From a virus: a stretch of DNA of 32,998 nucleotides. The DNA lies in the IMG/VR virus record IMGVR_UViG_3300049793_000109, positions 1-32,998 of that record, one strand, 5' to 3'. Within the stretch, counting starts at the first letter, position 1, and each line of letters opens with the position of its first letter. Positions 1 to 32,998 of this stretch are shown here, in pieces. A program made the translations under genes and the position numbers. The notes beneath the pieces are model-generated. The model searched no databases. It was given only the letters and a program-made list of their open reading frames with translations, and was not told the origin of the DNA.

Positions 1-1
1 A

Positions 2-418
2 GGCACGGACGAGCAGCCGGTGTATCTCGTTGACGATGAGTTCGCCGCGACAAAGGCGCTCTCGAAGGCCCAGCGCAACGCGCTCAAATACTTCATCCCA
101 GAGCAGATCCGTCAGGCCGTCATTGCGATGGTGGACAAGAACCCGCAACAGCTTCAGAAGATCAGCCAGGGGTTGCTCGGCGGACCTGCGCACGAGAAGC
201 CAGCGGCGCTCGCAGACCCCGAGGCGCAGAAGCTCGTCGGCGAATGCACCGAGCTCTACAAGGCGATCGGCAAAGAGTTCCCCGCGTTCCGGTTGAAGCT
301 GAAGCCGGCGCAATTCAACGTTGACCTCGAAGCGGCATGGGGCGGCGTCGAGTCGCTGAAGAAGCTGAAGGGCCAGCTCGAGGAAGCGCGCGACGCGTAC
401 GAGAAGGCAGCGGCCTAA
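2..418 (+). CDS. C-terminal part of an unrecognised phage protein, cut by the left edge
   Basis: The frame is open to the left edge, so the start is outside the window; a GTG at 20 is internal to the open frame and need not be the start. The visible 138 residues are helical in character, rich in Lys, Glu, Ala and Gln, with no cysteine except one in the middle (GECTE) and a coiled-coil-like end rich in Lys, Glu and Ala. No catalytic motif is visible. The stop (416-418) overlaps the ATG of the next gene by one base. Position just upstream of a RecB/Cas4-like nuclease could fit a recombination accessory protein, but nothing in the sequence proves this. I do not recognise the family. Confidence 0.75.
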   Translation, partial: GTDEQPVYLVDDEFAATKALSKAQRNALKYFIPEQIRQAVIAMVDKNPQQLQKISQGLLGGPAHEKPAALADPEAQKLVGECTELYKAIGKEFPAFRLKLKPAQFNVDLEAAWGGVESLKKLKGQLEEARDAYEKAAA

Positions 419-519
419 TGGAGCGCGAGTTCCCTACCGAGTGCAACTGCGACTTCTGCACAGGCATGTACGAGCCGCCCCTTGAAGATTTCGAGCCGGA
501 AGAGGACGAGGCCGCATGA
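418..519 (+). CDS. 33-residue acidic Cys-containing mini-protein
   Basis: The ATG at 418 shares its A with the preceding stop and the TGA at 517-519 overlaps the next ATG at 516, so the gene fits exactly between two others in a coupled string. The product has a CNCDFC cluster near residue 9-14 and a very acidic tail (about one third Asp or Glu). A small metal-binding knuckle is possible. There is a purine-rich stretch but no strong ribosome binding site; translation is probably coupled. Function is unknown. The gene call rests on its exact fit in the operon. Confidence 0.6.
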   Translation: MEREFPTECNCDFCTGMYEPPLEDFEPEEDEAA

Positions 520-686
520 CCCTGTATCTGCTCGGACTATTGACCGGCCTTGCGATCGGCCTTGCCGCCATCGCCTACTTGAACCGACGTTGGCAGCGGC
601 TCTGTGACGGCTATGTCGCGGCCATCGAAAGCACAACCAAATATCTCAACAACCAACGCGCTCGGTTCTCCGAGTGGCACGTTTAG
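516..686 (+). CDS. 56-residue single-pass membrane protein
   Basis: Starts at an ATG overlapping the upstream TGA (ATGA) and ends with TAG at 684-686. Residues 3-22 form a hydrophobic segment (Leu, Ile, Ala and Gly rich) followed by a positively charged stretch with Arg24, Arg25 and Arg28. This fits an N-out or signal-anchor helix with a short cytoplasmic tail by the positive-inside rule. No lysis motif (such as a dual-start holin) is visible and the gene lies far from recognised lysis genes. Tiny membrane proteins of this type are common in temperate phages and their roles are mostly unknown. Confidence 0.65.
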   Translation: MTLYLLGLLTGLAIGLAAIAYLNRRWQRLCDGYVAAIESTTKYLNNQRARFSEWHV

Positions 687-698
687 GAGTAGACCCGA

Positions 699-938
699 AT
701 GAACCGCAACCAGCGATTGGAAGCGAAGGCTGCACGCCGCCGCAAGCGCCGCGCAAACCGGCGCCACACGCTCGACCACCGGCGCGGTGACCGCTACGCC
801 GTGCAGTTCGCAGGCCGGACGAACCTGCAGATGTTGCCGACGATGGCGCGTATCACCGAACCGCTCGACAACGAGGGCAGGCGCCGCGAGCACTACAAGC
901 CCACCACGGCCGCGCGTAAGGCTCGGGCGAACCGATGA
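699..938 (+). CDS. 79-residue strongly basic protein
   Basis: ATG at 699 is preceded by GGAG at 686-689 at good spacing. About one third of residues are Arg or Lys, with runs such as ARRRKRRANRR near residues 11-21, so nucleic-acid binding is likely on charge alone. There are no cysteines and no recognisable fold. The stop overlaps the next gene's ATG at 935 (ATGA). Function unknown; binding to nucleic acid is an inference from composition. Confidence 0.7.
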   Translation: MNRNQRLEAKAARRRKRRANRRHTLDHRRGDRYAVQFAGRTNLQMLPTMARITEPLDNEGRRREHYKPTTAARKARANR

Positions 939-1183
939 TCTGGTTTCAGTTCAGGTACGCGTCGGTCTTCACCAGCGAGTCGGACAACTGGATTGTCGGG
1001 CCGGTGTTTGACTCGATTCACGAAATGGCCGAGCACGCCGAATGGTGGATTGACGAGATCACCGTGGACGAAGCGAAGGACCGCATCAAGCGCGGTGAAG
1101 TGCTCGTGTTCCACGGCGACCGCGGGAGTCGCTACTTCGGCGCCCTGACTTCCGCCGACGTGCAGGAATTGCAGGCGGCATGA
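935..1183 (+). CDS. 82-residue acidic protein of unknown function
   Basis: Coupled to both neighbours by ATGA overlaps at 935 and 1180. The product begins with a mixed beta and aromatic stretch (IWFQFRYASVF) and continues with an acidic Trp-rich helix (AEHAEWWIDEITVDEAKDRI). It has no cysteine and no catalytic motif I recognise. It sits directly before the RecB/Cas4-like nuclease and is probably co-translated with it, so a small partner or modulator role is possible but unproven. Confidence 0.7.
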   Translation: MIWFQFRYASVFTSESDNWIVGPVFDSIHEMAEHAEWWIDEITVDEAKDRIKRGEVLVFHGDRGSRYFGALTSADVQELQAA

Positions 1184-2340
1184 GCGTCCCCAAGTCCTAC
1201 TACCGAGACCTCCCACCGATCCCGGAAGACGAACGGGGCGACGTGCAGATACCGGCAAAACTCTCGATGAGTTTTATGCAGGTGTTCTCACACTGTCCGC
1301 GTAGCGCGTTTCTCGACCTGAAGCACGGCGGCGGCGCCAGCTCAACCCCCATGATCCGCGGCTCTCTCGCGCACGAGGTCTTCGAGGAATTGACGAACAT
1401 GATGATCCTCAACGACGAGCCGCTGATGGAGACGGACGTCGCGAAGGAAGTCGTGTCAGCGGTCCTGGCCGACCACCCCGAGTGGGTACTGCCGCCGTCA
1501 GAAGTCGACCACGTTCGGATGATGGCCTACAACTGGACCCGCGCCTTCAAGTTCGACATCAGCGAAGTGTTCGGCGTCGAGCAGATGTGGACGCTGACCC
1601 TCCCGAACGGCATCGTGATCCGCGGCAAGCTCGACATGCTCCTGATCGGCAACGGAATGGCGAAGATCCGCGACTACAAGACCGCGCTCTCCATGATGTC
1701 TCAGTCCGATTGGGAGGAAGACTTTCAGCGCGGTTGCTACGAAGTGATCGTCGCCAAGGGTGAGACCGACGACGGCCAGAAGTTGCCGCAGGGGATTCAG
1801 ATGTTCGAGTCCGATGTGATCTACCCGCGGTATGTCTTTGACGACCGGCTCGGGACACGCACCGCCTACAGCGACATGCTGCAGGTGCAGGAGTTCTACG
1901 AGTACCTGATCGACCTGACCAACAAGATCGTTCACGCGTTCGAGACTTGGAAGTTCCCGGCGCTCCCGTCCGAGAAATACTGCAACCAATGCACGGCTCG
2001 AGCAGAGTGTCCCCTTGCAGAGAACCTGCGAGACGGCGCACAGCCCATCGAGAGCTACGAAGAGGCAGCCGAGGCAGCCGAGGACCGCTTGTTCCACCAG
2101 GCGAGCTCTAAGCGGCTCTCAGGAAAGCTGCGCAAGTGGATCGAGGACTACGGCCCAGTCCAGTACGGGAGCGGCCGTGAAATGGCGATCGTCCCAGACG
2201 AGAAGAACCGGACGGACTGGGACTCGCTTGTGCCGGCGATCGAGGCCAGCGTCGAGACCGGCGTGCCGTTCGACCGGGACGCGCACATCAAGCACACGGT
2301 CGGGACACGTATCGCTGACCGCAAGATCGAGAAGGAGTAG
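1180..2340 (+). CDS. Cas4/RecB-like PD-(D/E)XK nuclease with Fe-S cysteine set
   Basis: 386 residues. It shows the PD-(D/E)XK pattern of the RecB C-terminal/Cas4 nuclease group: a GSLAHEVFEE helix (His65 and nearby Glu), GKLDML (Asp152), IRDYKT (Asp165 and Lys167) and a downstream Gln/Tyr helix (QRGCYEVIVA). A lone Cys39 upstream plus Cys268, Cys271 and Cys277 downstream (CNQC then CPL) match the four-cysteine 4Fe-4S arrangement of Cas4 and AddB-type nucleases. The expected role is 5' or 3' DNA end processing in recombination or replication. The start overlaps the previous stop (ATGA). No cas1, cas2 or CRISPR array lies nearby, so this is a phage recombination nuclease rather than a CRISPR adaptation gene. 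Confidence 0.85.
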   Translation: MSVPKSYYRDLPPIPEDERGDVQIPAKLSMSFMQVFSHCPRSAFLDLKHGGGASSTPMIRGSLAHEVFEELTNMMILNDEPLMETDVAKEVVSAVLADHPEWVLPPSEVDHVRMMAYNWTRAFKFDISEVFGVEQMWTLTLPNGIVIRGKLDMLLIGNGMAKIRDYKTALSMMSQSDWEEDFQRGCYEVIVAKGETDDGQKLPQGIQMFESDVIYPRYVFDDRLGTRTAYSDMLQVQEFYEYLIDLTNKIVHAFETWKFPALPSEKYCNQCTARAECPLAENLRDGAQPIESYEEAAEAAEDRLFHQASSKRLSGKLRKWIEDYGPVQYGSGREMAIVPDEKNRTDWDSLVPAIEASVETGVPFDRDAHIKHTVGTRIADRKIEKE

Positions 2341-2343
2341 ATC

Positions 2344-2766
2344 ATGGAGAACGAAGAGACAGCAGAACCGTCTACCGCCGCTCTGACTGACGGGGAGGTT
2401 GCATTTTTGCGACAGCTTCCGTTCGAGCAGGATTGGGGAACGCTGACTGGCGTCATGGCCGAAGCCGACTCACGACTCTGCGGATTGAAGCTGGCGTTCT
2501 GGGGCGGAAGTCTCCAACAGCTAAACCGCAGCGAGCTTGGAGACGTTGTGCTCGCAACCATCGACTCCTGCGCCCTCGCCACCCGTAACCAGGTACTTGA
2601 GGAGATTGCGGCGGAAGCGGCGACACATCGCACTCTGGAATCAAACACGGCCAAGGGCATCTATGACCTCCGCAACGTCCATCGCCGCAACGCAGAACTA
2701 CTTGAAAAACTTGTGAGCAAGCTCGCCGCCACCAACGCCCTTACCGCTACTCAGGAGTCGAAATGA
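2344..2766 (+). CDS. 140-residue protein of unknown function
   Basis: ATG at 2344 follows a clear GGAG at 2333-2336. The product has an acidic Ala/Thr-rich N-terminus, a central part with Cys46, Trp53 and Cys76, and a helical C-terminal half that looks like a short coiled coil (RRNAELLEKLVSKLAA). No membrane segment, signal or catalytic motif is visible. The stop overlaps the ATG of the next gene at 2763. It may work with the nuclease upstream because the spacing is only three bases, but the family is not recognised. Confidence 0.75.
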   Translation: MENEETAEPSTAALTDGEVAFLRQLPFEQDWGTLTGVMAEADSRLCGLKLAFWGGSLQQLNRSELGDVVLATIDSCALATRNQVLEEIAAEAATHRTLESNTAKGIYDLRNVHRRNAELLEKLVSKLAATNALTATQESK

Positions 2767-3332
2767 GCGGCTGGAATGACTTGTCCGGTCTGTTGATCTT
2801 TCGACCGCTGGAATCGCCGCTGCCGGTCACAGGGCCGCGCAGGTGGTCGCAATTCTCGGCAGGGTGGGCGGCGACGGTGGATCTGCTGGCAAAAGAGATC
2901 AATCACCTAAAGCCCAAACACGCGATCCTCGAAGCCGATCTGGACGAATCAGACCTGCGGCTTGATGGATTCCCGCGCTCAAGCGCCCGTTGGAAATCTG
3001 ATGGTGTGCGACTCACATTGGTAGGAACGCCACACGGCGATCTCCGCTACCCCTGCACGACTTTCTACAACGCCGAGGACAACGTGCGAGCAATCGCCCT
3101 GTCGCTCGAATCGCTCCGCAAGGTAGACCGCTACGGCGTCACCAAGCGCGGCGAGCAGTACGCGGGTTGGAAGCAACTCAACGCCCCGGCAGGCGAAGGC
3201 AACTCCGAGCGCGGTCGCAAGATCATCGCCGAACACGGCTCGCTCCCCGCCGCCCTCAAAGCAGTCCACCCCGACACAGGCGGAAGCGCAGAAGACTTCC
3301 GCGACGTAATGGCCGCCAAGGAGAACACATGA
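2763..3332 (+). CDS. Phage protein with J-domain-like HPD C-terminus
   Basis: 189 residues. The last ~35 residues (AALKAVHPDTGGSAEDFRDV) look like helix II, the HPD loop (169-171) and helix III of a DnaJ J-domain. Such truncated J-like tails occur in actinophage and other phage proteins. A true J-domain stimulates DnaK ATPase; here only half the domain is evident, so DnaK recruitment is an inference. The front 150 residues carry a WSQFSAGWAATVDLLAKEI segment seen in similarly organised phage proteins, but no enzyme motif. The gene is coupled by ATGA overlaps at both ends. Confidence 0.75.
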   Translation: MSGWNDLSGLLIFRPLESPLPVTGPRRWSQFSAGWAATVDLLAKEINHLKPKHAILEADLDESDLRLDGFPRSSARWKSDGVRLTLVGTPHGDLRYPCTTFYNAEDNVRAIALSLESLRKVDRYGVTKRGEQYAGWKQLNAPAGEGNSERGRKIIAEHGSLPAALKAVHPDTGGSAEDFRDVMAAKENT

Positions 3333-3664
3333 CACCTAAATCAGTCAGCGAATATCAAATGGCGGACGGTCACACGCTTTATCGGTGGACAGACAGGGAC
3401 GGCTCCAAGTGGGCGTGCTGCGGTTACGACCACAGCCCGATGTGTCGCCGCTGCCAGCCCGTAGACGAAACGCTCGACGACTTGCTGGAGAACGTCATGG
3501 ACGGCACCATGCTCTGTAAGCAAGACCCCAAGACGGCAGAGTTTCTATTCAAGATGACCGACGCAGGGGAGGCGCAGGCCAAACACTTGATCGCCACATC
3601 AGACGATCCCGTTATCGCTGAAATCCGTCGCCGCTACCCGGAAATCGAAGGTGGATCCAAATGA
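3329..3664 (+). CDS. 111-residue Cys-rich protein, probable zinc binder
   Basis: The ATG at 3329 overlaps the upstream TGA and follows AAGGAG. The N-terminal half has a CCGYDHSPMCRRC cluster around residues 30-42, consistent with a zinc knuckle. The rest is helical and acidic. Its first six residues (MTPKSV) are shared with the next gene product, and the first 20 bases of the two genes differ at one position. Function unknown; neither half matches an enzyme I know. Confidence 0.75.
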   Translation: MTPKSVSEYQMADGHTLYRWTDRDGSKWACCGYDHSPMCRRCQPVDETLDDLLENVMDGTMLCKQDPKTAEFLFKMTDAGEAQAKHLIATSDDPVIAEIRRRYPEIEGGSK

Positions 3665-4110
3665 CACCGAAATCAGTCAGAGAAGCAGTTGGCGCAATCG
3701 TTGAGAAGATGCGTGACGTGACCGTTGCAAATGGTTGGTCCGACCGTGAGGCGGAAATCGTCAAGCACTACGCAGACAACCTCGCCACCGCCCTCTCAGC
3801 ACCTATAGCTGGTGGGGGGGATGGGGAAGGATTAGACGGCGCTAACCGCGCCGGGAGCGTGACAGACGACGGGCGTCAAGACGGAGCGCGGGGGGCCGAT
3901 GGGATGCCGCTTGACGCGCTTCTGGACGAGGTAAAGGACGAGCTGAAGCGACACGCTCAGAGCGCGGATTGCAATGGCCGGGAGCTTGTCGATATGGGCC
4001 ACGGAGCAGAAGACAACGCTCCCCGCTACTTCGACTTCGCGGACGATCTGCGCGAGGCGATCCCCGAGATCGTCGGCGCTCTGCGTCTCCGACTGGGGGA
4101 TAAATCATGA
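3661..4110 (+). CDS. 149-residue protein with two helical halves joined by a Gly/Asp linker
   Basis: Starts at an ATG overlapping the previous stop. Residues 1-48 form a helical Ala/Lys/Glu-rich segment, residues 49-80 are a low-complexity Gly/Asp/Ala linker that includes a seven-G run at DNA level (3814-3820), and residues 82-149 are another acidic helical part with one Cys. The frame is intact across the G run. No motif is recognised. The gene belongs to the coupled early string; the next gene starts inside its stop. Confidence 0.7.
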   Translation: MTPKSVREAVGAIVEKMRDVTVANGWSDREAEIVKHYADNLATALSAPIAGGGDGEGLDGANRAGSVTDDGRQDGARGADGMPLDALLDEVKDELKRHAQSADCNGRELVDMGHGAEDNAPRYFDFADDLREAIPEIVGALRLRLGDKS

Positions 4111-4394
4111 GCAGGTGGGAACGATTCAAAGAAGGGGCGGCGACAACGCTGATCGTGTTGTGCCTGCCCGGTGGCCTTGCGCTGATTATGTGGCTCTGCA
4201 CCCTCGGCGATTCTGGCGACTTCGACCAGCAGGCGTACATGCGCGACAACTGCGCGACCCACGGCGGCCTAAAGGTCATTGAACGCTCGGGCGACGGCAG
4301 CGCCGCAGACTTCGTTTGCGAAGACGGGTCAAGCGGCTGGGTCGGGTTTTACTTCAACAGCACGTTCTCACCCGCCACGAAGGTGTCTCGATGA
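4107..4394 (+). CDS. 95-residue membrane-anchored protein
   Basis: ATG overlaps the upstream TGA (ATGA). A hydrophobic helix spans about residues 11-33 after a short basic N-terminus (RWERFK), giving a type II-like anchor. The remaining ~60 residues hold two cysteines (near 49 and 71), suggesting a disulfide-bonded outside domain if exported. No enzymatic motif and no lipobox are visible. Possible roles include superinfection exclusion or another envelope function, but this is only a guess from topology. Confidence 0.7.
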   Translation: MSRWERFKEGAATTLIVLCLPGGLALIMWLCTLGDSGDFDQQAYMRDNCATHGGLKVIERSGDGSAADFVCEDGSSGWVGFYFNSTFSPATKVSR

Positions 4395-5128
4395 GCAGCA
4401 CAACGATCACCCTGCCGAGCAAGACCGTCGAACGAATCGCGGCAATGGCAAAGCGCGACTCCGCCGCCGCCCACGGCTACATCAACACTCACCTGACAGC
4501 GGACATTATGAATGCCTGCGAGCAAGCCACCACTACGGAGCCAGACGTCATCGACTCCCCGGCGTGGCCCGCGCCACTGATCGTGCGCGGCAGGATGGCC
4601 GCGTCTTCCGTTTCGATCAAGGACGTTCGTCTTGACATCGAACACAACTACTCGCGCTTTGAGCTTGACCGGATGCCGTGGGGCGATGTCGTGGTCACGG
4701 TCGTCCCCGCCACGCGAGAGCAGACGGCGCAAGGGAACCCATCGGACGCCGGACCGAAGGTCAATAAACCTGAACCCCCAACCCCCGACCCCCAAGTACA
4801 GGAAGGGCCACGAATCAGCATCGACACGATGGGCGACCGCGAGCGCGTTGTGTTCGAGATCGGCGACGACGGGGCGTTCCTGCTTCTCGATGCAGCAGGT
4901 CCACTCGCGCAGGAAACGATTCGCAACGTTGTCGCAGCCCACACCAAAGCCCTAGAGGGGTACGCACCGTTAGTTGAAGCGGCGGCGGAAGCGGCCCGTT
5001 GGCTGGATGCCTGCACCACGAGTCACGGCGACACAGGGAATGTGATGGTCGGCGTCCGCAAAATGCGCTCCGTGGCAAGCAACCTCGCCACCACCCTTCA
5101 AGCCCTCAACCGGGAGGTCGGATCGTGA
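4391..5128 (+). CDS. 245-residue two-domain protein of unknown function
   Basis: I chose ATG 4391 because it overlaps the upstream TGA; the frame is also open further upstream. The N-terminal ~40 residues (TITLPSKTVERIAAMAKRD and on) look like a short strand and helix pair. A mixed alpha/beta part follows to about 120, then a Pro-rich linker (PEPPTPDPQ), then a C-terminal domain with strands (RVVFEIGDDGAFLLLD) and helices. There are few cysteines and no metal or nucleotide motif. GTG of the next gene overlaps its stop. I do not recognise the family. Confidence 0.75.
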   Translation: MSSTTITLPSKTVERIAAMAKRDSAAAHGYINTHLTADIMNACEQATTTEPDVIDSPAWPAPLIVRGRMAASSVSIKDVRLDIEHNYSRFELDRMPWGDVVVTVVPATREQTAQGNPSDAGPKVNKPEPPTPDPQVQEGPRISIDTMGDRERVVFEIGDDGAFLLLDAAGPLAQETIRNVVAAHTKALEGYAPLVEAAAEAARWLDACTTSHGDTGNVMVGVRKMRSVASNLATTLQALNREVGS

Positions 5129-5379
5129 GCGGCTTCAAGATGCCAAAGCGCAAGCCACTCCCGCCCAAGTGCCGCAAGGTCGGCTACTACAGCCTTGCCG
5201 ATGCCAACCGCGCTATCAGGCAGAAGACCACCACCGCGCATGAGCGAGGAAGGTCCGTTCCACACCTTGAGGCGTACCTCTGTAACGACTGCGACGAGTG
5301 GCATATGACGAGCCACCCGGACGGGATGATTACGCGCCAAATCCTCGCCGCAAAACGAGAGGCGCACAATGGCGGTTGA
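5125..5379 (+). CDS. 84-residue CxxC mini-protein of a widespread phage type
   Basis: GTG start at 5125 overlaps the previous TGA and follows GGGAGG at 5112-5117. The product starts basic (KMPKRKPLPPKC), has an alpha-helix-like stretch (YSLADANRAIR) and ends with YLCNDCDEWHMTS. The pattern of an early Cys plus YxCxxCxxWHxT recurs in small phage and actinobacterial proteins annotated as hypothetical. A single zinc site is plausible. The last 11 bases overlap the next gene in another frame. Confidence 0.7.
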   Translation: MSGFKMPKRKPLPPKCRKVGYYSLADANRAIRQKTTTAHERGRSVPHLEAYLCNDCDEWHMTSHPDGMITRQILAAKREAHNGG

Positions 5380-5599
5380 GCGTGTCATTCATTGCGACGG
5401 TCCCGACTGCGAGTGCCACGTACAGACCGCTTCGCCGCCGCCGTACATCCCCGGCTTCTTTCTGGAGGTCAAGCAGAACGGTGACAACGGAGATCACACA
5501 TGGCACTTCTGTTCATGGGACTGCGCCATGAAGTTCGCCGCCGCCCAAGAACCAACGATCACAATTTCTCTCGACGACTTGGAGGACGACGATGCCTGA
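5369..5599 (+). CDS. 76-residue zinc-ribbon-like protein
   Basis: ATG at 5369 lies inside the 3' end of the previous gene and follows a GAGAGG at 5359-5364. It has an N-terminal Cys pair (IHCDGPDCECH), a second cysteine pair (HFCSWDCAMKFAA) and an acidic tail. CDGPDC followed by FCSWDCAMKF is the look of a treble-clef or FCS-like zinc site, where the second pair sits at a helix start. Its role is unknown; partners are probably the adjacent Cys-rich proteins. Confidence 0.7.
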   Translation: MAVERVIHCDGPDCECHVQTASPPPYIPGFFLEVKQNGDNGDHTWHFCSWDCAMKFAAAQEPTITISLDDLEDDDA

Positions 5600-5957
5600 T
5601 GTCTCAGTAGAGAGTGGCGGCAAAAAGCGCGCCGAACAGGATGCGCTCGCAGCCAAGCTTGACAAATCAATATCCGGTGTGTTGGCGCTCCCAGACGCGA
5701 GCGAAGGCGAAGTTCAGGACGGCCCGAGCTACGTCGAGCAGATCATGGCCGGCACGGACCTTGACCCCGAAGTGATGCACGCATTCGTCACGAAGATGAC
5801 CGTCGATGCGATCCAGAAAGTGAACGTCGAGCACCAGGCTCCCGGATCAGTCGTGTTCGGCGTTGCAGCCGTGATGTTTCGGCTTGGCTGGAATCTCGCC
5901 GCGGCAAAACTGATGGAAAGTCTCGCCACCAACCCCACTGACAAGGAGCAGGGATGA
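5592..5957 (+). CDS. 121-residue protein of unknown function
   Basis: ATG at 5592 overlaps the upstream stop by eight bases and follows GGAGG at 5581-5585. The product is soluble, with an N-terminal Lys/Ala/Glu helix and a C-terminal helical part (VFGVAAVMFRLGWNLAAAKLMESLA) that could be a buried or amphipathic helix. It has no cysteine, unlike its neighbours on both sides. No motif is recognised. Confidence 0.7.
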   Translation: MPDVSVESGGKKRAEQDALAAKLDKSISGVLALPDASEGEVQDGPSYVEQIMAGTDLDPEVMHAFVTKMTVDAIQKVNVEHQAPGSVVFGVAAVMFRLGWNLAAAKLMESLATNPTDKEQG

Positions 5958-6163
5958 ATCAGTTCGCCCGCAACAACCCAGAGCTCGCCGCCCAAGGTCA
6001 GTTCCACGCCGGCGGATCCCCAAGCCAGAACCCCGCGGACCACGCCGACTACTGCGAGTGTGACCTGCACGTCTGCAAGTGCTCTCACGATCGCCACGAA
6101 CACGACGACTATGAAGGCGCCTGCGAGCACGCGAGCTGCGGTTGCAAGGAGTTCCGGTCGTGA
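5954..6163 (+). CDS. 69-residue Cys/His-rich mini-protein
   Basis: ATG overlaps the previous TGA (ATGA). The C-terminal half packs seven Cys and five His in about 35 residues (YCECDLHVCKC, then CSHDRHEHDD, then CEHASCGCKEF), so one or two metal sites are likely. The same kind of CxCxxHxCxC and CxCxxF arrangement is known in small actinobacterial proteins. A metal-binding role is inferred from composition. The next gene starts with GTG inside its stop. Confidence 0.7.
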   Translation: MNQFARNNPELAAQGQFHAGGSPSQNPADHADYCECDLHVCKCSHDRHEHDDYEGACEHASCGCKEFRS

Positions 6164-6396
6164 ACGGCAAACGAGGCGACGAATACACCTGCGCGTCATG
6201 CGGCGGCGTCTACAAGCGCGAGCAGGACGACGAGGCGGCGCTTGCGGAATGGAACACCGCCGACCCGCACAAGGAGTTCACCGGGGACGATCTTGACGGC
6301 GGTCAGCTTGAGATCGTTTGTCACGACTGCTGGCTGACCATAATGGGCCGAGCGAAGGCCGCAGGCTTTCCGGTCCCAGACACATTCGAGGGATGA
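6160..6396 (+). CDS. 78-residue zinc-finger-like protein
   Basis: I chose GTG 6160, which overlaps the previous stop and follows AAGGAG at 6146-6151. It has a CASCGG pair near residue 10 and a CHDC pair near residue 55, enough for one treble-clef or zinc-ribbon site. A helix (REQDDEAALAEWN) lies between. It is the last Cys-rich gene in a run of such genes and is directly coupled to the tyrosine recombinase, so a DNA-binding accessory such as an excision factor is possible but not shown. Confidence 0.7.
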   Translation: MNGKRGDEYTCASCGGVYKREQDDEAALAEWNTADPHKEFTGDDLDGGQLEIVCHDCWLTIMGRAKAAGFPVPDTFEG

Positions 6397-7358
6397 TGAG
6401 CGGAACAATCACCAAGCGCGGCAACTCATACGGCGCCAAGCTCACGATCGCCGGCACCCAGCTCTGGATCGGCACCTTCGCCGAGCACGACCACGCACGG
6501 GCCGCCATCGACCGCACGGTCCTTTCACCGCACCCGACGCTCACTCTCGACGACCTCGCGGAGTTCTGGGGGAAGCGGCCCGGGGTCAAGAGCGGCACCC
6601 ACGAGCACAACCTGCAGATGATCGGCCCCTTCCTGAAGCGGCACGGCTCGAGGCCGGCGGCGTCATTCATTCGGCTCGAGGCGGTCAAGTGGACGCAGGA
6701 CAACTTTCCATCGGCGCGGTTTCTCAAAGCCCTGTTCGGATACGGGCTCGAGATCGGCGTCCTGCCCGACAACCCATTCGACGGCCTGCGCGTGACCAAG
6801 AAGAAGAAGGCCAAGGTCGCGCCGTCAGACGAGCAGATCGCGGCCGCACTCACAGCCGCAGAGACCGTGTACGCGGACGACAGAGCGGAGTTCGTGAAGG
6901 ATCTGATCCAGACTGCGCGCGGAACGGGATTGAGGCTTACAGAGCTTGCCGAGCTTTCGCCTGAATCCGTGTACCGAGTAGAGGGCCGGATGAGACTGCT
7001 CGTAGTCGGCAAGGGCGACGTCGATCGCGTCGTTCCGGTCCCGCGCTCGGTTGTCCCAATTATCGAGCGGCGCATGGACGGCAAGTTGTTGTTCGAGTAC
7101 CGCGGCCGTCAGCTCACCCGCCAGCGGCTCCACAAGCTGATGGCGCCGGTGCGCGAAGAGGCCGGTCTGCCTGACATGAATTGGCACCTATTGCGTTACA
7201 AGTTTGCCAGCGATGCGGTCGACGCGGGAGTGCAGGACAGGGATTTGGCGCTCAGTCTTTGGGGACATCACGACACCCGGCTGCTTGTCGATGTGTACAG
7301 CCACCCAAACCGTGAAGCGGCGCTACGACGGATGGAAGTAGCCCTTGATCCGAAGTAA
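6393..7358 (+). CDS. int: Tyrosine recombinase (integrase family)
   Basis: 321 residues from ATG 6393; ATG 6396 is an equally good start, and both overlap the upstream TGA. The N-terminal strands (TITKRGNSYGAKLTI) resemble the arm-binding domain of phage integrases, followed by a core-binding helical domain (~45-135). The catalytic domain has Arg181 (GTGLRLTEL), Lys207 (VVGKGD), HLLR with His265 and Arg268, His292 (WGHH) and the nucleophile Tyr302 in VDVYSHP. All catalytic residues appear present. The enzyme would catalyse integration and excision, or resolve replicated genomes. It is short for an integrase, and a serine recombinase is encoded 1.5 kb away, so its substrate is uncertain. Confidence 0.9.
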   Translation: MMSGTITKRGNSYGAKLTIAGTQLWIGTFAEHDHARAAIDRTVLSPHPTLTLDDLAEFWGKRPGVKSGTHEHNLQMIGPFLKRHGSRPAASFIRLEAVKWTQDNFPSARFLKALFGYGLEIGVLPDNPFDGLRVTKKKKAKVAPSDEQIAAALTAAETVYADDRAEFVKDLIQTARGTGLRLTELAELSPESVYRVEGRMRLLVVGKGDVDRVVPVPRSVVPIIERRMDGKLLFEYRGRQLTRQRLHKLMAPVREEAGLPDMNWHLLRYKFASDAVDAGVQDRDLALSLWGHHDTRLLVDVYSHPNREAALRRMEVALDPK

Positions 7359-7887
7359 GCCAACATGCAAATGCGGCTGCGGCCAGTTCGTCCGATACGC
7401 GGAGAAGACAAACAACGCGACGGGCGCCGTTGCAGGATGGCCACGCGATTACGTCGCCGGCCACAACGGAGTATCCGGTCCTGCGATCCCCGAATGGGAC
7501 GTGGTGGATCGTGGTTTCAAGACCTCGTGTTGGATCTGGCGCAAAGCATTGTCCCCAGGCGGATATGGGAGAAAGCACGATGCCGAGAAAGACGTCTCGA
7601 TGATGGCTCACCGCTGGACTTACGTCAAATATGTTGGACCCATCCCCGAAGGACTCGAGCTTGACCACTTGTGCCGCCAACGCGATTGCGTGAACCCGGA
7701 CCACCTTGAGCCGGTGACGAGCGCCGAGAACAAGCGGCGCGGTCTGAAGGCGAAACTGACGGTTGACGACGTGCTCGCAATCCGCGCCCGCCCAGACGAA
7801 AAGCTGCAAACGCTTGCCGATGAGTTTGGCGTCGGGAAAGAAGCGATCCACAAGATCCGCCACCGGAAGCGGTGGAAAGATGTCTGA
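7345..7887 (+). CDS. HNH endonuclease with C-terminal helix-turn-helix
   Basis: 180 residues from a TTG start at 7345 that overlaps the recombinase by 14 bases; no ATG or GTG fits better. Cys8, Cys10 and Cys12 near the N-terminus (TCKCGCG) suggest a metal site. The HNH_3-like core is AHRW (His89), LELDHLC (Asp107, His108), Cys115 and VNPDHLEPVT (Asn117, His120). The C-terminal ~40 residues (LADEFGVGKEAIHKIRHRK) form a helix-turn-helix typical of phage HNH homing nucleases. It cuts DNA and may be a free-standing homing element or serve a phage role. No intron boundary is visible next to it. Confidence 0.88.
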   Translation: MIRSKPTCKCGCGQFVRYAEKTNNATGAVAGWPRDYVAGHNGVSGPAIPEWDVVDRGFKTSCWIWRKALSPGGYGRKHDAEKDVSMMAHRWTYVKYVGPIPEGLELDHLCRQRDCVNPDHLEPVTSAENKRRGLKAKLTVDDVLAIRARPDEKLQTLADEFGVGKEAIHKIRHRKRWKDV

Positions 7888-8401
7888 CGCCGACAGAATT
7901 AGTTTCTGGGGCGTAGACCCAGGATTCCGCCGTATCTCGATCGCCGCCATCGTTCCCGGCCGGTTCAAGGTGCGCTCCGGAGAAGTCGAGGAGGGCCTGC
8001 CCCGCGTCGAGACCCTTGTTCGACTGAGTGAAGTGACTCTCAAGCTCGCACGGGAGCTCTCCGAGTACGGCCAGCCACGGTCCATCATTGTTGAGCAGCC
8101 GTCCGGCAAGTTCATCAAGCCCGATCTCTACTACGCCGCCGCCGCCATGATGCTCGTGCTCGCTGACTTTGGTTTTGTCGACACGCTCCCGCCGGCGACG
8201 TGGAAAAAGCACGCGCTCGGCAAGGGCAACGCGAAGAAGCCGGAGATCATGGAGTGGGCGCGAACGATTGGCTACACCGGCAAGTCGCAGGATGAAGCTG
8301 ACGCGCTCGGAATAGCCCGCGCCGGCCAAGCAATGACCATCGTGATGGACGCGACCCCGATCCCTGCGGATCCCGTGGTGCAGGCGGAGCTTCCGTACTG
8401 A
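7880..8401 (+). CDS. RuvC-like Holliday junction resolvase
   Basis: 173 residues, starting at an ATG that overlaps the HNH stop by eight bases. It has the RNase H-fold signature of phage RuvC-like nucleases: WGVDPGF (Asp13), IIVEQP (Glu72) and a C-terminal SQDEADALGIARAG (Asp138, Glu139, Asp141). A basic WKKHALGKGNAKK segment sits where DNA contacts lie in this family. The expected reaction is metal-dependent cleavage of four-way DNA junctions to resolve recombination or packaging intermediates. It lies next to a recombinase, matching a DNA-processing role. Confidence 0.85.
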   Translation: MSDADRISFWGVDPGFRRISIAAIVPGRFKVRSGEVEEGLPRVETLVRLSEVTLKLARELSEYGQPRSIIVEQPSGKFIKPDLYYAAAAMMLVLADFGFVDTLPPATWKKHALGKGNAKKPEIMEWARTIGYTGKSQDEADALGIARAGQAMTIVMDATPIPADPVVQAELPY

Positions 8402-8586
8402 TGTCGGAGTTCCAACTTGTCGAGACCGTGATCGGTTATCGGATCTGGCCCGATCAGCCGGAGCGCGTGGACTGGCGGTTCTCGTTTTGTTACGGCCCTG
8501 AAATCTTCGATAATCGTGTTCTCGGGGGCAGATTCCGGCAAGTCGCGACGTTCGGCAACCCCACTCACCTAACGTTTCCAGGATGA
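8401..8586 (+). CDS. 61-residue protein of unknown function
   Basis: The ATG at 8401 shares its A with the resolvase stop, and the stop overlaps the next ATG at 8583. The product is beta-rich and aromatic (YRIWPDQPERVDWRFSF) with one Cys and no helix-forming stretch of note. No motif or membrane segment is visible. It is called because of exact operon spacing at both ends. Function unknown. Confidence 0.6.
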   Translation: MSEFQLVETVIGYRIWPDQPERVDWRFSFCYGPEIFDNRVLGGRFRQVATFGNPTHLTFPG

Positions 8587-8705
8587 GCGACTTCACCAGA
8601 CTGACCCGCGCCTACACCGAATATCTCAAGCTCGGTACTGAGATGATGCGGCGGTACGGCTTCATGGATCCGCGCGACTTCACCACGCAGACCTTCCCGG
8701 GCTAA
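8583..8705 (+). CDS. 40-residue protein of unknown function
   Basis: ATG at 8583 overlaps the previous TGA (ATGA), with AGG immediately upstream, and the frame ends with TAA at 8703-8705. It encodes a helical N-terminal part (FTRLTRAYTEYLKLGTEMMRR) and a Phe/Pro-rich end. It is the last + strand gene before the convergent serine recombinase. Its size gives little to assign; coding is supported by the coupled start and good helix-forming composition. Confidence 0.5.
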   Translation: MSDFTRLTRAYTEYLKLGTEMMRRYGFMDPRDFTTQTFPG

Positions 8706-8759
8706 GGCAAGTTCCCTTGGGTTGAGCGGCGCTAGGCCAAGTTTCACGGCTAAAACTTG
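8701..8759 (+). repeat. Imperfect direct repeat with inverted partner
   Basis: A 13-base sequence at 8701-8713 recurs at 8731-8743 with two mismatches (GCTAAGGCAAGTT and GCTAGGCCAAGTT). The CAAGTTT at 8738-8744 is also inverted as AAACTTG at 8753-8759 with an eight-base loop. The cluster lies between the end of the + strand operon and the 3' end of the serine recombinase. It could be an attachment or operator site; the sequence alone does not decide. Confidence 0.4.
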
Positions 8760-8777
8760 TCTTACCCTCAGAACCAC

Positions 8778-8807
8778 GAAAGCCCCCAACCGAAGTCAGA
8801 GGCTTTC
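8778..8807. terminator. Possible hairpin between convergent genes
   Basis: GAAAGCC at 8778-8784 pairs perfectly with GGCTTTC at 8801-8807 around a 16-base loop. It stands between two convergent transcription units (the + strand block ending at 8705 and the - strand recombinase ending at 8890), where a two-way terminator would be expected. There is no clean T-run after the stem on either strand, so the call is weak. Confidence 0.35.
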
Positions 8808-8889
8808 TGGATCGTGATCCGAGTACCAAACGGGCCAAAGACCCAACATGCACTACGAATGCCCGAAGAGTAACTATCGGCGCGGCGGG

Positions 8890-10275
8890 TTACCAGGCGA
8901 ACGGTTCGATCGACGCTGCAGTCCGTCCACGGCGCGGCAGATCGTCGGGTGCTTCGCCCTTCCAACAGACGTGCAGGCGATCCTCAACGGAGTCTCCCGG
9001 CCGTACGAACACGCAGTCGATTACGGACGAGAGGGCGGCCCGCATACCGGACACCGGCAGCTCTTCCCAGTCGTCGAAGTCAACGCCGGTCGCAATAGCC
9101 TGAGACGAAGCCAGACGCTTCCTCGCGCTCTCCACGGCGTCTGCACGGGTCTTTAGTCCAGCGGACCATTCAGAGACGGGAAGGACGCTCTGGACGTTCA
9201 GGTCGTCGCGGTAATCGGTGAGCAGTTGAGTCGTGTGGGCGACGGCGTCTCGAGCTTCAAGCACGTCGTCGTCGGTCGGGAGTGCGGCGATCCGTTCACG
9301 GGAGAGCGCGGTCACGTAGGACTCGATGGCCGGTGCCGTGATGTACTGACGCGTGGGGCATCGGCCGGCGGCGTGGATCCCACCGCAGCGGTACTGAGGC
9401 CGTCCGACTTTGCTCGTGCGCGTCATGGAGTATCTGCAACAGGAGCAGCGGACCAGGCCGACGAGCAGATATTGCGGCTCGACAGAGAACGCAGACTTGC
9501 GACCCTGCGCGAGCTCGAACTGCTCGGGGGTGACAAGCGGCTCATGCGCGTCCGCTTTCTTGAACTCACCGTGACGGACTTCACCGAGGTAAGTGCGGTT
9601 CGCGAGCATCTTCGCGACGGTCGCCGGGACGAATGATCCACGGCCGATGAAGTGGACCTTGGTGTTCAGGAAGTCACAAATTTCCTGCAAAGTGCGGGAC
9701 TTTCCTCGCATCACGAACACCGTTTCCAACAGTTCCGCCGTGGGGGCAGGTATAAGACGTCCATCGTGATTACGTAGATACCCGAACGGCGCACCACCAA
9801 TATGAACACTTCGATGAATAGCCCTCTCCCTCGCATTTGCCCAGCCGTCCGTGATTCGGTCGAGCTCGAATTCGGCAAGCGAGAGCATCATTCTTTGATG
9901 GAGTCGGCCCGCAGACGTCGGGACATCTGCCCCGTCTTGAACCGAGAAGAACACGCCGCCCGCGGTATCAATTTTCTGGATCGCGTCGATTGCGCCCACG
10001 AGGGATCTAGCGAAGCGATCAATCTTCGCCACGACGACACCCCCGGTATCGCCAAGCACTACCCGTCGCATCATCGTGTCGAAAGCCGGCCTGGTGAGCG
10101 TTCCGCCGGACTGATCGAGGTCTTCATGCCATTGGTCGATCACGACGCCTTTGCCGCCAGCCCAGCCCGCAATGATGTCGCGTTGCGTGTCGGGACTGAT
10201 GAACGAGGCGCCGCCGCGATCCCCAACACGGCTGACACGAATGTAGGCATCGAGCTTCACGCTACGTCGCCGCAT
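8890..10275 (-). CDS. Large serine recombinase (integrase/resolvase family)
   Basis: 461 residues. The N-terminal resolvase domain has YIRVSRVGDR (nucleophile Ser15), a DQSGGTLTRPAFDTMM region and VAKIDRFAR (Asp86, Arg87, Arg90). A recombinase domain follows (IGGAPFGYLRN near 159-169, then YLGEVRHGEF). A zinc ribbon (Cys277, Cys280, Cys297, Cys306) comes next, and a helical coiled-coil-like segment lies after ~330. This domain order matches serine integrases such as those of actinophages, which join attP and attB without supercoiling. It is transcribed against its neighbours. The start is ATG 10275; a GTG five codons in is an alternative. It looks intact. Confidence 0.92.
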   Translation of the reverse strand: MRRRSVKLDAYIRVSRVGDRGGASFISPDTQRDIIAGWAGGKGVVIDQWHEDLDQSGGTLTRPAFDTMMRRVVLGDTGGVVVAKIDRFARSLVGAIDAIQKIDTAGGVFFSVQDGADVPTSAGRLHQRMMLSLAEFELDRITDGWANARERAIHRSVHIGGAPFGYLRNHDGRLIPAPTAELLETVFVMRGKSRTLQEICDFLNTKVHFIGRGSFVPATVAKMLANRTYLGEVRHGEFKKADAHEPLVTPEQFELAQGRKSAFSVEPQYLLVGLVRCSCCRYSMTRTSKVGRPQYRCGGIHAAGRCPTRQYITAPAIESYVTALSRERIAALPTDDDVLEARDAVAHTTQLLTDYRDDLNVQSVLPVSEWSAGLKTRADAVESARKRLASSQAIATGVDFDDWEELPVSGMRAALSSVIDCVFVRPGDSVEDRLHVCWKGEAPDDLPRRGRTAASIEPFAW

Positions 10276-10368
10276 TCAGTAAGCAATTTTGTACCAAACC
10301 GTTCGATTTGCAAGAACCTGATCGGGTTATTGCAAAGCGAGCAGGACTAGCGCCGGACGCGCAGAAGG

Positions 10369-10452
10369 ATGTTCGATATGCCCTCGACATGGAAGACAAA
10401 ACGTAACCCTCGTCTCACGGGTTGTCAATACCGCGTCTGGACGAACGTATGA
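10369..10452 (+). CDS. Possible 27-residue leader peptide before the replication genes
   Basis: ATG at 10369 (or ATG 10378, nine bases after an AGAAGG at 10363-10368) opens a 27-codon frame whose TGA at 10450-10452 overlaps the ATG of the replication initiator (ATGA). The product is basic with several Trp and Arg (WKTKRNPRL). The overlap matches the coupling used throughout the window, which is why it is listed. In the same interval a second short frame (10308-10406, TTG start) is open, so the true coding state of 10276-10448 is unclear. Confidence 0.3.
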   Translation: MFDMPSTWKTKRNPRLTGCQYRVWTNV

Positions 10453-11330
10453 GCGGTCGCGTCGATCAACGGTTCGGCATGGTCCCGCTCTGGCTCTTGA
10501 AGTCGGGAGCATCGGACCGTGCGATCGCCTTCTACGCATGGCTGGCCGCGGAGTTTGTCGACGGAAGCGAGGCCCGAACAGACGAAGGGGTTGACTGGTT
10601 CGCGGAGGCAAGCGGACGGTCTGAGCCGACGGTCAAAAGGGCATTCGCAGAACTCGAGAAGCTGGGTGCAGTCACCCGCGTAAGGCGTCTCGGGCTCCCC
10701 AGCTCAACGCAAATACACCGGTCAGACCCGATCTCGCGTTCAGCTCAAAAAAGCGCTGGCGTTCAGATCCAATTCGATCCAGTAATTCCTACTGGTAAAG
10801 ACAGACAAAAGACTAAAGACGGAGATTCACAAGAAGGATCAGATCAGAACTCTGATCCATCGAAGACCAGTAGTTCCCCCAGCGCTGAAGGTGAGACGAA
10901 AGTAAGTTCCGCGCGCGAGGTCTTCGACTACTGGCAGCAGGTCATGGACAAACCACGGGCGAAGTTCACGCCGGAGCGGTCGAAGAAGATTTCAGCGCGG
11001 CTCGCCGAGGGCTACAGCGCCGAGGACTTGAAGCGCGCGATCGACGGCTGCGCGGCATCGGACTTTCACATGGGCCGCGACCCGATGAACGACGTCACGG
11101 CCGGCGGCAAGCGATACGACACGATCGGCCTGATCTTTCGCAACGGCGAAAAGCTCGAGGACTTCATGGCGACGGCGCCGGTCAAAAAGACCTACACCGC
11201 CGAACAGCTCCTCGAAGAGCGGAAGTATTTCCACCCCGAGGTTGAGGTCCCCGACATGCGGGACGAAGGCACCTGGCCGTTCGATGCCGAGTCTGACCGG
11301 ATCATGCGCGAATCGGGACTCGAGGGATGA
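10449..11330 (+). CDS. Replication initiator/replisome organiser with winged helix
   Basis: 293 residues from ATG 10449; a TTG at 10422 in the same frame is an alternative. Residues ~5-85 (FGMVPLWLLKSGASDRAIA through WFAEASGRSEPTVKRAFAEL) form a winged-helix DNA-binding domain of the phage replication O-protein or DnaD-like type. A polar, Ser/Asp/Lys-rich linker runs about 95-155. The C-terminal domain (VFDYWQQVMDKPRAKFT then ARLAEGYSAEDLKRAIDGC and YDTIGLIFRNGEKLEDFM) matches the conserved tail of phage replication organisers that recruit the helicase. The gene is coupled by ATGA to the DnaB-like helicase, which supports an origin-binding and loading role. Confidence 0.75.
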   Translation: MSGRVDQRFGMVPLWLLKSGASDRAIAFYAWLAAEFVDGSEARTDEGVDWFAEASGRSEPTVKRAFAELEKLGAVTRVRRLGLPSSTQIHRSDPISRSAQKSAGVQIQFDPVIPTGKDRQKTKDGDSQEGSDQNSDPSKTSSSPSAEGETKVSSAREVFDYWQQVMDKPRAKFTPERSKKISARLAEGYSAEDLKRAIDGCAASDFHMGRDPMNDVTAGGKRYDTIGLIFRNGEKLEDFMATAPVKKTYTAEQLLEERKYFHPEVEVPDMRDEGTWPFDAESDRIMRESGLEG

Positions 11331-12655
11331 ACGATGGACTCATTGGCGGTCCAACGCCCCCGCACGACGAAGAGGCCGAGGCCGCGGTGCTTGGCTCGTT
11401 GATGCTCGCGCAGGGCAAACAGCTTCCCGGAATGTTCCGGATCGGCCTGAAGGCGGAGCACTTCTACCGGCCGCGCAACCGTCTGGTCTACGAAGCGATC
11501 GTGAAGCTCGACGACCACGGCCGTGATATCGACACGATCACGGTTCAGGCACGGCTTGCGGCAGACGGTCAGCTCGAGCAGGCGGGCGGCGACGACTACG
11601 TGGAAACGCTCGTCACGCGGATTCCGTCGATCGCTCACGCCGTCCAGTACGCCGAGATCGTGATGGAGAACGCCCGACTACGGAGCTATATCCGGATCGG
11701 GCAAGAGCTGATCGAGTCGGTCCACACGCGAGACGTTGAAGGGCTCGCCAAGGCCGAGAACGCGCTGCTCACGCTCACGCCAACTGGCCGCTTCACGTAC
11801 GACCCGGACGAGCTGGGCCTGATGGCGCTCGAGTTCATGGAGTCCGACCAGGAGGCGTTCAAGACCCCGTGGCCGCGCTTCAACAAACTGCTCGCCGGCG
11901 GATTCAGACGCGGATCCTGCACGGTGCTCAGTGGCTACTCGTCGCACGGCAAGTCAGTTATCGCCGACCAGATCCTCGAGTACGTCGCGAGGCAGGGATT
12001 CAAGGCGCACTTGTGGATCAACGAAATGACGCCGACTGACCGCACGATCCGGACGATCGCGCGCAACGCGCACGTCAGCTTGGACGCGCTGCTGACCGGC
12101 AAGCTCGGGCTTGAAGAGCAGAAGAAGGCAACCGAAGCGATGGCCGCGATCCCGTTCGGAATCACCGACTGCGCAGGATGGACCGCGCAGGAGATCGCCC
12201 GCGACATTCGTGCGAAGAAGCCCGACATCGCGTGCGTCGACATCTTCCAGAAGATCGCCGGTGGTCAGCAGACGTGGGAGCTCGACGAGAAGAGCCGGAT
12301 CCTCAACGACGTCCCGAAGGAATCGCAGGCCAACTGCCACCTGATTCTCACCGCGCACGTCACCAAGCCCGCGGTCCGCGACGGCAAGCCGGTCAAGCCG
12401 AACGGCTCGAACCTGCGTGGCACCGGATCGCTCGAGAACGACGCCGACTACGTGGTGTTCGTTCACCGCGACACGAACGAGCACGGGCGCCGAAGCGACA
12501 TGGCCGAGGTCTACGCCACCAAGCTTCGCTCGGGCGGTCAGCAGGGCGGATTCAAGGCCACGTTCGACGGACCACACCAAGAGTTTTCGCAGTTCACGCC
12601 CAAGAAGGGCACGCCCCACCACGAAGACGGCAACGAAGACGAGTTCCCGTTTTGA
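11327..12655 (+). CDS. dnaB: DnaB-like replicative helicase
   Basis: 442 residues. An N-terminal helical domain (PPHDEEAEAAVLGSLML and on to ~120) is the DnaB primase-interacting domain. The RecA-like ATPase follows, with Walker A GYSSHGKS (203-210), Walker B-like IACVDIFQ (Asp305) and the sensor region RGTGSLENDADYV (364-376). The family forms hexamers that unwind DNA at the fork. Walker A differs slightly from the usual GxPxxGK(S/T) but keeps G-x4-GKS. It overlaps the initiator upstream (ATGA) and ends with an acidic tail. No separate primase is visible in the window. Confidence 0.92.
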   Translation: MNDGLIGGPTPPHDEEAEAAVLGSLMLAQGKQLPGMFRIGLKAEHFYRPRNRLVYEAIVKLDDHGRDIDTITVQARLAADGQLEQAGGDDYVETLVTRIPSIAHAVQYAEIVMENARLRSYIRIGQELIESVHTRDVEGLAKAENALLTLTPTGRFTYDPDELGLMALEFMESDQEAFKTPWPRFNKLLAGGFRRGSCTVLSGYSSHGKSVIADQILEYVARQGFKAHLWINEMTPTDRTIRTIARNAHVSLDALLTGKLGLEEQKKATEAMAAIPFGITDCAGWTAQEIARDIRAKKPDIACVDIFQKIAGGQQTWELDEKSRILNDVPKESQANCHLILTAHVTKPAVRDGKPVKPNGSNLRGTGSLENDADYVVFVHRDTNEHGRRSDMAEVYATKLRSGGQQGGFKATFDGPHQEFSQFTPKKGTPHHEDGNEDEFPF

Positions 12656-12804
12656 CCGCGCTGCTCGAAATGGAATGCGCGGTGCTCGTCGACTGCGCCT
12701 ACTGCGGAAAACGTCTCTGCCTGGAAGCGGAGCACGACCCAACCGAACTCGCGAAGCAAGCCGCTGGCCGAGTAACGCACGACGACTGCCCGGAGGACCA
12801 ATGA
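12652..12804 (+). CDS. 50-residue Cys-containing mini-protein
   Basis: A TTG at 12652 overlaps the helicase stop (TTGA); an in-frame ATG at 12670 is an alternative. The product has CAYCGKRLC in its middle and an HDDC near its end, the pattern of a small zinc ribbon. It resembles the Cys-rich mini-proteins at 5125-6396. It sits directly after the helicase and its stop overlaps the next ATG. Function unknown. Confidence 0.55.
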   Translation: MTALLEMECAVLVDCAYCGKRLCLEAEHDPTELAKQAAGRVTHDDCPEDQ

Positions 12805-13046
12805 CCGAGATCGTGATTGAAGGCGTCTCGGACCTCGAGTTCGAGATCGACTTGATCGGCGAAGACGTCGAGGCCCTGCCGTGGGACTTCCACCGCAGGC
12901 CCTACGACTACGAAATCGACGGCGTAACGGCGCCGTCAAACCAAGGAGTAGACCATGAAACACGTTCGATCAGCAGGGTTGATCCTGCTTACGCTGGCCG
13001 CTATTTCGACATCGGCTTGGGGAGCGGTCACGCTGACGCCGCCTAG
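12801..13046 (+). CDS. 81-residue acidic protein overlapping the exported-protein gene
   Basis: ATG 12801 follows CGGAGG at 12790-12795, a strong ribosome binding site. The first ~50 residues are acidic and Ile/Glu/Asp-rich. The frame then runs on for 92 bases inside the next gene before stopping at 13044-13046. Most overlaps in this window are 1-14 bases, so this one is long. The N-terminal part looks coding; the C-terminal part may be incidental. No motif is recognised. Confidence 0.5.
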   Translation: MTEIVIEGVSDLEFEIDLIGEDVEALPWDFHRRPYDYEIDGVTAPSNQGVDHETRSISRVDPAYAGRYFDIGLGSGHADAA

Positions 13047-13488
13047 CTGCGACAAGGTGCCGGCGCACACGTACAACGCCGGAGTCCACGTCATGAAGGC
13101 GATCACGGGCAAGCGGCCAAACTTCGCTGACCGGTCCGTCTGCGCGACGAAGCTGGCCGACCTCAAGACAGCGGTGAGAGTCGCCCGCAAGCGGTGCAAG
13201 GCGCACGCCCACCAGTCATGGGCCAGCTACTACAAGCCCGAGGGAACGGCGTCGGACTACGCCTACACCGAGAACACGATCGGCGTGGCGAACAAGGTTC
13301 TGCCGTTCGGCACGAAGCGGTTTTTCCACCTCCGCAACCGCACGCAGGTCGCAAAGGTGATCGACCGTGGTCCGTACGTCGCAGGCCGGGAGTGGGACTT
13401 CACCAAGCGGCTGAAGGCGCGACTCCGCGCGGGTGACCTCGCGTACGTCTGGTCGAGCCCGCGCAACTGCTGGGCGGTGGCACGATGA
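12955..13488 (+). CDS. Exported RlpA-like double-psi beta-barrel protein
   Basis: 177 residues. ATG 12955 has AAGGAG at 12942-12947. Residues 1-24 are a Sec signal peptide (positive start, hydrophobic core, AWGA cleavage region). After a Cys-containing spacer, the C-terminal domain has WASYYKPEG, GVANKVLPFGTK, VIDRGPYVAGREWDFT (Asp137, Asp148) and a final Cys, the DPBB signature of RlpA and related peptidoglycan-acting proteins. RlpA is a lytic transglycosylase in some bacteria. A phage copy could aid release or alter the wall. A partner membrane gene follows directly. Confidence 0.8.
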   Translation: MKHVRSAGLILLTLAAISTSAWGAVTLTPPSCDKVPAHTYNAGVHVMKAITGKRPNFADRSVCATKLADLKTAVRVARKRCKAHAHQSWASYYKPEGTASDYAYTENTIGVANKVLPFGTKRFFHLRNRTQVAKVIDRGPYVAGREWDFTKRLKARLRAGDLAYVWSSPRNCWAVAR

Positions 13489-13973
13489 TCGCCGCGTCAG
13501 CATCATTCCTGATCTGGGGCATCGTGCTCCACCTGATCGTCGATTGGCCGCTGCAGAACGAGTGGATTGCCAAGAACAAGGCGACGATCTTCCCGATCTT
13601 TGACAACCCGGCTGGATGGGTACACGCGGGACTGCACGGCGCGGTTCAGCTGCTCGTGTTCCCTTGGTGGGGCGCGCTGATCATCGGCGTCACTCACCTG
13701 CTGATCGACACGCGTAAGCCCGTCGAGTGGTGGAGCCACAAGATCGGTCAGACGCAACCAAATCCCGACCGCGTTCTTGACGGCCCCGTGATCGGCGGCA
13801 TCGAGGTCACGGCTCAAGAACTCATGCGACAGGACCGTGTTGGAATACATGCCCGCGTGCAGGTTCGAGGCGGGTACACCGCGTTCGACATCGGCACCGA
13901 GGTCCGGTTCTGGACCGATCAGGTCTTCCACATCGCGGTCGTGGCGATCGTCGCTCTGGCGGTGACCGCATGA
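13485..13973 (+). CDS. DUF3307-like integral membrane protein
   Basis: 162 residues from an ATG overlapping the RlpA-like stop. It has three to four hydrophobic segments (about 3-19, 50-72 and 146-162) and the conserved His/Asp pattern of DUF3307: H16...D20-WPLQ, VHAGLH (47-51), THLLID (71-75) and DQVFH (145-149). The family is of unknown function; the His/Asp array in membrane helices suggests metal binding or an enzyme. A region of about 45 residues (92-140) is an insertion relative to the compact core. The next small membrane gene overlaps its stop. Confidence 0.75.
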   Translation: MIAASASFLIWGIVLHLIVDWPLQNEWIAKNKATIFPIFDNPAGWVHAGLHGAVQLLVFPWWGALIIGVTHLLIDTRKPVEWWSHKIGQTQPNPDRVLDGPVIGGIEVTAQELMRQDRVGIHARVQVRGGYTAFDIGTEVRFWTDQVFHIAVVAIVALAVTA

Positions 13974-14167
13974 ACGCCTTCGCATACGCAGCAATCGCGA
14001 GCGGATTCGGCGCGCTCGGAACGTGGGGATGGGCGGCGGCGCGCATGGACCGGCTCACCCCCGGCGCCGCTGAATCAGATGCTCAACTCGAGCGCGCGAT
14101 CGTCCTCTTCCTGGTCTTCAGTCTCTTCGCCGTGGTTTTTGCGGGGATCGGTGCGGTGACCTCGTGA
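13970..14167 (+). CDS. 65-residue two-pass membrane protein
   Basis: ATG 13970 overlaps the preceding TGA. Two hydrophobic helices (about 3-22 and 44-63) flank a short polar turn with Arg and Asp/Glu. This is holin-like in size and topology, but small membrane proteins are common in temperate phages and no endolysin gene is visible except the RlpA-like protein upstream. A holin role is a possibility to weigh, not a finding. The next gene starts with GTG overlapping its stop. Confidence 0.6.
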   Translation: MNAFAYAAIASGFGALGTWGWAAARMDRLTPGAAESDAQLERAIVLFLVFSLFAVVFAGIGAVTS

Positions 14168-14604
14168 CCTTCGACGAGTTCGTAGCCAAGACCAAGCACG
14201 AGATCGAAGGCATCATCGAGCACGTCGCCTTCAACCCGAAGACGCACTTCCTGATGCTCGACGGCGACGACGAGGGCAACCACCAGACGCTCGTGATCGA
14301 CAACATCGCGCTCAACCTCGACCTGATCCGCAAGGCGACGTGGGAGCGCAAGGTGCTGCCGTTGATCGAGGAGCGGAAGTTCAAGCGGCTCGCGCTGATC
14401 GTGGCGGGACCGTTCTGGGATTCCGAGACGCACGAAGCCGACGGACTGGGAGTTCAAGTCACAGTGGCCGACGCCGAGCAGACCGAGGAATGGATCGCAC
14501 CGCTCACCCTCAAGGCCGGAGAGCTTGCAGTCGGAGAGTGGGACGGCCCGGACCTTGACGCGACGATCCCGGACTTCGACCTGCTCGAAGGGGCGCTCCG
14601 ATGA
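14164..14604 (+). CDS. 146-residue acidic protein of unknown function
   Basis: GTG start overlaps the previous TGA (GTGA). The protein mixes beta strands (FLMLDGDDEG, LALIVAG, LGVQVTVAD) and acidic helices, with a conserved look but no motif I can name. There is no Cys or membrane segment. It is coupled to the mIHF-like gene at 14601. Function unknown. Confidence 0.7.
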   Translation: MTFDEFVAKTKHEIEGIIEHVAFNPKTHFLMLDGDDEGNHQTLVIDNIALNLDLIRKATWERKVLPLIEERKFKRLALIVAGPFWDSETHEADGLGVQVTVADAEQTEEWIAPLTLKAGELAVGEWDGPDLDATIPDFDLLEGALR

Positions 14605-14906
14605 GTCAGCACATGGAATCCCTCGCGCTCGCCAACAAGGTCCGGCTCGAGATCGCCAACTTGCGGCGTCAGATAAAGGCCGGCGCCGTCGGCCTAGATG
14701 AAGCCCTGCTCACGGCCGACTACCGAAGCCTGACCGTCGGCAAGCTGATCGCCAGCGCGAACCGCGTGACGGAGATCAAGGCCGAGAAGTTCTTGGAGCC
14801 GCACCGGATCCGTCTCGACCGTCCAATGTCGGAGATCACCGAGCGCCAGCGCCAGATCCTTGCCGCTGCAGCCCGAGAGCGTTACCCGTGGGCGGTGAGT
14901 CAATGA
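14601..14906 (+). CDS. mIHF-like H2TH DNA-binding protein
   Basis: 101 residues. The pattern LALANKVRLEIANLRRQIKAG, then LDEALLTAD (33-40), LTVGKLIASANRVTEIKAEKFL and SEITERQRQIL (77-87) follows the mycobacterial integration host factor family: an N-terminal basic helix and an S13-like H2TH core. In mIHF a GVG loop contacts the backbone; here that loop is NRVTEIKAEKF, which is degenerate. The family bends DNA and supports integrase-mediated recombination and nucleoid packing in actinobacteria. Starts at ATG 14601 (ATG 14613 is an alternative), coupled to both neighbours. A phage-encoded copy could assist one of the recombinases in this window. Confidence 0.65.
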   Translation: MSQHMESLALANKVRLEIANLRRQIKAGAVGLDEALLTADYRSLTVGKLIASANRVTEIKAEKFLEPHRIRLDRPMSEITERQRQILAAAARERYPWAVSQ

Positions 14907-15401
14907 GTCTTGTGAGATTCAAGGGCCAGAATCACCCGCAGCAGGTAGGCAAGGGCGGAGCGAACCCAACGGTCGATGAACGTGCGACGACGCCCGAGGT
15001 CTTTGCGGAGCTGCACGAACGGTTCAACTTCACCGTGGACGCCTGCGCCCTCGCCCGCAACGCCAAGCTCCCGCGCTACTGGACGCCCGAGCAGGACGGA
15101 TTGGCTATGAACTGGACCGGCGAACGCGTCTGGTGCAATCCGCCGTACTCCTCGATCGAGCCGTGGGTAATCAAGGCCAAAGAGTCCGCGGCGGAGCTCG
15201 TCGTGCTGCTTCTACCGGCCAACCGCACCGAACAGCGGTGGTGGCAGGAACACATCGAGCCCGTACGCGACAACGGGGGGGGGGATCCGTGTCGAGTTTC
15301 TAGCGGGTCGAATGAGGTTCATCAAGACCGGCGCCACCGAGGTCAAGCCCAACGAACGCCCGCCGTTCGGTGTTTGTCTCGTGATCGTGGGTGCTGAATG
15401 A
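14903..15401 (+). CDS. Phage DNA N6-adenine methyltransferase, frame broken at a ten-G tract
   Basis: ATG 14903 overlaps the previous TGA. The N-terminal part has ERATTPEVFAELHERF, FTVDACA, a YWTPEQDGL region and the catalytic NPPYSS (79-84), then LVVLLLPANRTEQRWW: the phage N6-adenine methyltransferase (Dam-like, PF05869) family. As written, the frame passes a ten-G run (15275-15284) into 37 codons of unrelated Arg-rich sequence and stops at 15397. If one G is removed, the frame gives VEFLAGRMRFIKTG and LVIVGA, the usual family C-terminus, and stops at 15399-15401, where the next ATG (15398) overlaps it as ATGA. The family uses SAM to methylate adenine in DNA. The break is a real mutation, phase variation or sequence error. 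Confidence 0.8.
15275..15284 (+). repeat. Homopolymeric G10 tract inside the methyltransferase gene
   Basis: Ten consecutive Gs. With nine, the codons run on into the conserved C-terminus; with ten they go to a stop at 15397; with eleven they would stop at 15301-15303. Poly-G tracts of this size are known mutational hotspots in phase-variable methyltransferases and also a common source of sequencing error. Confidence 0.9.
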
Positions 15402-15874
15402 AATCCCGTGGCACCTACCGACCAATGACCCCGATGCAGATGGCCGAGTTCGAGGCCAACCTGCAGGACCGTGACGGCTACTGCTACTTCGCCGATCCCA
15501 AGCACCGGATCAAGCACAAATGCACCGGCAAGAGCTACGGGATGCACCTGTACCCGCAGTCCAAGCTCAAGCAGACGTTCAAGCACGGCGCCTGGAAAAT
15601 GCCCGACGACGCCCACTGGCGCCCGATGGAGCGGTACACGCCCGAGCGAACGGGGATGGTCATTCTCACGCTGGGGGAAGTCTGCGGAGATCTGCGCAAC
15701 GGAGTCGCCGGCTGCGACGGGATCCACACGCCGTTCGACAACAACATCGACGTGCGTCGTGAAGCGTTCGAGATCCTGCCGCCCGACTTCAAGCGTTTCT
15801 GGACCGCGTATCGACTCGCAGCTCAGATCGAACAGCACTTCGGCCTGCCGCCGTACAGCTTGGAGGCGAAGTGA
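15398..15874 (+). CDS. HNH-like protein between the two methyltransferases
   Basis: 158 residues from ATG 15398. Segments MHLYPQSKLKQTF (His50) and DLRNGVAGCDGIH (Asn101, His110) follow the order of an HNH nuclease, where a His-rich strand precedes a D/RNG-C-H strand and helix. Cys29, Cys42, Cys96 and Cys106 could stabilise the fold. The canonical second metal His is not obvious, so it may be a degenerate HNH. Its place between DNA methyltransferases suggests a nuclease matched to their modification, or simple neighbourhood. The GTG of the next gene overlaps its stop. Confidence 0.55.
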   Translation: MKSRGTYRPMTPMQMAEFEANLQDRDGYCYFADPKHRIKHKCTGKSYGMHLYPQSKLKQTFKHGAWKMPDDAHWRPMERYTPERTGMVILTLGEVCGDLRNGVAGCDGIHTPFDNNIDVRREAFEILPPDFKRFWTAYRLAAQIEQHFGLPPYSLEAK

Positions 15875-16920
15875 ATGACTTCATCGCCGGATCAAGCTTC
15901 ACCGGATCGGGAGGACTCGACCTTGGACTCGAGCGCGCAGGAATGCGAATCGCTTGGCAATGCGAAGTCGACGCAGCCTGCCGACGAATCCTCAAAAGAC
16001 ATTGGCCCGACGTCCCCTGCTTCGACGACATCAGAACTCTTTGTGTCGAACCAGCGCCGGGAGATTCGCCAGATGCCGGTAGCCCCGGCTCTGGCGATCT
16101 CGGGCGGGTTGACGCAGGAGCCCTTTCTGTTGATCTCTTCAGCGGCGGAGTCCCCTGCCAAGACGTCTCAATCGCAGGAAACAGGGCCGGACTCGCCGGC
16201 GCCCGGACAGGACTCTTCTTTGACTTCGCCAGAGTCGCCGACGTCGTTGTTCGACCCGGCGGTTGGCTCATATTTGAAAACGTTCCCGGACTCTTTTCCT
16301 CAAACGGTGGCCGAGATTTCGGAGTCATTCTCGCGACGTTGGCCGAAATCGGGTTTCACGACCTCGCCTGGCGAGTGCTCAACAGCCGTTACTTCGGAGT
16401 GCCCCAAAACCGGCGCCGTGTCTTCATCGTTGCAAGACGTTCTCGAGGATCAAGTGCCCGATCGGTACTACTTGAGCCAGAAGGCGGCGGCGGGGATTTT
16501 GAGGCGGTCAGCCAAGCGAAATCGAAAGTTGCCGGAACGCCTGCAAACCGCTCTGGAAACGGTGGCATCGTCGTGAACGCGCTAGACCGCGGCGCAGGCG
16601 GCGCAGACGACAACGAGGCACAGGGCAACCAACTCGTCGTCGCCAAGTGTCTGACCACCAGCGGGCAGCGCATCGACACCGACACCGAGGATTTCATAGT
16701 CCCATCGGAAGCTCGAGTACGCCGTCTGACCCCAACCGAGCGGGAACGCCTTCAGGGATTCCCCGATGGCTGGACGATCATGCCCGAGACCCTTGCGGCC
16801 AACCCCGGGGTGCCGAATCCACCACCGGACGCGCACCGTGGCTCAATGACGGGTAACGCCGTCACCGTGCCCGTTGGTGAATGGATCGGGCGCCGAATTC
16901 TGGCGGAGGTAGGTCTATGA
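15871..16920 (+). CDS. C5-cytosine DNA methyltransferase
   Basis: 349 residues from a GTG start overlapping the previous TGA. The ten-motif order is visible: motif I FTGSGGLDLGLERAG (10-24), motif IV GGVPCQDVS with catalytic Cys96, motif VI ENV (136-138), motif VIII QNRRRVF (179-185), a variable target-recognition region (~190-280), motif IX RLTPTERERLQGFPDG (285-300) and motif X GNAVTVPVGEW (328-338). It transfers a methyl group from SAM to cytosine, probably to block host restriction. The gene is dual-coding from 15875 to 16576. Its GGACTC hexamers recur because that sequence serves both frames. No cognate cytosine endonuclease is recognised nearby. Confidence 0.92.
   Translation: MNDFIAGSSFTGSGGLDLGLERAGMRIAWQCEVDAACRRILKRHWPDVPCFDDIRTLCVEPAPGDSPDAGSPGSGDLGRVDAGALSVDLFSGGVPCQDVSIAGNRAGLAGARTGLFFDFARVADVVVRPGGWLIFENVPGLFSSNGGRDFGVILATLAEIGFHDLAWRVLNSRYFGVPQNRRRVFIVARRSRGSSARSVLLEPEGGGGDFEAVSQAKSKVAGTPANRSGNGGIVVNALDRGAGGADDNEAQGNQLVVAKCLTTSGQRIDTDTEDFIVPSEARVRRLTPTERERLQGFPDGWTIMPETLAANPGVPNPPPDAHRGSMTGNAVTVPVGEWIGRRILAEVGL
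15875..16576 (+). CDS. 233-residue protein nested in the +1 frame of the cytosine methyltransferase
   Basis: An ATG four bases inside the methyltransferase opens a 233-codon frame without a stop, wholly within it. The product starts Ser/Pro/Asp-rich and ends in an ordered C-terminus: SLFDPAVGSYLKTFPDSF, SRRWPKSGF, then SLQDVLEDQVPDRYYLSQ followed by a basic helix (AAAGILRRSAKRNRKLP). I recall very similar endings (YLS-K-A-GILRRAEKR-LP) in phage proteins encoded next to or inside cytosine methyltransferases, so I regard it as real. Function is unknown. Both frames look constrained: Gly GGA and GGACTC are overused in the methyltransferase frame. Translation could follow the GTG-coupled start. 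Confidence 0.6.
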   Translation: MTSSPDQASPDREDSTLDSSAQECESLGNAKSTQPADESSKDIGPTSPASTTSELFVSNQRREIRQMPVAPALAISGGLTQEPFLLISSAAESPAKTSQSQETGPDSPAPGQDSSLTSPESPTSLFDPAVGSYLKTFPDSFPQTVAEISESFSRRWPKSGFTTSPGECSTAVTSECPKTGAVSSSLQDVLEDQVPDRYYLSQKAAAGILRRSAKRNRKLPERLQTALETVASS

Positions 16921-17297
16921 GGTTCAAGCACTCAGGCCACGCCCTCACCCGCTACATCGAGCGCGTGAAGCCGGCGATGACACGTAGCCAAGCGATGGAC
17001 GACCTCGAACGGATGATCGAGTACGGCCAGATCGTCGAGCGGCCCGACTGGATCGAAATGAGCGAAGAGCTTGCAGCCGAGCGGGAAGGCACTCGCTACT
17101 TCGAGTTGATCGACGGCATCGTGCTCGTGCTCTCGCCGGAAGACAAGATTGTCACCGTTTGCGTTCGCGGCGTCCTTGACTCTTCGCACCGTCAGGCCCG
17201 CAACGCCAACAAACGGCAGCGAAAGCGCGCCCGCGAGAGGGAACGCGCGATGCAGTCACCACGACGTCCACAACGCCCCATGGAGAACTATGAGTAA
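16917..17297 (+). CDS. 126-residue protein of unknown function
   Basis: ATG 16917 overlaps the methyltransferase TGA. The N-terminus (KHSGHALTRYIERV) has a His followed by a RYIERV helix as in DUF4258- or RelE-like small proteins, then a central beta segment (YFELIDGIVLVLSPEDKIVTVCVRG) and a basic C-terminal tail of Arg, Lys and Gln (ANKRQRKRARERERA). The tail suggests nucleic-acid contact. A toxin-like fold is a weak possibility. It overlaps the following gene by eight bases. Confidence 0.65.
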   Translation: MRFKHSGHALTRYIERVKPAMTRSQAMDDLERMIEYGQIVERPDWIEMSEELAAEREGTRYFELIDGIVLVLSPEDKIVTVCVRGVLDSSHRQARNANKRQRKRARERERAMQSPRRPQRPMENYE

Positions 17298-17811
17298 CGA
17301 GCACCACTTCCAGAAGATCCACTCCGATCAGTTGCGTATGGCGGTCGTCCGCATGAAGCTCGACACGCACCCAGACATTGCTGTGGCAGAGATCGGCCGC
17401 ATGATCCGTCAAGGCAGGATGCCCGGATTCGAGGACTTGGGACCGAACTACAAGATCCGCGACGAAACCCTGCGTACGTGGGTGAACGAAGCGACGTTGG
17501 AGCGCGACCCCAAGAACACCGAGTACGACGAAATGCAGCGGCTCGCCAAGGAAGTGTTCGATCTCTGCAAGGACGAGCTCGAGGAAATCCGCAGGCTCGC
17601 CAAGCCGAGCAAGCACGACAAGGAAGCCAAGCGCGTTTCCCCCGATCCTGCCCGGTTGAAGAACCTGCTCGCCACGTCACAAGCGGCGTGGGCGGTCATT
17701 CGACCAGTGGCCGACCCTCCAGCACCGGGAGAAAAACCGGAAGTGGAGAAGCCCGTACAGCCCGCCGTCGATCCGGAAGCGCAGAAGGTTGCCGATGCTT
17801 TCGGCAAGTGA
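17290..17811 (+). CDS. 173-residue helical protein, possible HTH
   Basis: ATG 17290 lies within the end of the previous gene, after GGAG at 17282-17285. Residues ~20-75 (THPDIAVAEIGRMIRQG then YKIRDETLRTWVNEAT) could hold a helix-turn-helix, with a long acidic helix following (YDEMQRLAKEVFDLCKDELEEIRRLAKP) and a Pro-rich C-terminal third. Small terminases have comparable organisation, but the large terminase lies 5 kb away, so that role is unlikely or at least unproven. No exact family is recognised. Confidence 0.6.
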   Translation: MSNEHHFQKIHSDQLRMAVVRMKLDTHPDIAVAEIGRMIRQGRMPGFEDLGPNYKIRDETLRTWVNEATLERDPKNTEYDEMQRLAKEVFDLCKDELEEIRRLAKPSKHDKEAKRVSPDPARLKNLLATSQAAWAVIRPVADPPAPGEKPEVEKPVQPAVDPEAQKVADAFGK

Positions 17812-18010
17812 GTGGGACTACGTGTTCCGGTGCAAGTGTGGCCGAGACCACTTCTTCCCGCGACTGATCAACAGAGGTTCCTTCGGTTGCCCCGGGGGTG
17901 GATGGTTTTCGATGGAAGTGAAGGACGTGGTGATCCGACGCGTAAAAAAGCCCGCGTTCCCGACACCAATGGCATCGTTCACGCGGGCTCATGGCCGCTT
18001 CTTGATCTGA
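17795..18010 (+). CDS. 71-residue zinc-ribbon-like protein
   Basis: I chose ATG 17795 because AGAAGG at 17783-17788 sits six bases upstream; a TTG at 17789 is an alternative. It has a CKCGRDHFF pair and a later Cys in SFGCPGGGW, suggesting a three- or four-ligand metal site with His. Its 3' end overlaps a hairpin that serves the opposite-strand operon. It is the last + strand gene before the control region. Confidence 0.6.
   Translation: MLSASEWDYVFRCKCGRDHFFPRLINRGSFGCPGGGWFSMEVKDVVIRRVKKPAFPTPMASFTRAHGRFLI
17944..17989 (-). terminator. Rho-independent terminator for the - strand operon
   Basis: On the - strand, AGCCCGCGT pairs with ACGCGGGCT over nine perfect bases (17981-17989 with 17949-17957) around a 23-base loop, followed by TTTTTT (A-run 17944-17949 on the + strand). 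It is placed just beyond the 3' end of the - strand helix-turn-helix gene (18033). It lies inside the coding sequence of the + strand gene at 17795-18010. Confidence 0.8.
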
Positions 18011-18032
18011 GCAGAACGCCCTGCCGTCCACG

Positions 18033-18380
18033 TTAGGTACGAAAGCCGAGCTCTTCAATCCATCGGTCAGCCGTTCCCCAGGCACACTCCACGGCATCGG
18101 CGTAGAAGGTGACCGGCTTACTCGCGTCCTTGCGCAGCAGCTTGAGCATTTCACGCTTGCGCGGATCCTTCAGTTTGTAGGCGGCGTGCCAAGCCAGAAC
18201 GTCTGCGCGATCGTAGAACCGCACCGTGCCGTGCTCGAATTGCACCTTGGGGAAGTCAGCGCGGCGTTGCCACCGCGTCACCGTGTCCCGCGTTACCGGC
18301 TTGCCCCGTTTCGTTTTGATGTTGGCCTGAATGTCTCCGGGCGCCCATAGGTCAGTCATTGCGATTGATCCAGTCCTCAT
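18033..18380 (-). CDS. Helix-turn-helix DNA-binding protein, possible regulator or excision factor
   Basis: 115 residues from ATG 18380 or 108 from ATG 18359, which overlaps the stop of the upstream small gene. Residues ~11-62 (LWAPGDIQANI, then PVTRDTVTRWQRRADFPK, then VRFYDRADVLAWH) have the shape of an AlpA/MerR-like winged helix-turn-helix, as in excisionases and phage regulators. A second HTH-like stretch (FYADAVECAWGTADRWI) lies at the C-terminus. It is the distal gene of a leftward operon beside a repeat-rich control region, so a repressor, Cro-like or recombination directionality role is plausible. Confidence 0.7.
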   Translation of the reverse strand: MRTGSIAMTDLWAPGDIQANIKTKRGKPVTRDTVTRWQRRADFPKVQFEHGTVRFYDRADVLAWHAAYKLKDPRKREMLKLLRKDASKPVTFYADAVECAWGTADRWIEELGFRT

Positions 18381-18468
18381 GGTCCTGCTTCAGCTTCAGC
18401 CAAATTGCGCGGCCACCAATGGAGAGCAAAAGCCCCTCACCGATCACCGTTAGAATTAGTTTCGTCAT
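18352..18468 (-). CDS. 38-residue single-pass membrane protein
   Basis: On the - strand, ATG at 18468 follows GGAG (about eight bases upstream, within GGATCGGAG). The frame encodes a hydrophobic segment at residues 3-24 (LILTVIGEGLLLSIGGRAIWL) and a polar tail, ending with TGA at 18352-18354. Its end overlaps the HTH gene start. The leader sequence repeats a 12-base motif found before the next upstream gene. Its size makes the call moderate; function is unknown. Confidence 0.55.
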   Translation of the reverse strand: MTKLILTVIGEGLLLSIGGRAIWLKLKQDHEDWINRND

Positions 18469-18497
18469 GCGGTCTACTCCGATCCTTGACACGTAGT

Positions 18498-18533
18498 GCG
18501 CGGGGAAGGCCGTCTACCTTCCTCGCGCTTTTT
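18498..18533 (+). terminator. Rho-independent terminator on the + strand
   Basis: GCGCGGGGAAGG (18498-18509) pairs with CCTTCCTCGCGC (18517-18528), 12 base pairs including one G-U, around a seven-base loop, followed by TTTTTC. It stands about 490 bases after the last + strand gene of the replication/modification block, so that transcript would end here after running antisense through the leftward genes at 18033-18468. It also lies in the leftward operon's spacer between 18468 and 18597. Confidence 0.75.
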
Positions 18534-18596
18534 CTTTGGCCTGTCTCTTCAGCGCGTGTAGGCCAGATCACGCTGACGGCCCGTAGACCGTTTCGA

Positions 18597-18776
18597 CTAC
18601 TTCGCGCAGGTGGCGATCAGGACGCCGTTCACGCGCTCTATGCCGTCCGGTGCTTGCTTGACCGCGCAAGGCACGGCGTCATCTTCTGCACTGATCACGT
18701 ACTGACGCGGGGAGCTGTGCAAGGCGAGTAGTGCGATGGCGCAAAGCACGAGGGCTAGAGCGAGGGTCTTTGTCAT
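18597..18776 (-). CDS. 59-residue exported or membrane-anchored small protein
   Basis: ATG at 18776 on the - strand follows GGAG at suitable spacing. Residues 4-19 are a hydrophobic segment (LALALVLCAIALLALH) after a short Lys-containing start, like a signal peptide or anchor. The remainder has two cysteines (in VPCAVK and ATCAK) and could form a disulfide. No lipobox at the expected place is convincing. It is the first gene of the leftward operon, directly next to the control region. Function unknown. Confidence 0.6.
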   Translation of the reverse strand: MTKTLALALVLCAIALLALHSSPRQYVISAEDDAVPCAVKQAPDGIERVNGVLIATCAK

Positions 18777-18887
18777 GGTTTCTCCGATCCTTGGGAGCGT
18801 CCGTCTAACGCTCACTTTGTATTGCAATGTTCGGCAAGCTATCACAAAAACATTCAACGTGCAGAAAAGATTGTGAACGTGTCGAAT

Positions 18888-19046
18888 CACCGTCCACGTT
18901 TCCGGACACGTAATCAGCGCGTGGACCGTTCACACTTGACCACGTATGACGGGAGGGAGAGCACGCGCTTTAGCTATCGCAGACAGCACGACTAGTGCGA
19001 TCACCGTCCACCGTGCCGGACAGCTTGCGCCTACGTGGACCGTTCA
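18888..19046 (+). repeat. Pair of 45-bp imperfect direct repeats with internal symmetry
   Basis: Copies at 18888-18932 and 19002-19046 have the same order and spacing: CACCGTCCAC, then CCGGACA starting 14 bases after the first base, and GTGGACCGTTCA as the end. The copies match at 32 of 45 positions by my count. GTCCAC and GTGGAC within each copy are inverted relative to each other. A partial third copy (CACCGTCC... GTGGAC) lies at 19263-19282. The arrangement resembles operator or iteron sites. Confidence 0.75.
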
Positions 19047-19172
19047 TGCAGAACCCCTAGGTGAATGGCTTAGGGAAGCTCTACAGCGTTGGGGTAGTTC
19101 CCGGGCCTGCACAACTGACTACTACCGATCAAGCTGAAGTGTGGAACTTTTAGGCTCAAACAAGCCATTTCC

Positions 19173-19246
19173 AGCGTATGAGAGCGTGCGTGTCAGCGTG
19201 CGTATCTGGCCTTGTATGGCCCTGCATATGGCCCAGTCAGCGGCCA
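19173..19246 (+). repeat. Short motifs at helical spacing
   Basis: AGCGT occurs at 19173, 19183 and 19195 (the last two within AGCGTGCGT), and TGGCC or CGGCC at 19207, 19217, 19229 and 19241. The steps are 10 to 12 bases, near one helical turn. Such phasing can mark binding sites for a protein array, but two short motifs in a GC-rich stretch can also arise by chance. Confidence 0.4.
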
Positions 19247-19550
19247 CGGGTAGCAAGATCAGCACCGTCCGCGTAGGTGGACACTCAACCCCTCGCATAT
19301 GTATGCGTTTGTGACCATGATGGGGACGTTCTCAAGTAGGAACGTAGCCCTCTGATCCGAGTCGATCCGGCCTCTCTCGCGTGACCCCCGGCACCCCCTC
19401 GCGAGCTCGGATGGGACCCACGCGTTCTGTGACTCCCACCCATAAGCACCCCAAACCCGAAATAATCCATCCTCCACATTGTGTTACATTTAGTCCCCGC
19501 CCGGAGAGGGCAACCGTGACGGCGGTGTAAGCAAGCGATCGGAGTGAGAA

Positions 19551-19772
19551 GTGGGCAAGCAGAAGAACGAACCAGCGGTCGAGCGACCCCCGCGACCGGA
19601 GTACGCGTCAGACGGCTACACCGTCGGCACGAACCACGAGAGGGGCATTTTTGTGAGCGTTCCGCAGCACGCGTATCCGACCGGCATCACCCCCGCGGAG
19701 GCGCGCCAGCTCGCACGGCACATCAACGAAGCGGCCGACGCCGTGGAGTCCCGGTGGAAGGGGTGTTCATGA
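19551..19772 (+). CDS. 73-residue protein of unknown function
   Basis: GTG start at 19551 follows CGGAG at 19540-19544. It is the first gene rightward of the control region and so the likely leading gene of the late or middle transcript. The product has a hydrophilic N-terminus and a C-terminal helix (PAEARQLARHINEAADAVESRW) of DNA- or protein-binding look, with Cys only at the end. Not recognised. Confidence 0.65.
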   Translation: MGKQKNEPAVERPPRPEYASDGYTVGTNHERGIFVSVPQHAYPTGITPAEARQLARHINEAADAVESRWKGCS

Positions 19773-20245
19773 GTGCGGAGCAGGAGAAGTTCGCGACGAC
19801 CCCGGAAGAGGTACAGGCCGTCGTCGATGAAGCCCTCGCGGACAGCGAACCGGCGGCGCCTGAAATCCCCACTGACGTCTACCAAGGCCCGAGCACGACG
19901 CTGACCATGATCGGCGGGACGACGTTGCGGGTCGCTCACTCCGAAGCGGCGATGCGTGCGCGGCTCAAGCGCGGCGAGTTCGTGAAGGTGCAGATCCCGG
20001 GGGCTCCGGGGGACGTTGGACTTGCGTCTCTCGTCGGCGAAGGTTTCTGGTTCCGCGACGTGGTGCTCGCGGAACAGTCAATCCGCACTTCCGCGGTGAT
20101 CGTGATGCACGAACACAAGCCGGTCGAGCCGCGGTGGATCGAGCCGAGGCCAACGGACCCGTATGGCACCTGGCGCGTCGGCGCAGACAGTCCGGCTGAC
20201 ATCAAGATCGGCTTGACGAAGCGCAAGCGGTGGTGGCAGCGATGA
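19769..20245 (+). CDS. 158-residue protein of unknown function
   Basis: ATG 19769 overlaps the previous TGA (ATGA). The N-terminal ~35 residues are acidic and helical. The remaining part is beta-rich (TTLTMIGGTTLRVA and FVKVQIPGAPGD) and ends in a Pro/Trp-containing basic tail. There are no cysteines and no recognised motif. It is coupled to the next gene by ATGA at 20242. Confidence 0.65.
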   Translation: MSAEQEKFATTPEEVQAVVDEALADSEPAAPEIPTDVYQGPSTTLTMIGGTTLRVAHSEAAMRARLKRGEFVKVQIPGAPGDVGLASLVGEGFWFRDVVLAEQSIRTSAVIVMHEHKPVEPRWIEPRPTDPYGTWRVGADSPADIKIGLTKRKRWWQR

Positions 20246-20760
20246 GCCCGGTGCACGTCGACGACACCGAATCGCTTGAGTCCGCATCCCCCCGCGCCAA
20301 GCGTGCTGGCAGCCAGTACGACGCATTGCAAGCGCTCGATCGCGCGAGCGGCGTGCAGGCGTTGCACGCGTGGGCTACGGCTGACTACTGGCGCGGTCGG
20401 AGGGATGAGGAAGAGCTCGAGACCGGCCGCAACCAGGGCTACTCCGACGGATACGTCGCCGGCGCGCAGGATGGACGCCAGGTCGCGGCCGACGCTGCGC
20501 AAGAGAGCTTCGGCGTGATAGCGGAAAGCCTTCTGGCCCTTCACGAGATCGCGGCCCACGGAATCCCGCGCAGCAAGACGAAACGTGTGGCGCTCGAGAA
20601 GAAGATCCACCAGATCGTCGACCAGATCGGCAAAGCATCGGCAAACACCAAGTACATCATCGAATCAGGAACGAGCCCCAATGAAGACAGCAATCAGACT
20701 CTCCCTCCCCAAGAAGGCCAAGCCGATCAAGCTCTTACCGAAGTGGGCCCCGTCCAATAA
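20242..20760 (+). CDS. 172-residue protein of unknown function
   Basis: ATG 20242 overlaps the upstream TGA. The product is mostly helical and polar, with a GYSDGYVAGAQDGRQ repeat-like turn near the middle and a basic helix (RSKTKRVALEKKIHQIVDQIGK). The last ~26 codons overlap the next gene in another frame (20681-20760); this extended tail is Gln/Pro-rich. Function unknown. Confidence 0.65.
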   Translation: MSPVHVDDTESLESASPRAKRAGSQYDALQALDRASGVQALHAWATADYWRGRRDEEELETGRNQGYSDGYVAGAQDGRQVAADAAQESFGVIAESLLALHEIAAHGIPRSKTKRVALEKKIHQIVDQIGKASANTKYIIESGTSPNEDSNQTLPPQEGQADQALTEVGPVQ

Positions 20761-21343
20761 GGAAGGCGCTGAGCAGCAGGCCGGCGCGCTGCACGTCGAC
20801 CACAAGAAGAAGATCTACGAACTGCACGTCACGGACGGCAACCGCTCGGCGATCATCAAGCTTGACCACACCGAGCTCCCGGACCAGTCCGATGAGCCGC
20901 AGGTGCTCGTCAGCGGGCAGGTCAGCGGTCCCGCCATCGCTCTGATGCAGAAGGGCGCCACCCTCGAGAGCGCGTCCAAGACCGAAGTCGTGATCTACGA
21001 CGAAACGAACGACGCCGAGGTCAACTACCGACGCGATCAGCAGCTCGTGGACGAGGTTCAGGACGTTTCTCACCTGATCCCGGACGTCGGAGCAGCGGAC
21101 CACATTGCCGAGATCGTCGTCGACGCGAAGCGCCTGAAGGAAATGGCGGAAGCGTTCGGGTCGGACAAGCTGATCATCACCGCGGTTCGCGGCGTGAAGG
21201 AGCTCGAGAACACGACTGGGCCGATCTTGCACGTCCGGCCGCTCAATGGCGACCACGTTGCAGCCTTCAAGCAGGCCGAGCGCCCGCGCGCGAAGACTGA
21301 GGACGTCGAGCCGGAAGCGACCGAACCGCTGATCGAGGACTGA
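20681..21343 (+). CDS. Sliding-clamp (DnaN)-like protein, tentative
   Basis: 220 residues from ATG 20681, inside the end of the previous gene. Features suggest the beta-clamp fold: a strand with VTDGNRSAI (50-58), like the TDGHRLA signature; HLIPDVGAADH (131-141), like FPD...IP; and VVDAKRLKEMAEAFGSDKLIITAV (146-169), followed by PILHVRPL (181-188), like the last beta-clamp domain. It has a shorter total length than bacterial DnaN (about 370), so it may be a two-domain phage clamp. A charged Glu/Asp/Lys tail follows. I would call it a replication-associated clamp homologue with moderate confidence. Confidence 0.5.
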   Translation: MKTAIRLSLPKKAKPIKLLPKWAPSNKEGAEQQAGALHVDHKKKIYELHVTDGNRSAIIKLDHTELPDQSDEPQVLVSGQVSGPAIALMQKGATLESASKTEVVIYDETNDAEVNYRRDQQLVDEVQDVSHLIPDVGAADHIAEIVVDAKRLKEMAEAFGSDKLIITAVRGVKELENTTGPILHVRPLNGDHVAAFKQAERPRAKTEDVEPEATEPLIED

Positions 21344-21606
21344 TGGCGCTCCGGTTCCAACCAGAAGCGGCGCCGACCGCGGACACCAATCCGGCGTTTC
21401 TCGTCGCGATCGACTGCGAATGCGGCTGGCGCGCCGGCGTCCCCGAGGGCTCGAAGTGGCCGGACTGCCCATACTGCAACGAGCCGGTCCTGCGTCGAAC
21501 AGAGCGCGGGAAAATGTACGGCTATATCGCGGTCAAGACCGAGGAAAAGTGGGCGGCATTCGCGGTCGCCAACGTCCTGAATGAGAAGTCCGGAGAGTTC
21601 GACTGA
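21343..21606 (+). CDS. 87-residue zinc-ribbon protein
   Basis: The ATG at 21343 shares its A with the preceding stop. The product has an IDCECGWRAGVPEG segment and a WPDCPYCNEPV segment, giving two CxC/CxxC pairs in a rubredoxin-like or zinc-ribbon arrangement. The C-terminal helix is aromatic (EEKWAAFAVANVL). It is followed by another short gene one base later. A DNA- or RNA-associated role is inferred only from the ribbon. Confidence 0.65.
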   Translation: MALRFQPEAAPTADTNPAFLVAIDCECGWRAGVPEGSKWPDCPYCNEPVLRRTERGKMYGYIAVKTEEKWAAFAVANVLNEKSGEFD

Positions 21607-21866
21607 TGGACGACCCCGGCAGGCAAGCGGTTCACGACGCAATCCAGGAATGGTGCGCTCGTGAAGGAGAAGTGGTGACGCATTGGTACCTCACGGCCGA
21701 CGTGCAGGGCCAGAACGGTGACCACTTCACCGCGCACCGCTCCGGAACGCTTGCCGGGGATCACCCGTCACGAACCGAGATAATCGGGATGCTTGGAATG
21801 TCGCTCGCAGTGGAAATAGCAGACACGATTGTCGCCAATCGACGCGCTGCAGACGACGAGGATTGA
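21606..21866 (+). CDS. 86-residue protein of unknown function
   Basis: The ATG at 21606 shares its A with the previous stop. The product is small and mixed: a His/Trp-containing beta stretch (VVTHWYLTADVQG), then HRSGTLAGD and a helix (EIIGMLGMSLAVEIADTIV) that is moderately hydrophobic but not clearly a membrane span. A single Cys is present. No motif assigned. Confidence 0.6.
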   Translation: MDDPGRQAVHDAIQEWCAREGEVVTHWYLTADVQGQNGDHFTAHRSGTLAGDHPSRTEIIGMLGMSLAVEIADTIVANRRAADDED

Positions 21867-21869
21867 AGG

Positions 21870-22295
21870 ATGAACGCAGGACCGCCCGAAAACACAGAAG
21901 TGACCAACAAGAACTCGCCACTCAACACGCGCATGGCCGAATCGGACCTCGCGCCGATCCGTCAAGCGGCAGAAGCGGCCAACTTGAACATGTCCACGGT
22001 TGTCCGAGAGACGCTGATTCGCTACGGACTGCGGACCATCGTCGAGCTGGCCAACGATCGCGACATCCAGGCGGCAGGGGCGTACCAGTCCAGCGGAAAG
22101 CGCCGTCTACGCCGCACGCCGCGGTCGAAGGAAGTCGCTCTCGCCGACATGGTTTCGTGGAAATTCGAGATCGCGACCGACCTCGCGCGTCAGTGGATCG
22201 TGCTCGGTCGAATCACGTTCGACGGCACCGTTGTCGAGGATCCGGACCTCAAAATACCGAATGATGCAAGCGAGCGCGTCCTCAAGACTTTGTAG
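21870..22295 (+). CDS. Ribbon-helix-helix-like DNA-binding protein
   Basis: 141 residues from ATG 21870, three bases after the previous stop. Residues ~18-53 (LNTRMAESDLAPIRQAAEAANLNM then STVVRETLIRYGL) fit a CopG/Arc-like ribbon-helix-helix: a short strand, a helix and a second helix with a STVVRE turn. Residues ~70-90 are basic. Such proteins bind operators as dimers. It could regulate the late genes that begin at 22345. Not confirmed by any closer homology. Confidence 0.6.
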   Translation: MNAGPPENTEVTNKNSPLNTRMAESDLAPIRQAAEAANLNMSTVVRETLIRYGLRTIVELANDRDIQAAGAYQSSGKRRLRRTPRSKEVALADMVSWKFEIATDLARQWIVLGRITFDGTVVEDPDLKIPNDASERVLKTL

Positions 22296-22299
22296 CATC

Positions 22300-22347
22300 C
22301 GTCACAAGCGCAGAACGGGGTAGACACCCACGACGGAGGCACGGATG
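22300..22347 (+). promoter_or_regulatory. Leader element shared with the one at 24806
   Basis: CGTCACAAGCG (22300-22310) and CGGAGGCACGGATG (22334-22347, which includes the ribosome binding site and ATG of the gene at 22345) are repeated with one mismatch at 24806-24816 and 24819-24832, where they are closer together. Both follow a stop codon directly. This may be a promoter- or processing-related sequence for late genes. Confidence 0.4.
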
Positions 22348-22659
22348 CCAGCAACAGTCAAGACTCAGACCCACAGCGACTTCCCGATCCGGCAGTCGAT
22401 CCACACGGTCTCCCTCGCGGCGATCACTTCGTATGCGGCAGGCGGCGTCTCGCTGACCTTCGACGGCGTTGCAGTCGCGATCGGGGTACTCCGGCTCTCC
22501 GGTCTCCCCGGCTACACCTGCGAGTGGGACAAGGCCGCGCAGAAGCTCAAGATCTTCAACACGGACCGCGCAGCCGCCGCAGCACAGCCGGGGCAGGAAG
22601 CGACCGGCGTGAACTTCTCAGCCTTCACGAACGTAGAGCTCTTCGTACTCGGCGCGTAG
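22345..22659 (+). CDS. Small beta-rich structural protein, probable
   Basis: 104 residues from ATG 22345 with GGAGG at 22335-22339. The sequence has the spacing YAAGGVSLTFDGVAVAIGVLRL, then GYTCEWDKAAQKLKIFN, a pattern of paired strands seen in small virion or decoration proteins near terminase and capsid genes. One Cys. It precedes the large terminase by two bases, so it belongs to the packaging/head operon. The structural role is inferred from context and composition. Confidence 0.55.
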   Translation: MPATVKTQTHSDFPIRQSIHTVSLAAITSYAAGGVSLTFDGVAVAIGVLRLSGLPGYTCEWDKAAQKLKIFNTDRAAAAAQPGQEATGVNFSAFTNVELFVLGA

Positions 22660-22661
22660 CC

Positions 22662-24494
22662 GTGGACACGCTCACCGCCGAGCAGCAGCACCAGCTCAAG
22701 CACGACTACCGATGGTGGGCGGAGAACTTCTACTGGATCGTCGCCAAAAACGGCGAATTGATCCGGTTCAAGGCGAAGCCAGGGCAGATCAAACTCTACA
22801 AGGCGATCGAGTCCCAGCAGGCGGCGGGCCTTCCGATTCGCGTTCGCACGCTCAAGTCTCGCCAGATCGGATTCTCGACGCAGATCCAGGGTTGCATGAT
22901 GCAGCGCACCACCACGCGCGAGAACCACAAGGCGCTGACGATCGGCCACAACAAGAAGACTTCCGGCAGCTTGTTCGGCATGGGGCGGCGCGGATACGAA
23001 AACCTGCCGAACACCCCGCTCATCAAGCCGAATCTCGGAACGTGGAATGACACCACCGACAAGCCGTTCATGCACTTCGGCGAGTCAGCGCGCAATCGGC
23101 GCAAGCTCGGAACCGTCGGTCTTGACTCCACGTACAGCATCGACACCGCGAACGAGTACGAATCCGGCCGAGGACTGACGATCGGTTCGCTGCACGCGTC
23201 GGAGGGCGCGTTCTGGCCCAACCCGAACAAGATCATCGCGCTCTTCAACGCGGTCTCTGACGATCCTGACTCGTTCGTAGCCGATGAGTCCACCGCCAAC
23301 GGTTACAACTACTGGCAGGAGCAGTGGCAGGACTCGGAGGCGGGGATCTCGAGCTTCATTCCGGTGTTCGTCGGATGGTGGGAAGAGCCGACGTACACGC
23401 TCGACTTCCTGAACGACGACGCGAAGGAAGCGTTCATCAAGGACGACTTCGCCAAGGGTCCGTACGGGGAGGAAGAGGAATACCTGGTCGCGGAGTTCGG
23501 CTGCACGATGGAGCAGCTTCACTGGCGCCGTCGGACGATCGTCGACAAGTGCCGCAGCAACATCGAGAACTTCAATCAGGAGTACCCGGCCACGCCAGAA
23601 CACGCGTTCATTGCGTCCGGCAGCACGGTATTCGGCAAGCAACTGATCCGCAACCTGATCTCCGTCGCAAAGAAGTGGGATGCCGACGAGGGGCAGGAGG
23701 GCGAGCGCCCGGATCTCGGCGTTCTGCTCGATGGCGAGACGAAGGTTGTCCGCGGCCGTACGCAGGAGCACACCGTCGCCACTTCCGCGCTCTGGGTACC
23801 CGCCAGCGCGACCGCTCACCCCGACGATCACCCGTACTGGCGCCGCTGGGCGGAGCCACAGGGCATCGGTGACGCCAAGCTCGAGGGCCGGTACATCGTT
23901 TCGTGCGACCCCGCCGGCGACCCGACCCCCGATGAGAAGAAGTCAGCTTCACACGCCGTCGTCGTGATCGACCATCGCACCGGCGCGCAGGTAGCGGAGC
24001 TCGAGACGTGGATCGACTCAGACCTCCTTGCTGACGAGCTCTACCGCGTCGGCGTCTACTTCAACATGGCGATCATTTCCGTGGAGACCACCGGTGGATA
24101 CGGATTCTCGATCGTCCACAAGCTGCACCGCGACTACCACTACCCGCGCATGTACTCGGGCAAGCGGCTCGACACGAAGCAGAACGAGGACGACGACGTG
24201 CGGCTCGGCTGGAATACGTCGCGCTCGGGCAAGGACGTCATGGAGGACACGATGACCACGCTCCTGCGCGAGAAAACGCACGGGATCCGCTCCCAGAAGT
24301 ACGCCAAGCAGTTCTTGAACTACGTGAACCTGGGGAACGGCAAGCACGGCGCCCAGCCCGGCAAGCGAACAGACCTCGTGATGGCGGGAATGATCGGCCA
24401 GCAGATCCGCCTTGAAGAACGGCCCCGTGCGCAGATTTCAGACTTCCGAGTCGTCGTCAATCAGCGGCCGTATGACCCGCGAAGTGGCTATTAA
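22662..24494 (+). CDS. terL: Terminase large subunit (packaging ATPase-nuclease)
   Basis: 610 residues from GTG 22662, two bases after the previous stop. The Walker A-like LKSRQIGFST (64-73), the Walker B-like IGSLHASEGAFW (Glu181) and a DEST motif (208-211) mark the ATPase. The nuclease has CDPAGD (Asp416), VETTGG (Glu475) and Asp571 near VMAGM, the usual acidic triad of the RNase H-like domain. The protein cleaves concatemers and drives DNA into the procapsid. Length fits the family. No small terminase is recognised directly upstream. Confidence 0.92.
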   Translation: MDTLTAEQQHQLKHDYRWWAENFYWIVAKNGELIRFKAKPGQIKLYKAIESQQAAGLPIRVRTLKSRQIGFSTQIQGCMMQRTTTRENHKALTIGHNKKTSGSLFGMGRRGYENLPNTPLIKPNLGTWNDTTDKPFMHFGESARNRRKLGTVGLDSTYSIDTANEYESGRGLTIGSLHASEGAFWPNPNKIIALFNAVSDDPDSFVADESTANGYNYWQEQWQDSEAGISSFIPVFVGWWEEPTYTLDFLNDDAKEAFIKDDFAKGPYGEEEEYLVAEFGCTMEQLHWRRRTIVDKCRSNIENFNQEYPATPEHAFIASGSTVFGKQLIRNLISVAKKWDADEGQEGERPDLGVLLDGETKVVRGRTQEHTVATSALWVPASATAHPDDHPYWRRWAEPQGIGDAKLEGRYIVSCDPAGDPTPDEKKSASHAVVVIDHRTGAQVAELETWIDSDLLADELYRVGVYFNMAIISVETTGGYGFSIVHKLHRDYHYPRMYSGKRLDTKQNEDDDVRLGWNTSRSGKDVMEDTMTTLLREKTHGIRSQKYAKQFLNYVNLGNGKHGAQPGKRTDLVMAGMIGQQIRLEERPRAQISDFRVVVNQRPYDPRSGY

Positions 24495-24512
24495 CCGAAA
24501 GGACCGATCAGC

Positions 24513-24785
24513 ATGACCAGCAAAGTTGCACAAAAACTCCTACTCCCCTTCGAGAACGTGCCGAAGTACGGATGCTTCATCTGCGGGATGCAGTTCTACG
24601 CCCACGAGACCCGCATGTACGACCTCCACGTCGTGAAGTGCTCCGACGAGAACGAGGACATCGTCATGGAATCCATGTCGACCCGTCACAAGATGAAGGA
24701 CATCCTCGCGGTAGGTGACCCAGAGCTCGAGGCGTTCGTCGCCGAGCACCGCAAGGACTACATCAGCGGCAAGATGAAGTTGTAG
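24513..24785 (+). CDS. 90-residue C2HC-type zinc-finger-like protein
   Basis: ATG 24513 follows AAAGGA at 24499-24504. The segment YGCFICGMQFYAHETRMYDLH is followed by VVKC, placing Cys-x2-Cys, then His and Cys about 12 and 17 residues later: a classic zinc-finger spacing. The C-terminal part is helical and acidic to basic. It stands between terminase and portal genes, where small adaptor or regulatory proteins occur, but no role is established. Confidence 0.65.
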   Translation: MTSKVAQKLLLPFENVPKYGCFICGMQFYAHETRMYDLHVVKCSDENEDIVMESMSTRHKMKDILAVGDPELEAFVAEHRKDYISGKMKL

Positions 24786-24805
24786 TCCGCCGACTTTGCC
24801 ACAAT

Positions 24806-24832
24806 CGTCACAAGCGACCGGAGGCAAGGATG
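24806..24832 (+). promoter_or_regulatory. Second copy of the leader element
   Basis: CGTCACAAGCG at 24806-24816 and CGGAGGCAAGGATG at 24819-24832 repeat the element at 22300-22347. It overlaps the ribosome binding site of the gene at 24830. The separation between the two parts differs between copies, which argues against a rigid single binding site but not against two separate sites. Confidence 0.4.
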
Positions 24833-25198
24833 GCCAAGGACAGCAAGAGGGATTACGAACGCAGTTGGACGGTTCTGCCAGAGCCGGGTTTTGCAGAGGT
24901 TGACCCAGAGGTACTGGCAAATCACCTTTTGCAGCTCGAGGGCTATGCGACCTACCTTGGCTTCGCAACCACCTTCAGCCCAATTCGCGTGAAGCTCAAC
25001 ACGGGCCAGTACGTGACTAAGGGCTACAACTTCCGCGCCTTCTCGGTGCCCGCATTCACCGAGGAAGAGTTCGCCCGACTCGCGGGGCTCGACCTCGAAG
25101 AGCCGGCAGGACCGGAGTCGCCCGAGTCGCCGGACGTAGAGCCGGACCTCGATCTCGACGAAATCGACCGCGAACTCGTCGGTAGTGGAACTCAATAA
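24830..25198 (+). CDS. 122-residue protein of unknown function
   Basis: ATG 24830 has CGGAGG at 24819-24824. The protein starts with a charged helix, has a beta-rich middle (GYATYLGFATTFSPIRVKL) and an acidic, Pro/Asp-rich C-terminus (ESPDVEPDLDLDEIDREL). The next gene's GTG lies inside its last 14 bases. It is probably a head-region protein by position; no family recognised. Confidence 0.65.
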   Translation: MAKDSKRDYERSWTVLPEPGFAEVDPEVLANHLLQLEGYATYLGFATTFSPIRVKLNTGQYVTKGYNFRAFSVPAFTEEEFARLAGLDLEEPAGPESPESPDVEPDLDLDEIDRELVGSGTQ

Positions 25199-27020
25199 GC
25201 GCGACAAGGATCTGGTTGAGCTGGTCAAAGGCCGGTTCACCTTCGCCGACGGACGCATTCACCAGAAGTTCCGGACGCGCTGCGATGAGCAGTACGCGCT
25301 CTACAACAACTGGGACTCGTTGAAGCGGAATCTCGGGATGGCCGGCTCGGCCTCCGACCGCGAACGCATTCTCGGCGACGGCCAGAACATGTTCGGCGCG
25401 TCGATGTTCATCCCGTTCATCTACTCGACGATCGAGACCATCGTCCCGCGTATGGCAGCGAACGCGCCGACACCGCGCTTCCGATCATGCGGACCGCAGT
25501 ACGACGCGGCCACTCGTCGCATGCAGCTTCTCGTCCAGGCGCAGCTTCCGAAGATGAAGTACGGCCTGTCGATCCAGGACACGGCCAAGCACGGTCTGTT
25601 CCACGGCATCGGGATCCGGAAGAACACCTGGGTCAAGAACGTGCGCCAGACGAAGAAGCTCGTCGAAGTGGACGGCTCCTGGGGCGAAATGCCGATCAAC
25701 AAGACGCTCTACGACGACCCGATGAGCGGCGACGTCGATCCTCGCGACTTCATTTGGGACCCGTTCGGTTCGTCGATGCAGACGATCGAGTGGGCGATCC
25801 ACCGTCTCTGGCGCTCCAACGACTTCGTAAAGGCGAAGTTCGAGGCCGGCGACTGGGTGCTCCCCGAAGGCGTGACGATCGAGGACGTGCAGAACCGCCA
25901 CGGCGATCAGGAATACGCGAAGACGCACGAGGGACGCGCGCAGGCCCACGGCAGCCGCGACTCAATGACTCAGCAGTCGGGCAAGATCCACGAGGTCTGG
26001 GAATACCACGACGGCGACCGGATCATTGTCATGCTCGATCGTGAGATCCCCGTCTCAACGCGCCCGAACCCGCATTGGCACGGCGAGATCCCGTTCACGA
26101 TCTACCGCCCGGTCTCGCTCCCCGGCGAGTTTGTCGGCCGTTCCGTCGTCGACGCGCTTGAAGACCTTCAGATCGAGCTCAACACGCTCCGAGCACAGCG
26201 CCGCGACGGTGCATCGCAGGAACTTGAGTCGCCGTACGCGTACAAGATCGGCTCAGTTGACCCGGCAAACCTTCGATGGGGCCGCGGCTTCGCCATTCCG
26301 GTCGACGGCAACCCCGACGACGCGTTCAAACAGCTTCGCGTCAATCCCGTCTCCGGCTCGAGCTATCAGGAAGAGAACGGCCTGAAGGACGACATCCAGC
26401 GCACCGCCGGAGTTCTCGACATGGCCGGCGGTTCGAGCACGACCGAGACCGCGACCGGCGCCCAGCTCGTCTACAACGAGGCGAACCAGCGGATCGCGAA
26501 CATGGTCAAGCGGCTCGAAGAAGAGACGATCACCGACGACTTCGGCTTCTTCATTCAGATGAACCAGCAGCACATTCGCACGCGCGCCATTCAGCAGCCG
26601 GTGCCAGCGCCGCCTCCCGCCCCCGGAGAGCCGGATGCGCGCTGGACATGGAAAGAGTTCACCGCCGAAGACCTTTCGGGCGACATGCTCCCCGGGGTCG
26701 AATCAGGTTCGATCGCCGCCGACAACACTCCGCAGATGCGCAACGACGTTCAAATGTGGGCGCAGATGTTTATGAACCCGTACGTGGACAAGATCAAGGT
26801 CACCGAAAAGATGCTCGAGTGTTTGGGCGTCAACGATCCGACGAGCTACATGAGCAACGAGCAGATGATCCCAGCGGGCGTCCCCGGCCAGATGGGCGCA
26901 GCGCTTGAGGCTCAGAACGTTGACCCGGCGATGGTCCAGCAGGCCCACGACGAGGCGATGGCGCCGCACGACGGCTCGATGCAGGATCAGCAGGCGCAAG
27001 CACCGGCAGGGGTCGCGTAA
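25185..27020 (+). CDS. Portal protein (P22-like family)
   Basis: 611 residues from GTG 25185. The N-terminal region (RFTFADGRIHQKFRTRCDEQYALYNNWDSL) and SMFIPFIYSTIETIVPRMAANAPTPRF are typical of P22-like portals; a long central part holds EVWEYHDGDRIIVMLDR and HGEIPFTIYRPVSLPGEFVGRSVVDALEDLQIELNTLR, then a C-terminal region with Ala/Gln/Met-rich tail. The portal forms the dodecameric ring where DNA enters and exits the head. The stop is followed with a one-base overlap by the next gene. Confidence 0.85.
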   Translation: MELNKRDKDLVELVKGRFTFADGRIHQKFRTRCDEQYALYNNWDSLKRNLGMAGSASDRERILGDGQNMFGASMFIPFIYSTIETIVPRMAANAPTPRFRSCGPQYDAATRRMQLLVQAQLPKMKYGLSIQDTAKHGLFHGIGIRKNTWVKNVRQTKKLVEVDGSWGEMPINKTLYDDPMSGDVDPRDFIWDPFGSSMQTIEWAIHRLWRSNDFVKAKFEAGDWVLPEGVTIEDVQNRHGDQEYAKTHEGRAQAHGSRDSMTQQSGKIHEVWEYHDGDRIIVMLDREIPVSTRPNPHWHGEIPFTIYRPVSLPGEFVGRSVVDALEDLQIELNTLRAQRRDGASQELESPYAYKIGSVDPANLRWGRGFAIPVDGNPDDAFKQLRVNPVSGSSYQEENGLKDDIQRTAGVLDMAGGSSTTETATGAQLVYNEANQRIANMVKRLEEETITDDFGFFIQMNQQHIRTRAIQQPVPAPPPAPGEPDARWTWKEFTAEDLSGDMLPGVESGSIAADNTPQMRNDVQMWAQMFMNPYVDKIKVTEKMLECLGVNDPTSYMSNEQMIPAGVPGQMGAALEAQNVDPAMVQQAHDEAMAPHDGSMQDQQAQAPAGVA

Positions 27021-28462
27021 TGGCTTCGATCACGGTTGCAAGCCTCACGCGCTTCCCCGAAGGTACGGTCCTCACGATCTACGCAGACAACGGCGTCCCG
27101 CCTAACTTGCAGGGACCGCCGATCAAAGCCGCGCTCGGCACCGCGACCGTGACAAGCGGCTCGGCAACCTTCCCCGGCCTTGCCGACAACACGAACTACT
27201 GGATCGGCGCATCGGTCAGCGGAACGTGGCTGTATCTCGGCTGCGCGACGACCGTCGGGACGACGACCGTGACTGCGACGGCGGAAGTCCACGACGACTT
27301 CACGCAAGCGGGACTCGGCAACTTCACGTCGCGCACGGCTGATTCGGGGCAGGCATACGTTGTAACCGGCGACACGGTTCCGAAGATCGAAGAGATCAAC
27401 GGACGGCGCGTGCTCTCGATCGCGAACGCTGTTGCCGCCGGAAACCACTCGACCTACCTTCAGCTTCCGCTCACCCGCGCCTGCCGCTACGCCTTCGCCA
27501 AAGTCATGTTCGGCTCGGTTGGCACCACTCTGACCTCAAGCGTCGCTCTGGCTACGCCATCCACGTCGATCGCGACCACACCGGACCCGAACTACGACAT
27601 CGGCGTCCACGGCGTCTTCAGCGCGAGCGGCGGTCTTGACGCATCTTCGTGGGTTGACATGGTCCCGCAGACGACCAGCGACCTAGACGGCTCCAACCTC
27701 TTCGGCTCGGCAGCGGCCCCTGCAGCGAACACCCCGGTCTGGTGCGGGTGGGTGCTTTGCGAGAACGGCACGTTGCTCATCCTTGCTCCCGACGGCACCG
27801 TGACCCAGACCCGCGACACGCGATACCTCATCAACAGCGGTCTTTTCGCATGGCTTGAGCCGTACCTGACCGCCGGAAACACCGACGTCCGACCATACGT
27901 GCTCGAATGGCACGCGGGTTGCTCGATCGGCGAAGCTGCGGCAGCGCTCGGCGGCAACAAGACCCTCGGTGCCGTGATCTTCGCGGCCCAGAAGATCCAG
28001 GCGGACCTCGGACGCAACACCCGCGGCGACAAGGCGACCGACGCGGCAACGGCCGCGAACACAACTGAAACCGACCTGCACAGCTTCACGCTCTCAGGCG
28101 GAACTCTCGGTGCCAACGGGGACAAGCTCGTCGCCAAGTTCGCCTTCACCACCGCGGCCAATGCCAACACCAAACGGATCCGCGTCTATTTCGGCGGGAT
28201 TGTCGTATGGGACAGCACGGCAGCGGTCTACAACGGCATCCACGGCGCGGTCGAGATAACGGTCATTCGAGTTTCAGCGACAACCTTCCGCGTGATCGCC
28301 ACCGGCCTGCTCGGAGTGAACGTGACGCTCGCGACTTACACCGCAGTCACGGCCACCGCAGCAGCTAGCCAGATCCTCAAGATCACCGGACTCAACGGCA
28401 CCGCAGCAGCCAGCGACATCGTTGCCCGTCTCTCGACTTGGGAGAAGGCACATGCGGCCTAG
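27020..28462 (+). CDS. 480-residue beta-rich virion protein with a lectin-like and a fibre-like part
   Basis: ATG 27020 shares its A with the portal stop. The N-terminal ~80 residues form an Ig-like or beta-sandwich stretch (TVLTIYADNGV, ATVTSGSATFPG). Residues ~85-300 contain FTSRTADSGQAYVV and a long Ser/Thr/Ala-rich segment, which can be concanavalin-like. The C-terminal ~120 residues (LHSFTLSGGTLGANGDKLVAK, then TKRIRVYFGGIVVWD) match a jelly-roll-like domain found at the end of phage fibres and decoration proteins. Few cysteines, no helical coiled coil. It may be a head fibre or a tail protein; its place directly after the portal is unusual. Confidence 0.6.
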   Translation: MASITVASLTRFPEGTVLTIYADNGVPPNLQGPPIKAALGTATVTSGSATFPGLADNTNYWIGASVSGTWLYLGCATTVGTTTVTATAEVHDDFTQAGLGNFTSRTADSGQAYVVTGDTVPKIEEINGRRVLSIANAVAAGNHSTYLQLPLTRACRYAFAKVMFGSVGTTLTSSVALATPSTSIATTPDPNYDIGVHGVFSASGGLDASSWVDMVPQTTSDLDGSNLFGSAAAPAANTPVWCGWVLCENGTLLILAPDGTVTQTRDTRYLINSGLFAWLEPYLTAGNTDVRPYVLEWHAGCSIGEAAAALGGNKTLGAVIFAAQKIQADLGRNTRGDKATDAATAANTTETDLHSFTLSGGTLGANGDKLVAKFAFTTAANANTKRIRVYFGGIVVWDSTAAVYNGIHGAVEITVIRVSATTFRVIATGLLGVNVTLATYTAVTATAAASQILKITGLNGTAAASDIVARLSTWEKAHAA

Positions 28463-28619
28463 TCGTCGGACGCAACCATTTCGCAAAGGGCCCCGCGCTC
28501 CCAGCATCGTTCTGACCAATATGAAGCGCGGTCGCACCCTCAACGGGCATAACCCGATGGACGCCAAACGGCAGGCGAAAAAGCGTTTACGGATCGTCGC
28601 TCGCAAAAAACGCATGTAG
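28452..28619 (+). CDS. 55-residue very basic protein
   Basis: ATG 28452 follows GGAGAAGG at 28441-28448 and overlaps the previous gene by 11 bases. About 40 percent of residues are Arg or Lys, with a C-terminal AKKRLRIVARKKRM. It could be a DNA- or RNA-binding packaging factor, or a head-internal protein. No recognisable domain. Confidence 0.6.
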   Translation: MRPSRRTQPFRKGPRAPSIVLTNMKRGRTLNGHNPMDAKRQAKKRLRIVARKKRM

Positions 28620-28626
28620 TCAGTCC

Positions 28627-28998
28627 GTGCGGATTGTTACTTTCGTCCTTGTGTCGATCGTTACTAAGTCACCGCTGGAGGAAATCCGGGACGTCGCATT
28701 GTCGGTGTACCGGCGGTACCTCAACTCCCTGACGCTCGAAGAGCACGGAACGCTCAAGAGCGAAATGGAGGAACTGCAGAAGACCCAAGGATGGGCTCGA
28801 CTGCAGGACGTGGTGGGAGGCAACTTCGCGGCCTATGGAGAGCTCGCGTTGTGGACCGGGGAGTTCGACGTGCAGAAGGCTGGCATTGCCGCTGGCGAGA
28901 AGCGCGCCCTGACCTTCCCGGACTACGTGATCCAGACATACAACGAGCGGTTCGACGAGGACGGCGTACCGCGTAACTCAAATTCAGGGAGCCACTGA
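28627..28998 (+). CDS. 123-residue protein of unknown function
   Basis: A GTG at 28627 is the first start; no convincing ribosome binding site precedes it, so the true start is uncertain. The protein has a hydrophobic N-terminus (IVTFVLVSIVT) and a long helical middle (IRDVALSVYRRYLNSLTLEEHGTLKSEMEELQK). Its C-terminus is polar. It shares its last base with the scaffold-like gene at 28998. No motif; by position it is a head-region protein. Confidence 0.55.
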   Translation: MRIVTFVLVSIVTKSPLEEIRDVALSVYRRYLNSLTLEEHGTLKSEMEELQKTQGWARLQDVVGGNFAAYGELALWTGEFDVQKAGIAAGEKRALTFPDYVIQTYNERFDEDGVPRNSNSGSH

Positions 28999-29678
28999 TG
29001 GCTGAAGAGGGTGCAGTAGCAACGGAAGGCGCAGTCGAGGGCGAAGGATCGCCCGCGGGAGGCGCAGCAGCACAGCCGGCAGCGATGGATTTCAGTCCAC
29101 TCGAAAGCCGACTCGACCAGATGCAGACCGAGTTCATGGGCGCCCTTGAGGGCATCCCGGCTCAGTTGGCGCCGCAGGAACCGGCAATCGACCCGGACTA
29201 CGACCCGCTCGAGGAATTCCTTGGGAACGGTGCGGAGTACGGCGATGGTGGCCCGATGGAGTTGGATGGCCAGCAGCTCCAAGGGTTCATCGACCAGCAG
29301 GTTCAGGCAGCGCTTGAACAGGCACTTGGTCCTGTGCAGCAGCAAGTCGGCGGGATCATCGAGGGCCAAGCGGCTCGCGAGGTCGAAGGCCGACACCCAG
29401 AACTCCGCGATCCGCAGGTGGCGACGGCAGCCGCTCAGGAACTCGCGCAGCGGGGAATCACCCCGGACCAAATGACGCCGCACATGATCGAAATGGCGCA
29501 CGAAGCGCTTGTCGGTCGGCAGCTCAGGTCACAAATCACCCCCGCAGGCGATGGCGCTTCGGATGGGTTGGAAGCAACCGGTGGAGGACAGCCGGGAACT
29601 CAGTCAACGCAAGAGGCACAGGACAACGCTGTGAACTCGATCGTTGGCGCCCGTCGCACGACCCTCTTCGGGACGTAG
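28998..29678 (+). CDS. Scaffolding protein, probable
   Basis: 226 residues from ATG 28998. The sequence is strongly acidic and Gln/Ala/Glu-rich, with extended helices (DQMQTEFMGALEGIPAQLAPQ; DQQVQAALEQALGPVQQQV) and no cysteine, as expected for a head scaffold. It precedes the major capsid gene, the standard place. The C-terminal ~60 residues include a Gly/Thr/Ser-rich linker. It would guide coat assembly and be lost from the mature head. No protease domain is visible. Confidence 0.75.
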   Translation: MAEEGAVATEGAVEGEGSPAGGAAAQPAAMDFSPLESRLDQMQTEFMGALEGIPAQLAPQEPAIDPDYDPLEEFLGNGAEYGDGGPMELDGQQLQGFIDQQVQAALEQALGPVQQQVGGIIEGQAAREVEGRHPELRDPQVATAAAQELAQRGITPDQMTPHMIEMAHEALVGRQLRSQITPAGDGASDGLEATGGGQPGTQSTQEAQDNAVNSIVGARRTTLFGT

Positions 29679-29716
29679 CGGCGCTCTAACCAGCACATTC
29701 ACGGAAGAAGAATTAG

Positions 29717-30865
29717 ATGCCACCCGTCTCAGGACAGATCACCACACTCAACCTCGACCAGACTCTCCGTCGGATCGACATGCGTCAGGGTCTCCTGCGC
29801 TTGCAGCCCGACGCAGCGCCGATCACCGTTCTCACCGGCAAGATCGGCTCAAAGCCAACCTTCAACCCGCAGTTCCAGTGGAGCCAGAAGGACCTCCCGA
29901 TCTACGCGGACAGCGTGAACGGCGCCATCGCCGACGGCGTGATCACCACGATCGTCGTCGCCAACGGCACGGTCTTCTGGGTCGGCGACACCGTCAAGGT
30001 GCCGTCCACCGGTGAGGTCTTCCGCGTCACGGCAGTCGCGACCAACACCCTGACCGTGGTTCGTGGTCTCGGCGGCGGTGCAGCGGCGATTGCCAACTCC
30101 GCAGAACTGATCCGACTCGGAACGGCGATGGAGGAAGGTGACGTGTCGCCCACTCCGCGCATGGAGAACCCGACGCTCGTGTCGAACTACACGCAGATCT
30201 TCAAGACCTCGTGGCGCATGTCAAACACCGCACGTCCCGCCCAGCAGCTCAACGGCGAGGACAAGTGGAACGAGACTGCATTCGACAAGGGCATCGAGCA
30301 CAAGCGCGACATCGAGCTCGCGTTCCTGTTCGGCAAGCCGTCCGAGATCAACACCGGCACGGGGCCGCGTCGTTCGACAGGTGGAGCACTCAACTTCATC
30401 AGCACGAACGTCACGGACGCCGCCGGCGTGCTCTCGACCACCACTCACCTGAACCCGCTGATCCGGAACATCTTCCGGTACGCAGGCAAGGACGAACTGG
30501 TCGGCATGTCTTCGGACTTCGTGCTCGACGTGATCAACAACTTCGCCGTCGGCAAGTTGCAGCTCATCCAGTCCGACACCGACAAGGTGTACGGCCTGCA
30601 GATCATGGCCTACCAGACCCCGAACGGCATCCTGCGCTTCACCCCGCACCGCCTGCTCTCGGAGTCTCCGTTCTACAAGTCACACGCGATCTTCCTTGAC
30701 TACGGGCTCGTTCGCCGTCGTCACCTGGAGGGACGTGACACCGCGATTCAGAACGAGATCCAGCCGCCGAACGCGGACTACAAGGAGTCCCAGTACCTCA
30801 CGGAAACTGGCCTTGAGTTCGGCCTGGAGCGTCGTCACGGCGTCCTCAAGGGCGTGACGGGCTAA
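29717..30865 (+). CDS. Major capsid protein (SU10/DUF5309-like)
   Basis: 382 residues from ATG 29717, after GGAAGAAG at 29702-29709. The sequence has QITTLNLDQTLRRIDMRQGLLRLQPDAAPITVLTGKIG, then SNYTQIFKTSWRMSNTARP and the C-terminal FLDYGLVRRRHLEG, plus the placement after a scaffold. This matches the DUF5309/SU10-like capsid family with an HK97 fold. An Ig-like insertion seems present near 75-130 (GTVFWVGDTVKVPSTGEVFRVTAV). The protein forms the icosahedral shell. Confidence 0.85.
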   Translation: MPPVSGQITTLNLDQTLRRIDMRQGLLRLQPDAAPITVLTGKIGSKPTFNPQFQWSQKDLPIYADSVNGAIADGVITTIVVANGTVFWVGDTVKVPSTGEVFRVTAVATNTLTVVRGLGGGAAAIANSAELIRLGTAMEEGDVSPTPRMENPTLVSNYTQIFKTSWRMSNTARPAQQLNGEDKWNETAFDKGIEHKRDIELAFLFGKPSEINTGTGPRRSTGGALNFISTNVTDAAGVLSTTTHLNPLIRNIFRYAGKDELVGMSSDFVLDVINNFAVGKLQLIQSDTDKVYGLQIMAYQTPNGILRFTPHRLLSESPFYKSHAIFLDYGLVRRRHLEGRDTAIQNEIQPPNADYKESQYLTETGLEFGLERRHGVLKGVTG

Positions 30866-30879
30866 GGAGGCCCAGCAGT

Positions 30880-31449
30880 ATGAACACGACAAAGAAGAAA
30901 GAAATCGAGTTCTACTCGCGTGGTCGTGGATTGGTGGTCGGCATCGAGCCGCCCGCCGTCCACTTCGACGCGCGTGGCGAGAGGGTCGAAAGCGGCGGTT
31001 CAGTCGCCGACTTCGGCCTTGGAAACGGCTTCTTCACGACCGACGACCCGGACGTCGCAGACCACCTGCGCTCGTGCGAGTCGTTCGGTACGGACTTCTG
31101 GGAGACCGGATCGGAAGTCGGAGGGATCAAGCCCACGGTTGCCGATGCGGTGATCGCGATTTCAGAGGCAGCGGTCGCACACGACGCGGAAGCTCTCGAG
31201 ACCGTGATCCACGAGGAAAAGGCAACTCACAACCGCGCGGAAGTGCTGGGTGCGGCGCAGGCGGCGCTCGCCAACGTCCGCACGGTGCTGAGTGCCGGAG
31301 TCCCAAGGACCGAGCCAGAGGTTGTCGCCGCGGAAGCGTCGGCAGATCCGGGTGCTCGTCCGGCGGAGACCACCGAGGCAGAGGCCGCAGCAGCGTCCGC
31401 AGCCACGGAAGGGTCGGAGACCAAGACCAAGACCAAAGCCAAGTCGTAG
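30880..31449 (+). CDS. 189-residue head-region protein of unknown function
   Basis: ATG 30880 follows a strong AAGGAGG at 30865-30871. The N-terminal half (EIEFYSRGRGLVVGIEPPAVHFDARGE, then GLGNGFFTTDDPDVADHLRSC) has a beta-rich core; the C-terminal half is a long Ala/Glu/Thr-rich tail ending in a Lys/Thr repeat. Comparable small proteins follow the capsid gene in many podoviruses, possibly as a head completion or adaptor component. Exact role not established. Confidence 0.6.
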   Translation: MNTTKKKEIEFYSRGRGLVVGIEPPAVHFDARGERVESGGSVADFGLGNGFFTTDDPDVADHLRSCESFGTDFWETGSEVGGIKPTVADAVIAISEAAVAHDAEALETVIHEEKATHNRAEVLGAAQAALANVRTVLSAGVPRTEPEVVAAEASADPGARPAETTEAEAAAASAATEGSETKTKTKAKS

Positions 31450-31452
31450 GCA

Positions 31453-32088
31453 ATGACTTGGACTCTCCAACAGATCGTTGATCGGTCTGTCTCGGAGGGA
31501 ATTGACGAGCCCGACGCCATCCAGCTTGCGAACCAGAAGTACAAAGAACTGGTCCGCAAGTCTGGATGGCTGAGGGCGACCGTCAATCTCGGCGCGACGG
31601 ACGGGACCACGGCGACGTTCGCGTTGCCGGAGGACATTTCCCGCGTTCTCTTCGTCCGCGTTGAGCAGACCGATACCACCGTGGTCAACTACGAGACCCG
31701 GATCGGCGAGAACGACTACCACCGGATCCGCGCGGGCCAGATCGACCCCGCCGGCAACTGCTTCACGAGCGACGAGGACGCGGATGGCAACGTAGTGCTC
31801 GCGCTCTACCCGACGCCAGCGGCCGGAACGCTCTACGTGAAGGCGGAGAAGATCCCGCCGACGCTCGTGAACGACACCGACGAGCTGAAGATCCCCGACG
31901 AGTTTGTTCAGGGCTTGCTCGACGGCATCAAGGGCGTCGTGTACGGCGATTTGGACGAGGACCCCGGTTCGTCTCAGGCGATGGAGGCCAAGTTCCAGGC
32001 GGCGATCGGCGGACTGGCGGCGATGGTGAAGGCGCGCGGCGTGGGCGATGGACCGATTGCCCTGCCGATTCGTGGCGTGCACTGGTAG
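31453..32088 (+). CDS. Head-tail adaptor protein (gp4-like), probable
   Basis: 211 residues from ATG 31453. The start (TLQQIVDRSVSEGIDEPDAIQLANQKYKELVRKSGWL) is a helical region like the P22 gp4-type adaptor; a beta-rich middle (TATFALPEDISRVLFVRVEQTD) and an acidic C-terminal helix follow. The adaptor extends the portal and connects to the tail. No separate ribosome binding site beyond AGTCGTAGGC is visible. It lies between the capsid block and the nozzle-like gene. Confidence 0.7.
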   Translation: MTWTLQQIVDRSVSEGIDEPDAIQLANQKYKELVRKSGWLRATVNLGATDGTTATFALPEDISRVLFVRVEQTDTTVVNYETRIGENDYHRIRAGQIDPAGNCFTSDEDADGNVVLALYPTPAAGTLYVKAEKIPPTLVNDTDELKIPDEFVQGLLDGIKGVVYGDLDEDPGSSQAMEAKFQAAIGGLAAMVKARGVGDGPIALPIRGVHW

Positions 32089-32093
32089 ATCGT

Positions 32094-32998
32094 GTGCTCT
32101 CTCCAAAGCAGATCCAGTCCGATTTTTCTTGTGGCGCCTGCCCGACCTTCGCCCGCAATCTCATCCCCGAGAACGGCCTTTACGCCTTAGAAAACGGTTT
32201 GTTAAATCTGGACGGCGGCGTTTACAAGCGCGGCGGCTCCGCACTTCTCTCAACGGCTGACTTCGGCGCCACGGGACTGCGCTGGATCTGGGATGGCTAC
32301 TTCCCAGCAGGACGCCGGACAATCTTCGCGAACTCTGCGGCCTTCGGCGTGCTCGATGCGGCCGACGCTCCGATCTCTCTGGGCGGCGGCGGACTGACTG
32401 AGCCCGCAACGTCTGCGTACCTGAATGGTCTGCTCTTCATCGGTGGCGGCGTGATCTACGCAGGCTCTCGCAAGACCGCCAACTACTCGACCGGCACCGT
32501 GACGCTGACCAACGGTTCGGCGACCGTGACCGGCGCGGGAACGACTTGGCTTGCCAACGTCGACGCCGGCATGATCTTCCGTCGCTCTGGTGAGCGCGTC
32601 TACGTGGTGAAGTCGGTCGATTCGGACACTCAGATCACTCTGGCGGACGCCTACGCGGGAGTAAACGGCGCGGGCATTGCTTACACCCTGAAGATGCTTG
32701 AAGCCGCCACAACGCCGTACAGGACCGCTTCGATCTACACCGTCGCAGGCCAGAAGATTGTTACCGGCGAGGGCGATTCGTTCTACATGTGCAAGCTCAA
32801 CGACCCGCACACTTGGAGTTCTACGGACTTCTGGAAGATGCCCGAAGGCGTGCAGATCGTCGGCGAATCCGGAGTAGACAACCGCTTGCGACTTCTGACC
32901 ACGGAAGGTCTTTGGCAGGCCGAGAACATCGAAATGGACCTGATCGACCCCTACGGCAACCCACAGCACAATCTCCACCAAGTCACGCAGGACATCAA
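32094..32998 (+). CDS. Nozzle- or tail-tube-like protein, cut by the right edge
   Basis: The frame is open from GTG 32094 to the right edge with 301 complete codons visible. Early residues read SDFSCGACPTFARNLIPENGLYALENGL and then a TADFGATGLRWIWDGYFPAGRR segment, resembling podovirus nozzle (gp10-like) or DNA-stabilisation proteins whose start is N-x(I/L)PExG...L. Beta-strand content is high and a YVVKSVDSDTQITLADAY segment follows. No strong ribosome binding site. The name is by family impression; truncation limits confidence. Confidence 0.6.
   Translation, partial: MLSPKQIQSDFSCGACPTFARNLIPENGLYALENGLLNLDGGVYKRGGSALLSTADFGATGLRWIWDGYFPAGRRTIFANSAAFGVLDAADAPISLGGGGLTEPATSAYLNGLLFIGGGVIYAGSRKTANYSTGTVTLTNGSATVTGAGTTWLANVDAGMIFRRSGERVYVVKSVDSDTQITLADAYAGVNGAGIAYTLKMLEAATTPYRTASIYTVAGQKIVTGEGDSFYMCKLNDPHTWSSTDFWKMPEGVQIVGESGVDNRLRLLTTEGLWQAENIEMDLIDPYGNPQHNLHQVTQDI

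Follow-up and report, generated by a model that had tools for sequence, protein, structure and literature searches.

The 33.0-kb IMG/VR virus record analysed here over its whole length (referred to as the window), which derives from an uncultured soil phage, carries intact genes for two recombinases of unrelated catalytic classes, a tyrosine recombinase and a large serine recombinase, and both are found in the same order and orientation in the relative IMGVR_UViG_3300046747_000088 (G012; 44.4 kb, portal 64% identical). The reading put forward for this pair, which in our judgement stands about evenly poised between right and wrong, is that the phage maintains two distinct systems of site-specific integration, one based on an inherited tyrosine integrase and the other on an added serine integrase with a nearby attP.

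Gene content and setting of the window

The gene content of the window includes the large terminase subunit, portal and major capsid protein, as well as a DnaB helicase and a replication initiation protein. The contig is part of a phage with a podovirus-like portal, which is probably temperate to judge by the recombinases and an excisionase-like gene. The features discussed below are compiled in Table 1. Among 50,697 phage records, the sole match of the portal (25185-27020) was to Escherichia phage PTXU04 (25% over half its length); this match aside, the structural lineage is known here from metagenome contigs only. The tyrosine recombinase had no match in the same 50,697 records, and single-sequence scans of IMG/VR with the tyrosine recombinase, the serine recombinase or the terminase as query returned nothing. 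As to the host, alignment of the portal against GTDB contigs gave no relative, and a search of 400 Chloroflexota genomes yielded a single marginal match.

Table 1. Coordinates of the early genes, the candidate regulatory or attachment element and the excisionase-like gene of the window
Feature	Coordinates	Strand	Basis and remarks
PD-(D/E)XK exonuclease, syntenic marker before the tyrosine recombinase	1180..2340	+	PF12705; same order in G012, G019, G023
Tyrosine recombinase, 321 aa, probable integrase	6393..7358	+	PF00589, catalytic residues, predicted N-terminal fold
HNH endonuclease	7345..7887	+	PF13392; between tyrosine recombinase and RuvC-like gene
RuvC-like Holliday junction resolvase	7880..8401	+	phrog_159
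Large serine recombinase (integrase), 461 aa	8890..10275	-	PF00239 + PF07508 + PF13408
46-bp imperfect dyad, candidate attP or operator/origin element	10299..10344		Between serine gene and replication initiation gene
Replication initiation protein, divergent from serine gene	10422..11330	+	phrog_16167; 39% identical in G012
Small DNA-binding protein, possible excisionase/directionality factor	18033..18380	-	Weak phrog_66 and MerR-like matches

The tyrosine recombinase

The gene starts with an ATG that overlaps the stop codon of the upstream gene as ATGA, and its product matches PF00589 with 53.9 bits (cut-off 27.1). The R-K-H-R-H/W-Y set that marks membership of the family lies complete within this domain (R181, K207, H265, R268, H292, Y302), with all six residues invariant in G012. 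Its earlier description as a short enzyme is slightly misleading, the 321 residues including an N-terminal extra domain in front of the core-binding and catalytic domains.

Tyrosine integrases of the lambda/Tn916 (heterobivalent) type possess an N-terminal three-stranded arm-binding domain, and their attP has core and arm-type sites. The strand-strand-strand-helix layout of the arm-binding domain belongs to lambda- and Tn916-type integrases and not to Xer resolvases, and directional integrases characteristically have an arm-binding domain of the AP2-like kind. Prediction of the whole window enzyme gave a poor fold (mean pLDDT 52), so that the N-terminus alone was used. Residues 1-44 are predicted as E-E-E-H (three strands and a helix, pLDDT about 74-84) and superpose on AP2 domains with a probability of 0.97-0.99 at 0.8-1.0 Å over 39 columns, the E-values being weak (about 0.6-1); the AP2 match given by the relative G019 is weak as well (E 0.04). 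This predicted AP2-like arm-binding domain tentatively suggests that the enzyme is an integrase of the lambda/Tn916 type and not a dimer resolvase. With the XerC and XerD equivalog models, whose cut-offs are about 330 bits, it scores 46-47 bits, so the enzyme does not classify as XerC or XerD, and this result, together with the predicted domain, weakens the proposal of the initial annotation that one of the two recombinases, here the tyrosine enzyme, might serve genome dimer resolution.

The gene is embedded in the early operon, with no noncoding attP beside it. It had been placed next to a RuvC-like resolvase; the phrog_159 gene is indeed present, but the HNH gene lies between the two. This HNH gene has no counterpart at the corresponding place in G012. 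The resolvase position has seen a non-homologous swap, the RuvC-like gene of the window being replaced in G012 by a RusA-like one (PF05866; L069:12579-13070 (-)).

The serine recombinase

Large serine recombinases combine a Resolvase domain carrying the catalytic serine with Recombinase and zinc-ribbon domains. The 461-residue enzyme has all three, each of the Pfam models scoring above its cut-off, and R13, Ser15 and D86/R87 are present and conserved in G012, as are the four zinc-ribbon cysteines (277, 280, 297 and 306). Small serine resolvases and invertases (gamma-delta, Gin/Cin) are proteins of about 180-200 aa with a catalytic domain and a short helix-turn-helix; such an identity was considered and ruled out by the length of the enzyme and by its Recombinase and zinc-ribbon domains. 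The best PDB match is TP901-1 integrase, and A118 integrase aligns over 92% of the sequence with about 22% identity. Domain cut-offs and residue sets thus bear out, for both enzymes, what had been stated at the outset, namely that two catalytically complete recombinases of unrelated classes are encoded on opposite strands.

The curated models closest to the serine enzyme are those of recombinases from elements, XisF and CcrB among them, and even though it scores far below their cut-offs, this affinity would fit an alternative in which the tyrosine enzyme is the sole integrase and the serine enzyme was captured for another job, for instance the exclusion of a rival element, DNA inversion or its own mobility. 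The position of the gene on the opposite strand and its absence from more distant relatives (see below) point in the same direction. This alternative is nonetheless judged unlikely: a search for borders of an inserted element revealed no convincing attL/attR duplication flanking the gene, no cargo genes lie alongside, and the gene has occupied one place, with its catalytic residues all kept, since before the split from G012. Scans for sigma-70 promoters and terminators near the gene were empty. The serine recombinase looks like an integrase added later, and in this respect the early suggestion of a captured module stands, but a recent capture does not fit, the gene having been in place before the window and G012 diverged.

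Relatives and conservation of the pair

Relatives were gathered by portal alignment, which yielded 36 in IMG/VR. Only one close relative, G012, includes the early region; the other close one, G001 (10.6 kb), holds late genes only. Compared gene by gene, G012 is circularly permuted and collinear with the window. The shared order runs from the exonuclease over small genes, the tyrosine recombinase and the Holliday junction resolvase to the serine recombinase on the other strand, and continues with the replication initiator, DnaB, a methyltransferase, the excisionase-like gene (32% identity at the protein level) and the late genes. A chimeric assembly of two phages, which had been named as a possible flaw, is therefore excluded by an independent contig in which the genes flanking each recombinase on either side follow the same order; GC content is even across the two-recombinase region, nothing was found in favour of a chimera, and its probability is put close to nil.

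Protein identities between the window and G012 amount to 50% for the tyrosine and 40% for the serine recombinase, compared with 50% for DnaB, 49% for the exonuclease and 39% for RepO. Neither recombinase gene contains internal stops in the comparison, and the third codon position varies most. Because the divergence matches that of the neighbours, stops are lacking, and the catalytic residues and zinc-ribbon cysteines are invariant, the pair is very probably older than the split between the window and G012 and has been kept under selection. Consistent mutation of one enzyme in relatives, which would have spoken against two working recombinases, is not seen, both being intact and conserved in G012.

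Among the records of about 44 kb or more, both enzymes are present in G012, the tyrosine enzyme only in G019 and G023, and neither in G002, G007, G025 and G027; the shorter G024 (18.6 kb) has the tyrosine enzyme without the serine enzyme. No relative's record contains the serine enzyme without the tyrosine enzyme. A comparison with one-recombinase relatives, as the initial annotation had proposed, is thus provided by G019 and G023, in which the tyrosine enzyme is kept and the serine enzyme undetected. In both, this exonuclease gene likewise precedes the tyrosine gene and shares its strand, and the N-terminus of its product aligns with that of the window enzyme. Since the distant relatives hold the tyrosine enzyme only or neither, two of them with the gene after the same exonuclease, the simplest reading is that the tyrosine enzyme is ancestral and the serine enzyme was gained before the window/G012 split, an order read from few records, some of them possibly fragments, with the pair present in two genomes only.

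Two further features of the relatives were observed. In G019 (L072, about 7467-8016), a long array of short GC-rich repeats, which reads as MGRRTGRR..., is located downstream of the tyrosine recombinase. G012 carries four hairpins shaped like a tRNA T-arm (reverse-complement 22, 43448, 43850 and 44149; L069), with a GGTTCRATYCC loop and a 5-bp stem, all on a single strand in the region of leftward genes, and ARAGORN calls a tRNA-Arg in this hairpin region (L069:493-582); the window has no counterpart of these hairpins.

Candidate attachment sites and noncoding repeats

The attP of serine integrases is about 40-50 bp long, takes the form of an imperfect dyad and is recombined with attB. When all centres in the window were scanned for dyads (half-lengths 15, 20 and 23 were tried), the 46-bp element just upstream of the serine gene, with 17/22 positions and its centre at 10321, ranked first of 65,904 centres. 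The best 46-bp dyad of G012 (16/22) falls in the same intergenic region, from the serine gene to the replication initiator, and this intergenic dyad ranks 355th and 21st at the two shorter half-lengths (15 and 20). Uniform placement of dyads would make such a coincidence between the window and G012 very unlikely; dyads favour intergenic DNA, however, and the chance of a shared place is roughly 1 in 15 by our own estimate from some 15 intergenic regions. Controls with phiC31, TP901-1, A118 and Utz gave a mixed outcome, which makes dyad rank suggestive and not diagnostic. In phiC31, a dyad 60 bp upstream of int, at what we take to be the position of attP, is visible with a rank of only about 45th. 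The window dyad could represent attP, an operator or a portion of the origin. For the adjacent replication initiation gene, the ATG at 10449 is a likelier start than 10422.

A further dyad, centred at 8748 on the downstream side of the serine gene, is weaker; its possible role as a paired att site was dismissed because G012 has no counterpart. No tRNA was found in the window, which leaves an attP of the tRNA type without support, and the tRNA search of the window together with the searches of GTDB contigs and of the 400 Chloroflexota genomes disclosed no attP/attB pair, lysogen, host or repressor.

Three copies of a 23-bp repeat, ATCACCGTCCACG... (18886-18908, 19000-19022 and 19261-19283), lie in the noncoding stretch that separates the excisionase-like gene from the late operon, and two of them sit in 47-bp imperfect repeats bearing a dyad; the repeats could be integrase arm sites, operators or a packaging sequence. 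An apparently noncoding block before the late genes (19239-19463), 64% conserved with G012 and ending in ACTCCCACCCATAAGCACC, may be a signal for packaging or a promoter. A small leftward ORF is followed directly downstream by a sequence (18535-18598 (-)) that weakly matches the type II hammerhead ribozyme, with 31.7 bits against a gathering value of 37 and an E-value of 0.009 for the window as a whole. Its closing stem is short and its fold no better than those of shuffles (z -1.15), so that the match may be degenerate or due to chance.

A proposed role for the two recombinases

If two integration systems are indeed kept, the tyrosine recombinase would be the inherited integrase of the wider lineage, with its predicted lambda/Tn916-like layout and its place downstream of the exonuclease in the early operon. 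The serine recombinase would have been gained in a shared ancestor of the window phage and its nearest relative. It would have entered between the replication initiation gene and that end of the early operon which carries the Holliday junction resolvase, and would be read from the other strand. Its most likely target would be a short attP in the adjoining noncoding DNA, for which the dyad of Table 1 is the best candidate. Both enzymes would have been retained since, most simply for two alternative attachment sites or hosts. Points that speak against this reading are the setting of the tyrosine gene in an operon with no noncoding attP next to it, the failure of the searches to reveal an attP/attB pair, lysogen, host or repressor, and the phiC31 control, in which attP was not the top-ranking dyad. 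A stricter version, a linked dual-integration system under selection in which a choice of two sites or hosts is offered, or one enzyme integrates and the other excises, as opposed to simple redundancy, is considered decidedly improbable.

One may also envisage that the serine enzyme is now the sole integrase and that the tyrosine enzyme performs a lytic job, such as resolving genome multimers with the Holliday junction resolvase, or acts as a DNA-binding regulator. This reading has a modest chance of being correct: the tyrosine gene is translationally coupled in the early operon and has RuvC- or RusA-like resolvases in its neighbourhood, the serine gene is a solitary one on the other strand adjoining noncoding DNA with a candidate attP, and in SPbeta integration is the task of the serine enzyme SprA, the repressor being a protein with the tyrosine-recombinase fold (PMC10516654). 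However, G019 and G023 keep the tyrosine enzyme without a detectable serine enzyme, and the predicted arm-binding domain together with the complete catalytic set is more in keeping with an integrase than with a resolvase or a repressor.

Comparison with known systems

The combination of one integrase of each class is a rare kind already known in a few other phages. Gordonia phage Utz (KU998248) encodes an Int-Y (gp31) and an Int-S (gp33), both apparently intact, within about 4 kb (PMC5559632), and resembles the window phage in this respect; in Utz, an unrelated phage, both genes share a strand and lie near the immunity repressor, at the end of the tail genes, and Int-Y has no N-terminal extension that aligns with that of the window enzyme. 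For Staphylococcus aureus phage TEM126, known here from the paper, a tyrosine and a serine integrase were likewise reported, their roles being called unclear by the authors (PMC6507118). An intact gene of each class within a single genome, the trait that defines the kind of phage to which Utz and TEM126 belong, is found in both the window and G012. Bacillus phage SPbeta pairs the large serine integrase SprA with the tyrosine-recombinase-fold proteins YopP/YopR (PMC8612738, PMC10516654), but YopR/MrpR is a repressor that has lost the catalytic residues, whereas the window tyrosine enzyme keeps all of them. The serine integrases of Listeria phage A118 and Lactococcus phage TP901-1 are of similar length to the window serine enzyme, yet the annotation of these phages lists no second, tyrosine integrase.

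The window pair offers a tractable test case for why one phage should hold two unrelated integrases, a question that the cultured cases raise as well; both enzymes and the 46-bp dyad are, moreover, possible tools for genome insertion. What the window phage adds to the known examples is a pair conserved across a deep split, on opposite strands and with the tyrosine gene inside an early operon. The pair has outlasted a divergence that left neighbouring early proteins about 40-50% identical, with both enzymes intact, which argues against a passing accident.
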